A stretch of 64,000 bases of DNA from the NCBI RefSeq assembly GCF_000186705.1, contig NZ_AEUE01000003.1, forward strand, positions 1 through 64,000. Reading direction: 5' to 3'. The translations under genes and the position numbers were made by a program. Source of the stretch: Citromicrobium sp. JLT1363. GTDB taxonomy: Bacteria > Pseudomonadota > Alphaproteobacteria > Sphingomonadales > Sphingomonadaceae. Within the stretch, counting starts at the first letter, position 1, and every line of letters starts with the position of its first letter. Positions 1 through 64,000 of the stretch are shown here, one piece after another. Under the pieces are notes generated by a model. The model was given only the letters and a program-made list of their open reading frames with translations. It was not told the DNA's origin and did not search any database.

Positions 1-409
1 CCACCACGGCTGCACGCCGCGCGCTGTCCGTCGGGTCGCCGGAAAGCTGCTGCAGCGCGGCCTCGAATTCGACGATGGAGCCGAAGATGTCCGACTGCTC
101 CACCGCGGCTTCGATATTCTGCAGGCCCGCCAGTTCGACATTGGCGCGCTGCAGATCGGCCTGCGTGCGGCGCATTTCCGCCTGCCTGAAGGAATCCGCG
201 TTGCGGCGGACTTCGGCCACGCGCGAGCCGGAGGCCGCGATCTCGCTGCCGCGGCCGGCAATGGCGCCGCCCGAGACTTCCTCGATCCGGACGCTGCGGC
301 GCACGTAGCCGTCGCTGGAGGCATTGGCGATGTTGTTCGCCGTAACCTCGAGCGCGCCGCGCGCCGCGCGAGCACCGCTCGCACCGATGGAGAGAAGATC
401 GGACGCCAT
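1..409 (-). CDS. flgK: Flagellar hook-associated protein 1 FlgK, N-terminal part (runs off the window)
   Basis: FlgK is the first hook-filament junction protein; it polymerises at the distal end of the hook. The 136 visible residues begin MASDLLSIGASGARAARG and carry the rod/hook-family N-terminal signature TANNIANASSDGYVRRSV, followed by helical sequence typical of the FlgK D0/D1 region. The ATG at 409 lies 7 nt past the flgJ stop, so it is the last visible gene of the flgB-to-flgK operon. The C-terminus is outside the window. A generic flagellar basal-body rod protein is the only alternative, but position after flgJ favours FlgK. Confidence 0.88.
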   Translation of the reverse strand, partial: MASDLLSIGASGARAARGALEVTANNIANASSDGYVRRSVRIEEVSGGAIAGRGSEIAASGSRVAEVRRNADSFRQAEMRRTQADLQRANVELAGLQNIEAAVEQSDIFGSIVEFEAALQQLSGDPTDSARRAAVV

Positions 410-415
410 TATACG

Positions 416-745
416 CTAACCCTGAAGAGTGTCGTCTTGCGGGATGAACCGCGCGAGCTGCCGCTCGATCGCATCCGCAAAGCCCAGCTGGCCGGACTTC
501 GCCGCGATGTCCGCAAAGGTCTCATCGCGCATTTCGGTAAAGGTGTCGTCGCTGCCTTCGAACAGATCGTTGCCGCCGAAGTCGGTCGAACGGGCCGAAG
601 CCATCATCTGGCGCAGCAGGATAGCCTCGAACTGCTGCGCGGCCTCGCGCAGTTCCTGGCGTTCCGTGGCGGCAGCCGGGCGATCCCCGCCCAGCGGCGT
701 CGGCTGGCGCAGCAGCGAGTAATCTGTGGGGCTCAGCGCGGTCAT
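416..745 (-). CDS. flgJ: FlgJ-like rod-binding protein without muramidase domain
   Basis: 109 residues matching only the N-terminal rod-binding domain of FlgJ, the rod-cap/scaffold function: AAQQFEAILLRQMMASAR (about 35-52) and the acidic stretch leading to FADIAAKSGQLGFADAIERQ. Enterobacterial FlgJ is about 310 residues with a C-terminal peptidoglycan hydrolase, which is absent here. The hydrolase role is probably taken by the separate transglycosylase at 8666-9574. The ATG at 745 overlaps the flgI stop by 4 nt, so translation is probably coupled. Confidence 0.88.
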   Translation of the reverse strand: MTALSPTDYSLLRQPTPLGGDRPAAATERQELREAAQQFEAILLRQMMASARSTDFGGNDLFEGSDDTFTEMRDETFADIAAKSGQLGFADAIERQLARFIPQDDTLQG

Positions 746-1839
746 ATCACCACCACCTCTGCCGTGAGCGAACCGGCCTGCTTCAGCGCTTCGAGGATGG
801 CGACCAGGTCCGCCGGGCTCGCGCCCAGCATGTTCAGCGCATCGACCACGTCGGCCAGGTTGGCACCCGCCGGAAGCGGGGTCACGTAGCCGCCGCTCTG
901 GCGCGCCTCGATATTGCTGTTCGGCTCCAGCGCAGTGCGTCCGCGAGAGAATGGCTCCGGCTGGACGATCGTGGGGTTCTCGTCGATCCGCACCACCAGG
1001 CTGCCATGGCTGACGGCCGCAGGCGCAAGGCGCACCGCGCTTGAGATCACGATGGTGCCGGTGCGGCTGTTGACGATCACCTTGGCTGCCCGTTCGGCGG
1101 GATCGACGGTGAGCATCTCGATCTCGGCCATGATCGTGGCGCGCGTATCCGCGCCAGGGGGCAGCGCGAGGGCGAGTGTCACCGCATCCTCGATCCGCGC
1201 CATGCCGGGGAAACGATCGTTGATCGCATCGCGCACGCGGCTGATCGTCAGGAAATCCGCGTGGTACATGTTCCAGCGCAGAACCTCGGTGAAATCGAAA
1301 TTGGTGGTGACCGCGCGTTCGACGCTCGCACCGTCGGAGATGCGGCCCACGGTCGGCACGTTGACGGTCAGCTTCGATCCGTCGTTGGCCGAAATGCCCA
1401 GCCCGCCGACGGTCAGGTTGCCCTGCGCCATCGCGTAGATCTCTCCATCCGCGCCGTAGAGCGGCGTAAGGATCAGCGCGCCGCCGCGCAGGCTCTTGGC
1501 CTTCCCGATGGTTGAAACGGTAATGTCGATCCGCTGGCCGGGCTTCGCGAAGGCGGGCAGATCGGCAGTGATCAGCACGGCGGCCGCGTTCTTCAGCGCC
1601 GGATTTACGCCCGGCGGCAGCTGCAGGCCGAGACGGCCCGAAACGCCGCGCATCGCCTGCGTGGCATAGGCGAAGTTGTCGTCGCCTGTGCCGTCGAGCC
1701 CGACCACGATGCCGTAGCCGGTCAGCTGGTTGGAACGGACCGACTGGAACTGGCCGATGTCGCGCACGCGCTCCGCCGAAGCCACGGAGGGCAGGGCGAG
1801 GGCGCAGATCGCCGAGAGGAGAAGAAGGAGGCGGGTCAT
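742..1839 (-). CDS. flgI: Flagellar P-ring protein FlgI
   Basis: 365 residues, normal length for the periplasmic P-ring subunit that forms the bushing of the flagellar rod in the peptidoglycan layer. It has a Sec signal peptide (MTRLLLLLSAICALALPSVASA) and family motifs RVRDIGQFQSVRSNQLTGYGIVVGLDGTGDD just after cleavage, GVSGRLGLQLPPG, and a C-terminal LNMLGASPADLVAILEALK. It depends on the FlgA chaperone, encoded at 7354 on the other strand. It sits between flgH (13-nt gap) and flgJ (4-nt overlap). Confidence 0.96.
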   Translation of the reverse strand: MTRLLLLLSAICALALPSVASAERVRDIGQFQSVRSNQLTGYGIVVGLDGTGDDNFAYATQAMRGVSGRLGLQLPPGVNPALKNAAAVLITADLPAFAKPGQRIDITVSTIGKAKSLRGGALILTPLYGADGEIYAMAQGNLTVGGLGISANDGSKLTVNVPTVGRISDGASVERAVTTNFDFTEVLRWNMYHADFLTISRVRDAINDRFPGMARIEDAVTLALALPPGADTRATIMAEIEMLTVDPAERAAKVIVNSRTGTIVISSAVRLAPAAVSHGSLVVRIDENPTIVQPEPFSRGRTALEPNSNIEARQSGGYVTPLPAGANLADVVDALNMLGASPADLVAILEALKQAGSLTAEVVVI

Positions 1840-1852
1840 TGCAGGCTCCGGA

Positions 1853-2530
1853 TCAGAACGGCGAGACGGCGGCGAAGAAGCGCGAAAGCCAGCCGGGCTT
1901 GCCCGCCTGCTGCACGGCGCCCTTGCCGCTGTAGGAAATGCGCGCGTCGGCCACGCGGATGGAGGAGATGCGGTTGTCCTGGTCGATATCGGCCAGGCGG
2001 ATGATGCCCGATACCTGCACCCATTCCTCTCCCTGGCTGAGATTCAGCACCTTTTCGCCGCGCACCAGCGCGGTGCCGTTCGGGCGGATCTCCGCAATCG
2101 TCACGGTCAGATCGCCCCTCAGCGTGGAAGTCTGCGCGGCAGTGCCCGATCCGTTGAAGGTCGATCCGGCAGAGGCGCTGAGGTCCTCCTGCCCGATGCC
2201 GATGAAGTCCGGCAAGGTCAGCCCGGCGCTGCCGTCGCGGCTGGTCTTGCCGCTGGTCGCCTTGCTGGTGGCCGTCCGTTCGATCAGCACGATCGTCACC
2301 AGATCGCCGACCTGCGAGGCCCGGTTGCCGTTGTAGAGCGGCGCGTAGCCCTGCGCCGCGCTGTAGATGGCACCGTCGGTAGCCGAAGGCGCGGCATAGG
2401 CGGACTGCAGCGGCGGTGGCGGCGGCAGCGTTGCCGCGAAACCTGCGGGGCGCGATTCGCCACCGCACGCGGCCAGCGAAAGGCCGAGCGTCAGCGTGAG
2501 GGGCAGGGCGAGGAGGGTGCGGGTGTTCAT
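1853..2530 (-). CDS. flgH: Flagellar L-ring lipoprotein FlgH
   Basis: FlgH forms the L-ring in the outer membrane. The protein has a lipoprotein signal with lipobox LSLAAC followed by GG, then the family core: YAPLYNGNRASQVGDLVTIVLIE, a Ser/Gly-rich middle and the C-terminal NRISSIRVADARISYSGKGAV. I chose the ATG at 2530 because it places a clean signal sequence (MNTRTLLALPLTLTLG) at the N-terminus. A GTG at 2545 would add five residues and overlap the flgG stop by 4 nt, so it is a real alternative. Length of about 225 residues is normal. Confidence 0.94.
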   Translation of the reverse strand: MNTRTLLALPLTLTLGLSLAACGGESRPAGFAATLPPPPPLQSAYAAPSATDGAIYSAAQGYAPLYNGNRASQVGDLVTIVLIERTATSKATSGKTSRDGSAGLTLPDFIGIGQEDLSASAGSTFNGSGTAAQTSTLRGDLTVTIAEIRPNGTALVRGEKVLNLSQGEEWVQVSGIIRLADIDQDNRISSIRVADARISYSGKGAVQQAGKPGWLSRFFAAVSPF

Positions 2531-2541
2531 GAAATCCAGTC

Positions 2542-3330
2542 TCACAGCGTCTGGTTGGCGTTGCGCAGCATCTCGTCGACGGCGGACACCATCTTGGAGC
2601 TGATCTCGTAGGCGCGCTGCGCCTCGATCATGGCGACCAGCTCCTCCACGATGTTGACGTTCGATCCTTCGAGCATGCCCTGGCGCACGTTGCCGCGGCC
2701 GCCTTCGCCCGCCACGCCCAGTTCGGCGGCGCCGCTGGCGGCGGTTTCGGCAAGGAAGTTGTCGCCGATGGCCTGCAGGCCCGCCGGGTTGGTGAAGCGC
2801 GCGATCTGGATCTGGCCCAGTTCGGTCGGCTCGGCCTCGCCATTAACGGTCGCGGTAACAGTACCGTCGGGCGCAATGGAAATCGCGGTCGCGCCCTCGG
2901 GCACAGTGATTTCGGGCTGCACGGCGAAGCCCTGCTGGGTGACGAGCTGGCCTTCGGCGGAGCGGGTGAAATTGCCCGCTCGGGTATAGCCGGTGCGGCC
3001 ACCCGGCATGGCGATCTGGAAGAAACCGTCACCGTCGAGCGCCAGATCGAAGGCATTGCCGGTGGTGTCGAGCGTGCCCTGCGTCATGATCTGACTGGTC
3101 GACTGGACGGCAACGCCGGTGCCCAGGTTCAGCCCTTCGGCATAGGCCGTCTCGCCCGAGGATCGCTGCCCGGCAACACGCGCGTCCTGATAGGCGAGCG
3201 TGGCGAAATTGGCGCGGTCGCGCTTGAACCCGGTGGTGCCGACGTTCGCCAGGTTATTGGCGATAACACGCATGCGCGCGTCCTGCGCTTCGAGCCCCGT
3301 GCGGGCGACCTGGAGTGCTGATGTGGGCAT
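2542..3330 (-). CDS. flgG: Flagellar distal rod protein FlgG
   Basis: 262 residues, the expected FlgG length. The N-terminus has MPTSALQVARTGLEAQDARM and the rod signature VIANNLANVGTTGFKRDRANF. The middle has LALDGDGFFQIAMPGG, and the C-terminus EGSNVNIVEELVAMIEAQRAYE followed by SSKMVSAVDEMLRNANQ, which is diagnostic for FlgG. It forms the distal rod that passes through the P and L rings encoded by the next two genes. The N-terminus is unusual: FlgG normally starts near MxxxLxxAxTGM, while here residues 1-8 are MPTSALQV. Confidence 0.95.
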   Translation of the reverse strand: MPTSALQVARTGLEAQDARMRVIANNLANVGTTGFKRDRANFATLAYQDARVAGQRSSGETAYAEGLNLGTGVAVQSTSQIMTQGTLDTTGNAFDLALDGDGFFQIAMPGGRTGYTRAGNFTRSAEGQLVTQQGFAVQPEITVPEGATAISIAPDGTVTATVNGEAEPTELGQIQIARFTNPAGLQAIGDNFLAETAASGAAELGVAGEGGRGNVRQGMLEGSNVNIVEELVAMIEAQRAYEISSKMVSAVDEMLRNANQTL

Positions 3331-3348
3331 GGTCTGTCGTCCTTGAGT

Positions 3349-4089
3349 TTAGCTGAGGCGCATGAGTTGCGCGCCGCTCTCGTCGAGCTGGCGGGCGGTC
3401 GACACGAGCTTGGAGCGCATGGCGAAAAGGCGTTGCTCCTCGATCATGGCGACCAGAACCTCGGTCGGCTTGACGTTGGATTGTTCGAGTGCGCCGGTAT
3501 GCACGCGGCCCTCGGCGTCGGTCGGCAGGATGCCGCCGCCCTCCACCCGGAACAGCCCGTCCAGCCCTTTGGCAATCGGCGAGCCTTCCCAGCTCGCCAG
3601 CTTGATCCGCCCGACTTCGGCCGGCGGGGCTTCGGGCGCATCGGGGTCGGTCCGGGTCACCGTGCCGTCTTCCGAAATGGAGATGCGGCCACCCGGTGGG
3701 ACCGTGATCGGTCCCGTGTCCCCCAACACCGGGTGGCCTTCCCCCGTGACGAGCAGTCCTGTCGCCGAAAGCGAAAGGTCGCCGCGCCGCGTGTACGCCT
3801 CTGTTCCGTCCTGCGCCTGCACCGCCATGAGCGAATCGGTCGCCATGGCAATGTCCAGATCGCGGCCCGTTTCGATGATCTCGCCGCCGGACATGTCTGC
3901 GCCGGTGACGCGCGCGGTCTGCATCGCGCGCGCTTCGTTCGGGTGGCCTTCGATGGTCTTCGCGCGCTGCTCGATCAGCTCGGCCCGGAAGCCCAGCGTG
4001 TTCGTGTTCGCCATGTTGCTGGCAATCGCGCGCTGGCGATCCATCGAGGCCTGCATCCCCGAAAGCGCAGTATAGATCAGGCGGTCCAT
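3349..4089 (-). CDS. flgF: Flagellar proximal rod protein FlgF
   Basis: 246 residues, normal for FlgF. It starts MDRLIYTALSGMQASMDRQ, has the rod motif IASNMANTNTLGFRAELIEQ, and ends with the family helix EQSNVKPTEVLVAMIEEQRLF. FlgF forms a short segment of the proximal rod between FlgB/FlgC and FlgG. Its place between flgE and flgG matches the standard order flgBCDEFGHIJ. The gap to the flgE stop upstream is 4 nt. Confidence 0.93.
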   Translation of the reverse strand: MDRLIYTALSGMQASMDRQRAIASNMANTNTLGFRAELIEQRAKTIEGHPNEARAMQTARVTGADMSGGEIIETGRDLDIAMATDSLMAVQAQDGTEAYTRRGDLSLSATGLLVTGEGHPVLGDTGPITVPPGGRISISEDGTVTRTDPDAPEAPPAEVGRIKLASWEGSPIAKGLDGLFRVEGGGILPTDAEGRVHTGALEQSNVKPTEVLVAMIEEQRLFAMRSKLVSTARQLDESGAQLMRLS

Positions 4090-4093
4090 CTAC

Positions 4094-4903
4094 TTAGGTC
4101 CGCAGGTTGATGACGGTCTGCGAAATCTGCGTCGCGGTGTCGATTGCCTTGGCGTTGGCCTGGAAGTTCCGCTGCGCGGTGATCAGGCCGACAAGTTCCT
4201 CGGCGATATCGACGTTCGAACGCTCGAGCGTACCCGAAAGCAGCGCGCCGAACTGGCCATTGCCCGGTTCGCCATAGCTTGCCGCGCCCGAGAAGCCCGT
4301 CGCCTGCCAGTTGGCCGACCCGACCGGCTTCAGGCCATTGGGCGCCATGAAGGATGCCAGCGCGACCATCCCGACCGGCTCGACCGAGCCATCGGCATAG
4401 GATGCACGAACCACCCCGTCCTTGCCCACCGCTATTCCGGCGTACTCCGCGCCGGCGGCGTTCTGCGCCGGAACCTGCAGGTTCTGAAGCGAGGTGCCCG
4501 TAGGTGCGCCGGCGGCGTCGACCGGGAAGACCTGCAGGCTATTGCCATTGCTGTCGACGATGCCGCCGCGCTCGTTGATCGAGAACGAACCCGCGCGGGT
4601 ATACAGCGTCTCGCCGTTCTCGCCCGACAGGGTGAAGAACCCGTCGCCCGTGACTGCAAGGTCGAGCGCCGCGCCGGTCTGCTCCAGCGGGCCGAGCGAG
4701 AAGTTCTGGGAAATCGCTTCGACCGAGGCGCCGATGCCCTGGATCGTGCGCGGGTTGGCGTTGGCCGATCCCGCAACGATTTCGGAAAATTCGGTCCGCC
4801 CGCGCTTGAACCCGTAGGTTTCGGAATTGGCGATGTTGTGCGCAATCGTGCCGAGCGAAGACTGCGCGTTCTTCAGGCCGTTGAGCGAAGTGTAGAAGGA
4901 CAT
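4094..4903 (-). CDS. flgE: Flagellar hook protein FlgE, unusually short
   Basis: Starts MSFYTSLNGLKNAQSSLGTI with IAHNIANSETYGFKRGRTEF, VAGSANANPRTIQGIGASVE and FSLGPLEQTGAALDLAVTGDGFF, all FlgE signatures. It ends with the matching D0/D1 return helix (SNVDIAEELVGLITAQRNFQ, then DTATQISQTVINLRT). At 269 residues it is much shorter than typical FlgE (about 400 or more) and close to FlgG in size, so the surface domains D2/D3 appear reduced or missing. The frame is continuous without a stop, so this is not an obvious frameshift. Position between flgD and flgF supports FlgE. Confidence 0.88.
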   Translation of the reverse strand: MSFYTSLNGLKNAQSSLGTIAHNIANSETYGFKRGRTEFSEIVAGSANANPRTIQGIGASVEAISQNFSLGPLEQTGAALDLAVTGDGFFTLSGENGETLYTRAGSFSINERGGIVDSNGNSLQVFPVDAAGAPTGTSLQNLQVPAQNAAGAEYAGIAVGKDGVVRASYADGSVEPVGMVALASFMAPNGLKPVGSANWQATGFSGAASYGEPGNGQFGALLSGTLERSNVDIAEELVGLITAQRNFQANAKAIDTATQISQTVINLRT

Positions 4904-4919
4904 TGTTGCGACTCCCGGT

Positions 4920-5225
4920 TTAAATGTCGTTGGCGGCCGGGCTGGCGCCCTGGGCCTGAGCTGCGATGAGGGCGTCGAGCTTCTCGACGATCTTGCCCAG
5001 CGTCTCGTTGGTTTCGGTGGTGCCGGCGAGCGAGGAGAACTGCGCCATCTGCGCCAGCATTTCCTTGTTATCGACCGGTTCGAACGGGTCCTGCTGCGAC
5101 ACCTGGACGGTCAGCAGACGCAGGAAATCGGCCTGGCCCAGCTGGTCCATGGTGCGCCCCTGGACCTGCGGCGTTTTCGCCGGGGCGGACGCTGCGCTCG
5201 CATAGGGATTGGTGCTGTTGATCAT
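4920..5225 (-). CDS. flgD: Flagellar hook-capping scaffold FlgD, N-terminal region only
   Basis: 101 residues with the conserved FlgD N-terminal motif: LGQADFLRLLTVQVSQQDPFEPVDNKEMLAQMAQFSSL (about 28-65), followed by a short helix and a low-complexity tail (AQAQGASPAANDI). FlgD caps the growing hook. Typical FlgD is about 220 residues, with Ig-like/Tudor domains after this region; these are absent. The reduced cap next to a reduced FlgE suggests the pair shrank together. The ATG overlaps the flgC stop region by 4 nt. Confidence 0.88.
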   Translation of the reverse strand: MINSTNPYASAASAPAKTPQVQGRTMDQLGQADFLRLLTVQVSQQDPFEPVDNKEMLAQMAQFSSLAGTTETNETLGKIVEKLDALIAAQAQGASPAANDI

Positions 5226-5632
5226 TTCATCCTCATCGTTTCGAGCATCAGCTGCTTGGCGGTGGACATGGCTTCGACCATGTTCGAATACTGACGAGAG
5301 GCTTCGAGCATCTCGATCATCTCGGCGTTTTCATCGACCGGCGATTCCCACACATCGCCATTCTCGTCGGCGAGCGGATGGCCGGGCTCGTGGCGGCGGG
5401 TCGGGGCGACATCGGCACGCACCACGCCATCGACGCGGACCGAGCTCATGCCGCTCTGCCTGTCGAGTTCTTCGGAAAACACCGTGCGCATCGGGCGATA
5501 GGCTTCGTCCGCGCTGCCTGCGACGCTGCCTGCGTTGGCAAGGTTGGACGCCGCGGTGTTCATGCGGACCATCTGCGCGGACATTGCGCGATAGCCCATT
5601 TCGAACATGGTCATGGGACCGCTCATGCTCAT
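5222..5632 (-). CDS. flgC: Flagellar proximal rod protein FlgC
   Basis: 136 residues, normal for FlgC. It contains RMNTAASNLANAGSVAGSADEAYR, the rod motif variant found in FlgC, then the acidic AENAEMIEMLEASRQYSNMVEAM-type C-terminal helix (residues about 105-136). It builds the proximal rod with FlgB and FlgF. ATGA overlaps link it to both flgB upstream and flgD downstream, so the block is translated as a coupled unit. Confidence 0.94.
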   Translation of the reverse strand: MSMSGPMTMFEMGYRAMSAQMVRMNTAASNLANAGSVAGSADEAYRPMRTVFSEELDRQSGMSSVRVDGVVRADVAPTRRHEPGHPLADENGDVWESPVDENAEMIEMLEASRQYSNMVEAMSTAKQLMLETMRMK

Positions 5633-5976
5633 TCGCCCCTGATCGCGCGGGTGAGCGTTTCGACGCGCCCGCGAAGGAAGCCGAGGGTGGCGGTGTAGGC
5701 GACGGCGTTTTCCGCGAAGGCGGCCTGCTCCATCCCCATCTCCACGGTATTGCCGTCGAGGCTGGCCATGGTCGGGATGCGGTACACCGTGGCGCGGGCG
5801 GCTGCGCTTTCGGTATCGTTGCCCGCCAGGCGTGCCTGCAGCGCGGCACCGAAATCGATGTCGCGCGCCTTGTAGCCGGGCGTGCCTGCGTTCGCGATGT
5901 TGGAGCCGAGCACGCTCATCCGCTGCGCGCGGACCTCCAGCGCTGCTCCGTGAATGCCGAAAAGGCCTTCGCTCAT
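5629..5976 (-). CDS. flgB: Flagellar proximal rod protein FlgB
   Basis: 115 residues starting MSEGLFGIHGAALEVRAQRM, with SNIANAGTPGYKARDIDF, the canonical FlgB motif, and a C-terminal helix AFAENAVAYTATLGFLRGRV. It is the first gene of the minus-strand operon. The frame stays open far upstream, but the sigma-54 promoter at 6028-6043 predicts transcription starting near 6017, so only ATGs at 5985 or 5976 are usable. I chose 5976, which leaves GGCGGAG as a ribosome site at good spacing. Confidence 0.92.
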   Translation of the reverse strand: MSEGLFGIHGAALEVRAQRMSVLGSNIANAGTPGYKARDIDFGAALQARLAGNDTESAAARATVYRIPTMASLDGNTVEMGMEQAAFAENAVAYTATLGFLRGRVETLTRAIRGE

Positions 5977-6027
5977 CTCAATCATCTCCGCCTGAAAAGG
6001 GTGGGCGTTCGTGTACGTCGGTATGTA

Positions 6028-6043
6028 AGCAAGGGGCGTGCCA
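6028..6043 (-). promoter_or_regulatory. Sigma-54 (-24/-12) promoter of the flgB operon
   Basis: Read on the minus strand the bases are TGGCACG-CCCC-TTGCT, an exact match to the RpoN consensus TGGCACG-N4-TTGCW. The GC of the -12 element falls at 6030-6029, so transcription should start near 6017, about 41 nt before the flgB ATG. This implies an AAA+ enhancer-binding activator of the FleQ/FlbD type. Confidence 0.85.
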
Positions 6044-6087
6044 AGTCGGTCGAGGGGCGCGGATAAGCGGGCTTTGCCGGTCTGCGC

Positions 6088-6101
6088 GGCAAGCGCTTGC
6101 C
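6088..6101. promoter_or_regulatory. 14-bp perfect palindrome, candidate activator site between flgB and motA
   Basis: GGCAAGCGCTTGCC is a perfect inverted repeat 45-60 bp upstream of the sigma-54 promoter of flgB. That is a plausible distance for an enhancer-type site. A second 10-bp palindrome, GCAAATTTGC, lies at 6110-6119. Both lie before the chosen motA-like start. The function is inferred from position only. Confidence 0.4.
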
Positions 6102-6162
6102 GGTCGGCGGCAAATTTGCGGCAACCCTGAAAACCGGCCATGCGCGTGCCGTTCTTGGGTGC

Positions 6163-6867
6163 GTGGAGAACATCGCGACCTTCCTCGACCACTGGCTGGA
6201 CCCCGTTGCGCTGGGCATCGTGCTTGGCGGGACATTGCTGGCCACGCTGCTGCGCTGCGGCTTCGCCGAAGCGCGGGTGGCGATGGGCAAGCTGGGCGAG
6301 CTGCTGCGCCCTGCCTTCGATCCCGCGCGCGCCAAGGCCGAGCTTGCGCGCCAGCTGCGCGATATTGCGAGCCAGGGTTTTCTCCGCGCGGAGCCGGTGC
6401 ATTTCGGCGATGCCGAGTTCGACTGCCTGTCCGATGTGCTCGTCAGCCGCCGGTCGCTCGACACGCTTCATGCGGAGCACGAGAGCCACAAGCGCCAGCG
6501 CACCGAAGCCGCGCGCACGGCGATGCACGTGCTCGGCCAGGCGGCCGAACTCGCACCCGTGCTGGGTCTCGCCGGAACGCTCGTTGCGCTTGGAACAATG
6601 CCGGATGATCCCGGTGAGGTCAGCATGACGGGTGCGATTGCGATGGCGGTCGTCACCACGCTCTACGGGCTGGCGGCCGCGAATTTCCTGTTCGGTCCGC
6701 TCGCCGCCGCCATTCTGCGCCGTTCGAACCGCGAAGAGCGGGATCGGCAGGCGGTGCTCGACTGGCTCGAAAACGGCGTGCGTCACGCGATGCCGCAAGA
6801 GCGGCCTGGCCCGCAGGTCGTGGAGGGTGGGCATGCCGACGGCTCCGCCCACCGGAAAGCGTCGTGA
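6163..6867 (+). CDS. MotA/TolQ/ExbB-family stator-like membrane protein
   Basis: About 234 residues from a GTG at 6163 (VENIATFLDHWLDPVALG). Hydrophobic segments occur near the N-terminus (VALGIVLGGTLLATLLR) and in the C-terminal half (APVLGLAGTLVALG and IAMAVVTTLYGLAAANFLFG), with a cytoplasmic loop of about 115 residues between, as in MotA. The prolines after the third and fourth membrane-segment starts fit the MotA channel prolines. It would form a proton or sodium channel with the next gene, which overlaps it by 4 nt. A TTG at 6097 is an alternative start, but that region carries the palindromes. Called motA by context; an ExbB/TolQ role is not excluded. Confidence 0.75.
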   Translation: MENIATFLDHWLDPVALGIVLGGTLLATLLRCGFAEARVAMGKLGELLRPAFDPARAKAELARQLRDIASQGFLRAEPVHFGDAEFDCLSDVLVSRRSLDTLHAEHESHKRQRTEAARTAMHVLGQAAELAPVLGLAGTLVALGTMPDDPGEVSMTGAIAMAVVTTLYGLAAANFLFGPLAAAILRRSNREERDRQAVLDWLENGVRHAMPQERPGPQVVEGGHADGSAHRKAS

Positions 6868-7298
6868 CACTTCGCGGGCCGGCGGGCTGGCAGACGGCGA
6901 TGGCCGATCTGACGCTCATCCTCTTCCTGGTGGTCGCTGCCGCCTATCGCGAGGACGCGCCGGAGCGGGCCGATCCCGCTGACAGCGAGGCGCAGGCCGC
7001 CGACATATCGCTTGGGCAGCCCATGGCGGTGTTCAGGCCCGGTGGTGACGCCGATCTGGCACGGTGGCTGGCCGCCCAGCACATGGGGCCGGGCGAGGTG
7101 GCAACGGTGATCGTGCGCCATCGGCCCGGCGCGGCCACGCCGGCGGTGGAAGAAGCCGCCAGCCTCGTCGCCCGGATCGAGCGCGCGGGCGAAGCAGCGC
7201 GCCTGATGGTGGAGCCTTCGGCCTTTCCCGAAACGCTGGTGGTGATCGCGCACGACGCGCGCAGGCAGGATGGCACGGAAATTGCAGATACGCGGTAG
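6864..7298 (+). CDS. MotB/ExbD-like single-pass stator partner lacking the peptidoglycan-binding domain
   Basis: 144 residues from a GTG that overlaps the upstream stop (GTGA). The N-terminus has GWQTAMADLTLILFLVVAAA, one membrane segment with an Asp (residue 15) placed like the proton-binding Asp32 of MotB (ADF/ADL motif). The remaining 110 residues look soluble and periplasmic (IVRHRPGAATPAVEEAASLV, then ARIERAGEAARLMVEPSAFP). No OmpA-like peptidoglycan-binding motif is visible, unlike true MotB (about 250-300 residues). It pairs with the MotA-like gene. Whether it drives the flagellum or another process is open. Confidence 0.6.
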   Translation: MTLRGPAGWQTAMADLTLILFLVVAAAYREDAPERADPADSEAQAADISLGQPMAVFRPGGDADLARWLAAQHMGPGEVATVIVRHRPGAATPAVEEAASLVARIERAGEAARLMVEPSAFPETLVVIAHDARRQDGTEIADTR

Positions 7299-7353
7299 GA
7301 AGACAAAGGCGGGCAGTGCGCCTGCCGCCATGCAATTCGGAGCATCCGCGACC

Positions 7354-7863
7354 ATGCACACACTGACCATCCCGTTCGCCGTCGGCCTGCTGGGCCTGAC
7401 CACGCCCGCGTTTGCCGAAACGCCGATGGACCCGGCCGAGATCGACCGCGCGGTGATGCAGTTCACCGGCGCGGCAATCGGCCAGCCGGGCGGCGCGCGG
7501 CTGGCGGTAGACCGCCGCATGCGGCTCAACGCCTGCGGTGCGCCGCTCCAGCTCGAATGGTACGGCAGCAATCGCGACAGCGTGCAGGTGCGCTGCCCCG
7601 ATGCGGGCTGGCGCATCTACGTCGCTGTTGCGCAGCTGCCGCAGGCGGGCGAGCCGGGCGGGGGCGAGATCGCCATCAGCCGGGGCGAAACCGTCTCGAT
7701 CATTGTGGAGGGCGGAGGGTTCTCGCTGTCGCGCCAGGCGGTTGCGATGGAGGAAGGCGCTGTCGGATCGTGGATCAAGGTCCGCCCCACGCAGGACAAG
7801 AAGGCCGATCCGGTGCGCGCGCAGGTGGTCCGGCCCGGGCAGGTTGCGGTGCGTCTGCGCTGA
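7354..7863 (+). CDS. flgA: Flagellar P-ring chaperone FlgA
   Basis: About 169 residues. An N-terminal signal peptide (MHTLTIPFAVGLLGLTTPAFA) directs it to the periplasm. The C-terminal part resembles the SAF domain of FlgA, with EIAISRGETVSIIVEGGGFS, then SRQAVAMEEGAVGSWIKVRP and a terminal VRPGQVAVRL, typical of FlgA. FlgA helps FlgI assemble the P-ring. I chose the ATG at 7354 because a GGAG lies 11 nt before it and the signal peptide begins at once. ATG 7330 is possible. Confidence 0.82.
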   Translation: MHTLTIPFAVGLLGLTTPAFAETPMDPAEIDRAVMQFTGAAIGQPGGARLAVDRRMRLNACGAPLQLEWYGSNRDSVQVRCPDAGWRIYVAVAQLPQAGEPGGGEIAISRGETVSIIVEGGGFSLSRQAVAMEEGAVGSWIKVRPTQDKKADPVRAQVVRPGQVAVRLR

Positions 7864-7966
7864 GGCGAGAAAAAAGTTGCCGGGCCCTTAAAGCCCGCAA
7901 ACGGCTGTCGTTCTTGTATACGACGAGGCCGTTCCCCCGAACGGATGGATATTTGGAGCAGTAGCA

Positions 7967-8251
7967 ATGCGAGATCTCGGATTGCCCGAAATCGGAGGAC
8001 CAGCAGGATTGCGCCGCGGCGTCGCGCCGGTTGAGCGCGTTGCTGCTCCGCGCAAGGTGGCCGACCAGTCCGCGCAGACCGAGGCGATGGCCTCTGTCGC
8101 GGCGCTCGACGCGGGAGAAAAGGCGCCGGTCGATGCCGATCGCGTCGCGGAAATCCGCAAGGCGATCGAGCAGGGTAGCTACCCGCTTATTCCGAATGAA
8201 ATCGCCGATGGCATCATTGCCGCCGGTCTGTTCCAGATCGCAGGCGAGTAA
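7967..8251 (+). CDS. flgM: Anti-sigma-28 factor FlgM-like
   Basis: 94 residues with a disordered, Ala/Arg-rich N-terminal half and the FlgM core in the C-terminal half: VDADRVAEIRKAIEQGSYPL followed by PNEIADGIIAAGLFQ. FlgM binds and inhibits FliA (encoded at 11706) until it is exported through the finished hook-basal body. It is followed 7 nt later by a FlgN-like gene, the usual flgM-flgN pair. The 100 nt upstream contain a short hairpin, CGGGC-N7-GCCCG at 7881-7897, but no promoter I can name. Confidence 0.85.
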   Translation: MRDLGLPEIGGPAGLRRGVAPVERVAAPRKVADQSAQTEAMASVAALDAGEKAPVDADRVAEIRKAIEQGSYPLIPNEIADGIIAAGLFQIAGE

Positions 8252-8258
8252 GGCACCC

Positions 8259-8579
8259 ATGACGACGCGTTCCGCCTTGCGGCAAATGCTTGCCCTGCTG
8301 GAAGGTGAGCGGCAGGCCCTTGCCGCCCTCGACATCGACCGGATCAACAATTGTTCGAAGGACAAGATGGATCTGTGCGCGCGGCTCGATGAAGTGCGCC
8401 CGGAAGACCTCGACGAGGAATGCCTCGGCCTGCTCGACGCGGTCCGCCGGCTGAACACGATCAACCGCCGTTTGCGCAACCTGATTGCCACCAACGTGCA
8501 GTCGCGGATCGACGCAATGGCGGGCGCGGGCGCCACCTATCAGGGCGCAAACGGACGGATGGTGGCGCAGTCCATCTGA
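8259..8579 (+). CDS. FlgN-like flagellar export chaperone
   Basis: About 106 residues, predicted helical throughout: TTRSALRQMLALLEGERQAL, INNCSKDKMDLCARLDEVRP and TINRRLRNLIATNVQSRIDA. This length and heptad-rich pattern match FlgN, the export chaperone for the hook-associated proteins FlgK and FlgL. The main support is context, directly after flgM. Sequence similarity among FlgN proteins is weak, so the name is a reasoned assignment. I chose the ATG at 8259. Confidence 0.65.
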   Translation: MTTRSALRQMLALLEGERQALAALDIDRINNCSKDKMDLCARLDEVRPEDLDEECLGLLDAVRRLNTINRRLRNLIATNVQSRIDAMAGAGATYQGANGRMVAQSI

Positions 8580-8615
8580 TTGCCGCCGGGCTTCGGCTCC
8601 GGTTGGGTCCAAGTT

Positions 8616-8631
8616 TGGCACGATGATTGCT
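8616..8631 (+). promoter_or_regulatory. Sigma-54 (-24/-12) promoter of the transglycosylase-flhA-fliA unit
   Basis: TGGCACG-ATGA-TTGCT is an exact match to TGGCACG-N4-TTGCW. The -12 GC lies at 8629-8630, so +1 is expected near 8642. That puts it 24 nt before the GTG at 8666 and rules out the TTG codon at 8627 as a start. It places late-early control (flhA, fliA) under RpoN together with the flgB operon. Confidence 0.87.
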
Positions 8632-8665
8632 TGATTGTCCCGGATACGAAATTCCGGGAGGTCCA

Positions 8666-9574
8666 GTGCCCACCGCCAGCCCAGTACCGAGCATTCCAGC
8701 CGCCAGCGCGCCGCCGCCCAATGGGGACGTGCGCGCGGCGATTGCGCGCGCATCCCGGCAGACCGGCGTCGATTTCGATTACCTGCTGGCGCAGGCACGG
8801 CTCGAATCCGGGCTGGACCCCGAAGCGAAGGCGCGTACGTCCAGCGCGACGGGCCTCTACCAGTTCATCGATTCCACCTGGCTGCGCACGATGGACCGGC
8901 ACGGGGCCAAGTACGGGCTGGACTGGGCGGCCGATCAGATCGGCCCGGGCGGCGGTGTCGCCAATCCCGGCACGCGCGCGCAGCTGCTTTCCATGCGGTA
9001 CGATGCGGATGTCTCCGCGCTGATGGCGGCGGAGCTCGCGCGCGACAATGCGAACGGGCTGCGCGGCATCCTCGGACGCGATCCGCAGCCGGCAGAACTC
9101 TACCTCGCCCATTTCCTGGGCCTGGGCGGCGCGCAGAAATTCTTCGAAGCCTACCGGACCGATGCGGGGCAGTCCGCCGCGGCGCTGATGCCCAAGGCGG
9201 CAGGTGCCAACCGCCCGATCTTCTACGACAAGGGCCGCGCACGTTCGGTCGCGGAGGTGATGAGCCTGATGCAGACCAAGGTCGCCAACGCGATGGAGCA
9301 GGGTGGCGCGATGCCGCTCGTCCCCGGGGGAGCGCCCGGTGCGGGCGGGATCACGCAGGAATTCGCGCAGGCCCGCTTTGCCAGCAGCGCCATGATGCCG
9401 GGCCGCAGCACGCGGCCGGTGGCCGCAGCCGCCCCGGCAGGCCCGCAGGCCCGGCCTTCGATGGCGGAGACGCTGCGCACCACCTTCGGCGGGACGGACG
9501 ATACCGGCATGGGCGCCCGCGCGCGTGCCCGCATCGATGAAGCCTACGGCAAGTTCGCGGCGCTCGGCCTGTGA
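8666..9574 (+). CDS. Flagellum-associated lytic transglycosylase (SLT domain)
   Basis: 302 residues from the GTG at 8666, behind GGGAGGT. It has a short Pro/Ala-rich lead and then an SLT fold: DFDYLLAQARLESGLDPEAK with the catalytic Glu in ARLESGL, SSATGLYQFIDSTWLRTMDR and AELYLAHFLGLGGAQKFFEA. It cleaves peptidoglycan, probably to let the rod pass, supplying the activity missing from the short FlgJ. This matches SltF-type enzymes of other alphaproteobacteria. The C-terminal 110 residues are Ala/Pro/Gly-rich, with no domain that I recognise. No clear signal peptide is visible. It overlaps flhA by 4 nt. Confidence 0.85.
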   Translation: MPTASPVPSIPAASAPPPNGDVRAAIARASRQTGVDFDYLLAQARLESGLDPEAKARTSSATGLYQFIDSTWLRTMDRHGAKYGLDWAADQIGPGGGVANPGTRAQLLSMRYDADVSALMAAELARDNANGLRGILGRDPQPAELYLAHFLGLGGAQKFFEAYRTDAGQSAAALMPKAAGANRPIFYDKGRARSVAEVMSLMQTKVANAMEQGGAMPLVPGGAPGAGGITQEFAQARFASSAMMPGRSTRPVAAAAPAGPQARPSMAETLRTTFGGTDDTGMGARARARIDEAYGKFAALGL

Positions 9575-11709
9575 AGCTGCCTGCCTTCATCTCGCCCGCG
9601 CTGGCGCTGCCCGCCGGTATCCTCGCGGTCATCATCCTGATGGTGGTGCCGATCCCGGCGCTGATGCTCGATCTGTTCTTCGTGCTCAATATCGCGCTTT
9701 CGGTCTCGATCCTGATGGCCGCGATGAACGCACAGAAGCCACTGGATTTCTCTTCCTTCCCCTCGGTCCTGCTGTTCGCCACGCTGATGCGCCTCGCGCT
9801 CAACGTCGCCTCGACCCGCATCGTGCTCCTCAACGGGCACGAGGGCGGCGATGCGGCAGGCAAGGTGATCGAGGCCTTCGGCGCCTTCCTGATCGGCGGC
9901 AATTTCGCCGTCGGGCTGATCGTGTTCATCATCCTGACCATCATCAACATGGTGGTGGTGACCAAGGGCGCGGGCCGCGTGTCCGAAGTGACCGCGCGCT
10001 TCACCCTCGACGCTCTGCCCGGCAAGCAGATGGCGATCGATTCCGATCTCGCCGCCGGGCTGCTGACTGCCGAGGAAGCCAAGGCCCGCCGCCGCGAGAT
10101 CGCGACCGAGGCCGACTTCTACGGTTCGATGGATGGTGCCAGCAAGTTCGTGAAGGGCGACGCCATTGCCGCCCTGCTGATCCTGATCGTCAACGTGATC
10201 GCCGGGCTGGTGCTGGGCATGAGCATGTATGGCCTTTCGGCAGGCGAGGCAGGCTCGGTCTATGTCACGCTGGCCGTCGGCGATGCGCTGGTGGCCTCGA
10301 TCCCCGCGCTGCTGCTGTCGATTGCCGCCGCCGTGATCGTGACCCGTGTTTCCGACACGCGCGATCTTACCGGGCAGATCGGCGGCCAGCTGGCCGATTC
10401 CAAGATCTGGTTGCCGGTCGGCTGCATTCTGGGCGCCATCGGCTGCATCCCCGCGATGCCGCAGATGATCTTCCTGCCGCTGGCCGCAGGCGCGCTGCTG
10501 CTGTGGCGTGCCCTTTCCAGGCGCGAGCAGGCGGCTGCCGTCTTCATCCCCGAGCCCGAGGAAGCGCCCGATCCCTCGCGCATTTCCATCGGCGAGGTGT
10601 CCGATCAGACGCTGGTGACGATCCAGCTCGGCTACGGGCTGGTCCAGCTGGCCGACGACAAGAAGGGCGCCCCGCTGGTCGCCCGCCTGACCGGGCTACG
10701 CAAGCAGATGTGCCAGGCTTTTGGCTTCGTGGTGCCGCAGTTCCGCATTGCCGACAGCTTCGACATCGGGCCGGACGAATATCGGATCATGCTGGGCGGT
10801 GCGCCGGTTGGCTCGGGCATGCTGCGTGCGAACAAGCTGCTGGCGATCGACACCGGCGAAGTGCTCGACGCGCATGTGCTGCAGGGCGAGCCGACCAAGG
10901 ACCCGAGCTTCGGTTGCGACGCCAAGTGGATCGACGCGGGATCGCGCGATCTGGCGGTGGCCGAAGGCTATCTCGTGGTCGACCCCGAAAGCGTCATTGC
11001 CACGCAGGTCCACCAGTTGCTGGCCGGCCGCGCTGCGGAGCTGCTGGGCCCCGACCAGGTGCGCGAACTGCTCGACCTGCTGCGAGAACGCCATTCGCAG
11101 CTGGTCGAAACGATCACACCGCAGCCCCTGTCGCTCGCCGCGATCACCGCAGTGCTCAAGGCGCTGCTGGCGGACGGCATTTCGCTGACCCATTCGGTGC
11201 GCGTGTTCTCCAGCCTGTCGCAGGCGGCGCAGCGCACCGCAGACCCGGCGCAGATCGTGGAGCTGATGCGGACCGATCTGGGCACGCTGCTGGTCGGCAA
11301 TATCTGCGGCCCCAACGAGCGGTTGCCGGTCGTCACCCTGGCCGCGCAGCTGGAAGAGATGGTCGTCGGCGGGATGCAGGACCCGACCACGGGCGAGATC
11401 GTGATCGAGCCCGATCTGGCACGCTCCATCGGTGAACGGATCGGCGCGCTGCTGCAGAGCCGTCCGCAGGGCGCGCTGACGCCTGCGCTAGTCGTCCAGC
11501 CGCGCGCGCGCCGTGCGCTCGCCAGCCTGCTGAAGCTGCGCGCGCCCGGCATGCTGGTCCTGTCGATCAACGAACTGCCCGCCGCCCAGCCGATCGAGGT
11601 GGTCGCGGTGATCGGTGACGAGGCGGAGGCCGCCGCGAGCGAACCCCGCCAGCTTCCGCCGCCGGAGCATCAGTCAGCCATGCAACCTGCCGAGGCACTT
11701 GCCGCATGA
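9571..11709 (+). CDS. flhA: Flagellar export gate protein FlhA
   Basis: 712 residues, full length. The N-terminal 320 residues hold about eight membrane segments, with the FHIPEP-family core LFVLNIALSVSILMAAMNAQ, LLFATLMRLALNVASTRIVL and FTLDALPGKQMAIDSDLAAG. The C-terminal half is the cytoplasmic docking domain (QTLVTIQLGYGLVQLADDKK and VLKALLADGISLTHSVRVF). It forms the nonameric gate of the flagellar type III export machine. The start is a GTG overlapping the upstream stop (GTGA). fliA follows with an ATGA overlap. Confidence 0.97.
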   Translation: MKLPAFISPALALPAGILAVIILMVVPIPALMLDLFFVLNIALSVSILMAAMNAQKPLDFSSFPSVLLFATLMRLALNVASTRIVLLNGHEGGDAAGKVIEAFGAFLIGGNFAVGLIVFIILTIINMVVVTKGAGRVSEVTARFTLDALPGKQMAIDSDLAAGLLTAEEAKARRREIATEADFYGSMDGASKFVKGDAIAALLILIVNVIAGLVLGMSMYGLSAGEAGSVYVTLAVGDALVASIPALLLSIAAAVIVTRVSDTRDLTGQIGGQLADSKIWLPVGCILGAIGCIPAMPQMIFLPLAAGALLLWRALSRREQAAAVFIPEPEEAPDPSRISIGEVSDQTLVTIQLGYGLVQLADDKKGAPLVARLTGLRKQMCQAFGFVVPQFRIADSFDIGPDEYRIMLGGAPVGSGMLRANKLLAIDTGEVLDAHVLQGEPTKDPSFGCDAKWIDAGSRDLAVAEGYLVVDPESVIATQVHQLLAGRAAELLGPDQVRELLDLLRERHSQLVETITPQPLSLAAITAVLKALLADGISLTHSVRVFSSLSQAAQRTADPAQIVELMRTDLGTLLVGNICGPNERLPVVTLAAQLEEMVVGGMQDPTTGEIVIEPDLARSIGERIGALLQSRPQGALTPALVVQPRARRALASLLKLRAPGMLVLSINELPAAQPIEVVAVIGDEAEAAASEPRQLPPPEHQSAMQPAEALAA

Positions 11710-12428
11710 AGCACGACCACTCCAATTTTGCCGTCCGCCAGGCCTATGGTTCGAGCGTCCAGCAGAAGGTGACACAGTTCCTGCCGCTGGTGCGCAAGCT
11801 TGCCTGGTACTACGAAGGCCACGGCAGCGCGACGATCGATGTGGACGATCTGATGCAGGCCGGGATGATGGCGCTGACCGAAGCGGCGCAGAGGCACGAC
11901 CGGCCGAGCGATGATGGCTTTGCGGCCTATGCCAAGATGCGCGTGCGCGGCGCCATGGTGGACCTGTTGCGCGGCCAATCCCACAAACCGCGCAGCGCGG
12001 CGAGCTGGTCGCGCAAGCGCGATTGTGCAGAGCAGGGCCTGCGCACCGAATTGGGCCGCGCGCCCACCGCCGCCGAAATGGCTGGCGCGATGGACATGCC
12101 GCTCGACCGGTACGAAGCGATGCGATTTGCCGCGTCGACCAGTTCCACCTCGATAGAGGAATGCTACTCGGACAGCGACAGCGCCTTCGGTGACGAGCGG
12201 CCCGATCCCGAAGCGAGCCTGCTGGCAAGCGAGGACAGTTCGGTTCTGGCCGGTGCCATCGCCGCCCTGCCGGAACGATTGCAGCTGGTCCTGAAGCTCT
12301 ATTTCATCGAGGAACTGAACCTCAACGAGATCGCCGCAGTCTTGGGCGTCAGCGTGCCGCGGGTGCACCAATTGAAGGCAGATGCCCTCAAGAAGGCGCG
12401 CGTCGCGCTGGTATCGCAGGTCGAATAG
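11706..12428 (+). CDS. fliA: Flagellar sigma factor FliA (sigma-28)
   Basis: 240 residues, the usual FliA length. It contains region 2 (VDDLMQAGMMALTEAAQRHD and AAYAKMRVRGAMVDLLRGQS), region 3 (GLRTELGRAPTAAEMAGAMD) and region 4 with its helix-turn-helix (LVLKLYFIEELNLNEIAAVL, GVSVPRVHQLKADALKKAR). It directs transcription of late flagellar and motility genes and is held in check by FlgM (7967). It is co-transcribed with flhA. Confidence 0.95.
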   Translation: MKHDHSNFAVRQAYGSSVQQKVTQFLPLVRKLAWYYEGHGSATIDVDDLMQAGMMALTEAAQRHDRPSDDGFAAYAKMRVRGAMVDLLRGQSHKPRSAASWSRKRDCAEQGLRTELGRAPTAAEMAGAMDMPLDRYEAMRFAASTSSTSIEECYSDSDSAFGDERPDPEASLLASEDSSVLAGAIAALPERLQLVLKLYFIEELNLNEIAAVLGVSVPRVHQLKADALKKARVALVSQVE

Positions 12429-12475
12429 GGATGCCTGCTGCGCGAAGCGTTTGCACCGCAGCATAACTTGCCTCT

Positions 12476-13228
12476 ATGGCCTTGCACATGGCCGACGGAG
12501 ATCTCGATCCACCGCCTGCATTGGGCACCATCGCCTGTCCGGCACTGTTTCTCGATTTCGACGGTACGCTGGTCGAGCTCGCGCCGAGCCCCTCGCAAAT
12601 CGTCGTTCCCGACTATCTGTCAGGCGCGCTGCAGCGCAAGGCTGCGCAGCTCGATGGTCGGCTGGCGCTGATTTCCGGGCGTTTCGTGGCAGATGTCCGC
12701 AGTCACCTGCCCGATTGTGCCGTCGTCGTCAGCGGGTCGCACGGGGCGGAGATCACCAGCCCGCAGGGCTCTCCCGTGGGCGAGAAGGAGGTTCCGCGGA
12801 TCGGCGATGCCGTGCTGGCGCAGGCGCGCGACTACGCATCCCGAACCGACGGCCTGCTGCTGGAGGAAAAGGCGCTGGGGCTGGGCCTGCACTACCGCAA
12901 TTGCGAAGATCGGCGCGACGAAATCCACCGTTTCGCGCAAGGCCTGGCGCAGGAACATGGGCTGCACCTGCGCGACGGCAAGATGCTCTTCGAACTCGCG
13001 ACTACCGACGCCGACAAGGGCGTCGGCGTACGCGCGATCATGGAACAATCGCCTTTCGCGGGCGCTTCCCCGATTTTCGTGGGTGACGATACGACCGACG
13101 AGGACGGCTTCGCGGCCGTGAACGATTTGGGCGGCTTCGGCGTTCTTGTCGGCGAAAGACGCAAAACCCTGGCGCGATACCGCCTCCGCGACGTGGCGGC
13201 CGTCCATCAATGGCTGGAGCTTGAATGA
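12476..13228 (+). CDS. otsB: Trehalose-6-phosphate phosphatase OtsB
   Basis: 250 residues of the HAD superfamily. Motif I is LFLDFDGTLVEL (nucleophile and acid/base Asp, residues about 27 and 29), motif II SGRF, a Lys/Asp segment ATTDADKGVGVR, and motif III/IV IFVGDDTTDEDGF. It removes phosphate from trehalose-6-phosphate, the last step of the OtsAB pathway. Its stop overlaps the GH15 start by 4 nt, and otsA follows, so the three form one operon. The first 20 residues before the HAD core are variable, so a start a few codons later is possible. Confidence 0.93.
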   Translation: MALHMADGDLDPPPALGTIACPALFLDFDGTLVELAPSPSQIVVPDYLSGALQRKAAQLDGRLALISGRFVADVRSHLPDCAVVVSGSHGAEITSPQGSPVGEKEVPRIGDAVLAQARDYASRTDGLLLEEKALGLGLHYRNCEDRRDEIHRFAQGLAQEHGLHLRDGKMLFELATTDADKGVGVRAIMEQSPFAGASPIFVGDDTTDEDGFAAVNDLGGFGVLVGERRKTLARYRLRDVAAVHQWLELE

Positions 13229-15024
13229 CACAGACACCACCGCAAAGCTCTCTCGAACTCTGGCCGGTGGGCAATTGCCAGGTCTCCGGCATGTATGACG
13301 ATCGCGGCGGCCTCGTCTGGGGCTGCGTGCCGCGCGTCGATGGCGATCCGGTGTTCTGCTCTCTGATCAATGGCAGCAATCAGGACGAAGGCGTCTGGCG
13401 GATCGAGCTGGAAGGCTTCGCTCGCGCGACGCAGGAATATCAGCGCAACACCGCCATCCTGAAAACGCGGCTGGAAGCGGAAGACGGCAGCGCGGTGGAA
13501 ATCATCGACTTCGCGCCGCGCTTCCGCCGTTCGGGCCGGATGTATCGCCCGGTCGCCTTCGTGCGGATCGTGCGCCCGGTGGCGGGCACGCCGCGCATCA
13601 CGGTCAACCTCTCACCGATGAAGAACTACGGCGAGGCTCTGGCGGCGACCACCAACGGCACCAACCATATCCGCTATCTGGTCGGCCAGCAGGCGATGCG
13701 GCTTACCACCGATGCCCCGGTTGGTTATGTGCTGGAAAAGCGCAAGTTCCGGCTGGAAAACGACCTGCATTTCTTCCTTGGCCCGGACGAGCCCTTCGGG
13801 GGCAATGTCGGCCACGAGGTCGAGACGATGCTGGAGCTGACCGACCACTACTGGCGGCACTGGGTGCGCGGCCTCGCCACCGTGATGGAATGGCAGGAAG
13901 CGGTGATCCGCGCCGCGATCACGCTGAAGATCTGCCAGCACGAGGAAACCGGCGCCATCGTGGCCGCCCTGACCACCTCGATCCCCGAGGCGCCCGGCAG
14001 CGAGCGCAACTGGGATTACCGCTACTGCTGGATCAGGGACGCCTATTACACCGTGCAGGCGCTCAACCGGCTGGGCGCGCTCGACGTGCTGGAAAAGTAC
14101 CTCGCGTACCTGCGCAACATCGTCGACAACGCCAAGGGCGGGGCGGTGCAACCGCTCTATTCGGTGATGGGCGAGCCCGAACTGACGGAGAGTTTCGCCG
14201 AAAACCTCGCCGGCTATCGCGGGATGGGGCCGGTGCGCAAAGGCAATGCCGCCTACAGCCAGGTTCAGCACGACGCCTATGGGCAGATCGTGCTGCCCAG
14301 CGTGCAGGCCTTCTTCGACCAGCGGCTCTATCGCATGGCGGGCGAGGCCGACTTCGAAAGCCTCGAGCAGGTGGGCGAGATGGCGTGGAAGATGCACGAC
14401 CAGCCGGATGCCGGCCTGTGGGAATTCCGCACTCGGCAGGAGGTCCACACCTACTCGGTACTGATGAGCTGGGCGGCCTGCGGACGCATCGCCACGGTCG
14501 CGCAAAGGCTTGGCCTGACCGAGAAGTGCGAGTTCTGGCGCCAGCGCGCCGCCACCATCCGCGCGAAGATCGAAGACGAAGCGTGGAACGAGGAGGGGCA
14601 GCATTACGCCTCCGCGATGGGCGGCAGCCATCTAGACGCAAGCCTGCTGCAGATGATCGACCTGGGCTTCCTCAAGCCCGAGGACCAGCGTTTTCAGCTG
14701 ACCTTCGCGGCCATCGAGAAGGAACTGAGACGCGGCGAACACATGCTGAGATACGATGCGGAAGACGATTTCGGCCTGCCCGAGACCGCCTTCAATATCT
14801 GCACCTTCTGGCTGATGGAGGCACTGCATCTGGCGGGCCGGGAGGAAGAGGCGCGCAACCTGTTCGAAACGATGCTCTCCCACCGCACGAAATCGGGCCT
14901 GCTGTCCGAGGACCTCGATTTTAACAATGGCGAACTCTGGGGCAATTTCCCCCAGACGTACTCTTTGGTGGGTATCATCAACTGTGCGACCCTCTTGTCC
15001 AGACCATGGAGCGTGATCCGATGA
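13225..15024 (+). CDS. Glycoside hydrolase family 15 protein (glucoamylase/trehalase-like)
   Basis: 599 residues with the two-part GH15 layout: an N-terminal beta-rich domain (VGNCQVSGMYDDRGGLVWGC) and a C-terminal (alpha/alpha)6 barrel from about residue 225. Barrel hallmarks are ERNWDYRYCWIRDAYYTVQA (substrate-binding WDYRY.W.RD) and the acidic LPETAFNICTFWLMEAL and LLSEDLDFNNGELWGNFPQT near the end, where the catalytic acids lie in this family. It has no signal peptide, so it acts in the cytoplasm. Set between otsB and otsA with 4-nt overlaps at both ends, it is probably a trehalase or alpha-glucan hydrolase. Confidence 0.88.
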   Translation: MTQTPPQSSLELWPVGNCQVSGMYDDRGGLVWGCVPRVDGDPVFCSLINGSNQDEGVWRIELEGFARATQEYQRNTAILKTRLEAEDGSAVEIIDFAPRFRRSGRMYRPVAFVRIVRPVAGTPRITVNLSPMKNYGEALAATTNGTNHIRYLVGQQAMRLTTDAPVGYVLEKRKFRLENDLHFFLGPDEPFGGNVGHEVETMLELTDHYWRHWVRGLATVMEWQEAVIRAAITLKICQHEETGAIVAALTTSIPEAPGSERNWDYRYCWIRDAYYTVQALNRLGALDVLEKYLAYLRNIVDNAKGGAVQPLYSVMGEPELTESFAENLAGYRGMGPVRKGNAAYSQVQHDAYGQIVLPSVQAFFDQRLYRMAGEADFESLEQVGEMAWKMHDQPDAGLWEFRTRQEVHTYSVLMSWAACGRIATVAQRLGLTEKCEFWRQRAATIRAKIEDEAWNEEGQHYASAMGGSHLDASLLQMIDLGFLKPEDQRFQLTFAAIEKELRRGEHMLRYDAEDDFGLPETAFNICTFWLMEALHLAGREEEARNLFETMLSHRTKSGLLSEDLDFNNGELWGNFPQTYSLVGIINCATLLSRPWSVIR

Positions 15025-16394
15025 GCCGCCTGATCGTTGTCTCGAACAGAGTATCCGTCCCCAAGGCGCGGGGTGCGGCAGGGTCGCAGGGCGGGCTGGC
15101 CGTGGCACTTGGATCCGCTCTGCGCGAGCGGCGCGGCATCTGGTTCGGCTGGTCGGGCAAGGAGACGGAGACCTATACCGGCGACATCAACATGCAGAAG
15201 AACGATGGAGTCACCACGGCGACCATCGATCTCGAAGCGCAGGATGTCGACGAATATTATAACGGCTACGCCAATCGCACGCTCTGGCCGCTGTTTCACT
15301 ACCGCATCGATCTTGCCGAATACGAAACCGGGTTCGGCAAGGGATACGAGCGGGTCAACAAGCGCTTTGCCGACAGCCTGGGTCCGCTGATCGAGCCGGA
15401 GGACATGGTCTGGGTCCACGATTACCACTTGCTGCCGCTGGGCAGTCGCCTGCGCGAACGCGGCAACAAGAACAAGATCGGCTTCTTCCTCCACATACCC
15501 TGGCCTCCGCGCAACCTGCTGGTGGCGCTGCCGTTTCACGAGCGCCTGGTGCTGACCATGCTCGACTACGACCTGATCGGCTTCCAGGACGAGGAATCGG
15601 TCGACAGCTTCCTGGGCTATTGCCGCAAGGAACTGCAGGCGGATGTGCGCGAAGATGGCACCGTCACCTACGACGGGCGCTCGGTAAAGGTCGCTGCCTT
15701 TCCCATCGGATTGGATTACGACGAGTTCCTCGAGGGCGGACAGAGCGGTGAGGCGCGCCAGGCAGAGCAGCGCATGCGTTCAAGCTCGCGCCACCGCAAG
15801 GTCATCATCGGGGTGGACCGGCTGGACTATTCCAAGGGTCTGCCGGAGCGGTTCGATGCGCTCGGCCGATTTTTCGACACCTATCCGGACCGTGTGGCTC
15901 AAACGCTCTACGTCCAGATCGCACCGCCTTCGCGGCAGGATGTCGTCAGCTACCAGCGCATCCGCAATACGCTGGAACAGAAGGCGGGCCAGATCAATGG
16001 CGAGCGTTCGGAGGTGGACATGGTCCCGATTCGCTACGTCAACAAGGGATACCCCCGGCAGGCGCTGTTCGGCATCTACCGGTCCGCCCATGTCGGCCTC
16101 GTCACGCCGCTGCGCGACGGGATGAACCTTGTCGCCAAGGAATACGTCGCGGCGCAGGACCCGGAAGACCCCGGCGTTCTGGTGCTCTCTCGCTTCGCGG
16201 GCGCGGCCGAACAGCTAAAGGATGCGCTGCTCGTCAATCCATACAGCCTGGAAGAAACCAGCGAGGCAATCCGCACCGCGCTCGACATGCCGCTGGAAGA
16301 GCGCAAGGCGCGCTGGGAAAAGCTCAACGAGGTGATCAAGACCTCCACGGTCGAGCAGTGGCGATCCGATTTCGTGGAAGCGCTGAGCGCCTGA
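15021..16394 (+). CDS. otsA: Trehalose-6-phosphate synthase OtsA
   Basis: 457 residues, normal for this GT20 enzyme, which joins UDP- or GDP-glucose to glucose-6-phosphate. It starts MSRLIVVSNRVSVPKARG with GGLAVAL for the glucose-6-phosphate site. Other family motifs are WVHDYHLLPLG, IGFFLHIPWPP, GVDRLDYSKGLPERFDA and LVTPLRDGMNLVAKEYVAAQ with VLVLSRFAGAAEQL. I chose the ATG at 15021, which overlaps the GH15 stop (ATGA), over one five codons upstream. It completes the otsB-GH15-otsA operon. Trehalose here is most likely an osmotic and stress solute. Confidence 0.96.
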   Translation: MSRLIVVSNRVSVPKARGAAGSQGGLAVALGSALRERRGIWFGWSGKETETYTGDINMQKNDGVTTATIDLEAQDVDEYYNGYANRTLWPLFHYRIDLAEYETGFGKGYERVNKRFADSLGPLIEPEDMVWVHDYHLLPLGSRLRERGNKNKIGFFLHIPWPPRNLLVALPFHERLVLTMLDYDLIGFQDEESVDSFLGYCRKELQADVREDGTVTYDGRSVKVAAFPIGLDYDEFLEGGQSGEARQAEQRMRSSSRHRKVIIGVDRLDYSKGLPERFDALGRFFDTYPDRVAQTLYVQIAPPSRQDVVSYQRIRNTLEQKAGQINGERSEVDMVPIRYVNKGYPRQALFGIYRSAHVGLVTPLRDGMNLVAKEYVAAQDPEDPGVLVLSRFAGAAEQLKDALLVNPYSLEETSEAIRTALDMPLEERKARWEKLNEVIKTSTVEQWRSDFVEALSA

Positions 16395-16416
16395 GGCGCC
16401 GCCTTATGCCAGGGGC

Positions 16417-17088
16417 CTAGATCAGCGCGCGGCGGCCATCCCCCGCAAGGCTGACGAGCACCCAGATGATCAGCGGCACGAACACGAAGCTGAGCACAAC
16501 CTTCGCAATCGCCTGCCCGATCAGCAGCGGTACGATGTCGAACTGACCGTAGAACGCGACCGTGATGAAGATCAGCGTGTCGACCGCCTGGCTCACCGCG
16601 GATGCGAAGCCGCCCCGCAGCATCATCCAGAAGCCGCCGCCATCGCCGTTTTGGCCGCGCAACCGTTCGAACAGCCAGACATTGAGGAACAGCGAAACCC
16701 CGTAGGCGATGGGGCCAGCGATCATGATCCGTCCGGTCTGGCTCAGCACGGTTTCGAATGCCGCGAGGTTTTCCGCCGGCATCTGCGGGCTGGGCGGGAA
16801 GGCCAGCACCAGCTGGATCAGCAGGACCGACAGGCCGAGCGGGGCGAAACCCCACAATACCAGCCTGTTCGCGGCCGCCTTGCCGTAAAGTTGGGCGATC
16901 GTGCTGGAGATGGCGACCAGCATCAGGAACGCGAGAATTCCCGACTCCACCGCCAGCGTGGTGAAGCCCAGCGGCAGGGCGATCTGCTTGAAGCCCAGCA
17001 CGCCGGCCAGCACGGTCATCCCGCCGTAGAGCAGGGCATAGACGAATAGCGGGCGGGGCAGCGCAGGGGCCGTGCTGGTCTGATCCAT
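16417..17088 (-). CDS. Queuosine precursor transporter (YhhQ/VUT family)
   Basis: 223 residues, almost all membrane-embedded (about six segments): FVYALLYGGMTVLAGVLGFK, SGILAFLMLVAISSTIAQLY, GPIAYGVSLFLNVWLFERLR and AVDTLIFITVAFYGQFDIVP. The pattern ARNRLVLWGF-like after segment 2 and SQAVDTLIFI near segment 5 matches the YhhQ family, which imports preQ0/preQ1 for queuosine in tRNA. It stands alone between convergent otsA and the divergent nucleoside transporter. I found no preQ1 riboswitch-like element upstream. Confidence 0.82.
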   Translation of the reverse strand: MDQTSTAPALPRPLFVYALLYGGMTVLAGVLGFKQIALPLGFTTLAVESGILAFLMLVAISSTIAQLYGKAAANRLVLWGFAPLGLSVLLIQLVLAFPPSPQMPAENLAAFETVLSQTGRIMIAGPIAYGVSLFLNVWLFERLRGQNGDGGGFWMMLRGGFASAVSQAVDTLIFITVAFYGQFDIVPLLIGQAIAKVVLSFVFVPLIIWVLVSLAGDGRRALI

Positions 17089-17218
17089 GGTCGGGGCTTA
17101 AGATCGTGCCGCGAAAAAGGAAAGATGGCGGGAACCGATTTGCCCCATGCGAATTGACTGACCCTCCTGAAAAGGCAAAGGGTGCGCGAACTTCCCGCGG
17201 ACGACCCGAAAGGCTTTT

Positions 17219-18583
17219 ATGCCGCCCGTTCTTGCCAGCCTGATTGGGATCGTCGCGATCCTTGCTGTTGCCTTCCTGCTTTCCAACGCCAAGACCAAGA
17301 TTCGCCTGCGGGTCGTCCTGTCCGCCTTCGCGCTACAGGCACTGCTGGCGTTCCTGATCCTGCGCACGTCCGGCGGGCGGATGGTGATCCGCGAGATGAG
17401 CAACGGCGTTGCCGCGCTTCTCTCCTATGCCGATGCCGGTACCGCCTTCCTGTTCGGGGCGGACAATCCGCTGTCGAACACCTTCGCGCTGGGCGCGCTG
17501 CCGGTGATCGTGTTCTTCGCGGCGCTGGTTTCGATTCTCTATCACCTCGGCATCATGCAGGTCATCGTGCGCTGGCTGGGCGGCGGCATTGGCGCGATTA
17601 CCGGGATCAGCAAGGTCGAGGCGCTGGGATCGGCGGCGAACATCTTCGTCGGCCAGTCGGAAAGCCCGCTGGTCGTGCGGCCCTATCTCGCGGCGCTGGC
17701 ACCCAGCCGCCTGTTCACCCTGATGACCGTGGGCATGGCCGGTGTCGCGGGCACCATCCTGGCTGCCTATGCCGGGCTGCTGGGCAACGAATACCTGCCC
17801 TTCCTGCTGGCCGCGGCCTTCATGTCCGCGCCGGGTGGCATCCTGATGGCGAAGATCATCATGCCCGACGTGGAAGAAGCCTCCCCCGAAGCCGAGGGGG
17901 AACTGAACCTGCCGCGTGGCCGGATCAGCGCAGAGGGGCCGGCGGCCATTACCGAAAGAGAGCACGCGCACGAGGTCGAAATGGCCGAGGCCTTCGAGGA
18001 AGGCGAGCGGCCCGCCAATCTGATCGAGGCGGCTGCCCAGGGTGCGCAGACCGGCCTCAAGCTGGCGGCTGCGGTCGGCGCGATGCTGCTTGCATTCGTC
18101 GCGCTGGTCGCACTGGCCAATGGCCTTTTGGGCGGGGTGGGCTCCGGACTGGTGCAGCTGGCAGAATCCGTTGGCGCCCCCTTCCGGGCGGATGTGGCCA
18201 CGTGGCTGCTCGATCTCAGTTTCCAGAAGCTGCTGGGCATGATCTTCGCACCGATCATGTTCCTTATCGGCGTCCCGTGGGAGGATGCGGGAATTGCCGG
18301 CGGGCTGTTCGGCACCAAGATCGTGCTCAACGAATTCGTGGCCTTCATCGAGCTGGGCCAGATCGGCGCTGCGGACATGTCCGAGCGCAGCCGGGCGATC
18401 ATCACCTTCGCGCTGTGCGGCTTTGCGAATTTCAGCTCGATCGCCATCCAGATGGCGGTGACGGGGGGGCTGGCGCCCAACCAGCGTCCCGTCATCGCCA
18501 AGCTGGGCATTCGTGCGCTGGTCGCCGGGTCGCTCGCCAACCTTATGAGCGCGGCGCTCGCCGGGCTCTTCCTGCCTGCCTGA
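17219..18583 (+). CDS. Concentrative nucleoside transporter (NupC family)
   Basis: 454 residues. The CNT family core is present: [93 protein letters not shown] and [20 protein letters not shown]. These carry the nucleoside- and cation-binding helix-turn segments of CNT proteins. It imports nucleosides with H+ or Na+. A hydrophilic insertion of about 50 acidic residues (around 217-270) separates the two halves, as in other bacterial CNTs. The next gene starts 13 nt downstream, so they may be co-transcribed. Confidence 0.93.
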
Positions 18584-18596
18584 CAAGAGAGCTTCC

Positions 18597-19526
18597 ATGT
18601 CCGATATTGCTTCCGTCTCGCTCGAACGCCCGCTGGAGGACATCGCGCGCGATCTGGGGGAGAGCTTTGCCGAGTTCGGTTTCGGCATCGTGCGCGACCA
18701 TGGCATTCCCGACGATCTGGTGGCGCGGGCGCAGGCGGCGAGCGAGGCCTTCTTCGCGCTGCCCGATGAGGCGAAGCGGGCCTACAAGATCGAAGGCAAT
18801 GCAGGCGCGCGGGGCTACACCCCCTTCGGGCAGGAGCAGGCCAAGGACGCGACCGTGTTCGATCTCAAGGAGTTCTGGCACGTCGGCCGCGATCTGGACG
18901 ACGGCCACCCGCTGGCACGGTTCATGGAACCCAATATCTGGCCCGCCGAAGTGCCCGAGTTCGAGCCGACCATGCGCGAACTTTTCAACGCCTTCGACGC
19001 GAGCGGCAGCCGCATCCTCTCGGCCATTGCCATCCATCTGGGCGAAGCGCCCGACTTCTTCGATCCGGCGATCGAGGACGGCAATTCGGTGCTGCGCCTG
19101 CTACGCTATCCGCCGCTGCCCGAGGATGCGCCCGACGGAGCGATCCGCGCTGCCCCGCATGGCGATATCAACGCCATCACCTTGCTGCTGGGCGCGGAGG
19201 AAGCCGGGCTGGAACTGCTTACGCGCAAGGGCGAATGGCTGGCGGTCAGCCCGCCGCCCGGCGCGCTGGCGGTCAATATCGGCGACATGCTGGAACGGCT
19301 GACGAATCACCGCCTGCGTTCGACGACGCACCGGGTGGTCAATCCGAGCGGGGATGCCGCGCGGCGGACGCGCTATTCGATGCCCTACTTCCTTCATTTC
19401 CGGCCCGATTTCGAAATCGCGCCGCTGCCATCCTGCATCGCCGAGGGCGCCGAAGGAGAGGCCCCGGAGCCGATCCTGGCGCACGACTTCCTGATGCAGC
19501 GCCTGCGCGAGATCAAGCTGGCCTGA
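18597..19526 (+). CDS. 2-oxoglutarate/Fe(II)-dependent oxygenase, isopenicillin N synthase-like
   Basis: 309 residues. The N-terminal DIOX_N part has FAEFGFGIVRDHGIPDDLVA and AYKIEGNAGARGYTPFGQEQ. The catalytic jelly roll has the iron triad HGDINAITLLLG (HxD) and LRSTTHRVVNPSG (distal His), with the 2-oxoglutarate-binding Arg in RRTRYSMPYF (RxS). This is the family that includes ethylene-forming, flavone and gibberellin-type oxygenases; bacterial members are mostly of unknown substrate. It follows the nucleoside transporter by 13 nt. I cannot name a substrate. Confidence 0.88.
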   Translation: MSDIASVSLERPLEDIARDLGESFAEFGFGIVRDHGIPDDLVARAQAASEAFFALPDEAKRAYKIEGNAGARGYTPFGQEQAKDATVFDLKEFWHVGRDLDDGHPLARFMEPNIWPAEVPEFEPTMRELFNAFDASGSRILSAIAIHLGEAPDFFDPAIEDGNSVLRLLRYPPLPEDAPDGAIRAAPHGDINAITLLLGAEEAGLELLTRKGEWLAVSPPPGALAVNIGDMLERLTNHRLRSTTHRVVNPSGDAARRTRYSMPYFLHFRPDFEIAPLPSCIAEGAEGEAPEPILAHDFLMQRLREIKLA

Positions 19527-19771
19527 CCCACGTTACAGCGGGCGTCACACTGTTACGATTATAATAAAGTTGCGCATGTTGCAGTGCGGCAACACCTCTA
19601 AAACCCGGAAATGCGTGTGTTTCGGGGATGGGGCGCCGAGCAGTGTCACTGTCCGGCCATGCCGTCACTGAACTGTCATATTTCTGGCCTTAGGCGCCCT
19701 TCGACCGGCCAGGGGGTCGGCCCACAGACATTATCGATTCTCTCCACGACGCGTCTTCAAAGGGGTAGTCC

Positions 19772-22700
19772 ATGAAGCTCAAGTATCTGCTGGCAGCTAG
19801 CGTTGTCAGCCTCTCCGCCGCTGCGATCGTCCCGGCCCCGCTGGCCGCGCAGGAAACCACCTCCGCCATCACCGGCGCGGTGACCGACGAAAGCGGCAAC
19901 CCGATCCCCGGCGCGACCGTCGTCCTGACGGACGCGCGCACCGGACGCACCAGCACCTCCACCACTTCCAGCCAGGGCGCGTTCAACTTCCGCACGCTGG
20001 AAGTCGGCGGCCCCTACACCGTGGTCGTGAACGCCGCCGGTTATCAGGGTGAGCGCGTCGACGGCATCGCCATCAGCCTGTCCGATACGCGCGCCCTGCG
20101 CTTTGCGCTTGCGCAGGACGCCGCTGCCAGCGTCGGTGACGAAATCGTCGTGACCGCCGCCGCCGTCAGCACCCCCTCGCTGGCGCTTGGCCCGGGCAGC
20201 TCCTTCGGCCTCGACACGCTCGAAGAGCAGCCGACGATCAACCGCGACATCCGCGACGTGATCGCGCTGGACCCGCGCGTCACCTTCGACTCCGGCTTCC
20301 CGGACGACAACGGCGCCGTTTCCTGCCTCGGCGCGTCGGAGCGCAACAACTCGCTGACCATCGACGGCGTCCGCATCGACGACGGCTTCGGCCTCGGCAG
20401 CACGCCGTTCCCTTCGGAAGCGCAGCCCTTCCCGTTCGAAGCGCTGTCCTCCGTCTCGGTGGAATTCGCCCCGTTCGACGTTCAGTACGGCCTCTTCTCG
20501 GGTTGTAACATCAACGTCGTCACCAAGTCGGGTTCGAACGACTTCTTCGGCGGCGGCTACTTCTTCTACAACGACGACAGCCTGATCGGCGACACGGTCG
20601 ACGGTCGCAACGTCAGCCTCGGCAAGTTCGAGACCAAGAAGTACGGCGGCTACCTCGGTGGCCCGATCGTCGAGGATCGCCTGTTCTTCTTCGTCAGCTA
20701 CGACCGCGAAGACGGCTCGCGCGGTGAAGACGACGGCCCGCTGGGTTCGGGTGCGGCCAACGAAGCGCAGAACGTGACGCAGGCCGAAATCCAGCAGGTC
20801 CAGCAGATCCTGCAGAACGTGTACGGCTTCGATGCCGGCGACGTTGTCACCTCGCTGCCCAACAGCACCGAGCGCCTGTTTGCCCGTATCGACGCGAACA
20901 TCTCCGATCGTCACCGCCTGGCATTCAGCTACGGCCTGACCCGCGAAGACTTCGTGAGCTCGGGCGAAGGTTCGAACGCACGCTTCGACGAGATCGCGCT
21001 GTCCTCGAACTTCTACCAGTCGGGCAACAAGATCGACAGCTACTCGGCCCGCCTGTTCTCCGACTGGACGGACAACTTCTCGACCGAGATCCGTCTGTCG
21101 CGTCTCGAAAACCGTGACGTTCAGGACAGCCTGGGTGGTACCGACTTCCAGCAGTTCGAGATCACGACCCCGTCGGGCGGCACGATCTTCATCGGCCCGG
21201 ACCGGTTCCGTCAGCGCAACGATCTGGAAACCACGACCGATCAGGCCAAGATCGCGGCCTTCGCCACTGCGGGCAATCACTTCTTCACCATCGGTGCGGA
21301 ATACGACCGCTTCGACGTGTTGAACCTTTTCGTCCAGGACGGCACCGGCACGGCCGAGTTCGACAGCTTTGCCGATCTTCAGGCCGGCACGCCGAGCGAC
21401 TTCGTGATCCGCGTGCCCGTCAGCGGCAACATCGACGACGCGACTGCCCTGTTCGAGCGTGAGATCTACACGGTCTACGCACAGGACGAATGGCAGCTGA
21501 CCCCGGACTTCCTGCTCCAGTTCGGCGTCCGCTACGACTTCTACAACGGCGACTCCAAGCCTGCCCCGAACCCCACCTTCCTGGCGCGTTACGGCTTCTC
21601 GAACCAGACCGGTTTCGACCAGCTCGATGTCGTCCAGCCGCGTGCGGGCTTCCGCTACGATGCGGGCGATCTGGGCCTCGGTGGTTACACCGTGTTCCGC
21701 GGCGGCGTCGGCATCTTCTCGGGTGGCGATCCGACCGTGCTGTTCGCCAACAGCTACACGAACAACGGCATCACGCTGGACGACGTGTTCCTGAACGAAA
21801 TCCAGGCGGCCAACATCACAGACTTCCTGGGTGCGGGCGTTCAGCCCAATGTGCTGCCGCTGGCGGTTGCCGGGGATGGTGAAGTCAACGCCATCGATCC
21901 GGACTTCGAGATCCCGCGGGTTCTGCGTGCGAACTTCGGCGTCGAACACCAGTTCGATTTCGGCCCCACGCTGATGATCGATTACATCTACTCGAAGAAC
22001 AACAACCCGCTGTTCGTGCAGGACCTCACGCTGGCACAGATCGGCACGGCGCCTGATGGCCGTCCGCTCTACCGTCAGGTCGATTTCCTCGATCCGGACT
22101 GCGCGGCCAACCCGGCAAGTGCGGCCTGTTCGGCACGTACCACCAGCGATTACCTGCTGACCAACGGCAAGGGTGGCCGCGGCCACGTCGCCAGCGTCAG
22201 CCTGCGTGACAGCTGGCCGCAGGGCGGCGCGTTCCTGGGCATCGGCGGTGACATCACGATCGGTTACTCCTACTCGGATGTGACCGAGATTCAGCCGCTG
22301 ACCTCCAGCCGCGCGGTTTCGAACTTCGGCAACTTCTCGAAGATCGACGTGAACAACCCTGAAGCGAGCCGTTCGAACGCGTCGCGTTCGCACAACGCGC
22401 TGTTCCGCCTGAACCTCGAAAAGGACCTGTTCGGCGACAACACGACCGAGTTCACCTTCTTCCTGAAGTACCGGACCGGCCAGCCGTTCAGCTACAACTT
22501 CGATACGCCGGGTGCCTTCAACCCGTTCGGCGACTCGAACTCCTTCGAAGACCGCGTGCTGCTCTACGTCCCGGCTGTGAACGACCCGACGGTCACCTAC
22601 GCACCGGGCTTCGACCTCGCGGCCTTCAACCAGTACCTCGCCGACAGCGGTCTGGACGAATACCGCGGTTCGATCGTTCCGCGGAACGCGTTCGACAGCG

Positions 22701-23005
22701 GAGACTACTGGGATCTGGACCTGCGCTTCAGCCAGGAACTGCCCGGCTTCTTCGGCAGCGATCGCTTCAAGCTGATCGTCGATGTCGAGAACGCGCTGAA
22801 CCTGATCGACAGCAGCTGGAATACGCTGCGCGACGTGTCGTTCGAGTACAACGTGCCGATCGTGCAGACGCAGATCAACGGCGCGGGCCAGTACGAGTTC
22901 GTCAACTTCGTCGATCCGCGTAACGGCGACGAACTGGTTCCGCTCAGCACCAGCACCGGCCCGTCGGTGTGGCAGGTTCAGTTCGGTCTGCGCTACGAAT
23001 TCTGA
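19772..23005 (+). CDS. Oar-like TonB-dependent outer-membrane receptor with N-terminal carboxypeptidase-like domain
   Basis: 1077 residues. It has a signal peptide (MKLKYLLAASVVSLSAAAIV), then a CarboxypepD_reg-like domain (SAITGAVTDESGNPIPGATV), a TonB box-like VGDEIVVTAAA near residue 127, a plug (NRDIRDVIALDPRVTFDSG, with NNSLTIDGVRIDDGFG) and a large beta-barrel ending in WQVQFGLRYEF, whose terminal Phe suits BAM insertion. This is the Oar architecture, common in oligotrophic alphaproteobacteria and Bacteroidetes for uptake of peptides or polymers. Codon use is notably uniform, with C/G endings, suggesting high expression. A strong terminator follows, then a TonB-like gene. The ligand is unknown. 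Confidence 0.92.
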   Translation: MKLKYLLAASVVSLSAAAIVPAPLAAQETTSAITGAVTDESGNPIPGATVVLTDARTGRTSTSTTSSQGAFNFRTLEVGGPYTVVVNAAGYQGERVDGIAISLSDTRALRFALAQDAAASVGDEIVVTAAAVSTPSLALGPGSSFGLDTLEEQPTINRDIRDVIALDPRVTFDSGFPDDNGAVSCLGASERNNSLTIDGVRIDDGFGLGSTPFPSEAQPFPFEALSSVSVEFAPFDVQYGLFSGCNINVVTKSGSNDFFGGGYFFYNDDSLIGDTVDGRNVSLGKFETKKYGGYLGGPIVEDRLFFFVSYDREDGSRGEDDGPLGSGAANEAQNVTQAEIQQVQQILQNVYGFDAGDVVTSLPNSTERLFARIDANISDRHRLAFSYGLTREDFVSSGEGSNARFDEIALSSNFYQSGNKIDSYSARLFSDWTDNFSTEIRLSRLENRDVQDSLGGTDFQQFEITTPSGGTIFIGPDRFRQRNDLETTTDQAKIAAFATAGNHFFTIGAEYDRFDVLNLFVQDGTGTAEFDSFADLQAGTPSDFVIRVPVSGNIDDATALFEREIYTVYAQDEWQLTPDFLLQFGVRYDFYNGDSKPAPNPTFLARYGFSNQTGFDQLDVVQPRAGFRYDAGDLGLGGYTVFRGGVGIFSGGDPTVLFANSYTNNGITLDDVFLNEIQAANITDFLGAGVQPNVLPLAVAGDGEVNAIDPDFEIPRVLRANFGVEHQFDFGPTLMIDYIYSKNNNPLFVQDLTLAQIGTAPDGRPLYRQVDFLDPDCAANPASAACSARTTSDYLLTNGKGGRGHVASVSLRDSWPQGGAFLGIGGDITIGYSYSDVTEIQPLTSSRAVSNFGNFSKIDVNNPEASRSNASRSHNALFRLNLEKDLFGDNTTEFTFFLKYRTGQPFSYNFDTPGAFNPFGDSNSFEDRVLLYVPAVNDPTVTYAPGFDLAAFNQYLADSGLDEYRGSIVPRNAFDSGDYWDLDLRFSQELPGFFGSDRFKLIVDVENALNLIDSSWNTLRDVSFEYNVPIVQTQINGAGQYEFVNFVDPRNGDELVPLSTSTGPSVWQVQFGLRYEF

Positions 23006-23037
23006 TCGTAGCGGCTGAACAGCCGAATTCGAAAAAA

Positions 23038-23072
23038 GCGGCGGCCTCCCTCACGGGAGGTCGCCGTTTTTC
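23038..23072 (+). terminator. Rho-independent terminator after the Oar-like receptor
   Basis: A 12-bp stem, CGGCGGCCTCCC / GGGAGGTCGCCG with one wobble, closes a TCAC loop and is followed by TTTTT. It lies 33 nt after the receptor stop and before the TonB-like gene, so that gene probably has its own promoter or depends on readthrough. Confidence 0.88.
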
Positions 23073-23132
23073 GTTGGGGCGGCCGCCGCGGGTCGGTGGA
23101 ACCGCCTGCCCGCGCGCAGAGTTTCGAAACCG

Positions 23133-23891
23133 ATGGACGACGCGCGGGGATTTTCCGAGACCACGAACAGGCCGAGCTTTGCCGTGCTCGCAGGGATCGT
23201 CCTGCTGCATGTCGCGCTGTTCTACGGGCTGATTCGCGCGCTCGCGCCCGATCTGGTGACCGGCGAAAGCGTGACCGCAGTCTCTGCCTTCGACCTTGCC
23301 TCACCTCCGCCGCCACAGCCCACGCCAACCCCCACGCAAGACCCTGCCGAGAAAAGTGCCGCCGGCCCGCCAGAAGAAGCGGCCGGAGCGCAGGGCGATC
23401 CGGGAGAGCGGGCCACCGCCCGCGCGGTCACCGCGCCTCAGCCACCCATCCCGCTCCCCAGCCGCAGCGCGGCACCTCGCGCCGCCTCGACCGGGACGGC
23501 GAACGAATCGGGTGCGGCCGATAGCGGCGATGGCACGGGCGCGTCGGGCGATGGCGCTGGCACCGGCGCAGGTGGCCAGGGGCAGGGCGGCGGAGGGGGC
23601 GGCATCGCCGTCGAGCCTAGCCTCACCCGTTCGATCACCGACGTATCGGCCTTCCCGGTCCCGCCCGAAGGCCGCCGGGCGCGGGTCGGCAAACGTACGC
23701 TGGTGATGCTGGATGTCTCAGCCCGGGGGCGGGTGACCGGCTGCCGGGTCACACAGTCCAGCGGGTTTCCGGATACGGACGCGAAGGTGTGCGAACTGGC
23801 ATACGAGCAGGTCCGCTTCGAACCTGCGCGCGATGCCGCGGGCAACCCCGTCGCTTCGCGCTTTCACTACCAGCAGAAGTTCTTCAACTAG
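23133..23891 (+). CDS. TonB-like energy transducer
   Basis: 252 residues. A single membrane anchor at about 16-38 (SFAVLAGIVLLHVALFYGLI) is followed by a Pro-rich spacer (SPPPPQPTPTPTQDPAEK), a Gly-rich hinge of about 40 residues and a C-terminal TonB domain (RVGKRTLVMLDVSARGRVTG, then CRVTQSSGFPDTDAKVCELA and AYEQVRFEPARDAAGNPVAS). TonB links the inner-membrane proton force to outer-membrane receptors. No exbB/exbD lies next to it. Its partner receptor is likely the Oar-like protein just upstream. The Gly-rich hinge is longer than the usual Pro/Lys spacer. Confidence 0.83.
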   Translation: MDDARGFSETTNRPSFAVLAGIVLLHVALFYGLIRALAPDLVTGESVTAVSAFDLASPPPPQPTPTPTQDPAEKSAAGPPEEAAGAQGDPGERATARAVTAPQPPIPLPSRSAAPRAASTGTANESGAADSGDGTGASGDGAGTGAGGQGQGGGGGGIAVEPSLTRSITDVSAFPVPPEGRRARVGKRTLVMLDVSARGRVTGCRVTQSSGFPDTDAKVCELAYEQVRFEPARDAAGNPVASRFHYQQKFFN

Positions 23892-26446
23892 TCTGCCGAG
23901 GCGGCCGCGCTCCGGAGAGCGCCGGCCAGGTCCGACTTGTCGTAAGGCTTCTTCAGCATGGCCAGCGCGCCAAGCTCTTCGAACTTGATTTCCTTCGCGC
24001 TGTAGCCCGTCGCCAGGACGAAGGGTACGCCCCGCCGGGAGAGTTCGCGGGCAACGGGCTCGCTCGATTCCTCGCCCAGATTGAAGTCGAGCACCGCGAA
24101 TTCCGGACTGTCGTTCTCGATCGCTCTGAGGGCCTGCGTCACGCTGCCGCTGACGAGCACTTCCTCGACGCCCAGTTCGCGCAGCATCTCTTCGATATCC
24201 AGCGCGATGATCATGTTGTCTTCGATCAGCAGGACGCGCCGGGGGAGCTCGCCGGCACCCTCGGCATTCTCGGGTGTACCGTGGTCTACGTGGCTGACCA
24301 TCTCGTGTTCCTCCTCAGCTTCCGTCAGGAAGCGGGCGGGCACGACAAATCGTGCGCGCAGACCGCTGACGGCAAATTCGACGTCGGCTTCGCCCTGCAA
24401 CTCGTGCGGGATCGACTGTTCGATGATGGTGGTGCCGAAACCACGCCTTTCGGGCGCTCTCACCGGCGGGCCGCCCCGCTCCTTCCAGTGCAATTCGAGA
24501 TCGCCGTTATCCAGCCGGTTGAGCCGGATGAGCAGGTCGCCCGAGTGATCCGAAAGGCTGCCGTACTTGGCCGAGTTGGTAATCATCTCGTGCAGCACCA
24601 GTGCCAGCACCGTATAGGCCTGGGGCGCAATGAGCACGTCGCTGCCCTCGACCGCGAGGCGCGAGGTCTTGGAGCCGAGATAGGCATCGGCCTCGTCCGC
24701 GATCAGTTTCTTGAGCGAGGTGGGGCCCCAGTTATCCTTCGTCAGGTTGTCGTGCGCGGCGGCGAGCGCGCCGATGCGTCCGCCAATCAGCTTGGTCAGC
24801 GTCACCGCGTCGCCCGCCTCGTGGCGGGACTGGTTCACCAGCCCGCGGATCAGGTTGAGGATGTTGCGCACCCGGTGGTTGAGTTCCGCAATCAGCAGGT
24901 CCTGCTGTTCGCTGGCCCGCTTGCGTTCCTGGGCGGCGGCATCGGTCAGCCGCAGGATCACCTCGATCAACGTGATCCGCAGGGTCTCGGCAAGGTCGAG
25001 TTCGGGCTGCGTCCAGTCCGCGCTGCGTCCCTCCACCGTCTGTTGCCAGGCGGCGAAGCTCTTGCGCGGGGAAATGCGCCCACCTTCGCCTTCGGTCGGC
25101 TTATCGGGATTTCCGGCCCAGGTGATGACCTGCTTGAGTTCCCGCCGCCACAGCACGAAGTAGTCGCGCGGCGATCGCGAAACCGGGATGATGAGCGCGC
25201 CCGCGGCGCGCTGTACGAAGCCGTGCGCCGCGTCGAACTCGCGCGCCAGTTCGGACGTGGCGAGAATGCGGCCCGCCGGCCCTGCTTGCAGCCCGGGAAG
25301 AATTGCGCGAAACTCGTCCTCGCTCGGCGCATGGCCGCTGGCGACATACTCGCCGTCGATGAAAATGCTCGCGCCGTCATGCGGGATGCTGTCGCCGATT
25401 GTCGCGCCGACCTGGGTCAGCGTGTCGCGCAGCGATGCGCCCCCTGCCAGCCGCGTCATCAGCCGTTCGTGCAGGTTCTGGCCCAACGCCCGGCGTGCGG
25501 TGCCCTGATCGTGCAGCGCCTTGTCCAGCGTAAGCGAGAACATCTGCGAAAAGACTTCCGCCGCCGTCCGGTTCGAGAACGGCAGGACACGCGGGCGATA
25601 GTGGTGGCAGGCGAACAGGCCCCACAGGCGGCCGCGCACGATGATCGAGATCGAAAGCGAGGCACGCACGCCCATGTTGCGCAGATATTCCAAGTGGATC
25701 GGGGAGACCGATCGCAGGGTCGAAAGGCTGAGATCGATCGGCTCGCCACCGAATTGCCTGCCTGGCACGATCGGCACCGGACTATCATTCACATTGCTGA
25801 TGATCCGGAGCCGGTTGCGCAGGTACAGCTCGCGCGCCTGGCTGGGAATGTCGCTCTTCGGGTAGCGCAGGCCGGCATAGCTGTCGATCTCGCGCTCGCG
25901 GGCTTCCGCGATCACCTCACCCGAGCCGTCCGGATGGAACTGGTAGACCATCACCCGGTCGAATTCGAGCAGCGCCTTCAGCCTGCGCGCGGCGGCCTCG
26001 CACAGCTTGCCCACATCCTCGATCGCGTCGAGGCCCTTCATCATGGGGCGGATCGAGGCGACATGATTGGCGAAGCCGGCCGGATCGTGGCGTTCGAATT
26101 CCAGCACCAGCTGTCCGCCGCTGCGGTGGACGGAACAATCGAAACGCTCGCCCGCGCTCGCGTGGAGCGACAGCGCGAACACCCTTTCGGTATCGTCCGG
26201 CTCGACCAAGCCCTCGGCGGCGTTCTGCAGGGCGGACAGGGCTTCGCGCGGAAGCAGATCGTCCAGCAGCGCACCCTGCACAATCCCCTGGATGTTCAGG
26301 AATTCTGGGGCGTTCTGCGAAAAATGCGCGATGAAATTGTCGCTCGAGACGACCAGCATCGCGCCGAAGGGCTGGACATGGCCCAGCTGGTGGATCGGTT
26401 CGCGGTCGCAGCTTGTCAGATCGACCTGGTGTTCGGTGGCACTCAT
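23888..26446 (-). CDS. bphP: Bacteriophytochrome hybrid histidine kinase (PAS-GAF-PHY-HWE kinase-REC)
   Basis: 852 residues. Domains in order: PAS_2 (about 15-120) with bilin-binding Cys13 in TSCDREPIHQLGHVQPFGAM; GAF (about 140-310) with the phytochrome signature KSDIPSQARELYLRN and ACHHYRPR; PHY (about 325-500) with the tongue motif SPRKSFAAWQQ; a kinase with ELNHRVRNILNLIRGL and the HWE-family signatures HEMITNSAKYG and LHWKERGGPP; and a C-terminal receiver (VLLIEDNMIIALD, FAVLDFNLGEE, MLKKPYD). It senses red/far-red light through biliverdin. It overlaps the heme oxygenase gene by 4 nt, which makes the pigment. The downstream target is not visible here. Confidence 0.94.
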   Translation of the reverse strand: MSATEHQVDLTSCDREPIHQLGHVQPFGAMLVVSSDNFIAHFSQNAPEFLNIQGIVQGALLDDLLPREALSALQNAAEGLVEPDDTERVFALSLHASAGERFDCSVHRSGGQLVLEFERHDPAGFANHVASIRPMMKGLDAIEDVGKLCEAAARRLKALLEFDRVMVYQFHPDGSGEVIAEAREREIDSYAGLRYPKSDIPSQARELYLRNRLRIISNVNDSPVPIVPGRQFGGEPIDLSLSTLRSVSPIHLEYLRNMGVRASLSISIIVRGRLWGLFACHHYRPRVLPFSNRTAAEVFSQMFSLTLDKALHDQGTARRALGQNLHERLMTRLAGGASLRDTLTQVGATIGDSIPHDGASIFIDGEYVASGHAPSEDEFRAILPGLQAGPAGRILATSELAREFDAAHGFVQRAAGALIIPVSRSPRDYFVLWRRELKQVITWAGNPDKPTEGEGGRISPRKSFAAWQQTVEGRSADWTQPELDLAETLRITLIEVILRLTDAAAQERKRASEQQDLLIAELNHRVRNILNLIRGLVNQSRHEAGDAVTLTKLIGGRIGALAAAHDNLTKDNWGPTSLKKLIADEADAYLGSKTSRLAVEGSDVLIAPQAYTVLALVLHEMITNSAKYGSLSDHSGDLLIRLNRLDNGDLELHWKERGGPPVRAPERRGFGTTIIEQSIPHELQGEADVEFAVSGLRARFVVPARFLTEAEEEHEMVSHVDHGTPENAEGAGELPRRVLLIEDNMIIALDIEEMLRELGVEEVLVSGSVTQALRAIENDSPEFAVLDFNLGEESSEPVARELSRRGVPFVLATGYSAKEIKFEELGALAMLKKPYDKSDLAGALRSAAASAD

Positions 26447-27006
26447 GCGTGGGCGACTGCCACTTGCCGGTCGGCCTCGGCCTGAAAATGGCCGAAGACG
26501 GCGGATGCCGTCCGTTCGGCACCCGGGTTGATGTCCGTCGTGGCGAGCAGCGGTCGCAGTGCCTTGAAGTAGGCAGGCATGGCGGTGTCGCGCAGGAACG
26601 CCATCGGCCAGCCGGCCGGTGCCCGGGCGGAAAGATCGCGTTCCATCATGGTGTTGCCGAGCGATGAACCTGCCAGCACCCAGGCCGCGCCAAGCCACGC
26701 GACAGGGCCTTCGTCGTCGAAGGCGAAAGGTGCATGCGCCTCGCCGCTTTCATGGCCCAGGGCAGACAGGTCGCTTTCCAGCAGCGCGTCTTGCGAAGGA
26801 GGTAGCCACTCGGGAGGACAGACCGAAGCAAGCCATTGCTCGACCCCGCGTCGCGCCTGCAGCTGCACGCGCAGGAAACAGGCGTATTCGCCCCGGTCGG
26901 CAAGGTCGAGCCGTCCGAGTGCTTCGTCGAGCGATTGGTGATCGTCTTGTGTGGCCGCGCGCAATCTCGCGCGCAGCGCGGGTGCATCAATGCACCTGGC
27001 CAACAT
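26443..27006 (-). CDS. bphO: Biliverdin-producing heme oxygenase (BphO)
   Basis: 187 residues. The proximal His is His23 in LRAATQDDHQSLDEALGRL. The distal-helix region reads WVLAGSSLGNTMMERDL, and the protein has the all-helical layout of bacterial heme oxygenases. It opens heme to biliverdin, the chromophore of the phytochrome encoded by the next gene (ATGA overlap). The start at 27006 sits behind AAGAGGGA and is preferred over the longer open frame beginning at 27054. The reading is supported by the conserved bphO-bphP pairing. Confidence 0.93.
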   Translation of the reverse strand: MLARCIDAPALRARLRAATQDDHQSLDEALGRLDLADRGEYACFLRVQLQARRGVEQWLASVCPPEWLPPSQDALLESDLSALGHESGEAHAPFAFDDEGPVAWLGAAWVLAGSSLGNTMMERDLSARAPAGWPMAFLRDTAMPAYFKALRPLLATTDINPGAERTASAVFGHFQAEADRQVAVAHA

Positions 27007-27137
27007 TCGCGCGTTCCCTCTTAAAATTCTGAAACCTGTATTCCGCGCCACCATCGCGGAAAGCGTAAGCTAGATTTACCACCAGAGTTACGCAAGGTTC
27101 CCGCGTAAACCTTTATCAAGTCTGGCCTTTAAAAAGT

Positions 27138-27452
27138 TCAGTTTTTTCTGGATGGCCCGCTCAGCAGTTTGGCGCCCTTTTCCGACACTGCGCTGGCGAT
27201 GAGCGGTTTGAAGAAAGACAGCATCGCTGGAAGATCGAGATCCACGATCACCTGCCGCTCTTCGATCGTGATCGTGGTTCGCACGGTCTGGCCCATCGCA
27301 GCCACGGTCAGCTTCATGCAGTCTTCAGTGGGCCATTCGGTGGTCATGTCCGTCACGCCGCCGGGCATGTGGGCAGGCAGTTCGTGCATGCGTTCGCGCA
27401 GGCGGCGGCGCACCTCCTCCTTCGGCAGATCGTGGGGGATGGGGACGCGCAT
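27138..27452 (-). CDS. Polyhydroxyalkanoic acid system family protein (PHA granule region)
   Basis: 104 residues beginning MRVPIPHDLPKEEVRRRLRE. It has a short fold rich in charged residues: VTDMTTEWPTEDCMKLTVAA and TITIEERQVIVDLDLPAMLS, ending in FFKPLIASAVSEKGAKLL. This matches the small PHA_gran_rgn family often found in PHA-producing proteobacteria, with an unknown biochemical role. It follows the XpaC-like gene with 1-nt overlap, so it belongs to the same minus-strand unit. Family assignment is from motif memory. Confidence 0.7.
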   Translation of the reverse strand: MRVPIPHDLPKEEVRRRLRERMHELPAHMPGGVTDMTTEWPTEDCMKLTVAAMGQTVRTTITIEERQVIVDLDLPAMLSFFKPLIASAVSEKGAKLLSGPSRKN

Positions 27453-28231
27453 CAGGAACCTGCCTGCTCTTGCGGCGCGCCGGCATCGTCCGCCGGACCA
27501 GAGCCCGCACCTTCGCCATAGCGGTAGCCGAGATAGCGGTGTTGCACGGCAAGATCGTCCAGCGCGCCATCTGCGATCTTGCGGTTGATCGCGTCGATCT
27601 CGCCGCTGATCTTGCCCAGGCCTTCGACCAGGCGCTGGTCCGCAGTCGCCCCGACATGTTCTTCACGCCTCATCGCGGGTGGGACGCGCGTATAGGACTG
27701 GACCATTTCGGGCAGCGTCTCGCCCACCAGTTCCCGAATATCGCGGATCGCATCATGGCCCGCGGGCGCGGTTTCGAGCTGCTGGCCGAGAATGTCGAGC
27801 TTCACGCCAAGGTCGTCCACCAGCTGTACCGCCGGGGCGGGCAGGGCGGGGCGCTGCTGTTCCAGCCACAATTCGGTCCGCGCGACCATCTGGCGCGGAG
27901 TGCCCTTGTTGAGGTCGCCGGCCTGCGGGACCGAGAGCCTGGGGAAATTGGCGAACAGAATCGCCGCGCCAAGCGCTGCGAAAAAGGCGACCACCAGCCC
28001 CCAGAAGCCGATCCCGCCAAGCACCGCCCCGGCAATCGCCATGGCGATCAGGATGGCGAGGACGGCGCCTGCGAACATTCCGCCACGCTTGGCCCACAGC
28101 TTCAGCTTCGCTTGGGCGGAGCCCTTGCCGATGGAGCGGACCATGCGATGGCGGCCGCCGTTGCGATTATCGTCTCGCAGGCGGCGGCCTTCGGAAATCA
28201 GGCGGTCGCTGTCTCGGGTAAGGTCATTCAT
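27452..28231 (-). CDS. XpaC-like membrane-anchored protein, partner of TelA
   Basis: 259 residues. The N-terminal 50 residues are basic and soluble, then two membrane segments follow (GGMFAGAVLAILIAMAIAGA, WGLVVAFFAALGAAILFANF at about 50-95), then a helical domain of about 150 residues (RTELWLEQQRPALPAPAVQL, LVDDLGVKLDILGQQLETAP). This is the layout of the 5-bromo-4-chloroindolyl phosphate hydrolysis family (XpaC), which is regularly encoded next to TelA. It lies 10 nt downstream of telA here. Function is unclear in all members. Confidence 0.65.
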   Translation of the reverse strand: MNDLTRDSDRLISEGRRLRDDNRNGGRHRMVRSIGKGSAQAKLKLWAKRGGMFAGAVLAILIAMAIAGAVLGGIGFWGLVVAFFAALGAAILFANFPRLSVPQAGDLNKGTPRQMVARTELWLEQQRPALPAPAVQLVDDLGVKLDILGQQLETAPAGHDAIRDIRELVGETLPEMVQSYTRVPPAMRREEHVGATADQRLVEGLGKISGEIDAINRKIADGALDDLAVQHRYLGYRYGEGAGSGPADDAGAPQEQAGS

Positions 28232-28241
28232 CGCGCGGCCC

Positions 28242-29441
28242 TTACCCCTCCAGTTTCAGGAGCGATTCTTCGGAGGCGTCGAGCTGCGCCTGGGCTTGTG
28301 CCTGGCTTTCCGCGCGGGCGATGTATTCCTTCGATTTTTCGACCTCGCCGGAAAGCGTGTCGACCGTCTGCTTCATGGTGTCGAGCGCCTTGAGCTTGAA
28401 GGTGTCGACCTCGTCCATGGTCGCGTAGATGTTCTGGAAGGCGTTCTGCAGCGTCTGCATCGGGATCGTGCTGGCGGCGGCCTGTTCGTGAATCTTGCCG
28501 GTCTGTTCGCGCAGCAGCTTGCCGGTGGAATCGATGATGCCCGCCGTCGTGTCGTTCAGCGCAGTAATCTGCTTGAGGACGAGGCGTTGGTTGGTCATCG
28601 CCTCGGCCACGGTAACGGCGGTGCGCAGCGCGGAAACGGTGGTGGTGCTGGCGCGGTCCACGCCCTTCACCAGTTCGACATTGTTCTTCTTCACCAGATC
28701 GAGCGCGAGGTAGCCCTGCACGCTGACCGCCATCTGGGTGAGCAGGTCCTGCGTGCGCTGGCGGACATAGAACAGCGCGGTCTCGCGGATCGCCTTGGCT
28801 TTCTCCGGGTCGGTCGCGTCGAGTTCGTTGGCCTTTTCTTCCAGCTTCGCGTCGAGCGTCTTGGAGATGTGGATCATCTGTTCGAGGCTTCCCATCGCCT
28901 CCCACAGCTTCTGCCGCTCGACATCGATCGCAGCATTGTCCTTCTGCAATTCGGTACGGCCCGAATGCAGCTTGTCGAGGATCGACTGGATGTGGCCCTG
29001 CGCGCTCTGGTAGCTGCGGAAATAGCTCTTCAGGCTGTTGCGGAAGGGCAGCTTGGAAAGGATGCCGCTCTTCCCGCGCTTCGCCGGGTCCAGTTCCTCC
29101 ACCGTGCTGCGCAGTTCGGCAAGGTTCGCGCCCACGCCCTGGTCGCGGTCCATCGCGCGGATCGGGCGGTCCAGGAAGCGGTTGGACATGCTGGACGCCG
29201 CCGCGATTTCCTTGCGGCCCATGTTGGAAATCTCATCGACCCGCTTGTTGAAGGCCGGCGACTGCGTGTCGTGCGCCAGCAGATCGGCGACGAAGCTGTC
29301 GACCTTCTGGTCCAGTTCGCTCTTCTTGCTGTCGTCGACCGGCACGAGGCCGACCGCCTTCTCGACATCCACAGCCGGGATCGGCTCGGGCGGAGTGAGA
29401 TTGAGTTCGGTCGCGGTGGCGGTTTCGTTCTGCGTGGCCAT
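28242..29441 (-). CDS. TelA/KlaA-like toxic anion resistance protein
   Basis: 399 residues, predicted helical and coiled-coil across most of its length. Motifs include IPAVDVEKAVGLVPVDDSKK, FNKRVDEISNMGRKEIAAAS and RFLDRPIRAMDRDQGVG with FFRSYQSAQGHIQSILDKLH. These match TelA, which was linked to tellurite resistance in plasmids but is probably a membrane-stress protein in chromosomes. The XpaC-like gene follows directly, the usual pair. Divergent from the DUF389 gene at 29542, with 100 nt between. Confidence 0.9.
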   Translation of the reverse strand: MATQNETATATELNLTPPEPIPAVDVEKAVGLVPVDDSKKSELDQKVDSFVADLLAHDTQSPAFNKRVDEISNMGRKEIAAASSMSNRFLDRPIRAMDRDQGVGANLAELRSTVEELDPAKRGKSGILSKLPFRNSLKSYFRSYQSAQGHIQSILDKLHSGRTELQKDNAAIDVERQKLWEAMGSLEQMIHISKTLDAKLEEKANELDATDPEKAKAIRETALFYVRQRTQDLLTQMAVSVQGYLALDLVKKNNVELVKGVDRASTTTVSALRTAVTVAEAMTNQRLVLKQITALNDTTAGIIDSTGKLLREQTGKIHEQAAASTIPMQTLQNAFQNIYATMDEVDTFKLKALDTMKQTVDTLSGEVEKSKEYIARAESQAQAQAQLDASEESLLKLEG

Positions 29442-29541
29442 TCTGGGCGGATGTCCTCTTTTCCGGCGCTTACTGTATTAGTTGCGCAAGACACGTGTTT
29501 CAAGCTTTGGCAGCTACCACTTTCCGCGATAACAGGCAGAC

Positions 29542-31092
29542 ATGCAAACTTCATCGCAGGCGCCTGCCGATCCGGGCGCCGAGGATTCTACGAACCGCCG
29601 TCGTATCGGGATCGACTACGTCGTCACCGCCTTCACCCGCTGGTGGACCATCGAGGTCGGCGGGACGGTCGATCAGGCAGCCGTGATCGAGAAACGGCGC
29701 GCAGAATGCGAATTGAGCGCGCGGTACCTGCTGATGACCTGCATGTCGGCCGGGATCGCCATCCTCGGCATGTTGCTGTCATCGCCTGCCGTCGTCATCG
29801 GCGCGATGCTGCTCTCGCCACTGATGGACCCGATCATGGGTGTCGGTTTCGCGCTGGCGATCGGGGATTCGAAATGGTTGAAGCGGGCGACGCGCTCGCT
29901 TGCGCTGGGTGTCGGCCTGGCCATCCTGTTCTGCGCCGCAATCGTGGTTTTCTCGCCCATCCAGACGGTGACGCCCGAAATCGCCTCGCGCACACAGCCC
30001 AATCTGTTCGACCTGATGGTGGCGATCTTCTCCGCGGTCGCGGGCGGGTATGCCGTGATCCGCGGGCGCGAGGGCACGATCGTGGGCGTTGCCATCGCAA
30101 CCGCGTTGATGCCCCCGCTGGCCGCCGTGGGCTATGGCCTGGCCACGCTCAACTCCACGGTCTTCTCGGGCGCGCTCCTGCTGTTCGTCACCAACCTGAC
30201 CGCCATCGCGCTCACCGCCACGGCGATGGCGCGCGGCTATGGCTTCAGCACCAGCCTGTCGGAAAAGCAGAGCCAGCTGCAGGCCTTCCTGATCTTCGGC
30301 GCGTTTGTTGCGCTGGCGGTGCCGCTGGGCCTGTCGCTCTACCGGATCGGGTGGGAAGCGAACACGACGCGTCAGATCAACACCATCGTGGTGGAAACCT
30401 TCGGCGGGCGGGCGCGCGTCTCCGATATCGTGCCCGACTACAGCAGCAAGCCGATCCGCGTCAGCGCTACCGTCCTTACCCCGCAGATCCTTGCCGATGC
30501 GGAGCGTCTGGCGGGTTCCGCGATGGCCGAGCGTCTGGGGCAGCCCGTCGATGTGTCGCTCACCCAATTGCGGGTCGGCACCAGTGCGCAGGCGGCCGAG
30601 GAGGCGGAACTCGCCAACGCCCGGGCGCAGGAAGCCCAGGCGGCCCAGCAGGCGCAATCGATTGCGGAGCGCCTGTCGATGCTGGCGGGTGTGCCGGAGG
30701 ACGACGTGACCATCGACCGGCAGCGCAGGCGCGCGCTGGTAACGGCGCGACCGCTCGACGGGGCGAGCCTTGCGGCCTACCGCGAACTCGAAGGGCGGAT
30801 CGACGCGACCGAGCCCGAATGGGATATCCGCATCGTCCCGCCGTTGCGCGCGCTTCCCGCGATTCCGCTCGACGAAGAGGGCGCGCCGACTGCCGAGGGG
30901 CGCCGCGCAATCGGCGTGGCCATATGGGCGCAGCGCCGAATCGCTATCCCGCTGCAGATTGCAGGAACGCAGGAGCAGACCCAGGCCGTGCGCGAAGCCT
31001 TTGCGGAAGCCGGGATCGACTTCGTGCAGGAGGAATCGGGCAACGGTCCGTCCGATGCCGTGGCACTGGCGTGGAGCGTGCCGGAGGGCTGA
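29542..31092 (+). CDS. DUF389 family membrane protein
   Basis: 516 residues. The N-terminal half has about five to six membrane segments with the family core MSAGIAILGMLLSSPAVVIG, GAMLLSPLMDPIMGVGFALA, AVAGGYAVIRGREGTIVGVA and ATALMPPLAAVGYGLATLNS. The C-terminal half is a soluble region with a helical coil (AEEAELANARAQEAQAAQQA). A BON- or OmpA-like pattern is suggested by IAERLSMLAGVPEDDVTIDR but is not certain. DUF389/TIGR00341 proteins have no proven function. Divergent from telA. Confidence 0.85.
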   Translation: MQTSSQAPADPGAEDSTNRRRIGIDYVVTAFTRWWTIEVGGTVDQAAVIEKRRAECELSARYLLMTCMSAGIAILGMLLSSPAVVIGAMLLSPLMDPIMGVGFALAIGDSKWLKRATRSLALGVGLAILFCAAIVVFSPIQTVTPEIASRTQPNLFDLMVAIFSAVAGGYAVIRGREGTIVGVAIATALMPPLAAVGYGLATLNSTVFSGALLLFVTNLTAIALTATAMARGYGFSTSLSEKQSQLQAFLIFGAFVALAVPLGLSLYRIGWEANTTRQINTIVVETFGGRARVSDIVPDYSSKPIRVSATVLTPQILADAERLAGSAMAERLGQPVDVSLTQLRVGTSAQAAEEAELANARAQEAQAAQQAQSIAERLSMLAGVPEDDVTIDRQRRRALVTARPLDGASLAAYRELEGRIDATEPEWDIRIVPPLRALPAIPLDEEGAPTAEGRRAIGVAIWAQRRIAIPLQIAGTQEQTQAVREAFAEAGIDFVQEESGNGPSDAVALAWSVPEG

Positions 31093-31123
31093 GACCCGCC
31101 CGGGACGCCGATCTACCCGGTGA

Positions 31124-32875
31124 TCACGCCGCCAGCTTGTAGGGCTGAATCTCGCCGGAGAGGTAGAGGCGCTTGGCCTTCGCGCGGCTGAGCTTGCCGG
31201 AGGATGTGCGCGGCAGCGTGCGCGGGGGCACCAGTTCGACCACGCAATTCATGCCCGTGACCGACTGGACCTTCTCGCGAATCCGCTCGCGCAGGACGCG
31301 CCGCTCTTCCGGGTCCGAAACGCGGCAATGGACCAGCACTGCAGGCGCTTCCTCGCCATCGCCGTTTTCCACTGCGAAGGCGGCAATGTCGCCATGGTTG
31401 AAGCCGGGCAGCTGTTCCACGGCCCACTCGATATCCTGCGGCCAGTGGTTCTTGCCGTTGATGATGATCATGTCCTTCGCGCGGCCGACGATGAACAGGT
31501 AGCCATTGGCCATGTAGCCCATGTCGCCCGTGTCGAGCCAGGCACCCCCGCCATCGGTGCTGGGCAAGAGGCAGTCGTGGGTCGCTTCCTCGTTGCGGAA
31601 GTAGGAATGCATGATGCTGGGGCCGCGACACCAGACCTTGCCGATCTGGTGATCGGCCTTGATCTCGTCGTTCTCGCCCCGGATTTCGACTTCCATGTCG
31701 GGCAGGGGCTTCCCGCAATTGACGATCGCGCGATAGCGGGCAGGGCGGTTGAGGTTGGGGCGCGCGCCGGAAAGCCGCTCTTCCTCCACCAGTTCAACCC
31801 TGATGCCTTCGCCCGGCGGCATCACGGTGACCGCCAGCGTCGCCTCGGCAAGGCCGTAGCTGGGCGTGAAGGCGGATGCCTTGAAGCCTGCATCGGCAAA
31901 GGCATTGACGAAGTTCTGCATCACGTCGGGCCGGATCATGTCCGCCCCGTTGCCCGCCGTGCGCCAGCGCGACAGGTCGAACCGGTCGGCCACGCTTGAC
32001 TGGCTGGATATGCGCCGCGCGCAGATATCGTATCCGAAGGTCGGCGAGTAGGAGAGCGTGTTGCCCTTGTTGCGGCTGATCAGGTCGAGCCAGGCGAGCG
32101 GCCTGCGCGCGAAATGTTCGGTCTTGAGGTAATCGACCGAAACCTGGTTGGCGATCAGGCTGAGGAAGCAGCCGACCAGCCCCATGTCGTGATACCACGG
32201 CAGCCAGCTTACACAGCGGTCGTTGGTGCCCAGGTCCATCGCGCTCGAATGACCGTACAGGTTGTGCAGCAGCGCCTTGTGCGTCACCGCCACCCCGGTT
32301 GGGAAGCGGGTCGAGCCGCTGGAATATTGCAGATAGCAGATATCTTCGGGCGATGCCTCGGGCAGGTCGGCCTCGGGCGCTTCGCGGGTTGCGAATTCCG
32401 CCCAGTCAATCGCGGTGCAATCGATCCGCTGCGCGGCAGCGCGCGTCATCTCGGCGATTTCGGGCGGGAACAGCAGGATCGCGGGGTCCGCGCTTTCCAG
32501 CTGGACCACCAGCTGGTCGATATAGCTTTCCTTCCCGCCGAAGGTGGTCGGCAGCGGCAGCGGCACGGGCCAGGCCCCGGCATAGATGCAGGCGCAGAAC
32601 AGCGCTGCGAATTCCGGGCTGGTATCCGCGATCAGCGCCACACGGTCCTTCGGTCCGATGCCGGCGGCGACGAGTCGGCGGGCCATCGCCAGCGCGTCCT
32701 CTCGCATCTCGCGATAGGGATAGGCGCGCTCCAGCGTGCCGCGCATGTCGTGGAAGTTGAGGCCCTTCTCCGAAAGCGCAGCGTAGTCGATGGCTTCGTT
32801 GAAGGTGGCAAAATCGGCCCGGCGTCGCGGCAGTGCGCAATCATTGGGCGTCGGAAGAATCTGGCTGTCGTGCAT
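31124..32875 (-). CDS. Fatty acyl-AMP ligase (FadD32-like)
   Basis: 583 residues of the ANL superfamily. It has the adenylation core DICYLQYSSGSTRFPTGVAV, the FAAL pattern DRCVSWLPWYHDMGLVG, the Pro-loop region PSYGLAEATLAVTVMPPGEG and WLDTGDMGYMANGYLFIVGR with a C-terminal KNHWPQDIEWAVEQ. FAALs make acyl-adenylates and, unlike acyl-CoA ligases, hand them to carrier proteins. No polyketide synthase or acyl carrier gene lies beside it, so its acceptor is unknown. It is convergent with the DUF389 gene and divergent from recX. Confidence 0.9.
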   Translation of the reverse strand: MHDSQILPTPNDCALPRRRADFATFNEAIDYAALSEKGLNFHDMRGTLERAYPYREMREDALAMARRLVAAGIGPKDRVALIADTSPEFAALFCACIYAGAWPVPLPLPTTFGGKESYIDQLVVQLESADPAILLFPPEIAEMTRAAAQRIDCTAIDWAEFATREAPEADLPEASPEDICYLQYSSGSTRFPTGVAVTHKALLHNLYGHSSAMDLGTNDRCVSWLPWYHDMGLVGCFLSLIANQVSVDYLKTEHFARRPLAWLDLISRNKGNTLSYSPTFGYDICARRISSQSSVADRFDLSRWRTAGNGADMIRPDVMQNFVNAFADAGFKASAFTPSYGLAEATLAVTVMPPGEGIRVELVEEERLSGARPNLNRPARYRAIVNCGKPLPDMEVEIRGENDEIKADHQIGKVWCRGPSIMHSYFRNEEATHDCLLPSTDGGGAWLDTGDMGYMANGYLFIVGRAKDMIIINGKNHWPQDIEWAVEQLPGFNHGDIAAFAVENGDGEEAPAVLVHCRVSDPEERRVLRERIREKVQSVTGMNCVVELVPPRTLPRTSSGKLSRAKAKRLYLSGEIQPYKLAA

Positions 32876-33041
32876 AGGGGAGAGCGTAATCCTGTTAACC
32901 GCTTCTTGGCCGGCGTTCAGACCGTCGCCAGACGGAATCTGGCGGAGAACGTGGGCTTGGCGGGCGTTTTATCGATCACAATCGTCATTCCCGAAACGAG
33001 GGCGCTTCCAATCCTCAAGGAGTGTGGCATCATTATGACCC

Positions 33042-33602
33042 ATGGGGGAAGACGAGGAGAGATCGCGGCGACGTCCCAAGTCGATACCGCCGCTCGACGA
33101 GGCATCAATGCGCGATCTGGCGCTGAGCTATGCCGGGCGCTATGCCACGACGCAAGCGAAGCTCAAGCACTATCTGAAGCGCAAGTTGCGCAGCAGGGGG
33201 TGGGCAGGCGAGGATGAACCTGCCGTTGATGCGCTGGTCGCCCGCCTCGCGGAACTGCGATATATCGACGACGAAGCCTTTGCCGAGGCGCGCACGCGCG
33301 ACCTGCTGCGGCGCGGCTACGGCGCCCGCCGGGTCGCGCAGGCGCTGCATCACGCGGGTGTGGACCGCGAAGAGGTGGACATCCCCCCGCCGAGCGAGGC
33401 CGAAACGCGCGCCGCCGCGCTCTCCTTCGCGCGCAAGCGGCGACTCGGCCCCTTCGCATCGGAGCCGCCCGATCAGCGTACGCGAGAAAAGCAGCTTGCG
33501 GCGCTGGTGCGCGCGGGCCATGATTTCGACGCGGCGCGCGCTCTGATCGACGCCGCAAATGTGGAAGAAGCGGAAACATGGGCATCTGGCGCCGAAATCT
33601 GA
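33042..33602 (+). CDS. recX: Regulatory protein RecX
   Basis: 186 residues, normal for RecX, which limits RecA filament growth. It is built from the usual three-helix repeats: LSYAGRYATTQAKLKHYLKR, ALVARLAELRYIDDEAFAEA with RTRDLLRRGYGARRVAQALH, and AALSFARKRRLGPFASEPPD. It is not next to recA in this window. Its last 25 nt overlap the DUF192 lipoprotein gene in another frame, which suggests coupling. A start at the internal ATG near 33108 is possible but less likely, because the first 22 residues are basic as in relatives. Confidence 0.87.
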   Translation: MGEDEERSRRRPKSIPPLDEASMRDLALSYAGRYATTQAKLKHYLKRKLRSRGWAGEDEPAVDALVARLAELRYIDDEAFAEARTRDLLRRGYGARRVAQALHHAGVDREEVDIPPPSEAETRAAALSFARKRRLGPFASEPPDQRTREKQLAALVRAGHDFDAARALIDAANVEEAETWASGAEI

Positions 33603-34087
33603 CCCTGCTTGCTGCGGCTGCCACCTGCGCGCTGGCCGCCTGCTCGCCTCAGGCGGCCACCGAATCGAACCAGGCCGCTTCTGCCGCACCGACCGCGCCG
33701 CAGGTCCACGCCGTTTCGGGTCTGGAGCTGATCCCGGTCACCGTGAAGAGCGACGATGCCGAGCATGAATTCGTCACCGAAGTGGCCCGCAGCCCGCAGG
33801 AACAGGCGCGCGGGCTGATGTTCCGCACCGAACTGGGGCCGAACGAAGCGATGATCTTCCCGCGCGAGGGAAATAGGGTCGCCAGCTTCTGGATGAAGAA
33901 CACGCCGCTTCCGCTGGATATCATCTTCATCGGGCCGGATCGCCGGATCATCAATATCGCCGCGCAGACCACGCCCTATTCGCTGGAGAGCGTTACTGCC
34001 GAGGGGCCGACCGCTGCCGTGCTGGAAATTCCCGGCGGCCGGGCGGCAGAACTCGGGATCGGGCCGGGCGACCGGGTCGAATGGTAG
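33578..34087 (+). CDS. DUF192 lipoprotein
   Basis: 169 residues. A lipoprotein signal peptide ends at the lipobox LAAC (MGIWRRNLTLLAAAATCALA, then ACSPQ). The DUF192 core follows: FVTEVARSPQEQARGLMFRT, EAMIFPREGNRVASFWMKNT, TPLPLDIIFIGPDRRIINIA and VLEIPGGRAAELGIGPGDRV. DUF192 is a small beta-barrel family of unknown function, often exported, and common in alphaproteobacteria. It overlaps recX by 25 nt and is followed by the NDUFA12-type gene. Confidence 0.9.
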   Translation: MGIWRRNLTLLAAAATCALAACSPQAATESNQAASAAPTAPQVHAVSGLELIPVTVKSDDAEHEFVTEVARSPQEQARGLMFRTELGPNEAMIFPREGNRVASFWMKNTPLPLDIIFIGPDRRIINIAAQTTPYSLESVTAEGPTAAVLEIPGGRAAELGIGPGDRVEW

Positions 34088-34144
34088 CCCCCTGCGCAAA
34101 GCGGCTTGGCCCGGCACCGGCCTTGCGCTAGTCGGCATCCCGCA

Positions 34145-34567
34145 ATGAACATCCTCGGCAAGATCTTCACCTGGTGGGACGGCGCCACCATCGGCACCTC
34201 CCTCTTCACCTCGCGCAAGGGCGAGCACGTGGGCACGGACGCGTTCGGCAACAAGTATTATCGCGCGAAGCCCGGCCGCAAGAACCTGCCGACCGCAGGC
34301 TCCTACACCGCAACAGAGCGGCGCTGGGTGATCTACGACGGCGCCAACGATGCCAGCCGCGTGCCGGCCGAATGGCACGGCTGGCTGCACGGCGCGGGCG
34401 AAGATGTGCCCGAAAGCAATCTTCCCCCGCCGCGCATCTGGGAAGCGGACTATTCCCCGAACGCCACCGGTTCCGCCGATGCCTACCTCCCCAGCGGCGC
34501 GCTGGAACGCGGTGGTCGCCGCGCGCGCGCAAGCGGCGATTACGAGGCCTGGGCACCGGGCGAATAA
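34145..34567 (+). CDS. NADH:ubiquinone oxidoreductase subunit NDUFA12 family
   Basis: 140 residues. The NDUFA12 (B17.2) family motifs are NILGKIFTWWDGATIGTSLF, GNKYYRAKPGRKNLPTAGSY and RRWVIYDGANDASRVPAEWH with GWLHGAGEDVPE. It is an accessory subunit of respiratory complex I, restricted to alphaproteobacteria and mitochondria, so it supports the taxonomic call. I chose ATG 34145, the start of the conserved block. The next gene overlaps by 1 nt (TAATG). Confidence 0.93.
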   Translation: MNILGKIFTWWDGATIGTSLFTSRKGEHVGTDAFGNKYYRAKPGRKNLPTAGSYTATERRWVIYDGANDASRVPAEWHGWLHGAGEDVPESNLPPPRIWEADYSPNATGSADAYLPSGALERGGRRARASGDYEAWAPGE

Positions 34568-35076
34568 TGGCCATGCGCGCGCCCATCGCCATGCTCGCAG
34601 CCATGCTGGTGCTTTGGGGCTGCGACAATGATCAGCCCGAGCCGACCGCGGTGGAAACCGAGGTTCCCGACGAGCTGAGCAAGCGTGGCGCCGCACAAGG
34701 CACGGAAGACGCAGACGCGGTTGGCACTCCCATGGCGGAGCGCGTTGCCACGATCGGCCTGCTCAACAAGCGCAACAATGTCAGCCGCGATTTCGAGATG
34801 TCGCCGGGCGATGCGACCCGGGTGGGCGATGTCGTGATTCGCATGGAAGCCTGCGAGAAGACCGCGCCCTGGGAAATGCCCCAGGAAGAAGGCGCCTTCG
34901 TTCAGGTCTTCGTGCGCGAACGCCGGGGCAACGAGTCGGAGCCGAGCTGGAACAAGGTGTTCTCCGGCTGGCTGTTCCGCAACTCGCCCAGCCTCAATGT
35001 CGTCGAACACCCGATCTACGACGTCTGGGTCAAGGAATGCGCGATGAGCTTCCCGGGAGAGGAAGAGGAATCCTGA
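34567..35076 (+). CDS. DUF2155 domain-containing lipoprotein-like protein
   Basis: 169 residues. An N-terminal hydrophobic leader ends in LVLWGCDND, which could be a lipobox. The C-terminal 110 residues carry the DUF2155 pattern VATIGLLNKRNNVSRDFEMS, VRMEACEKTAPWEM-like and VFSGWLFRNSPSLNVVEHPI followed by YDVWVKEC. In alphaproteobacteria this gene commonly lies next to the NDUFA12 subunit and aat, as here. A role in complex I assembly or the envelope has been suggested only by neighbourhood. The last 61 nt overlap the convergent aat gene. Confidence 0.87.
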   Translation: MAMRAPIAMLAAMLVLWGCDNDQPEPTAVETEVPDELSKRGAAQGTEDADAVGTPMAERVATIGLLNKRNNVSRDFEMSPGDATRVGDVVIRMEACEKTAPWEMPQEEGAFVQVFVRERRGNESEPSWNKVFSGWLFRNSPSLNVVEHPIYDVWVKECAMSFPGEEEES

Positions 35077-35732
35077 GCTTCCCGTTCGACCTCCGCGAGC
35101 GACTGCGGAAGGGTTAGCCGCTGCGCGCCGCGCGCATTCTCCAGCCGATCCAGATATTCGCTTTGCGGAATGGGAATTGCACCCAGCGAGGCGAGATGCC
35201 CGGTCATGAACTGGCAGTCGAACAGCACGCCCCCGGCGCGTTGCAGCAGCGCCAGCAGCCAGGCCAGCGCCACCTTCGACGCGTCGCGGCGGCGACTGAA
35301 CATGCTCTCGCCGCAGAACACCTGGTCGAAGGCGACGCCGTACACGCCGCCAACCAGTTCGGTACCCTGCCAGCATTCGATCGAATGCGCGTGGCCGACT
35401 TCATGCAGCCGCTGGTAGCTCGCAGCGATTCTTCCGCTGATCCAGGTCCCTTCGCCATCGCCCCGCGGAGCCGCGCATTCGAGCACGGTGCCTGCAAAAT
35501 CGCTGTCCACGCGGATCGTGAAGACCTCGCGCCTGATCGTGCGGGCGAGCGAGCGTGAGCAGTGAAATCCGCCGATGGGAATGATGGCGCGCTCGCGCGG
35601 TTCGACCCAGAAGATATCCTGGTCGCTGCGGCTTTCGGCCATGGGGAACAGCCCCTGCCGGTAGGCGGAGAGCAGGATCGGGGGCGGAACGATAGGCAGC
35701 ATGCTGCCCACAGGTCTAGCACGGGGCGTCAT
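35016..35732 (-). CDS. aat: Leucyl/phenylalanyl-tRNA-protein transferase (Aat)
   Basis: Aat attaches Leu or Phe to N-terminal Arg/Lys of proteins, marking them for ClpS-ClpAP. Family motifs: LLSAYRQGLFPMAESRSDQD, IFWVEPRERAIIPI, GTWISGRIAASYQRLHEVGH, SIECWQGTELVGGVYGVAFD and VFCGESMFSRRRDASKVALA, then FDCQFMTGHLASLGA. I chose ATG 35732 (239 codons). A later ATG at 35702 would begin MLPIVPP and is a fair alternative; the frame is open upstream to 35861, but that part is basic and unlike the family. The 3' end overlaps the DUF2155 gene by 61 nt in opposite orientation. Confidence 0.93.
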   Translation of the reverse strand: MTPRARPVGSMLPIVPPPILLSAYRQGLFPMAESRSDQDIFWVEPRERAIIPIGGFHCSRSLARTIRREVFTIRVDSDFAGTVLECAAPRGDGEGTWISGRIAASYQRLHEVGHAHSIECWQGTELVGGVYGVAFDQVFCGESMFSRRRDASKVALAWLLALLQRAGGVLFDCQFMTGHLASLGAIPIPQSEYLDRLENARGAQRLTLPQSLAEVEREAQDSSSSPGKLIAHSLTQTS

Positions 35733-35936
35733 GCGACCGCCACGCTTTCGGCAAATTCGGCCCGGCGCCGTTCGTCTGCCCGCGCTGCGAAGCCCTCTTG
35801 TGAACCGCGCTTGCCGTGGAACACCCCCTGGGGGCCTCGCGCGGGGCGGTTCGCGCAACACCGTGTGGGGGCGGGGGAGTGCGCCATCAGCGCTTGCAAA
35901 GCCGCGCCCCGCGCCTTAGAGCGCGCTTCCGCCTGC

Positions 35937-36012
35937 AGGGGTGTAGCTCAGTTGGTAGAGCATCGGTCTCCAAAACCGAGGGTCATGGGTTCGAGTCCCT
36001 TCGCCCCTGCCA
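35937..36012 (+). tRNA. tRNA-Trp (anticodon CCA), CCA end encoded
   Basis: 76 nt forming a full cloverleaf. The acceptor stem AGGGGTG pairs with CGCCCCT (one T-G wobble), the D arm is GTAGCTCAGTTGGTAGAGC, the anticodon loop reads CTCCAAA with anticodon CCA, and the T arm is GGGTTCGAGTCCC. The 3' CCA is in the DNA at 36010-36012. In many proteobacteria this tRNA gene lies just before secE; here secE is 15.9 kb away. Confidence 0.97.
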
Positions 36013-36291
36013 TTTCTTCCGAATGGTCCAGGATCCTGTCGGCGCTTCGGACTGCGATCGGTTTCGCGGCGGGGTGCGGACCACCGCGCTGGACATCAAC
36101 ACCATCTGGCCGCTCTTCAAAGACGGGTGAGGTCTTCAAGCGCGCATCCTGGCGCAGGGTGAAGTGCGCCCGGTCGACGGCAAGCCATGCGCGAGCGCCA
36201 TTGCCGGTTTCGCAAGCCTTCTCTCAGGTGACCGCCCGATCCGAAAACCGCAGGTCGCCCGTGGGGGAGCTCGCTCGCCGCTTTTCTCCGG
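36013..36291. other. Non-coding stretch after tRNA-Trp with possible gene remnant
   Basis: 279 nt between tRNA-Trp and the end of the XRE-cupin gene. It holds no intact gene. One short plus-strand frame ends FRGGVRTTALDINTIWPLFKDG before a stop at about 36128; this looks protein-like and could be the end of a lost gene. I see no terminator, promoter or repeat of the tRNA 3' end. Confidence 0.4.
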
Positions 36292-36945
36292 CTAGCCGTT
36301 CGGCGCCGGCTCGTGATCCGGCGCATCCTCGCCATGAATCGTCATCAGTGACTTGGCGAAGTCCTGCTCGCGGCTTGCGCAGATGCCCAGCACATGCGCT
36401 TCGTCGCATCCCTCGGCCACCACGTATGCATGGCCCATATCGGAATCGATGTAGATTCCCTCGCCCTTTTCCAGCGTGACCGAATCGTAGAATTCGGTGT
36501 GCACGACGATGCTGCCTTCGATGACGTGGATATATTCCTCGCCCGAATGGCGCACGAGCTTGCCGAATTCCTCGACCGTGCGCGCCCGGATCGTCGTCAC
36601 GATCGGGATCATGCGTTTGTTCCGCAATTCGGGGCACATGTAATAATAGTCGTAGTTGTCGGTCGTTACGCGAACCGCGCGGTCGAGCCGTCCGATGCTG
36701 CGACGTGCCGTGATCGAGCGCTCGTCACGCTCCTCTGGTTCGGCAAACAGTTCCGACAGGCGAATCCCCAACCGCTGGCTGAGCTGCAGCAGCTTGTCGT
36801 AGGTCAGCGTGAGCCGGTCGTGCTCCACCTTCGACAATGTCGAAACCGGGATGCCGCTCTCCGCACTCATCTGCTTGAGAGTCCAGCCGTTGCGCTTTCG
36901 AAGACTGCGCATGAGGCTGCCGAGGGTCTGATGCTCATCCGTCAC
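36292..36945 (-). CDS. XRE-family transcriptional regulator with C-terminal cupin
   Basis: 217 residues. The N-terminal helix-turn-helix (about 8-64) reads LGSLMRSLRKRNGWTLKQMS, AESGIPVSTLSKVEHDRLTL and YDKLLQLSQRLGIRLSELFA. The cupin (about 135-205) reads HSGEEYIHVIEGSIVVHTEF, LEKGEGIYIDSDMGHAYVVA. This class senses a small ligand in the cupin pocket and usually represses or activates adjacent catabolic and transport genes. It is divergent from the serine hydrolase-DgcA-POT operon. The matching palindromes at 36987 and 41446 are its likely operators. Confidence 0.92.
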   Translation of the reverse strand: MTDEHQTLGSLMRSLRKRNGWTLKQMSAESGIPVSTLSKVEHDRLTLTYDKLLQLSQRLGIRLSELFAEPEERDERSITARRSIGRLDRAVRVTTDNYDYYYMCPELRNKRMIPIVTTIRARTVEEFGKLVRHSGEEYIHVIEGSIVVHTEFYDSVTLEKGEGIYIDSDMGHAYVVAEGCDEAHVLGICASREQDFAKSLMTIHGEDAPDHEPAPNG

Positions 36946-36969
36946 AAGCGTCCGCTCCGCAAACCCCGA

Positions 36970-36997
36970 TTTGACAATTTTCTAATTAGGATCATTA
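36970..36997 (+). promoter_or_regulatory. Promoter of the serine hydrolase-dgcA-POT operon
   Basis: -35 TTGACA at 36970-36975 is a perfect match; 16 nt later comes CATTAT (36992-36997), four of six matches to TATAAT. The -10 is covered by the palindrome at 36987-37002. The start codon at 37082 is about 80 nt downstream and has GGGGGGAAACC before it. Confidence 0.7.
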
Positions 36998-37002
36998 TGT
37001 CC
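36987..37002. promoter_or_regulatory. Operator-like palindrome upstream of the serine hydrolase operon
   Basis: AGGATCATTATGTCCT has arms AGGA/TCCT around an 8-nt centre. Read on the minus strand, the 27 nt around it (AGGACATAATGATCCTAATT and on to AGAAAAT) match the region at 41446-41472 at all but four positions. It overlaps the -10 of the plus-strand promoter and lies 42 nt upstream of the regulator start, so it could control both. Confidence 0.75.
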
Positions 37003-37081
37003 TGATCACGCCATTTGGTCTTCGCCCAAGCTAGCGGCGAAGCCGGATCGAAGCAACAAGCCGCACGGGCGGGGGGAAACC

Positions 37082-39097
37082 ATGCGTTTGAAGAAAGAGA
37101 TGCTCGCAGCGATCGCAGCGATGGGTGCGTTCCTACTCTGGATCGGGGGGAGCAGCTTCGCGCAGACGCCCGAAGCCGATCTGCCGACCACATCCGAGGC
37201 CGAAGCTGCCGCCACCGACAGCACAGGCAGCGGGGCGGACGGCGCACAACAACTCACGAAAACCGATCTCGATACCTGGCTCGACGGCTTCATGCCCTAT
37301 GCGCTGGGCGACGGCGATATCGCGGGCGCGGTGGTCGTGGTGGTCAAGGATGGGGAGATCCTGACCCAGCGGGGCTTCGGGCTCGCCGATGTGGAGAGCC
37401 GGACCCCGGTCGATCCCGAGCGCACGCTGTTCCGCCCCGGATCGGTTTCGAAACTGGTGACCTGGACTGCGGTGATGCAGCAGGTCGAACAGGGGCGCAT
37501 CGATCTCGACGCGGACGTGAACCAGTACCTCGATTTAACGATTCCCGAGCGCAACGGCGAACCGGTCACGATGCGCCAGCTGATGACCCATACTGCGGGC
37601 TTCGAAGAGCAGATCAAGGACCTCATCGGTCACGATCGCGATGCGATTCCGCCGTATGACGAACTGCTGAAGCAGTGGGTGCCGGAACGCATCTTCGACG
37701 CGGGCGAAACGCCGGCCTATTCGAACTACGGCACCTCGCTCGCCGGATATATCGTCGAGCGCGTCTCGGGCGAGCCATTCGACGATTATGTCGAACGGCA
37801 CATCTTCGATCCGCTGAGCATGGAGGATTCGACCTTCCGCCAGCCCGTGCCGGAAAACATGCGTGGCAATCTCGCCACGGGCTACGGCAAGGCGTCGGGC
37901 GAGCCGATCCCGTTCGAGATCGTCGGCCCGGCTCCGGCCGGATCGCTGACCTCTACCGGGACCGACATGGCGCGGTTCATGATGGCGCACCTCAATGGCG
38001 GCGAACTCGACGGCAACCGCATCCTGCAAGCCGATACCGCGCGCGAGATGCATACCAGCGCGACCGACATGATCCCCGGGCTGGACCGGATGCTGCTCGG
38101 CTTCTTCGAAACCGACATCAACGGCCAGGACGTGATCGCACACCTCGGCGACACCGAGGGCTTTCATACCTCGCTCCACCTGTTCCTCGACGAAGGTGTG
38201 GGCCTCTATGCGTCGTTCAACAGCGGCGGCGAGGCGGGCGCGGTCAATGGCGTGCGGATCAACCTGTTCACCGAGTTCGCCGATCGTTACTTCCCCGGCC
38301 AGCCGGAAACGCGCCGCGTCGATCCTGAAACCGCCAAGGAGCATGCGCAGATGCTGGCGGGCAACTGGATGCCATCGCGCCGCGCGGATTCCACCTTCCT
38401 CAATCTGACCCAGCTGCTCGGCCAGACGACCGTGGGCGTGGACGCGGACGGCGACCTCGTGCTGCCGCCGGGCATGGGCCTCACCGGGCGCCCGGCCAAT
38501 TGGGTCGAGGTTGAGCCGTTCCTGTGGGAGGACCTCAACAGCCACCAGAAGCTGGGTGCCGAGGTTGTCGATGGGGAGGTGACGCGCTTCAGCCTGTCGA
38601 TCATGTCTGCTTTCACGGTGTTCGAGCGGGCGCCGTGGTACAAGGATTCCTCGCTGCTGATGCCGCTGCTTTACGCGAGCCTTCTCATCCTGCTGCTCAC
38701 GGCGCTGCTCTGGCCGACGCGCGCCCTGGTAAGGCGGCACTATTCTGGCACGCTGGGATACGAGGGGCGCGAGCTGCTCGGCTATCGCCTGTCGCGGATT
38801 GCCGCGCTGGCCATCCTCCTGGTGCTTGTCGGATGGGCCGTCACGATCACCCTGATGTTCGGCGACCTGACCAATCTCGGCGGGGCGTTCGATGCGATCG
38901 TCATCGCCTTGCAGATCGCCACCATCGTCGTGTTCTTCGGCGGGCTGGGCATCTTCTGCTGGTATCTGTGGCAGGTCTGGACGGGCAAGCGGGCATGGAC
39001 CGCCAAGGTCTGGAGCGTCCTGCTGGTGCTCGCTGGCGTGGTGATAGTGTTGGTGGGTCTCGCCTTCCACCTGATCGGGTTCGGGACCAGCTACTGA
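37082..39097 (+). CDS. S12-family serine hydrolase (beta-lactamase/D-aminopeptidase-like) with C-terminal membrane domain
   Basis: 671 residues. A signal peptide or anchor (LAAIAAMGAFLLWIGGSSFA) comes first. The catalytic domain (about 60-400) has all three penicillin-binding motifs: S121-V-S-K124 in RPGSVSKLVTW, Y213-S-N215 in PAYSNYGTSLAGY, and HLGDTEGF as the KTG-equivalent. The C-terminal 130 residues contain four membrane segments (LLYASLLILLLTALLWPTRA, AALAILLVLVGWAVTITLMF, VIALQIATIVVFFGGLGIFC, LLVLAGVVIVLVGLAFHLIG). It acts in the periplasm on peptides, probably with D-residues. First gene of the operon; dgcA overlaps by 1 nt. Confidence 0.87.
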   Translation: MRLKKEMLAAIAAMGAFLLWIGGSSFAQTPEADLPTTSEAEAAATDSTGSGADGAQQLTKTDLDTWLDGFMPYALGDGDIAGAVVVVVKDGEILTQRGFGLADVESRTPVDPERTLFRPGSVSKLVTWTAVMQQVEQGRIDLDADVNQYLDLTIPERNGEPVTMRQLMTHTAGFEEQIKDLIGHDRDAIPPYDELLKQWVPERIFDAGETPAYSNYGTSLAGYIVERVSGEPFDDYVERHIFDPLSMEDSTFRQPVPENMRGNLATGYGKASGEPIPFEIVGPAPAGSLTSTGTDMARFMMAHLNGGELDGNRILQADTAREMHTSATDMIPGLDRMLLGFFETDINGQDVIAHLGDTEGFHTSLHLFLDEGVGLYASFNSGGEAGAVNGVRINLFTEFADRYFPGQPETRRVDPETAKEHAQMLAGNWMPSRRADSTFLNLTQLLGQTTVGVDADGDLVLPPGMGLTGRPANWVEVEPFLWEDLNSHQKLGAEVVDGEVTRFSLSIMSAFTVFERAPWYKDSSLLMPLLYASLLILLLTALLWPTRALVRRHYSGTLGYEGRELLGYRLSRIAALAILLVLVGWAVTITLMFGDLTNLGGAFDAIVIALQIATIVVFFGGLGIFCWYLWQVWTGKRAWTAKVWSVLLVLAGVVIVLVGLAFHLIGFGTSY

Positions 39098-40095
39098 TGC
39101 CGGCCCTGAAGCTGGAGGCGCGGCGCGAGACGCTGCGCCTCGCCGCACCGTTTCGCATTTCGGGCCATGTCTTCGAAAACTGCGATGTGATCGTGGCGAC
39201 ACTCTCCGACGGCGTTCACGAGGGGCGCGGGGAGGGCGGCGGCGTCTATTATCTGGGCGACGATGCGGATCACATGCTGGCCGAGATCGAGGCCGCGCGC
39301 GGCGTCATCGAAGCCGGGATCGATCGCGAGGCCCTGCTGGAAGCGATGCCTGCCGGGGGTGGCCGCAACGCCATCGACTGCGCCTTGTGGGAACTGGAGG
39401 CGCGCCGGAAGGCCGTGCCGACATGGCAGCTGGCAGGCCTCGCCCAGGCGCTACCGGTCGTCACGACCTTCACGCTCGGGGCGGACACGCCGGAGGCGAT
39501 GGCGGCCGGGGCCGTCCGTTACTGCGATGCGAAGGCCATCAAGATCAAGCTGACGGGCGATCTCGATCTCGACATTGCGCGCGTGCGCGCGATCCGGGAG
39601 GCGCGCGGCGACGTCTGGCTGATGGTCGACGCGAACCAGGGTTTTGCGGTCGGGGAGCTGGACCCGCTCGTCTCGGCACTCGTCGACTGCAGGGTATCGC
39701 TGCTCGAACAGCCGCTGGCGCGTGGTAGCGAAGGCGACCTGGAGGGGTTCGAGTCCCCGATTCCGCTCGCTGCCGACGAAAGCGCGCTGACCAGTGCCGA
39801 CGTCGAAGCGCTGGCAGGCAGGTTCTCCGTCTTCAACATCAAGCTCGACAAGTGCGGCGGGCTGACCGAAGCGTTGAGGATCGCGCATCTGTGCCGAGAG
39901 CACGGGCTGCAGGTAATGGTCGGCAACATGGTCGGCTCAAGCCTCGCCATGGCGCCCGCCTATATCTTGGCCCAGCTGTGCGATTACGTCGATCTGGACG
40001 GACCCACCTTCCTCGCGAAGGACCGCGAACCGTCGCTGCGTTATGAAGACGGCATGGTCAGCTGCGGCCAGGACGTGTGGGGCTACGTCGCGTGA
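39097..40095 (+). CDS. dgcA: DgcA-like N-acetyl-D-glutamate racemase / L-Ala-D/L-Glu epimerase (enolase superfamily)
   Basis: 332 residues. Catalytic set of the muconate-lactonising subgroup: K149-I-K151 in KAIKIKLTGD, metal ligands D178 (VDANQG), E204 (LEQPL), D227 (AADES) and acid/base K249 in NIKLDKCGG. This is the dipeptide epimerase architecture; enzymes of the type epimerise L-Ala-D-Glu from peptidoglycan, and DgcA racemises N-acetyl-D-Glu. The DgcN-like gene 3.8 kb downstream favours DgcA, while the peptide transporter favours the epimerase. I chose ATG 39097, overlapping the upstream stop by 1 nt. The POT transporter starts within its stop (GTGA). Confidence 0.85.
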   Translation: MPALKLEARRETLRLAAPFRISGHVFENCDVIVATLSDGVHEGRGEGGGVYYLGDDADHMLAEIEAARGVIEAGIDREALLEAMPAGGGRNAIDCALWELEARRKAVPTWQLAGLAQALPVVTTFTLGADTPEAMAAGAVRYCDAKAIKIKLTGDLDLDIARVRAIREARGDVWLMVDANQGFAVGELDPLVSALVDCRVSLLEQPLARGSEGDLEGFESPIPLAADESALTSADVEALAGRFSVFNIKLDKCGGLTEALRIAHLCREHGLQVMVGNMVGSSLAMAPAYILAQLCDYVDLDGPTFLAKDREPSLRYEDGMVSCGQDVWGYVA

Positions 40096-41432
40096 CGACA
40101 ACCCTGGTTCCGGGTGGCGAGAAGACCTGGTTCGGCCAGCCGCGCGGCCTGACCGTCCTGTTCCTCACCAACATGTGGGAGCAGTTCTCCTATTACGGCA
40201 TGCGCGCGCTGCTCGTCTATTACATGACGCTGGAGCTGCTGATCGAGCAGGGCATGTCGTCCTACATCTACGGCACCTACACCGCGCTCGCCTATTTCAC
40301 GCCGATCTTCGGCGGGATCATCGCAGACCGCTGGCTGGGCAAGCGGCGCGCGGTCATCCTTGGCGGCACGATCATGGCGCTGGGCCACTTCCTGATGGCC
40401 TTCGAGCCGATGCTCTACATTGCGCTGGGCACGATTGCGCTGGGGAACGGATTCTTCCTTCCCAGCCTGCCGAGCCAGATCAACGATCTCTATGCCGCGG
40501 ACGACCCGCGCAGGCCGTGGGCCTATAATATCTATTATGTCGGCGTGAATATCGGCGGGTTTCTCGCGCCCCTGATCTGCGGAACGCTGGGGGAATTCTA
40601 CGGCTGGCACTACGGTTTCGGTGCCGCCGGTATCGGGATGGTCATCGGCCTGACGATCTACCTGCTCGGCGGGAAATACCTGCCGCCCGAGACCCGCGAG
40701 CCAGCCCCTGTCGAAGCGGACGAGGGCGGAACCTGGCAGGGATTCGACCGGGCAACCCTGATGCTGCTGGGGGCGCTGCTGCTCGCTGTCACGCTGTTTC
40801 GCAGCGCCTACGAACAGGTGGGCAACACGGTTGCGCTCTGGGCGAACGAGGGTGTGGACCGCACCGCGTTCGCCTTCGAAATCCCGATGACCTGGTTCCA
40901 GTCGCTCAATCCGATGATCGTGATCCTGCTCACTCCCTTCCTGCTCGCGCGCTGGCGACGGCAGGCGGAGGCGGGAACGGAACATTCGCCGCTCCAGAAG
41001 ATGGCGATCGGCGCGCTGGTCGTCGCGTGCGCCTACGTGCTGCTCGCGTTCGCTGCCGCGATCCAGCAGGACGGGCAGGCCAGCTGGATATGGCTGGTCG
41101 CGTTCTTCGTGATCCTGACCACGGGCGAGCTTTACATCCTCCCCAACGGTCTCGGCATTTTCGCGCGGCTCGCCCCGCAGCGCCTCGGAGCGAGCACCGT
41201 AGCCAGCTGGTTCTTCGCGATCTTCACCGGCAGCCTCGCCGGTGGTTTGGTCGGGAGCTTCTGGAGCGACCTGACCCCTGCGATCTATTTCGGCCTCCTG
41301 GCCGGCATCGCGATTGCTGCAGCGATCGTCCTGCGGTCGCTGGACGCGCCTGCGAGGCGGGTTTTTGCCGCCAGGTTCGGATCGGATGAGAGGATTTCGG
41401 ACACGAAGGGCCAGCCGGGCGCCGATATTTGA
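40092..41432 (+). CDS. POT-family peptide transporter with altered proton-coupling motif
   Basis: 446 residues with about 12 membrane segments. POT hallmarks: MWEQFSYYGMRALLVYYMTL near the N-terminus, LAYFTPIFGGIIADRWLGKR, AVILGGTIMALGHFLMAFEP and YNIYYVGVNIGGFLAPLICG (PTR2 signature), and a large second half. It imports di- and tripeptides. The first-helix motif ExxER, needed for proton coupling in typical POTs, reads NMWEQ here, so the first Glu and the Arg are lost. I chose the GTG at 40092, which overlaps the dgcA stop. It completes the hydrolase-dgcA-POT operon, only about 100 nt before the next start. Confidence 0.9.
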   Translation: MTTTLVPGGEKTWFGQPRGLTVLFLTNMWEQFSYYGMRALLVYYMTLELLIEQGMSSYIYGTYTALAYFTPIFGGIIADRWLGKRRAVILGGTIMALGHFLMAFEPMLYIALGTIALGNGFFLPSLPSQINDLYAADDPRRPWAYNIYYVGVNIGGFLAPLICGTLGEFYGWHYGFGAAGIGMVIGLTIYLLGGKYLPPETREPAPVEADEGGTWQGFDRATLMLLGALLLAVTLFRSAYEQVGNTVALWANEGVDRTAFAFEIPMTWFQSLNPMIVILLTPFLLARWRRQAEAGTEHSPLQKMAIGALVVACAYVLLAFAAAIQQDGQASWIWLVAFFVILTTGELYILPNGLGIFARLAPQRLGASTVASWFFAIFTGSLAGGLVGSFWSDLTPAIYFGLLAGIAIAAAIVLRSLDAPARRVFAARFGSDERISDTKGQPGADI

Positions 41433-41456
41433 CATTTCTCTTTCAAGGACATTATT
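41429..41456 (+). promoter_or_regulatory. Promoter of the TonB receptor-dgcN operon
   Basis: TTGACA at 41429-41434 is a perfect -35. The -10 candidate ATTATT (41451-41456) lies 16 nt later, inside the operator palindrome. Same architecture as the promoter at 36970, which suggests shared repression. The start codon is at 41535, with AGGAATTTAGGGGT before it. Confidence 0.65.
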
Positions 41457-41461
41457 GTCCT
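41446..41461. promoter_or_regulatory. Operator-like perfect palindrome before the TonB receptor
   Basis: AGGACATTATTGTCCT has perfect 6-bp arms (AGGACA/TGTCCT). Together with the following TGATTAGAAAAT it repeats, in inverted orientation, the sequence at 36976-37002. It covers the -10 region. Best read as the binding site of the XRE-cupin regulator. Confidence 0.8.
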
Positions 41462-41534
41462 GATTAGAAAATAACATCCTGTCGAGTCGGAGTTGTTTCG
41501 ACTCGGGTGCCAACGTCAGAAGGAATTTAGGGGT

Positions 41535-43862
41535 ATGACCAAGGCCGGACTTTGCAATCGCGCGGTTCTTGCAGCGGGCGTCGCCACCCTTGCCGTATCG
41601 TCGCCGACGATCGCAGCCGCACAATCTGCCGATGAGGGGGGCGAGGTCGAAGAGACGCGTCTCGAAGAACCCCGTTCGGTGATTGTCGTCACCGCGCAGA
41701 AGCGTACCCAGGCGCTCGACGAGGTGCCGCAGTCGATCAGCGTCGTCGGTGGGGATACGCTCGAGCGGCAGCAGGCGGACAGCTTCACCGACTATGTCGA
41801 ACTCGTTCCCAGCCTCAGCCTGACCCAGAGCAACCCGGGCGAAACCCGCGTGATCCTGCGCGGGGTGAACACCGGATCGGTCGGATCCACCGTGGCCATC
41901 TACGTCGACGAGACGCCCTTCGGTTCCAGCACCAGCCTCGGCAACGCAGCGGTGCTGGCGGGGGATTTCGATACCTTCGACCTGGAACGGGTGGAGGTGC
42001 TTCGCGGCCCGCAGGGGACGTTGTATGGATCGAATGCGCTGGGCGGGGTGATCCGTTTCGTCACTACGCCGCCGCAACTCGGCGAGTTCGAAGGACGTGC
42101 GCAAGCCGGGATCGAGACCGTCGACGGGGGCGGCGTGGGCTATCTGGCCAATGGCGTGGTCAACGTGCCGTTGGGCGACGCCCTGGCCGTCCGTGCCAGC
42201 GGGTTCTACCGCAAGAAGGCGGGCTTCGTCGACGCGATCGGCCGCGCACCCGAAGAAGAGATCGACGAAGCCGAAATCTACGGCGGACGGATCTCCGCGC
42301 TGTTCGAACCGACACCCGAATTTTCGGCCCGTCTCACCGCGCTCGCGCAGAACATTCGCGCTGGCTCGCCCAGTTCGTATGACGCCGACCCGGTGACCGG
42401 CGATCCGGTCACGGTGGACCCCAACACCAATACGCCCGTCAGCGGGCTGGTGCGGACGGAGTTCTATCCCGAGAACAACGATGTCGATTATCGTCTCTAC
42501 AACGGCACGCTCGAATACGATTTCGGCCCCGTATCGCTGACCTCGGTCACCAGTTACGGCGAGCTGGACCAGCGCCAGCGGACCGACAACACGATCGGCT
42601 TCGGGCCCACCGTGACTTTCGTCTATCAATCCTTCGGCGGACGGACCGACGACGTCGGCGCGTTTCTCGACGCTCCGCTCAAGCAGGAAAAGTTCACACA
42701 GGAAGTGCGGCTGGCGTCGGCCGACGGGCCCTTCGAATGGCAGATCGGCGGGTATTACACCGACGAGAAGGTCGAAATCGTGCAGAGCCTGATCCCGTTC
42801 GTGCAGGATACCGGCGTGCTGTTCGATCCGACCGTGCTCGGCTTTTCCGACCTGCTGATCCTCAACCTCGACTCCGAGTACGAGGAGATCGCGGGATTCG
42901 CCAATGTCAGCCTCGAGCTGACGCCGTGGTGGGAGATTGGCGGCGGTATCCGCTACAGCCAGAACGACCAGAGCGTGGTTCAGACCGAACGCGGCGCCTT
43001 CCAGCCATTGCAGGGCCTTCCCTCTCCCAACATCACGCAGGGCGAATCGAGCGAGGACGTGGTCACCTGGTCGGCAGACACACGCATCGAACTGAGCGGG
43101 CTCAGCTCGATCTATGCGCGGGTGGCCAAGGGTTACCGCCCCGGCGGCCCCAATGTCGTGCCCCCGGGCGCAGCGGCGGACTTCCCGCGTCAGTACGACG
43201 CCGATACGCTGATCAGCTACGAGCTTGGCTTCCGCGGCGAAACGATCAACCGCAGTTTCGCGATCGATGCCGCAGTCTATTATCTCGATTGGAACGACAT
43301 CCTCATCTTCGGGGCGTTCGACAGCGCGATCGGCCCGGTGGGCGCGAATGACAACGGCGGCGAAGCGCGTGTCTATGGCGCGGAACTGACCGCGACCATA
43401 CGCCCGGTCGATGGTTTCAGCCTGGTGCTGAACGGCGCCTACAACGACGCCGAACTGGTCGACGACACGCCCCCGGTGACCGGCGGCCTCGCGGGTGACC
43501 AGCTGCCCTACACGCCCGAACTGACCGCCACGATGAGTGTGGATTACGAATGGAGCCTGGGCGGAAGCACGCTGGCGTTCGTAGGCGGCGATGTTCGCCT
43601 GACGAGCGACCAGGCGGGTGGTTTCGATCAGACCTACCGGACCCTGTTCGGACGCAGGCTGGAAATCGACGGCTACCAGAAGGTCGATCTGCGTGCTGGT
43701 GTGGCCTTCGACAAGTTCAGCGTCACTGCCTTCGCCAACAACGTGACCAATAGCCGCGGGTTGACCAGCTTCGGCGGCCTCGGCGATCGACCGGGTACGC
43801 TGCTGGAAGCTTCGCCGATCCGCCCGCGGACCTTCGGTGTGACCGCCGCAGCAAGCTTCTGA
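41535..43862 (+). CDS. TonB-dependent outer-membrane receptor of the D-amino-acid peptide cluster
   Basis: 775 residues. Signal peptide (LAAGVATLAVSSPTIAAAQS) and TonB box-like SVIVVTAQKR near residue 50. The plug has EVPQSISVVGGDTLERQQAD, VRGPQGTLYGSNALGGVIRF preceded by ERVEVL, and the barrel ends RPRTFGVTAAASF with a terminal Phe. It likely imports a peptide or peptidoglycan fragment. The promoter carries the shared operator. The dgcN-like gene overlaps its stop by 1 nt and the next three genes are coupled, so the receptor heads a five-gene operon. Confidence 0.93.
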   Translation: MTKAGLCNRAVLAAGVATLAVSSPTIAAAQSADEGGEVEETRLEEPRSVIVVTAQKRTQALDEVPQSISVVGGDTLERQQADSFTDYVELVPSLSLTQSNPGETRVILRGVNTGSVGSTVAIYVDETPFGSSTSLGNAAVLAGDFDTFDLERVEVLRGPQGTLYGSNALGGVIRFVTTPPQLGEFEGRAQAGIETVDGGGVGYLANGVVNVPLGDALAVRASGFYRKKAGFVDAIGRAPEEEIDEAEIYGGRISALFEPTPEFSARLTALAQNIRAGSPSSYDADPVTGDPVTVDPNTNTPVSGLVRTEFYPENNDVDYRLYNGTLEYDFGPVSLTSVTSYGELDQRQRTDNTIGFGPTVTFVYQSFGGRTDDVGAFLDAPLKQEKFTQEVRLASADGPFEWQIGGYYTDEKVEIVQSLIPFVQDTGVLFDPTVLGFSDLLILNLDSEYEEIAGFANVSLELTPWWEIGGGIRYSQNDQSVVQTERGAFQPLQGLPSPNITQGESSEDVVTWSADTRIELSGLSSIYARVAKGYRPGGPNVVPPGAAADFPRQYDADTLISYELGFRGETINRSFAIDAAVYYLDWNDILIFGAFDSAIGPVGANDNGGEARVYGAELTATIRPVDGFSLVLNGAYNDAELVDDTPPVTGGLAGDQLPYTPELTATMSVDYEWSLGGSTLAFVGGDVRLTSDQAGGFDQTYRTLFGRRLEIDGYQKVDLRAGVAFDKFSVTAFANNVTNSRGLTSFGGLGDRPGTLLEASPIRPRTFGVTAAASF

Positions 43863-44983
43863 TGGCAGATGGCAAGGGGGGCGCATTGGCGCTGGCAACA
43901 AGGGCATTGCCCCACGACGATGAGGGCACGCTCGCCTCGCCTCGACCCGAAGACGAGGCGGGCACCACGGCTGGCGGATTGCGCACGCCATACCTGCTCT
44001 TCATCGGGGACTGCACGGAACCCGGCTATGCCAAGACCGCCTTTGGCCTGCGCGATTGGGCGGGCGAAAAATGTCTCGGCGAATATGCTCTCGCCGGCGC
44101 TACCGTCTCCACCGGCCTCACCCGCCTCACGCCCGCGCAAGCACGCGAGCGGGGCGCCAGGTCGATGGTGATCGGCATCGCCAATTCCGGCGGCCGGATC
44201 GCGCCGGAATGGATCCCCGCGCTGGAAGAGGCGCTGGCTGCGGGGCTCGACCTGATCAGCGGAATGCATGCGAAGCTTTCCGACTTGCCGGGCTTGCGTG
44301 CCGCTGCGGAGAAATACGGGCAGCGCCTGGTCGATGTGCGTACCCCACCGCCGGACCTGCCTGTCGCCACGGGGCGGAAGCGCGGTGGCAAGCGCATCCT
44401 CACGGTCGGCACGGATTGCGCGCTGGGCAAGAAATACACCGCACTTGCGATCGCGAAGGCCCTTGAGTCGCGCGGCGTGAGAAGCAATTTTCGCGCCACC
44501 GGGCAGACCGGCATCCTGATCGCGGGTGCGGGCATTGCGCTCGATTCGGTCGTCGCGGATTTTGCCGCAGGCGCGGCAGAGCTGCTCTCGCCGGACAATG
44601 CGGCCGATCACTGGGATGTGATCGAAGGGCAGGGGTCGCTGTACCACCCAGCCTATGCGGGCGTGTCGATGGCGCTGTTGCACGGCAGCCAGCCCGACGC
44701 CTTCGTCATCTGTCACGATCCCTTGCGCACGCATGTGCTGGGGCACCCGGATTTCCCGCTGCCCGATATCGAGGAACTCGCCGAACTCACGATCCGGCTG
44801 GGGCGCAGGACCAATCCTGCCATCCGTTGCGCGGGCGTATCGCTCAACACCTCGGCGCTGGGTTCCGAGGAAGCGCTGAGTCTGCTGACTGGCGAGACAG
44901 CCCGGCTGGGCATGCCGGTTGCCGATCCAATGCGCGGCGGCGATCTGTTCGACCAACTGGTCGAAAGCTGTCTCGCCGAATGA
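43862..44983 (+). CDS. dgcN: DgcN-like D-glutamate N-acetyltransferase (DUF1611 family)
   Basis: 373 residues. After about 40 variable residues the DUF1611 pattern begins: TPYLLFIGDCTEPGYAKTAF, LAGATVSTGLTRLTPAQARE, SMVIGIANSGGRIAPEWIPA and SGMHAKLSDLPGL. A P-loop-like GTDCALGKKYT lies at 183-193, followed by NFRATGQTGILIAGAGIALD. DgcN acetylates D-Glu with acetyl-CoA; its product is racemised by DgcA. Naming rests on family recall and on co-occurrence with dgcA. Overlaps both neighbours (1 nt upstream, 4 nt downstream). Confidence 0.78.
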   Translation: MADGKGGALALATRALPHDDEGTLASPRPEDEAGTTAGGLRTPYLLFIGDCTEPGYAKTAFGLRDWAGEKCLGEYALAGATVSTGLTRLTPAQARERGARSMVIGIANSGGRIAPEWIPALEEALAAGLDLISGMHAKLSDLPGLRAAAEKYGQRLVDVRTPPPDLPVATGRKRGGKRILTVGTDCALGKKYTALAIAKALESRGVRSNFRATGQTGILIAGAGIALDSVVADFAAGAAELLSPDNAADHWDVIEGQGSLYHPAYAGVSMALLHGSQPDAFVICHDPLRTHVLGHPDFPLPDIEELAELTIRLGRRTNPAIRCAGVSLNTSALGSEEALSLLTGETARLGMPVADPMRGGDLFDQLVESCLAE

Positions 44984-46098
44984 GCGGAGCGGTCGCCTCG
45001 GACGGGTTCTTCCGGCGGCTGGTGCTGCCGGGGTTCGCGTTCAAGGCGGTCGTGATCGGCGGGGGCTATGCCACGGGGCGCGAGATTGCGGAGTTCTTCG
45101 TCGGCAGCGGACCGATGGGCGGGCTGCTCGGCCTGCTGCTGGCGATGGCGATCTGGAGCATCGTGTGCGCCGTCACCTTCGAATTCGCGCGGCAGGTGCA
45201 GGCGACGGATTATCGAGGTTTCTTCGCTGAACTTCTCGGCCCCGGCTGGATCGCGTTCGAAATCGCCTATGTTCTGTTCATGATCCTCGTCATCGCGGTG
45301 ATCGCGGCTGCGGCGGGCGAGATCGGTAGCGCCTTGTTCGCCTGGCCGACATGGATCGGGACCGCCCTGCTGCTGGGCCTGATCATCGCGGTGGTCAGCC
45401 GCGGCACCGCGGCGGCAGAGCGCCTGTTCCGCTATTCTTCCGTGCTGATCTACGCGGTCTATGCGCTGTTTCTGATCCTGGCGCTGGCTGCGTTCGGCGA
45501 TCAGATCGGCGGCAAGCTTACCGCGTCCACTCCGGGTGCCGGATGGGTTGCAGGAGGCGTGACGTACGCCAGCTACAACGTGATCGGCGCCGCGCTGATC
45601 CTGCCATTCCTTCGTCACCAGTCGTCGCGCCGCGATGCGCTGTATTCGGGGCTGCTCGCCGGACCGCTCGCCATGCTCCCCGCACTGGGCTTCTTCCTCA
45701 GCATGATCGCCTTCACGCCCGAGATCGGCGAGGCAGCCTTGCCTTCGGACTTCCTTCTCACGCGGATCGGGGTGCCGTGGTTCGGTTTCGTCTTCCAGGC
45801 GATGATCTTCGTCGCGCTGCTCGAGACCGGCATCGGCATGGTCAACGCGCTGGAGGAGCGCGCGGTTGCCGCTGTCCGCAGCCGGGGGGGCACCCTGCCT
45901 GCAACCGCGCGCATTGCCCTCAGCGCGGCGATCGTGATCGGATCGGGTGTCCTTGCCTCGAAGCTCGGCCTGATAGACCTGATCGCCTCCGGCTACGGCG
46001 TGTTCGGCTGGATAATGCTGTTCCTTTTCGTCGTGCCGCTGCTGACGCTCGGCACCTATCGCATCATAACCCGCCCTCTGGAGATCGCATCGACATGA
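44980..46098 (+). CDS. YkvI-like multi-spanning membrane transporter
   Basis: 372 residues with about 10-11 membrane segments: FKAVVIGGGYATGREIAEFF, LLLAMAIWSIVCAVTFEFAR, YVLFMILVIAVIAAAAGEIG and YASYNVIGAALILPFLRHQS. The early GGGYATGREIAEFF is a cation/substrate turn typical of the YkvI and APC-like membrane families of unclear substrate. In a cluster for D-amino acid peptides it is likely an amino-acid or peptide exporter/importer. Overlaps dgcN and the next hydrolase by 4 nt (ATGA) each. Confidence 0.7.
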   Translation: MSGAVASDGFFRRLVLPGFAFKAVVIGGGYATGREIAEFFVGSGPMGGLLGLLLAMAIWSIVCAVTFEFARQVQATDYRGFFAELLGPGWIAFEIAYVLFMILVIAVIAAAAGEIGSALFAWPTWIGTALLLGLIIAVVSRGTAAAERLFRYSSVLIYAVYALFLILALAAFGDQIGGKLTASTPGAGWVAGGVTYASYNVIGAALILPFLRHQSSRRDALYSGLLAGPLAMLPALGFFLSMIAFTPEIGEAALPSDFLLTRIGVPWFGFVFQAMIFVALLETGIGMVNALEERAVAAVRSRGGTLPATARIALSAAIVIGSGVLASKLGLIDLIASGYGVFGWIMLFLFVVPLLTLGTYRIITRPLEIAST

Positions 46099-47690
46099 CC
46101 CACCTGCGCCCGGCCCGCCTTCTCACCGTATTGCTGGCGAGTGCCAGCCTTTTCGCGGCTCCGGCATATGCCGCGCCGCCCGAAGACCTGGAGGCGAGGG
46201 CCGAAGCACTGATCGATCGCTTCGAGGCGCCGGGCCTCTCGATCGCCATCGTTGAGGATGGCGAGGTCACCTTTGCCGACGGCTTCGGCGTGACCGACCT
46301 GCAGGATCCCGTCGCGGTCGGCTCCGACACGAATTTTGCGATCGGTTCGGTGACCAAGGCTTTCACCGCGACCGCGCTTGCGATCCTCGTCGACGAAGGG
46401 CGGATCGGCTGGGACCAGAAGGTGGTCGATATCATGCCCGAATTCCGCATGAAGGATGCCTGGGTGACGCGCGAGATGACCGTGCGCGACCTGCTCGTCC
46501 ATCGTAGCGGGCTTGGTCTTGGCGCGGGCGACCTGCTGTTCGTGCCGCGCAGCGACCTTACCCGTGCGGACGTGGTCGAGCGGCTGGGCGAAATCCCGCT
46601 CGAGACCAGTTTTCGCAGCAGCTACGCCTACGATAACATCCTCTACATGGTGGCAGGCCGGCTGATCGAGCGGGTGACAGGGCAGAGCTGGGAGCGCTTC
46701 GTGACCGACCGCATCCTGCGTCCGGCAGGAATGACGAGCGCGACGGTAGAGAACGACGCACGCGGGCCCGACGATCTGGTGGCGGATCCGCACGCGCGGA
46801 TCGACGGTCCGATCCGGGGGACAGGGACGATGGAACGGCTGGACGATTCACTCGTCGTTGCGCAGGTCGCTGCCCCGGCAGGGGGGATCGCCGCAAGCGC
46901 CAGCGACATGGCGAAATGGATCGAGCTGCAGCTCGCGCTGGGTGACCTGCCGGGAGATGCGCGGCTGTTCAGCGAAGAGCAGGGGCGCGAAATGTGGAAG
47001 CCCGTCGTGCTGATGCCGACGCCAATGTACGCGGGCGACCTCGCGCAGACCGCGCCCTTGTTCAACACCTACGCGCTTGGCTGGAACGTGCGGGATTATC
47101 GCGGCGAACGGGTTATCATGCATGGCGGCGGGGTTTACGGTTCGATCACCCGCCTCGTCCTGCTGCCCGATCGCAACGTGGGGTTCTTCCTGGCCACCAA
47201 CAGCGAGGAGGCAGGGCTGCTGACCGGGCTGCAGTTCGAACTGCTCGATCATTATCTGGGCGTGGAGGGGAACGACTGGCCCGCCGCCTTCGGCAAGTTC
47301 ATCGACGACTATTTCGGCAGTGCCGCCAGCCAGTTGGCAGGGCCGGGCAAGGAGCCCGCCGATGTCGGCCCCTCGCTCCCGCTGGCGGGTTACGCGGGCG
47401 AATATGCCGATCCATGGTTCGGTACGATCGCGGTGAGCGATGGGGATGACGGCCTGACGGTCCGGTTTCCGCACTGGGAAGGGGTTACCGCCCGCCTGGA
47501 ACACTATCAGTACGATACCTTCATCACGCGTTACGAGGATGAAAGCTTCGAGCCTGCCTACGTGACCTTCGCGCTCGATGCCCAAGGCAAGGTGGACCGG
47601 GTCACCATGAAGGCGGTGTCACCGGTAGCCGATTTCAGCTGGGACTATGACGATCTGCTGTTTCAGCCGGTCGCTTCCAACGGGCAATGA
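46095..47690 (+). CDS. Secreted S12-family serine hydrolase (beta-lactamase/D-aminopeptidase-like)
   Basis: 531 residues. Signal peptide (LLTVLLASASLFAAPAYA). The catalytic domain has S85-V-T-K88, Y179-D-N181 and H343-G-G345 (the KTG-equivalent HGG) with VYGSITRLVLLP after it. The remaining 180 residues form a second beta-rich region (GYAGEYADPWFGTIAVSDGD), as in D-aminopeptidase-like proteins. It probably removes D-residues or cleaves peptides in the periplasm. It is a second enzyme of the same class as 37082 but without the membrane part. Overlaps both neighbours by 4 nt. Confidence 0.88.
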   Translation: MTHLRPARLLTVLLASASLFAAPAYAAPPEDLEARAEALIDRFEAPGLSIAIVEDGEVTFADGFGVTDLQDPVAVGSDTNFAIGSVTKAFTATALAILVDEGRIGWDQKVVDIMPEFRMKDAWVTREMTVRDLLVHRSGLGLGAGDLLFVPRSDLTRADVVERLGEIPLETSFRSSYAYDNILYMVAGRLIERVTGQSWERFVTDRILRPAGMTSATVENDARGPDDLVADPHARIDGPIRGTGTMERLDDSLVVAQVAAPAGGIAASASDMAKWIELQLALGDLPGDARLFSEEQGREMWKPVVLMPTPMYAGDLAQTAPLFNTYALGWNVRDYRGERVIMHGGGVYGSITRLVLLPDRNVGFFLATNSEEAGLLTGLQFELLDHYLGVEGNDWPAAFGKFIDDYFGSAASQLAGPGKEPADVGPSLPLAGYAGEYADPWFGTIAVSDGDDGLTVRFPHWEGVTARLEHYQYDTFITRYEDESFEPAYVTFALDAQGKVDRVTMKAVSPVADFSWDYDDLLFQPVASNGQ

Positions 47691-48925
47691 AGGGCCAAGA
47701 CATGCGATGTGAAGGGCAGCCGAAGGCTGGCCGGGCCATGGTTGCGGTGCTTGCCGCCGCAGCGCTCGCAGGCTGCGTCACGGGTGTCGAAAGCGAAACC
47801 GGTGTGGCGAGGGCAGGGGAGGTTCATCGCGAACTCCTGGTACTCGACACCCATCTCGACACCGCGATCAATTTCGGACGCGAGGGCTGGGATTTCTCCG
47901 AAGCGCATGACGTCTCGAGCGAGATCGCGCAGGTGGATCTTGGCCGGATGGCGGCGGGCAACCTCGATGGCGGCTTCTTCGTCATCTTCACCGAGCAGGG
48001 CCCGTTGACGGCCGAGGGATATCGCAGCGCGCTCGATCACGCCCGCGAGCGCTCCGACACCATCGACCGGGAACTGGCGAAACATCCGGCCATGGTCGGC
48101 CTGGCGAGGAGCGCGGCAGAGGCCGAAGCGCTGATCGCGCAGGACAAGCTGATCGCATTCAAGTCGATCGAGAACAGCTATCCGATCGGAGAGGATCTCT
48201 CGCTTCTGCGCGAATTCTACGATGCTGGCGTGCGCATGGCGGGGCCGGTCCACGGCGGGACGAACCAGCTGGGCGACTCAGCCACCGACGATGCCAAATG
48301 GAACGGGCTGAGCCCCCTCGGCCGGCAATGGGTGCGCGAGATGAATCGGCTGGGCATGATCATCGATGCCAGCCACGCATCGGATGTCGTTCTCGACCAG
48401 ATGCTGGAGCTTTCGAAAGCGCCGATCATCCTGTCGCATTCCTCGCCTCGCTGGGCCTACGACCATCCGCGAAACATCGACGACGATCGCATTCGCCGGA
48501 TCGCGGCGAAGGGCGGCGCGGTATGCATGTCGTCGATCTTCATGAGCGAACTGGACCTGTCGGGAGAGCGCGGGGAGCTGTTCGACCAGTATGATCGCAT
48601 CGCGCAGATGACTCCTGCGCAGCAGCGCGAACTCAGCCGCAAATGGCGCGCGCTCGACGCTGCCCAGCCGATGTGGGACGTCAGCTTCGATCGCTACATG
48701 GAGGCACTGCTCCATCTGATCGACGTCGCGGGCGTCGATCACGTGTGCTTCGGTACCGATTGGGATGGCGGCGGCGGCATCGAGGGGTTGATGGATGTGA
48801 CCGATCTGCCCGACGTCACCGCCCGGCTGATCGAAGCCGGCTATTCGCAAGAGAGCATCGGCAAGATGACAGGGGGCAACGTCTTGCGGATCATGCGCGC
48901 CGTCGAGGCGGCGCGCACGCGTTGA
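47687..48925 (+). CDS. Membrane dipeptidase (M19 family) lipoprotein
   Basis: 412 residues. A lipobox LAGC sits at residue 30, so it is membrane-anchored. M19 zinc ligands and motifs: DTHLDTAINF (His56, Asp58), the bridging Glu region FKSIENSYPIG, DASHASDVVLDQML, ILSHSSPRWAYDHPRNIDDD and FGTDWDGGGG. Renal-dipeptidase relatives cleave dipeptides with a D-residue at the second position. The last gene of the TonB receptor-dgcN-hydrolase operon (ATGA overlap). ATG 47702 is an alternative start. Confidence 0.93.
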   Translation: MKGQDMRCEGQPKAGRAMVAVLAAAALAGCVTGVESETGVARAGEVHRELLVLDTHLDTAINFGREGWDFSEAHDVSSEIAQVDLGRMAAGNLDGGFFVIFTEQGPLTAEGYRSALDHARERSDTIDRELAKHPAMVGLARSAAEAEALIAQDKLIAFKSIENSYPIGEDLSLLREFYDAGVRMAGPVHGGTNQLGDSATDDAKWNGLSPLGRQWVREMNRLGMIIDASHASDVVLDQMLELSKAPIILSHSSPRWAYDHPRNIDDDRIRRIAAKGGAVCMSSIFMSELDLSGERGELFDQYDRIAQMTPAQQRELSRKWRALDAAQPMWDVSFDRYMEALLHLIDVAGVDHVCFGTDWDGGGGIEGLMDVTDLPDVTARLIEAGYSQESIGKMTGGNVLRIMRAVEAARTR

Positions 48926-49306
48926 CGGGCTGCGGGTAAGGCTTTTTTCCGCTCCGGGAGGGAAACCAGGGCCGCCGCGGTTGCCGGCCTGAAGGACCGG
49001 AATCTCCGCATCGCAAGAGCGGTCTCGGCCTGCTCCCATCGCGGCGCCATGGGAGACGCTGAAAACCGGCCTGTCCCGGCATTTCCGATGCCACCGTGGG
49101 CCATCGCTCCACTGGGGAGCTGAGGGTTTTTTTGCATCCTCCTCATGTGTCGCGGTCTCTTGCCCGCGCACTCTGCCGAAGCTAAACACGGCCTCGCCGG
49201 AGCGGGAAACCGGACATTTCAGAAGCTTGAGTTGCCTGCGGCTTGGGGTCCTGCTGCCCCAGCCATTCCCGCTTCCACCCTCAGGCCCAAACGCGGGAAA
49301 ACGACG
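48926..49306. other. 381-nt non-coding stretch between dipeptidase and glyoxalase genes
   Basis: No gene is convincing here. A T6 run sits at about 48943, and GCTCC-ACTG-GGGAGC followed by GAGGG and T7 ends near 49134, so a transcript could end there. The region holds several GC-rich hairpins (for example around 49040-49075). The last 100 nt lead to the gloA start with GCGGGAAAACGACG. I recognise no known ncRNA or riboswitch. Confidence 0.4.
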
Positions 49307-49747
49307 ATGGAATATCTCCACACCATGATCCGGGTCAGCGATCTGGACGACTCACTCGATTTCTTCTGCAACAAGCTGGGCCTGGTGGAAGTGCGGCGCG
49401 TCGATGTGGAGGCCGGGCGCTTCACACTGGTGTTCCTGTCCGCCCCTGGCGACGAGACCCGTGCACGGGCGGATCAGGCTCCGCTGGTCGAACTCACCTA
49501 TAACTGGGACCCGGAAGAATATGACGGCGGCCGCAATTTCGGCCATCTCGCCTACCGGGTGGACGATATCTACGCCGCCTGCCAGCGCCTGATGGACAAG
49601 GGCGTGACGATCAATCGCCCGCCGCGCGACGGGCACATGGCCTTCGTGCGGTCGCCCGACGGTATCTCGATCGAGCTGCTCCAGAAGGGCGAATCGTTGC
49701 CCGCGAAGGAACCCTGGGCGTCGATGGAAAATACCGGCACCTGGTGA
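49307..49747 (+). CDS. gloA: Lactoylglutathione lyase (glyoxalase I)
   Basis: 146 residues with the two beta-alpha-beta modules of glyoxalase [61 protein letters not shown] and [20 protein letters not shown] with [18 protein letters not shown]. The metal ligands are the first-helix His6, E-in-VELT, His in FGHLAY and Glu in SIELL. It detoxifies methylglyoxal with glutathione. I chose ATG 49307, which starts at the conserved domain. It is probably unrelated to the peptide genes upstream. Confidence 0.94.
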
Positions 49748-49944
49748 GCTCTCCGGCGCGCTGCGCCCCTTTTGTCACATTCGCCGAAATTTGATCGCAC
49801 ACGGGAACCGCCCGGTTTCCCTTGGCTTGCGCGCTGCTTTTGCCGTCTCCCTTTTGTTCCCACAGGAAATTCGGGAACGCTGCTCACGAGCTGTGCATTT
49901 TTCGCGCTATAAAGCACTCAGGTGCCCATCTTAGGAGTTGACCA

Positions 49945-50094
49945 ATGTCGAGCATGCCATTTCGTAGCAGCCGTCCGGACAGCTGGACCACCCCGCGTTC
50001 GCACACCGATGCAACGCTTCGTATGATGAAGTACGGCAAGATCCAGCCGATGCATCAGCCCACTTTTTGGGAGCGGCTGTTCGGCGCGCACTGA
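49945..50094 (+). CDS. Small 49-residue protein of unknown function
   Basis: 49 residues, basic and rich in Met, His, Pro and Arg: MSSMPFRSSRPDSWTTPRSH then TLRMMKYGKIQPMHQPTFWE with a final RLFGAH. TAGGAGTTG, a strong ribosome site, lies 8 nt before the ATG. TATAAAG (about 49908) is a fair -10. A strong hairpin terminator at 50114 follows its stop by 20 nt. These support a translated gene. No domain is recognised, and I infer no function. Confidence 0.65.
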   Translation: MSSMPFRSSRPDSWTTPRSHTDATLRMMKYGKIQPMHQPTFWERLFGAH

Positions 50095-50113
50095 GCGCAC
50101 ACATCGTTGAATG

Positions 50114-50153
50114 AAAAAGGGCCGGGGCGCTTGATTGCGCTCCGGCCCTTTTC
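50114..50153. terminator. Bidirectional rho-independent terminator
   Basis: AAAAAGGGCCGGGGCGC / GCGCTCCGGCCCTTTT form a 12-bp GC stem (one wobble) around TTGATT, with A's before and T's after, so it can end both the 49-aa gene and the AGCS gene coming from the right. Confidence 0.9.
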
Positions 50154-50173
50154 GTTGTGGCCTCGATTGCCCG

Positions 50174-51697
<1,524 letters not shown>

Positions 51698-51931
51698 ATG
51701 AAAGTTCCCCCGAATGCGTCCCTGAAAGAGCGGACGCTATATCCGGGGCCGGTCCAGCGCAACGGATTTTCCCGGTGCTTGCGTTTGCGTGCATCCGGGC
51801 CTAGATGCGGTCGGGTCTCTCGACATCGAAGCTGCAGACCTGCCTTCCCGATCATGCGATCTGGAAGGCGATCCCGGCTTCCCGGAAGAGACGTTGGTTT
51901 GGTTCGATACACATCAGGTGGGACGGCAAAG

Positions 51932-52153
51932 ATGGCCGAAGGCAAAGCCGAAACGAAAAAGCGCAGGACGTCGATCAGCGAATTCGCACGTCAGGTGCGT
52001 ACGGAGACGAGCAAGGTCGTCTGGCCCACGCGGCAGGAAACGATCCAGACCGCGATCTTCGTCAGCATCCTGGTGCTGATCCTCTCGCTGTTCTTCCTCG
52101 GCATCGATTCCCTGTTCGGGGCGATCGTCCGCTTCCTTCTCACGCTCGTCTGA
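51932..52153 (+). CDS. secE: Preprotein translocase subunit SecE
   Basis: 73 residues, normal for a single-span SecE: basic N-terminus (MAEGKAETKKRRTSISEFAR), the conserved amphipathic helix VRTETSKVVWPTRQETIQTA and one membrane segment FVSILVLILSLFFLGIDSLF. It is the third subunit of SecYEG. The frame is open far upstream, but the conserved region starts here with GGGACGGCAAAG before the ATG. nusG follows by 26 nt, the standard order. Confidence 0.96.
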   Translation: MAEGKAETKKRRTSISEFARQVRTETSKVVWPTRQETIQTAIFVSILVLILSLFFLGIDSLFGAIVRFLLTLV

Positions 52154-52179
52154 GCCGCCTTTTCCCGCAGGACATTTGC

Positions 52180-52716
52180 ATGGCACGCTGGTACATCATT
52201 CACGCCTATTCCGGTTTCGAGAACAAGGTCCGCGACGCGATCATCGCCGAGGCAGAGCGCCTGGGCCTGTCCGAGGGCGTCGAAGAGGTCGAAGTGCCGA
52301 CCGAGACCGTGACCGAGGTCAAGCGCGGCAAGAAGGTTCAGGTCGAACGCAAGTTCATGCCCGGCTACGTGCTGGCCAAGCTGAACATGACCGACGATGT
52401 CTATCACCTGGTCAAGAACACGCCCAAGGTGACCGGCTTCCTGGGCGCGGGCAACAAGCCGCAGGCGATTTCCGAGAAGGAAGCCGCGCGCTATTTCGGC
52501 GGGGTGGAAGAAGCGAAGGCCGCGCCCAAGCAGCAGGTTTCGGTCGATTACGAAATCGGCGACCAGGTCAAGGTGCTCGACGGGCCCTTCGCCAGCTTCA
52601 ACGGCGTGGTGGAAGAGCTCGATTTCGACAAGGCGAAGGTCAAGGTTTCGGTCTCGATCTTCGGCCGCGCGACTCCGGTCGAGCTGGACTTCGAACAGGT
52701 CGAACTGGTCAAGTAG
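52180..52716 (+). CDS. nusG: Transcription termination/antitermination factor NusG
   Basis: 178 residues. The NGN domain has ARWYIIHAYSGFENKVRDAI, VEVPTETVTEVKRGKKVQVE and RKFMPGYVLAKLNMTDDVYH with VTGFLGAGNKPQAISEKE. The KOW domain is DYEIGDQVKVLDGPFASFNG. It binds RNA polymerase and Rho or S10. The first conserved residues are at ATG 52180, so this start is secure. It follows secE as in nearly all bacteria. Confidence 0.97.
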   Translation: MARWYIIHAYSGFENKVRDAIIAEAERLGLSEGVEEVEVPTETVTEVKRGKKVQVERKFMPGYVLAKLNMTDDVYHLVKNTPKVTGFLGAGNKPQAISEKEAARYFGGVEEAKAAPKQQVSVDYEIGDQVKVLDGPFASFNGVVEELDFDKAKVKVSVSIFGRATPVELDFEQVELVK

Positions 52717-52739
52717 GAACCGGGACGGGCGCGCGCCGG

Positions 52740-52946
52740 ATGAAGACGCGCCCCGGCATCTGGCATCGCAAGAAGCAATATGCGACCCGCGAGGCAGCCG
52801 AACTGGCTGCGCGCGAGGCGCCGTTCACGCTGCGCGCCTATCGCTGCGCGCTATGCCGCCGGTTCCATCTGACCAGCCGCACCAAGGGCATGAAAATCCC
52901 GCGCCACGAACTCGATGCGCGCCGCTCGGGCCAGCCGAAAGGCTAG
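52740..52946 (+). CDS. Small CxxC-containing protein of unknown function
   Basis: 68 residues, strongly basic: MKTRPGIWHRKKQYATREAA, then REAPFTLRAYRCALCRRFHL and TSRTKGMKIPRHELDARRSG. The CxxC plus a nearby His (RCALCRRFHLTS) suggests a small zinc ribbon or RNA-binding protein. It starts 23 nt after nusG and is convergent with the CPBP protease (4-nt overlap). The short length and Arg/Lys content resemble ribosome-associated proteins, but no family is recognised. Confidence 0.6.
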   Translation: MKTRPGIWHRKKQYATREAAELAAREAPFTLRAYRCALCRRFHLTSRTKGMKIPRHELDARRSGQPKG

Positions 52947-53674
52947 GCCAGCCAGCCGAGGCTCTGGCTGTAGGCCAGGCTGAGCATGATCGTGTCGACA
53001 GCCGCATGCGCGAGGATGCAGGCCCACAGGTTGCCGCGATTGGCGAAGCGCAGCCAGGCGAGAAACAGGCCGATGCTGGCTGTCACCAGCACGCCGCCCC
53101 AGCCCTGATACAGATGCGGCAGGCCGAACAGGGCCGCCTGGATGATCGCGGCGGGCCACTTGCGCCCGCGCATGCCGCGCAGCCGCATCAGCCGGTCCAT
53201 CAGGAAGCCGCGATAGAGCAGTTCCTCCCCGAAGCCCGCGGCAAACCATGCGACCAGCACGATCCACAGTGCGAAACTCGTCGGGCTTTGGGTGACGTAG
53301 TCCATCACCAGCGACACATCGATGGGCGGCAGCCCCAGAGCGTCGATAACGATCCCCCCGATGGCGAACAGCGCGATGATCGCGCCCGTGCCAAGCGCCG
53401 CCAGCCCGAGCGTGCGCTGCATGTTCGTGGGCGGGCGGATCTTCCACGCATGGGCAAGGCAGTTGTCCGACGCGAGCCACAGCCGCGCGACCAGCAGGGC
53501 GGCGACCATGCTTGCCACGACCGAGCCGAGCACGCCCACATTGGTTTCGCCGAAGATCAGGATGGGGGGGATGCTGGCGAGAAAATAGGCCAGCGCCACG
53601 CTGCCAAGTTGTACCGCGAACCGCAGCCAGCCGAGTCGACGCAGGCGGTTTCTGGCGAGGGAGCGTGGCTTCAT
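52943..53674 (-). CDS. CPBP-family intramembrane metalloprotease
   Basis: 243 residues with about eight membrane segments. The CPBP (Abi) motifs are all present: EELLYRGFLMDRLMRLRGMR (EExxxR), FGLPHLYQGWGGVLVTASIG (motif 2 His) and AHAAVDTIMLSLAYSQ (motif 3 His). The family includes prenyl-protein proteases and bacteriocin-immunity proteins. I chose ATG 53674, which begins a basic N-terminus. The frame extends to 53779, but that part lacks membrane character. It interrupts the usual nusG-rplK spacing. Confidence 0.85.
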   Translation of the reverse strand: MKPRSLARNRLRRLGWLRFAVQLGSVALAYFLASIPPILIFGETNVGVLGSVVASMVAALLVARLWLASDNCLAHAWKIRPPTNMQRTLGLAALGTGAIIALFAIGGIVIDALGLPPIDVSLVMDYVTQSPTSFALWIVLVAWFAAGFGEELLYRGFLMDRLMRLRGMRGRKWPAAIIQAALFGLPHLYQGWGGVLVTASIGLFLAWLRFANRGNLWACILAHAAVDTIMLSLAYSQSLGWLA

Positions 53675-54186
53675 TGGGCTTGGACAACTGCCGCAAATGG
53701 GCGCTTCTGGCAACCGGCCTGCCGCGCAGTCGCGCCAGAACGGGACGGACCGGGGCCTAAACAGCGCGGATCGTGCCACAGCGCCGAACCGGCGCGCTGC
53801 GTGCGGCGAGTACTTTCCTGCTCCGGTCCGGTCTGCGATGACCGGGGTGGCCGCTGTGGTCGAGCTAAGCCGGGAGAAAACGGACGGAAAAAGCGAAATG
53901 TGTCACCCGGGGCTGGGTGCGGCAGAATAAATCACGCAATATCAACACCATGATCCATCATCTATCGGGGGGCACATTGGCGACACGTGTCACCCTGCCG
54001 CGCCTCTCGCCCCTCTGCGACACACGGAGAATCGCTTGCATTTCGCGGCAAAATCGCTATCTGCGCCGCTTCCCGAGCACAGCTTTGGAAAACCCGATGC
54101 GGGAGGCGATCATGGATCGCCGCTGACCGCTTACCATGAGCGTGGGCCGCAAGGCTCCGCGCGACAGTGAGAAAAGGAGGCCTCCC
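53675..54186. other. 512-nt leader between the CPBP gene and rplK
   Basis: No gene was found. A promoter candidate for rplK lies at 54036-54063 and the strong Shine-Dalgarno AAAAGGAGG ends at 54181. The stretch 53675-53900 is GC-rich with short hairpins and may be the 5' end of the CPBP gene on the other strand. I recognise no known leader RNA. Confidence 0.5.
54036..54063 (+). promoter_or_regulatory. Candidate sigma-70 promoter of rplKA
   Basis: TTGCAT at 54036-54041 and TATCTG at 54058-54063, 16 nt apart, lie about 125 nt before the rplK ATG. It is the best match in this leader but not strong, and no experimental support exists. Confidence 0.35.
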
Positions 54187-54618
54187 ATGGCCAAGAAGAT
54201 CGAAGGTTACATCAACCTTCAGGTGCCCGCCGGCACCGCCAACCCCTCGCCGCCGATCGGCCCTGCGCTGGGTCAGCGCGGCGTGAACATCATGGAATTC
54301 TGCAAGGCGTTCAACGCCGCGACGCAGGACCTTGAAAAGGGCGCTCCGATCCCGACCAAGATCACGGTCTATGCGGATCGCAGCTTCACCTTCGTCACCA
54401 AGAGCCCGCCCGCCAGCTTCCTCATCAAGAAGGCGATGAAGATCAAGTCGGGTTCGAAAGAGCCGGGCAAGAACATCATCGGCTCGATCAAGGTCAGCCA
54501 GCTGTCCGAGATCGCGGAGCAGAAGATGAAGGATCTGAACGCGAACGACATGGATCAGGCGATCAAGATCATCGCCGGTTCCGCCCGTTCGATGGGCATC
54601 GAAGTGGTGGAGGGCTGA
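54187..54618 (+). CDS. rplK: 50S ribosomal protein L11
   Basis: 143 residues, standard length. L11 motifs: [20 protein letters not shown] and [20 protein letters not shown] in the N-terminal domain, [20 protein letters not shown] and [20 protein letters not shown] in the C-terminal rRNA-binding domain. It stabilises the GTPase centre of 23S rRNA. ATG 54187 lies 5-6 nt behind AAAAGGAGG. rplA follows by 2 nt. Confidence 0.98.
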
Positions 54619-54620
54619 TC

Positions 54621-55316
54621 ATGGCGACGCTTACCAAGAAGCAGAAGACGTTGAACGAGAAGCTCGACGCGGAAAAGCTGTACACCTTCGACGAAGCGCT
54701 CAGCACGCTGCGCGAGCACAAGGCGAAGTTCGACGAGACGGTTGAGGTCGCGATGAACCTCGGCGTCGATCCGCGCCATGCGGACCAGATGGTGCGCGGC
54801 ATGGTCGCGCTGCCCTCGGGCACCGGCAAGGACGTGAAGGTCGCCGTGTTCGCCAAGGGCGACAATGCCGAGAAGGCGCTGGCCGCCGGTGCCGACAAGG
54901 TCGGCGCGGAAGACCTCATGGAAGACATGCAGGCCGGCAACCTCGATTACGACCGCGTGATCGCAACGCCCGACATGATGGGTGTGGTCGGCCGCCTCGG
55001 AAAGGTGCTGGGCCCCAAGGGCCTGATGCCGAACCCGAAGCTGGGCACCGTGACCCCGAACGTGGAACAGGCCGTGAAGGACGCCAAGGGCGGCCAGGTC
55101 GAATTCCGCGTGGAGAAGCAGGGCATCATCCACTCGGGCCTGGGCAAGCTGTCGTTCAAGGACGAAGACCTGAAGACCAACTTCAAGGCCTTCACCGATG
55201 CGATCGTCAAGGCGAAGCCCTCGGGCGCGAAGGGCAAGTACGTCAAGAAGGTCACGCTGACCTCCTCGATGGGCCCGGGCCTGAAGATCGACCTGAGCGA
55301 AGTCGAAGGCGCGTAA
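54621..55316 (+). CDS. rplA: 50S ribosomal protein L1
   Basis: 231 residues, standard length. L1 motifs: [40 protein letters not shown] and [20 protein letters not shown], then [20 protein letters not shown]. It forms the stalk at the E site and represses its own mRNA. It follows rplK directly. rplJ and rplL do not follow here; a terminator at 55345 does. Confidence 0.98.
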
Positions 55317-55344
55317 GCCTTTCGTTTCACTGGAAATTTCAAGG

Positions 55345-55372
55345 GGCCGGGGCGGAAACGCTCCGGCCTTTT
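55345..55372 (+). terminator. Rho-independent terminator of rplKA
   Basis: GGCCGGGGCG / CGCTCCGGCC forms a 10-bp stem (one wobble) around a GAAA tetraloop, followed by TTTT. It lies 29 nt after the rplA stop. The convergent GNAT gene ends just 2 nt beyond it. Confidence 0.9.
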
Positions 55373-55373
55373 G

Positions 55374-56288
55374 CTATGCCCTGAGCAGCCTGCGCGCCGA
55401 AGCGAGCGAGCGATTGCCCTGCACCAGCGCCTTGCCCCGGGCCACGCCCGCATCGAAGCCCGCCCGCGCGCCAAGCAGCACCCGGTTGGCCAGCGTCCGG
55501 CGCAGTAGCACGAACGAACAGCACGCGACGCTGTGCGTGCCGAACAGCGCCTTGTGCGCGCCATCGCCCTCGGTGAAATCGAAGAAGCGGAACCGCTCTT
55601 CCGCGAACAGCATGCGCAGCGCTTCCATCTGGAGGACGGTTCCGGGCGAAAGCTGCGCGTGGGCAGGGTCGTAGCCCAGATGCGCGTAGACCAGCGTCTT
55701 TCCGCGAACGGGCAGGGAGAGGTAGGCGACCGGTTCGCCCCCGAGGAACAGCAGGAAGCAGCGCATGCGCCCCGCCGCCGCCTCGGCCAGCATCTCATCG
55801 CGCGCGCAATCGCCGTCTGGCAGCCCGGCGTCGAGCAGGCGCGCCTGGTAGGTCTTTCCGGACAGCGGAAGCGCGAGCTGGAGGAAGCGCTCGACCTCCT
55901 CCGCCGCGGTGTAGGCGCGGATATCCAGCGCGCCGCCATCCGCCTGGGCGAACTTCCTCGCCTTGCGCCGCAACGTGCTGCGCGTCTTGCCGGAGAAGCG
56001 GGCCAGGTAATCCTCGAAGCTGCCGTCCATCGCGATATAGTGGCGGTGGAATTCCTCCCGCGCACCCGCGATGTGGCCCGGAAAGGCGGCGACAATCTGC
56101 CGCTCCATGGAGAGCGGGGCTGAAAGCACCCTGATCCCGTCGCAGTGCGAGCTATCCGGTGGTTGGGTTGGCGCAATGCCTGCCAGGGCTTCCTCCAGCG
56201 AGAACGCGAAGGGATCGAGCACCCGGTCGGTCGTGAACAGCCGGCGTGCCCCGATCGTGAACGCGATCTGGGTACTTTCGCCAGCCAT
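55374..56288 (-). CDS. GNAT-family acetyltransferase, CelD/BcsL-like
   Basis: 304 residues. The first half is poorly conserved; the second half fits the Acetyltransf_6 fold: [60 protein letters not shown] and [20 protein letters not shown]. These proteins occur near cell-surface polysaccharide genes and cellulose-like loci, and resemble FemAB-type enzymes. It overlaps the deacetylase gene upstream by 1 nt (TAATG), so the two form an operon likely acting on an exported polysaccharide. Confidence 0.75.
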
Positions 56289-57265
56289 TACAGCGCACCG
56301 TAAAGCGTGTTCGATACGGCCTGCTCGGCATACCGCAGGCCCACCGCAATCGTGCTGGCCGGCACCGGGCGCGGCATTTCGGCGCGGTTAAAAACCTTCA
56401 CCGGTGGGGATTGTGCGAAGTCGGCGGTCCATATCCCGTCGATATCCTGCAAGGCCCTGCACAATCCCTCGAACCGCGCGCGGACCACCTTGTTCACGGC
56501 CAGGCTGCGGCGGTTGATGAGTTCGAAACTGTGCGAAACCAGCGTGAAGCAGGTCATTCGCCCGTCGCGCGCATGCAGCAGGGCCGCGCGCATTTCCTTG
56601 AGCGAGAGGGCCGTGATCTGGGCGTGGCGCAGACGCCCCCCAAGGTCGCCGACACACGATACGGGCACCTCGATGATGCCTTCGTACAGAAGGGGCTGGG
56701 TATCGGTGGCGCGCAGATCCAGCGCGCTGTCGCCGCCCACGATTCCGGGCGTGTGGCTGCTGTCGTAATACAGGCCGATTTCGCGCAGCGCCCGCAGCGT
56801 GTCTCTGTTTGCCCCGTAATTGCCTGCGCGAAAGGCGACCGGATCCGGCGCGCCGGCGGCAACCAGCGTATCGCGAGCCCATTCGAGGATGCGGCACTGC
56901 TCCTCGAAGGCAAAGTCCTTGATATTGCGGCCTTCGAGGCCGGCGAACGGGCCCCCCGGCGGTGCGAATTTGAGCCACTCGGTGTGGCAGTGGAGCTGCA
57001 CGTCCTGCCCTGCCGCCAGTATTGGTGCGACGACATCCTCTATCGCGGCGACGCCCCAGACAAGCGCAGGCATCGGATCGACGAAGAACACCGCGCGCTG
57101 CCCGTAGCGTTTCAGCAGCTCGAGCTTGTGCGTGATACCCGCCGGGCCATCGGGCGTGAGGCAGGCGATAGAGCGCGCGAAGTTCTCCGCCCGGTCAACC
57201 GGGCAGGGGCTGTTCGCCAGGGCCGAGGAATACTCGGTATCAATGGTCAGGTAGACGCTCGTCAT
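56288..57265 (-). CDS. Polysaccharide deacetylase (NodB-like)
   Basis: 325 residues. NodB-homology motifs: YLTIDTEYSS at the N-terminus (metal Asp), DVQLHCHTEWLKFAPPGGPF (HxxxH-type motif 2) and PVAFRAGNYGANRDTLRALR (motif 3), with YYDSSHTPGIVGG. It removes acetyl groups from sugar chains. It lacks a signal peptide, so it may act on a cytoplasmic precursor or be part of a complex. It is coupled to the GNAT/CelD-like gene downstream. Confidence 0.8.
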   Translation of the reverse strand: MTSVYLTIDTEYSSALANSPCPVDRAENFARSIACLTPDGPAGITHKLELLKRYGQRAVFFVDPMPALVWGVAAIEDVVAPILAAGQDVQLHCHTEWLKFAPPGGPFAGLEGRNIKDFAFEEQCRILEWARDTLVAAGAPDPVAFRAGNYGANRDTLRALREIGLYYDSSHTPGIVGGDSALDLRATDTQPLLYEGIIEVPVSCVGDLGGRLRHAQITALSLKEMRAALLHARDGRMTCFTLVSHSFELINRRSLAVNKVVRARFEGLCRALQDIDGIWTADFAQSPPVKVFNRAEMPRPVPASTIAVGLRYAEQAVSNTLYGAL

Positions 57266-57324
57266 GACGCCGCAGCGGTAGCACTACTGAGTTAATACGC
57301 GGTTCGCCTCTGTCGCTGCCCTGC

Positions 57325-58083
57325 TCAGATGCCGCCCGGGACCGGCGAATAGCCGGCGTCTGTCAGCGCCTCGCGCAGGTCCTTCGCGCAGGCGGCCAGC
57401 GCGCTCGCGTCGGTCGACCGGATGACGAAATTCGCGCCGACCTTGCCTTCGCGGAAGAAGGGGTAGCTGCCGATCTGGCATTCGGAATTGCGCTTCACGA
57501 CCTCGCGCAGGAGACCTGCCACCTCGCTCTCGGCGGTCCAGCAGCCCATCGTTTCGCTCTGCAAAGGCGCCCCGCCTTCCAGTGTGCCGGTCAGCGCGTC
57601 GAGCATGCCTGCCGTGATATGCGGCACACCCGCCATCAGGTAGATCGCACCGATGCGGATACCCGGCGCGCCGGACATGCGATTGGGGATCAGCTCTGCC
57701 CCTTCGGGAACGCGCGCCATGCGCAGGCGGTCTTCGGTCAATCCGCCCGGCTTGTCCGCATAATAGCGTTCCAGCGTGGCGCGCGCTTCGGGATGGACAA
57801 CAACGCCCACGCCAAGCGCGGCGGCAACCGCGTCCACCGTGATGTCGTCGTGCGTGGGGCCGATGCCGCCGGTGGTGAAGAGGTAATCGTTGCGTTCGCG
57901 CAGCGTGTTCACCGCCTCAACGATCCGGTCTTCCTCGTCCGGTACGACGCGCACCTCGGCCAGGCGGATGCCCTGCACCTGCAGCCATTCGGCCACCTGC
58001 GCGATATTCTTGTCGTGCGTGCGGCCGGACAGGATTTCGTCGCCGATGACGACGAGCGCGGCGGTCCAGATACGATCGGTCAT
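57325..58083 (-). CDS. CinA-type molybdopterin-binding domain protein
   Basis: 252 residues. MoCF_biosynth (CinA-N) fold: IWTAALVVIGDEILSGRTHD, DEEDRIVEAVNTLRERNDYL, FTTGGIGPTHDDITVDAVAA and RMSGAPGIRIGAIYLMAGVP. It lacks the C-terminal nicotinamide deamidase (CinA-C) domain, so it is the short form, often called competence/damage-inducible protein A. I chose ATG 58083; the frame stays open further upstream into the monooxygenase gene, but in another frame. It lies 20 nt downstream of the monooxygenase gene. Confidence 0.85.
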   Translation of the reverse strand: MTDRIWTAALVVIGDEILSGRTHDKNIAQVAEWLQVQGIRLAEVRVVPDEEDRIVEAVNTLRERNDYLFTTGGIGPTHDDITVDAVAAALGVGVVVHPEARATLERYYADKPGGLTEDRLRMARVPEGAELIPNRMSGAPGIRIGAIYLMAGVPHITAGMLDALTGTLEGGAPLQSETMGCWTAESEVAGLLREVVKRNSECQIGSYPFFREGKVGANFVIRSTDASALAACAKDLREALTDAGYSPVPGGI

Positions 58084-58103
58084 GGAAAAAAGGGCTCGCG
58101 TTC

Positions 58104-59630
58104 TCAGGTTGGGCTGCGCGCGGTGCTGGAAGGTGCCGGTGCCGCATGATCGTCCGGTGCGTGGCTCACGCCCTTGAAATGCAGGATGCCGTCGTCGATC
58201 GGGTCGCGCTTCATCTGCTTGCGGTCGACCCGGTAATCCTGGTTGAGCCGCCAGGGGAAGGAAACCGCGTTTCTCGGCATGATCGCCTTGGATCGCTGGA
58301 TATACCCGGAGGAGAAATCGAAGATATCGTCCTCCTCCAGCGCGTTTTCTTCTGCCTGGCTGAGCGCGGGCACCGCGATATCGGCGCCTTTCTCGTCCAT
58401 CAGGTTGAGCACTTCGCACACGTATGCCGCATTGAGGTCGGCCCGCAAAGTCCAGCTGGCATTGAGATAGCCGAACACTACCGCAAGGTTCGGCAGGTTC
58501 GAGAACATGCAGCCCTTGTAATAGAAGCGCTGCGCGAAATCGACCGGCTCTCCATCGACAGAGACCGCGATCTTGCCCGCTACGGCAAGCTTCAGGCCGG
58601 TGGCGGTGACGAGGATGTCGGCCGGTATCTCCCGCCCGTCCTCCAGCACGACCCTGTCTTTCGCAAAGCGCGCAATACGGCCCGTGACGACGTCTGCCTT
58701 GCCGCTCTTGATCGCTTCGAACAGGTCCGCATCGGGCACCAGGCACAGGCGCTGGTCCCACGGATCGTAGGGCGGGGTGAAGGCGGCCGCATCGTACTTG
58801 TCGCCCAGGTTCTCCCGCATCTTCTTGGTCAGGAAATCCTTCACCTTCTCGGGCCGGGTCTGCGCGCGTTTGAAGGCCACATCCTGCAACAGCACGTTCT
58901 TCCAGCGCGTGATCTTGTAGGCCACGCGTTCGGGCAGGATCTTGCGCAGGGTGTTGGCCATTCCATCGCGCGCAGGACGGCTGAACATCCAGGTGGGCGT
59001 GCGCTGAAGCATGGTGACCTTCGCCGCGTGCTTGGCCATCGAAGGCACGATGGTTACCGCGGTCGCGCCCGATCCGATCACCACGACGTTCTTGCCATCG
59101 TAGGCGAGGTCCTCGGGCCAGAATTGCGGGTGAACCACTTTCCCGGCGAACTCGCCCAGTTCAAAGCCCGGATCGTAGGGCTCGTCGTAGTCGTAGTAGC
59201 CCGAACCGAGATAGAGCCAGTTGGCGGTCAGCCGCTTGCGTTCGCCCTCGCCGGTTACGACGGTGACGATCCAGCGCGCGCTTGCGCTGTCGAAATCGGC
59301 GGTTTCGACGCACATGCCGAAGCGGATGTTCTCGCGGATGCCGCGTTCGTCCACGATGCGGTGGAGGTAGTCGAGGATCGCGGGCCCATCCGCGATGCTC
59401 TTTTCATGCCGCCAGGGTTCGAAGATGAAGCCCAGCGTGTGCATGTCGCTGTCCGACCGCACGCCGGGGTAGCGGAACAGGTCCCACGTGCCGCCGAGGT
59501 TGTCGCGCCTTTCCAGGATCGCGTAGCGCTTGCCAGGGCACATTTCCTCCATGTGGGCGGCCATGCCGATCCCCGAGATGCCCGCGCCGACAATCAGCAC
59601 GTCGAAATCATTGTCTTTGTTGTCCATCAT
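58104..59630 (-). CDS. Flavin-containing monooxygenase (Baeyer-Villiger type)
   Basis: About 508 residues. Motifs: DVLIVGAGISGIGMAAHMEE (FAD GxGxxG), RRDNLGGTWDLFRYPGVRSD (GGTW..R.PG), NVVVIGSGATAVTIVPSMAK (NADPH GxGxxA) and DILVTATGLK near residue 320 (ATG motif). It also has the FxGxxxHxxxW-like EFAGKVVHPQFWPEDLAYDG. Such enzymes insert oxygen into ketones or hydroxylate amines and aromatics. The substrate is unknown. I chose the first of two adjacent ATGs (59630, 59627), with AGGCGGCG before it. Confidence 0.93.
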   Translation of the reverse strand: MMDNKDNDFDVLIVGAGISGIGMAAHMEEMCPGKRYAILERRDNLGGTWDLFRYPGVRSDSDMHTLGFIFEPWRHEKSIADGPAILDYLHRIVDERGIRENIRFGMCVETADFDSASARWIVTVVTGEGERKRLTANWLYLGSGYYDYDEPYDPGFELGEFAGKVVHPQFWPEDLAYDGKNVVVIGSGATAVTIVPSMAKHAAKVTMLQRTPTWMFSRPARDGMANTLRKILPERVAYKITRWKNVLLQDVAFKRAQTRPEKVKDFLTKKMRENLGDKYDAAAFTPPYDPWDQRLCLVPDADLFEAIKSGKADVVTGRIARFAKDRVVLEDGREIPADILVTATGLKLAVAGKIAVSVDGEPVDFAQRFYYKGCMFSNLPNLAVVFGYLNASWTLRADLNAAYVCEVLNLMDEKGADIAVPALSQAEENALEEDDIFDFSSGYIQRSKAIMPRNAVSFPWRLNQDYRVDRKQMKRDPIDDGILHFKGVSHAPDDHAAPAPSSTARSPT

Positions 59631-59753
59631 CGCCGCCTGTCCATCGGGCCACTCTCCGTATCGCATCGCAACCTATCGCAAGGCCGCGCCATTGGCGAGG
59701 GTGCCTTTCTCCTGTGGCTGACGCGCGGGCGAAGTCAGGCTAGGGCGGTGGAC

Positions 59754-61772
59754 ATGCATGCTCGTATCCCCCGTTTTTCCGTGATTTTCTGCCTGTGTAT
59801 TCCCGCGCCGCTCTTGGCGCAGGGCCAGGAAGAACCCGCCGATCCACTGATAATCGTCACCGGGCAGGGGCTGCCCGATACGCCGGCGAGCCCTGCGTAC
59901 GGCACCGTCGAGATCGATCGCGAGAGCGTGCTGACCGTGCCTTCCGGCCGGATCGAGGAGGCGTTGGCGGACGTCGCGGGCTTTCAGCAGTTCCGCCGGT
60001 CCGACAGCCGGTCCTCCAACCCGACCGCGCAGGGCGTGACGCTGCGCGCGCTTGGCGGCAATGCCACGAGCCGCGCGCTGGTGACGCTCGACGGCGTGCC
60101 GGTGGCGGACCCGTTCTTCGGCTATGTCCCCTTCGCGGCGCTGATCCCCGAGCAGGTCGGGCGGATCGCGGTGACGCGCGGCGGCGGTTCGGGTCCGTTC
60201 GGGGCGGGTGCATTGGCCGGGACCATCGCGATCGAGAGCCTGTCGCCCGAGATGCAGGCCCCGCTGGGGGCGAGCGTGCTGGTGAACGATCGCGGCGGGA
60301 CGGAGGCTGCGAGCAGTTTCTCCGCTCCGCTCGGCCGTGGCTACGCCACCGGCGCGCTGCGCTGGGATCGCGGTCCGGGCTTCTACACCGCGCCCGAAAG
60401 TCAGCTCGTACCTGCCAGCGTGCCCGCGCGGTTCGACAGCGTGTCGGGCCAGCTGCGTGCCGTCGCTCCGCTGTCGGACGATCTGGAACTGCAGGCGCGC
60501 GTCCTCGCCTTCGACGATGCGCGCACGCTGCGTTTCGAGGGGGCGGAGAGCTCGGCCAGCGGGCAGGACTACAGCATCCGAGTGGTTGGGCGCGGGCGCT
60601 GGCAGGTCGATGCGCTGGCCTATGTGCAGGCGCGCAACTTCTCCAATATCGTCGTCAGCTCCAGCCGCTTCGTTCCGGTGCTCGACCAGCGAAACACACC
60701 TTCGACCGGGCTGGGCGGCAAGATCGAGGTGCGCCCTCCGGTGGGTGATGCGCACACCTTGCGGCTGGGCGTGGACTACCGCCGGGCGCAAGGCGAATTG
60801 CAGGAAGAACCGATCAGCTCCTTCACCGGACAGATCACCGCCCGGCGCCGTGCGGGGGGTGTCACCAGCGATCTGGGTCTTTTCATAGAGGACGACTGGC
60901 AGGTAGGACAGCTGATCCTGACCGGCGGTTTGCGCGCGGACCGGACCACCATCGCCGATGGCTTCTTCCGCGAGGCCGATGCGAACGGCGCCATCGTGAT
61001 CGACAACCGCTTCGCCGACCGCAGCGACTGGTCGCTGACCTGGCGCGCGGGCGCGCTGCTGCGGGCCAGCCCCTCGCTCGACCTGCGCGCGGCCGCCTAT
61101 AGCGGGCTGCGACTGCCGACCCTGAACGAGCTGTACCGCCCCTTCGTGGTCTTCCCCGTGGTGACGCAGGCCAATGCGGACTTGCGCAACGAGGAGCTGC
61201 GCGGGGTGGAGGCGGGGCTCGACTGGCGGCCGCTGGATGGCGTCGAACTCTCGCTCACCGCGTTCGACAACCGGCTGGAGAACGCCATCGCCAACGTCAC
61301 GCTGGGGGCGAACCTGCGCCAGCGCCAGAACCTGCCTGCCATCGAGACGCGCGGGATCGAGGCGGGGTTGCGGGCGACGCGCGGCCCGATCCGGTTCATT
61401 GGCAGCCTGTCGTACTCCGACCCGCAGATCGAGGGGGCGGGGGCCTCGCTCGCGCTCGACGGCAATGCTCCGCCGCAAAGCCCGCGATGGATGGCGGCGG
61501 CGAGCCTGACCTACGAAATGGCGGAAAACGCACTGGTCTCGCTCTCGCTACGCCATGTCGGCGACCAGTTCGAGGACGATCAGGAAAGCGAAGTGCTGCC
61601 CGCCTTCACCACGCTGGGGGCCTACGCGCAGGTGCCGCTGGTAGGGAAGCTCGATCTCGTTCTGCGGGGCGAAAACCTGTTCGACGAAGAGATCGTCACG
61701 CGGGTTTCCGGCGGCGCTCTGGACCTCGGCGCACCGCGAACGCTGTGGGCCGGCGTGCGCTACGGCTTCTAG
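59754..61772 (+). CDS. TonB-dependent receptor
   Basis: 672 residues. Signal peptide (RFSVIFCLCIPAPLLAQG) and TonB-box region PLIIVTGQGLPDTPASPAYG. The plug has DVAGFQQFRRSDSRSSNPTA, TLRALGGNATSRALVTLDGV and VTRGGGSGPFGAGALAGTIA, and the barrel ends APRTLWAGVRYGF with a terminal Phe. The ordered insertion of polar loops is typical of small-ligand siderophore, vitamin or copper receptors (BtuB/OprC-like), but the ligand cannot be read. It overlaps the DUF421 gene by 4 nt at the 3' end (convergent). Confidence 0.92.
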   Translation: MHARIPRFSVIFCLCIPAPLLAQGQEEPADPLIIVTGQGLPDTPASPAYGTVEIDRESVLTVPSGRIEEALADVAGFQQFRRSDSRSSNPTAQGVTLRALGGNATSRALVTLDGVPVADPFFGYVPFAALIPEQVGRIAVTRGGGSGPFGAGALAGTIAIESLSPEMQAPLGASVLVNDRGGTEAASSFSAPLGRGYATGALRWDRGPGFYTAPESQLVPASVPARFDSVSGQLRAVAPLSDDLELQARVLAFDDARTLRFEGAESSASGQDYSIRVVGRGRWQVDALAYVQARNFSNIVVSSSRFVPVLDQRNTPSTGLGGKIEVRPPVGDAHTLRLGVDYRRAQGELQEEPISSFTGQITARRRAGGVTSDLGLFIEDDWQVGQLILTGGLRADRTTIADGFFREADANGAIVIDNRFADRSDWSLTWRAGALLRASPSLDLRAAAYSGLRLPTLNELYRPFVVFPVVTQANADLRNEELRGVEAGLDWRPLDGVELSLTAFDNRLENAIANVTLGANLRQRQNLPAIETRGIEAGLRATRGPIRFIGSLSYSDPQIEGAGASLALDGNAPPQSPRWMAAASLTYEMAENALVSLSLRHVGDQFEDDQESEVLPAFTTLGAYAQVPLVGKLDLVLRGENLFDEEIVTRVSGGALDLGAPRTLWAGVRYGF

Positions 61773-62302
61773 GTACGCTCCGGCTCGCGCAGGTCGCGCA
61801 CCCCTTCGAGGATCGCAGGGTCGAGGTGCTCGCCGTGGAGTACCGAGATGTCGCCGGTGGTCTCCAGCACTACCGCGCGCACTTCGTCGAAATGCGTCGT
61901 GTTCGATTCGCGCAGCTTGGCGATGATGTCGGACGGGGCCACGCGCGTTTCGGCCATGGCCTCGGTGCAGAACCGGCCATCGACCATCAGCAGCACGGGA
62001 TCGTTCTGGATCGTTTCCTCGAACGTCTCGGAGGTTTTGCGGAATTTCGCGATCACGAACTGCACCGCGAACAGCGCGAACATCACCAGCGCCGCCTGGG
62101 CGAAGCCCTGCCAGTCCGTCGCGCGGCCCATGCCCGCGAGCACCGTCCCGCTGGCGACGGTGATGACGAAGTCGAAATTCGTCATCTTGGAAAAACTGCG
62201 CAGGCCGACGACGCGGGTCAGCGCGATGACGTAGACGATCCCGATCGCGGTCAGGATCGTCCCGCGTGCGATCAGGTCGTAGGTCGTATCGTCGAAGAAC
62301 AT
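61769..62302 (-). CDS. DUF421 (YetF/YcaP-like) membrane protein
   Basis: 177 residues. The N-terminal half has two to three membrane segments (IARGTILTAIGIVYVIALTR, TNFDFVITVASGTVLAGMGR and FAQAALVMFALFAVQFVIAK). The C-terminal domain carries the DUF421 signature: ETIQNDPVLLMVDGRFCTEA and MAETRVAPSDIIAKLRESNT, with VRAVVLETTGDISVLHGE. The function of this family is not proven. AGGAGCC lies 11 nt before the ATG at 62302. Convergent with the TonB receptor. Confidence 0.9.
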   Translation of the reverse strand: MFFDDTTYDLIARGTILTAIGIVYVIALTRVVGLRSFSKMTNFDFVITVASGTVLAGMGRATDWQGFAQAALVMFALFAVQFVIAKFRKTSETFEETIQNDPVLLMVDGRFCTEAMAETRVAPSDIIAKLRESNTTHFDEVRAVVLETTGDISVLHGEHLDPAILEGVRDLREPERT

Positions 62303-62332
62303 CGGTTGCTTAGGCTCCTAAAGGACTGCGTC

Positions 62333-62400
62333 GTTCGTCCTGAGCCTGTCGAAGGGCGAATGTGCGGTTCCGTCCGCGGTTCGACAGGCTCACCACGAAC
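62333..62400. repeat. REP-like inverted repeat between DUF421 and fahA
   Basis: GTTCGTCCTGAGCCTGTCGAA (62333-62353) and TTCGACAGGCTCACCACGAAC (62380-62400) are inverted copies, 19 of 21 identical, separated by 26 nt. GCCTGTCGAAGGGCG and its partner belong to a hairpin repeat often scattered between genes in Sphingomonadales genomes. It lies in the intergenic space, so it may act as a transcript end or insertion scar. I saw no second copy in this window. Confidence 0.8.
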
Positions 62401-62417
62401 GGATTGAGGGGTCGGCG

Positions 62418-63428
62418 CTACGCCTCCACCACCTTCTGTTCGATCGCGCCGAAGATCGAATGGCCCTTATCGTCTTCCATCCAGATCTTCACCGTGTCGC
62501 CCGGGTGCATGAAGCGCGTCTTGGCTTCGCCGCTGGCGATGGTTTCGATCATGCGGATTTCCGCGATGCAGGAGTAACCCTTGCCCCCTTCGCTCACCGG
62601 CTTGCCGGGGTCGCCATCGGGCCCCTGGTTCGAGATGGTGCCCGAACCGATGATGCAGCCTGCGCCCAGATTGCGCGTCTTGGCCGCATGCGCGACCAGA
62701 TCGGCGAGGCTGAAGGTCGCATCCTGGCCCACATCGGCGCGGCCGAAGGGATCGCCGTTGTAGTCGACCATCAGCGGCAACTGGATCACGGCGTCTTTCC
62801 ACGCATCGCCCAGCTCGTCGGGCGTGATCGCGACGGGGCTGAACGCGGTCGCGGGCTTGGACTGGAAGAAGCCGAAGCCCTTGGCCAGTTCGCCGGGGAT
62901 CAGGCCACGCAGCGAAACGTCGTTGACCAGCATCAGCAGCTTGATGTGGTCGGCTGCCTCGTCCGAGGACACGCCCATCGGCACATCGTCGGTGATGCAG
63001 GCGATCTCGCCTTCCATGTCGCAGCCCCAGCTGGTGTCCTTCAGCGGGATGTCGGCGCGCGGGGGCAGGAAGTCGTCGCTGCCGCCCTGGTACATCAGCG
63101 GATCGTGGTAGAAGCTCTCGGGCACCTCGGCGCCGCGCGCCTTTCGCACCAGTTCGACATGGTTGATGTACGCGCTGCCATCGGCCCACTGGTACGCACG
63201 CGGCAGCGGCGAATGGGCCTCGCGCTCGTGGAAGCGCTCGCACGGCACGGCTTCGTTGTTCACATCGCGGTAGAGCGCATCGAGCTTGGGCGCGATATTC
63301 GCCCAGTCGTCCAGCGCGTCCTGCATGGTCGCGGCGATGTTGTCCGCCGCGCAGTAGCGGGTGATGTCCTTGGAAACGACCACCAGTTTGCCGTCGCGCG
63401 TTCCATCGTTGAGGGTGGCGAGTTTCAT
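62418..63428 (-). CDS. fahA: Fumarylacetoacetate hydrolase family protein
   Basis: 336 residues. FAH motifs: FERFHEREAHSPLPRAYQWADGS region (about 63-85), TSWGCDMEGEIACITDDVPM (metal Glu), MLVNDVSLRGLIPGELAKGF and FFQSKPATAFSPVAITPDEL with NQGPDGDPGKPVSEGG. It hydrolyses fumarylacetoacetate to fumarate and acetoacetate, the last step of tyrosine breakdown. It is linked to the isomerase gene that follows in reading order before it (ATGA overlap at 63425-63428), as expected for this pathway. Confidence 0.9.
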   Translation of the reverse strand: MKLATLNDGTRDGKLVVVSKDITRYCAADNIAATMQDALDDWANIAPKLDALYRDVNNEAVPCERFHEREAHSPLPRAYQWADGSAYINHVELVRKARGAEVPESFYHDPLMYQGGSDDFLPPRADIPLKDTSWGCDMEGEIACITDDVPMGVSSDEAADHIKLLMLVNDVSLRGLIPGELAKGFGFFQSKPATAFSPVAITPDELGDAWKDAVIQLPLMVDYNGDPFGRADVGQDATFSLADLVAHAAKTRNLGAGCIIGSGTISNQGPDGDPGKPVSEGGKGYSCIAEIRMIETIASGEAKTRFMHPGDTVKIWMEDDKGHSIFGAIEQKVVEA

Positions 63429-64000
63429 TGGACTGTCTCTCCTTCGGGGGTGTCGTTCTGGTTATCGGGGTGCGCCCGCTGCACTTCATCCAATGCGAGG
63501 CAGGCGGCTTCGATCCGGGTTGTGTGCGGCGCGTCGCCAAAATCGTAGCCGAAGCGGCGCGCGTTGTAGATCTGCGGCATCAGCACGACTTCGAAGAAGC
63601 CGGGCTTGTCGAACAGGAAATCGCCGGTGTTCAGCTGCGCGAGGCGGCGTTCGATCGGCTGCAATGTGCGCGCCAGCCAGTGGCGATACCAGGTTTCCAC
63701 GCCTGCCTGATCCTGCCCGTATTCGGTCTTGAGGTACTTGAGCACGGGCACGTTGAGCGGGGCATGCAGTTCGGTCGCGATGGCATAGGCCAGTTCGCGC
63801 GCGAGGTAGCGCTGTTCGATATCGGCGGGCAGCAGCGGCTTTTCCGGGTATGCTTCGTCCAGCCATTCGATGATCGCCATCGACTGGACGCGGTCCTTTC
63901 CGTCCACCTCCAGCATGGGAACCGTGGCGAAGGGGTTGCGGCCGGCGAAGGCTTCGCCCTTCTGCTCGGCTTCGAGCAGGTTGACCGGGCAATTCTCGTA
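63425..64000 (-). CDS. maiA: Maleylacetoacetate isomerase, 5' end cut by the window
   Basis: The visible C-terminal 191 residues start inside YENCPVNLLEAEQKGEAFAG and continue FATVPMLEVDGKDRVQSMAI with IEWLDEAYPEKPLLPADIEQ, glutathione-transferase motifs of the zeta class (MaiA). The GSH-binding cis-Pro is in TVPMLE. The N-terminal Ser/Cys motif lies beyond 64000. It makes fumarylacetoacetate for FahA, which overlaps it by 4 nt. Partial. Confidence 0.9.
   Translation of the reverse strand, partial: YENCPVNLLEAEQKGEAFAGRNPFATVPMLEVDGKDRVQSMAIIEWLDEAYPEKPLLPADIEQRYLARELAYAIATELHAPLNVPVLKYLKTEYGQDQAGVETWYRHWLARTLQPIERRLAQLNTGDFLFDKPGFFEVVLMPQIYNARRFGYDFGDAPHTTRIEAACLALDEVQRAHPDNQNDTPEGETVQ

Follow-up and report, generated by a model that had tools for sequence, protein, structure and literature searches.

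A two-operon locus for the probable use of D-amino-acid peptides in Citromicrobium sp. JLT1363, with a racemizing enzyme pair that probably favors neutral or hydrophobic residues

The window analyzed here, a 64,000-nucleotide stretch of the Citromicrobium sp. JLT1363 genome (contig NZ_AEUE01000003.1), carries a probable two-operon locus for D-peptide utilization with a single XRE-cupin regulator, in which the D-to-L step would probably act on neutral or hydrophobic residues and not on glutamate. The D-peptide role of the locus is well supported. Judging from the residues of the two enzymes involved, neutral or hydrophobic D-amino acids are a more likely food than D-Glu; these data do not distinguish D-Ala from larger residues.

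Nine genes lie at positions 36292 to 48925, the XRE-cupin regulator and eight others in the order S12A, DgcA-like epimerase, and POT transporter, followed in the second operon by the TonB receptor, the DgcN-like DUF1611 protein, the YkvI-like transporter, S12B, and M19 (Table 1). This composition had been proposed in an earlier sequence-only reading, and all nine genes were confirmed at that position, eight of them with matches to Pfam or NCBIfam profiles; the YkvI-like membrane protein had no match in either database. Neighboring genes overlap by 1 to 4 bases, the sole exception being a 102-bp gap between POT and the TonB receptor, and the POT gene begins with a GTG start (as set by the gene-calling script) that overlaps the epimerase stop.

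Table 1. Genes and regulatory sites of the D-peptide locus (positions in the window)
Feature	Position	Strand	Evidence and remarks
XRE-cupin transcriptional regulator	36292..36945	-	Divergent, GTG start; HTH_3 40.9 bits and Cupin_2 29.5 bits, both above cut-off
Promoter/operator 1	36971..37006	+	TTGACA and AGGA-N8-TCCTGAT inverted repeat across -10 region; upstream of S12A
S12A serine hydrolase	37082..39097	+	Beta-lactamase PF00144, 210 bits
DgcA-like enolase-superfamily racemase/epimerase	39097..40095	+	MR_MLE_C; DgcA model (NF042940), 367.8 bits
POT-family di/tripeptide:proton symporter	40092..41432	+	TIGR00924, 294 bits (cut-off 130)
Promoter/operator 2	41429..41464	+	AGGACA-TTAT-TGTCCT palindrome; upstream of TonB receptor
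TonB-dependent outer-membrane receptor	41535..43862	+	Plug PF07715, 77.6 bits
DgcN-like DUF1611 protein, predicted D-amino-acid N-acyltransferase	43862..44983	+	PF07755 and PF17396; DgcN model (NF041892), 445.3 bits
YkvI-like APC/LeuT-fold transporter, predicted amino-acid importer	44980..46098	+	AlphaFold model, fold comparison
S12B exported serine hydrolase with DUF3471	46095..47690	+	PF00144, 211 bits; PF11954
M19 membrane dipeptidase, putative lipoprotein	47687..48925	+	PF01244, 302 bits (cut-off 26); possible start 47738

Loci with the same arrangement are present in two classes of Proteobacteria, among Sphingomonadales, Lysobacteraceae, and Steroidobacteraceae. We collected loci by similarity to the DgcN-like protein of the window, merging copies with identical last 150 residues (213 kept) and accepting a DgcA only if it was distinct and at most 6 genes away (n = 159). 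Among the 98 window-type loci, defined by XRE and YkvI genes near a DgcN, the genes found within 9 kb were S12A (96), DgcA (91), S12B and the TonB receptor (77 each), M19 (64), and POT (41); the mode of retrieval means that sampling favors this type. The comparison set of 30 loci with a LysR-type regulator, which is not a random sample, had DgcA in all 30, S12A in 8, M19 in 1, and POT in 0. The view of a coherent, co-regulated locus for D-amino-acid peptide uptake and breakdown is supported, with S12, M19, POT, TonB, and DgcN/DgcA-like genes conserved together. N-acyl-D-amino-acid deacylase genes adjoin 35 of the 98 window-type loci, class A beta-lactamase-family genes sit inside some versions, and up to 11 DgcN-like genes occur in one of the genomes searched. 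A leucine dehydrogenase adjoins 16/98 window-type versus 0/30 LysR-type loci, scoring 304 bits to leucine dehydrogenase and about 100 at most to glutamate dehydrogenase, and an Lrp-type regulator is also linked in other genera. The locus of the window has no leucine dehydrogenase beside it; a homolog is present in all 7 genomes of this genus, four of them without DgcN, and is therefore generic there. A DctA-type symporter lies beside 3 of 98 window-type versus 19 of 30 LysR-type loci, and related genomes carry LysR-dgcN-dgcA as a locus of its own, in many cases accompanied by DctA and PBP4.

Two coupled operons had been suggested for the cluster, and the same promoter/operator does stand before S12A and again before the TonB receptor; a single eight-gene operon, which the gene overlaps first suggested, was rejected on account of this second copy. 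These are the two sites in the 3.1-Mb genome: a pattern written from both of them, whose 0 mismatches to each are by construction, found no third site at up to 3 mismatches (reversed control, 0). One of two patterns with the wrong spacing had no match, and the other had six at 2 to 3 mismatches, including site 2 (reversed control, two). The consensus drawn from relatives had one match in the genome, site 1, with 0 mismatches. Operator 1 fits 35 of 36 consensus positions and operator 2 fits 25, the latter with a single-strand hairpin z of -2.32. Divergent regions reached 26 of 36 positions in 74 of 88 cases versus 0 of 1,760 shuffles, a count that is not independent, as the 40-base consensus was built from the same regions, and the shuffles ignore kinship; of 73 loci examined, 32 carry a site with at least 26 of 36 upstream of the TonB receptor. 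Better evidence is the contrast between locus types, with the operator present in 90/98 XRE-YkvI loci and 0/30 LysR-type loci. The regulator, which would bind the same palindrome at both promoters, scored 48 of 211 bits against the PuuR model of NCBIfam, below the cut-off.

The two enzymes predicted to handle the D-amino acid both fall short of the families that they resemble most. The DgcA-like protein scored 367.8 bits against a cut-off of 400, whereas the DgcA of LysR-type loci scored 407 to 442 bits, with 28 of 29 above the cut-off and the remaining one split by a stop. Its DgcN-like partner scored 445.3 bits against an equivalog cut-off of 480, versus 489 to 518 bits and 29 of 29 above it for LysR-type DgcN; no window-type locus exceeded either cut-off in the genomes searched (72 of the 84 DgcN-bearing genomes, 12 being left out, with matches assigned to loci by eye). 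The catalytic residues of DgcA, namely K149, K151, D178, E204, D227, and K249 (the lysines and metal ligands of the dipeptide-epimerase group), are invariant in 159 of 159 sequences, that of the window included, and both aspartates of the DLDG motif are likewise kept in 159 of 159. The window protein has G23 at the position equivalent to Arg24 of the L-Ala-D/L-Glu epimerase (AEE) of Escherichia coli (PDB 1jpd), which we take to be the residue that binds the Glu side chain, and Y52 at the arginine of the PYPRYGES loop; both arginines are present in 1jpd and 4gfi, and the dipeptide epimerases 3jva and 3q45 have Leu at the first position. Across loci, the Arg24 column is readable in 88 window-type copies, all with Gly, and in 25 LysR-type copies, all with Arg (one XRE-YkvI row and four LysR rows are gapped), and the loop column holds Tyr or Phe in 88/88 versus Arg in 29/29. 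The 41 DgcA proteins of the remaining loci, which stand outside this two-type contrast, have 24 Gly, 14 Arg, 2 Asp, and 1 Ser at the Arg24 column. Window-type DgcA-like enzymes have lost the residues expected to bind an acidic side chain.

In DgcN, two arginines are conserved in 29 and 30 of 35 LysR-type copies (under a wider LysR definition of 35 DgcN and 30 DgcA, compared with the 30 loci used elsewhere, of which 29 have a distinct DgcA) and also occur in PDB 7xrj; the window protein has Ala and Leu in their place. The fit of 7xrj to the LysR-type pattern is partial, with Ile and not Arg at position 61; the DgcN-like protein matches this structure with 370 bits. One change on the DgcN tree separates window-type and LysR-type rows. 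The window genome has one DgcN match and one DgcA match and no second, LysR-type DgcN, which leaves the work on D-Glu open to this pair.

Both S12 proteins carry the SxxK, YxN, and (H/K)xG motifs, as SVSK121, YSN213, and HLG354 in S12A and as SVTK85, YDN179, and HGG343 in S12B. S12A, which has an export segment at its N terminus and hydrophobic segments in its C-terminal part, is predicted to be a membrane-anchored periplasmic enzyme; its PDB matches include alkaline D-peptidase and D-Ala-D-Ala carboxypeptidases and also beta-lactamases and esterases, and those of S12B include IS11, the ClbP peptidase, alkaline D-peptidase, and D-aminopeptidase. The M19 protein has an LAGC lipobox-like site and DTHLD, IEN, and SHS motifs, and it matches PDB 2rag with 381 bits. 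The product of 44980-46098, putatively YkvI-like (COG3949) and so named in the sequence-only reading, has an AlphaFold model with a pLDDT of 90.2 that shows the APC/LeuT fold by comparison with BasC (9h76; Z 28.8, 351 aligned, rmsd 3.4); the top structural match is 9a52 (Z 30.3), an integrative model with the title YCSG-FABL. Matches to the AlphaFold model also include Nramp-type metal transporters, so the fold leaves an amino-acid substrate unfixed.

Taken together, these parts suggest a route in which peptides with D-residues would enter through the TonB receptor and be cut at D-containing bonds in the periplasm by S12A, S12B, and the M19 lipoprotein. POT would then import di- and tripeptides and the YkvI-like transporter free amino acids, the direction of both being predicted. 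In the cytoplasm, the DgcN-like enzyme may N-acylate the D-amino acid with a presumed acyl donor, and the DgcA-like enzyme may racemize the N-acyl product or epimerize an imported L-X-D-X dipeptide, yielding L-amino acids; the class of substrate and the sequence of these steps are likewise predictions. None of the proteins in the cluster was identified as an N-acyl-L-amino-acid deacylase, which counts against this reading.

The sequence-only reading proposed import of peptides, possibly derived from peptidoglycan, and conversion of D-Glu to L-Glu through DgcN and DgcA. The best-matching NCBIfam families are indeed DgcA and DgcN, overall homology extends to 1jpd and 7xrj, and no further DgcN or DgcA occurs in the genome. 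However, D-Glu was set aside as the first-choice substrate because both enzymes score below the family cut-offs, DgcA lacks both of the arginines that would be expected to hold Glu, and two conserved arginines of DgcN are replaced; the linked gene elsewhere is a leucine dehydrogenase, and related genomes keep a separate LysR-dgcN-dgcA locus. Nothing found here points directly to peptidoglycan as the origin of the peptides, and we regard this account as decidedly improbable. A residue limited to D-Ala and other small amino acids from cell-wall peptides, a version that overlaps our preferred reading, agrees with the D-Ala-D-Ala carboxypeptidases among the S12 relatives and with a pocket change that removes charge and leaves size unproven, but the leucine dehydrogenase and Lrp-type regulator linked in other genera argue against it, and we consider it unlikely.

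Somewhat unlikely is a variant that also overlaps the preferred reading, in which the DgcA-like protein would act mainly as an epimerase of dipeptides. L-X-D-Y brought in by POT would be converted to L-X-L-Y and then broken down by ordinary peptidases, and free D-amino acids would pass through a parallel route with DgcN. The overlap of the epimerase and POT genes (median 4 bp across the 37 loci where the two are neighbors) speaks for it, as does retention of the DLDG motif, the part that binds the amino end of the dipeptide in epimerases of this group. However, the same motif is kept by LysR-type DgcA, whose family is named for N-acetyl-D-Glu racemase, and POT is near just 41 of the 98 window-type loci, compared with 91 for DgcA. 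Defense against D-amino-acid peptide antibiotics might be read into the ClbP-type D-peptidases among the S12 relatives and the beta-lactamase-family genes in some locus versions, but importers, racemizing enzymes, and the amino-acid dehydrogenase linked to some loci point to catabolism, and 0 of the 9 proteins exceeded the cut-off of an efflux or immunity family in Pfam or NCBIfam, making a defensive role very improbable.

Within dissolved organic matter, D-amino acids turn over slowly. If the reading of a D-peptide operon with a non-acidic racemizing pair is correct, it would extend the known D-Glu route, and it would call for caution in surveys, where not every DUF1611 protein should be labeled DgcN. 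More tentatively, the locus could belong to a D-peptide utilization locus family resembling polysaccharide utilization loci (receptor, tailored hydrolases, and local regulator), with a DgcN/DgcA-type pair switched from acidic to neutral or hydrophobic residues and diversified sphingomonad copies tuned to different D-peptides, nonribosomal or cell-wall. Genomes with many DgcN-like copies are natural comparison sets.

Titles, abstract openings, and passages from the literature on DUF1611, YkvI/COG3949, and D-peptides gave no description of this locus. The cluster of the DgcN-DgcA D-glutamate pathway consists of dgcN, dgcA, and a regulator. The window differs from it in having an XRE-cupin regulator where sphingomonad type-1 loci have LysR, in a pair that is below both family cut-offs and is without the expected acidic-pocket arginines, and in embedding that pair with a TonB receptor, POT, two S12 hydrolases, M19, and a YkvI-like transporter. 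Gene order differs as well: LysR lies directly upstream of dgcN and then dgcA in the LysR-type cluster, whereas the window has the dgcA-like gene first and the dgcN-like gene after it, separated by POT and the receptor. With 1jpd and the enolase-superfamily dipeptide epimerases, the DgcA-like protein has in common its sequence family, the Lys/Lys bases, three metal ligands, and DLDG; unlike 1jpd, it has no Arg at the expected Glu position, as is the case in 3jva and 3q45. In the N-succinyl/N-acylamino acid racemase route, a D-amino acid is acylated, the acyl form is racemized, and the L form is released. The logic is the same, but the match is weaker (about 68 bits versus 191 to 210), and that route uses a GNAT-type acyltransferase where the window type has DUF1611. 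Finally, on the basis of gene context in marine bacteria, Tang et al. 2012 (PMC3400609) predicted TonB uptake linked to an N-acyl-D-amino-acid hydrolase, a link that the present type of locus shares. Their case is a TonB-dependent receptor gene beside a D-aminoacylase gene in the gamma proteobacterium NOR5-3, and the passages of that paper concerned with this pair mention no DgcN/DgcA operon.

The nine genes named in the sequence-only reading are all present in the locus, and Pfam and NCBIfam place all but the YkvI-like protein, which has no hit in either, in the families stated there: an XRE-cupin regulator that is divergent, and eight genes sharing one direction that encode an S12 hydrolase (S12A), a DgcA-like racemase, a POT peptide transporter, a TonB receptor, a DgcN-like DUF1611 protein, a YkvI-like transporter, a second S12 hydrolase (S12B), and an M19 dipeptidase. 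Overlaps of 1 to 4 bases occur at S12A-DgcA, DgcA-POT, receptor-DgcN, DgcN-YkvI, YkvI-S12B, and S12B-M19, the 102-bp POT-receptor junction being the sole gap. The host genome is 3.1 Mb in size, and the closest named relative is Citromicrobium sp. UBA3494, whose DgcN has 95% identity across all 373 residues. A tRNA-Trp gene lies near the regulator end of the locus; insertion there is conceivable, a DgcN relative being found in just 3 of the 7 listed genomes of the genus. An AgcS-family gene lies just downstream, and a long open frame antisense to the POT and receptor genes is probably a high-GC artefact, accepted by a crude caller but not by codon scoring.

Coordinates of the locus and associated features in the window
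Feature	Position	Strand	Remark
tRNA-Trp gene	35937-36012	+	
Whole locus	36292-48925		nine genes
Operator site before S12A	36971-37006		
S12A	37082-39097		
Antisense open frame	40083-43991	-	1302 codons
Operator site before TonB receptor	41429-41464		
YkvI-like membrane protein	44980-46098		
AgcS-family sodium:alanine symporter	50174-51697	-	446 bits

DgcN relatives were recovered from 84 of the 298 same-family genomes searched. From 140 neighbourhoods and 80 named loci, whose genes were called with a script and clustered on similarity, we obtained 213 distinct DgcN loci, all found through similarity to the window's DgcN, which biases abundance figures, and all carrying class labels that depend on the script-based gene calls. 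Thirty have the layout LysR, dgcN, dgcA (type 1), with an N-acyl-D-amino-acid deacylase (24/30), a DctA-type symporter (19/30), and PBP4 (16/30) as neighbours, and these served as the comparison set for the 98 window-type loci (type 2), which are defined by XRE and YkvI genes; these two are therefore excluded from the conservation evidence. The other 85 comprise 18 XRE-only, 11 YkvI-only, and 56 other loci. The type 2 loci carry S12A (96 of 98), DgcA (91), S12B (77), a TonB receptor (77), M19 (64), POT (41), and a deacylase (35), with M19 and/or the deacylase in 85. Named type 2 loci come from Sphingomonadales, Lysobacteraceae (Luteimonas, Lysobacter, Stenotrophomonas, Xanthomonas, and others), and Steroidobacteraceae; type 1 loci were seen solely in the family-genome set and never among the named loci. 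Some family genomes (G253, G242, G085, G201) hold multiple full-length DgcN-like genes (11 in G253, 7 in G242), several with receptor or hydrolase genes of their own nearby. In some operon versions from Stenotrophomonas and Sphingomonas (loci L243, L245, L239, L188, L174), the DgcN-like gene is separated from the transporter gene by one of the class A beta-lactamase family, and the single copy scanned, that of L188, exceeds the NCBI class A model cut-off (226 versus 200 bits). An amidohydrolase in locus L038 (11874-13157 of that locus) resembles a Caulobacter Xaa-Pro dipeptidase model (374 of 500 bits), and its similarity group adjoins 12 of the 98 window-type loci.

When the divergent regions of relatives are compared, the sequence TTGACAATTYTCYRATYAGGATCATTAT emerges as promoter-like, and conservation extends to other positions as well. 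Of 88 usable divergent regions, 74 agree with the consensus at 26 or more of its 36 specified positions, as do 0 of 1760 shuffles, although the consensus was itself derived from this set of regions. Because the shuffles ignore relatedness, the comparison of locus types is the stronger evidence: an operator-like site occurs somewhere in the fetched stretch at 90 of 98 XRE-YkvI loci versus 0 of 30 LysR-type loci, and at 12 of 18 XRE-only, 2 of 11 YkvI-only, and 2 of 56 other loci. The relatives' consensus has one match in the window, with 0 mismatches, and none elsewhere in the genome. A second copy, clearly palindromic and further from the consensus, precedes the TonB receptor (25/36); the 26/36 level is reached in 32 of 73 usable stretches preceding a receptor at XRE-YkvI loci. 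The pattern TTGACANTTYTCN5AGGAN8TCCTGAT, written from both window sites, matches the genome at those two sites and at no third site with up to 3 mismatches (reversed control, 0). Both an inverted repeat and a direct repeat of 20 bp stand out at the sites against neighbouring spacings. The two operons are predicted to be governed by one switch, and from position and co-occurrence the XRE-cupin protein would bind both sites.

The sequence-only reading had the locus turning D-Glu into L-Glu, and several features of the two enzymes speak against this step. The window's DgcA (367.8) and DgcN (445.3) both score under the NCBIfam equivalog cut-offs of 400 and 480. In a survey of 72 of the 84 DgcN-bearing genomes, with listed places assigned to fetched loci by eye, DgcA exceeded its cut-off in 55 genomes and DgcN in 43; type 1 loci did so for DgcN in 29 of 29 cases (489 to 518 bits) and for DgcA in 28 of 29 (407 to 442 bits), the remaining copy being stop-split, and no type 2 locus coincided with a place over either cut-off. 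Every one of the 159 aligned DgcA proteins retains the catalytic lysines, the metal ligands, and both aspartates of the DLDG motif. Under locus types set without reference to DgcA, the position of Arg24 in the E. coli L-Ala-D/L-Glu epimerase (1jpd), which presumably holds the Glu side chain, is Gly in all 88 readable type 2 copies versus Arg in all 25 readable type 1 copies, and the PYPRYGES-loop arginine is Tyr or Phe in 88/88 versus Arg in 29/29. The 41 DgcA proteins of other loci have Gly (24), Arg (14), Asp (2), or Ser (1) at the Arg24 position. Both arginines are present in 4gfi and 1jpd; the window's DgcA has Gly23 and Tyr52 in their place. At the Arg24 position, Leu is found in 3q45 and in the dipeptide epimerase 3jva, a structure reportedly solved with dipeptides ending in Tyr. 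In DgcN, window residues Ala67 and Leu293 correspond to Arg in 29 and 30 of 35 type 1 proteins and in PDB entry 7xrj, but 7xrj has Ile at position 61 where type 1 has Arg, and so shares the type 1 pattern only in part. Judged by these residues and scores, the window enzymes are probably not the D-Glu pair.

A FastTree phylogeny of DgcN, in which some long branches were flagged, separates the two types by one change when only their rows are considered; against all other rows, the counts are 5 changes for type 1 and 28 for type 2, with shuffled means of 28.5 and 70.5, respectively; the DgcA arginine state takes 5. On these counts, the two enzymes changed largely together.

Neighbouring genes offer further clues to the substrate. 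A dehydrogenase adjoins 16 of 98 type 2 versus 0 of 30 type 1 loci, and a small Lrp-like regulator 17 of 98 versus 0 of 30. The dehydrogenase of locus L047 scores 277 to 304 bits against solved leucine dehydrogenases and 306 against an entry titled Glu/Leu/Phe/Val dehydrogenase, versus about 100 or less against glutamate dehydrogenases. Because all 7 listed genomes of the genus carry a homologue, four of them lacking DgcN, and none lies in the window locus, the dehydrogenase supports a non-Glu substrate only through other genera. The deacylase of locus L034 is closest among PDB entries to a D-aminoacylase (246 bits; N-acyl-D-glutamate deacylase, 210 bits), but deacylases are commoner at type 1 than at type 2 loci, which counts against this clue. 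The window genome, moreover, is without a type 1 locus, so that its own pair may still handle D-Glu.

The YkvI-like protein has a predicted APC/LeuT-type transporter fold (pLDDT 90.2), with top structural match 9a52 (YCSG-FABL model; Z 30.3); next come BasC, a bacterial exchanger (Z 28.8), and then LAT2 and SLC7A10, both at Z about 28. Such a predicted fold does not by itself give the substrate. A crude test found export-like N-terminal segments in 83 of 108 S12A, 74 of 83 S12B, and 59 of 87 M19 proteins of type 2 loci, and hydrophobic N-termini and a lipobox suggest that all three are exported. S12A has strongly hydrophobic segments C-terminal to its hydrolase domain, a layout reminiscent of the membrane-anchored D-peptidases of the ClbP type. 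From family knowledge, peptides would cross the outer membrane through the TonB receptor and be cleaved in the periplasm by S12A, S12B, and the M19 lipoprotein. Import across the inner membrane may then proceed via POT and the APC-fold transporter. By homology to DgcN and DgcA, N-acylation by the DgcN-like enzyme would precede racemisation by the DgcA-like one, the alternative being dipeptide epimerisation.

In the accessible portions of the published accounts, the DgcN-DgcA route serves D-Glu use (PMC10845958; PMC11747546), and one paper gives dgcN the key role in a route that handles acidic D-amino acids as well as the corresponding amides (PMC12363236). Tang et al. (2012) predicted N-acyl-D-amino acid uptake for a TonB receptor beside a D-aminoacylase (PMC3400609). 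Specificity for hydrophobic residues has precedent in a Thermotoga maritima epimerase of the same superfamily, which takes dipeptides with hydrophobic C-terminal residues (PMC13338154). The literature searched, which excluded most subscription papers, held no description of the present layout. Given the known route, we therefore regard the locus as a variant of the DgcN-DgcA-type system whose layout is new as far as that literature extends.
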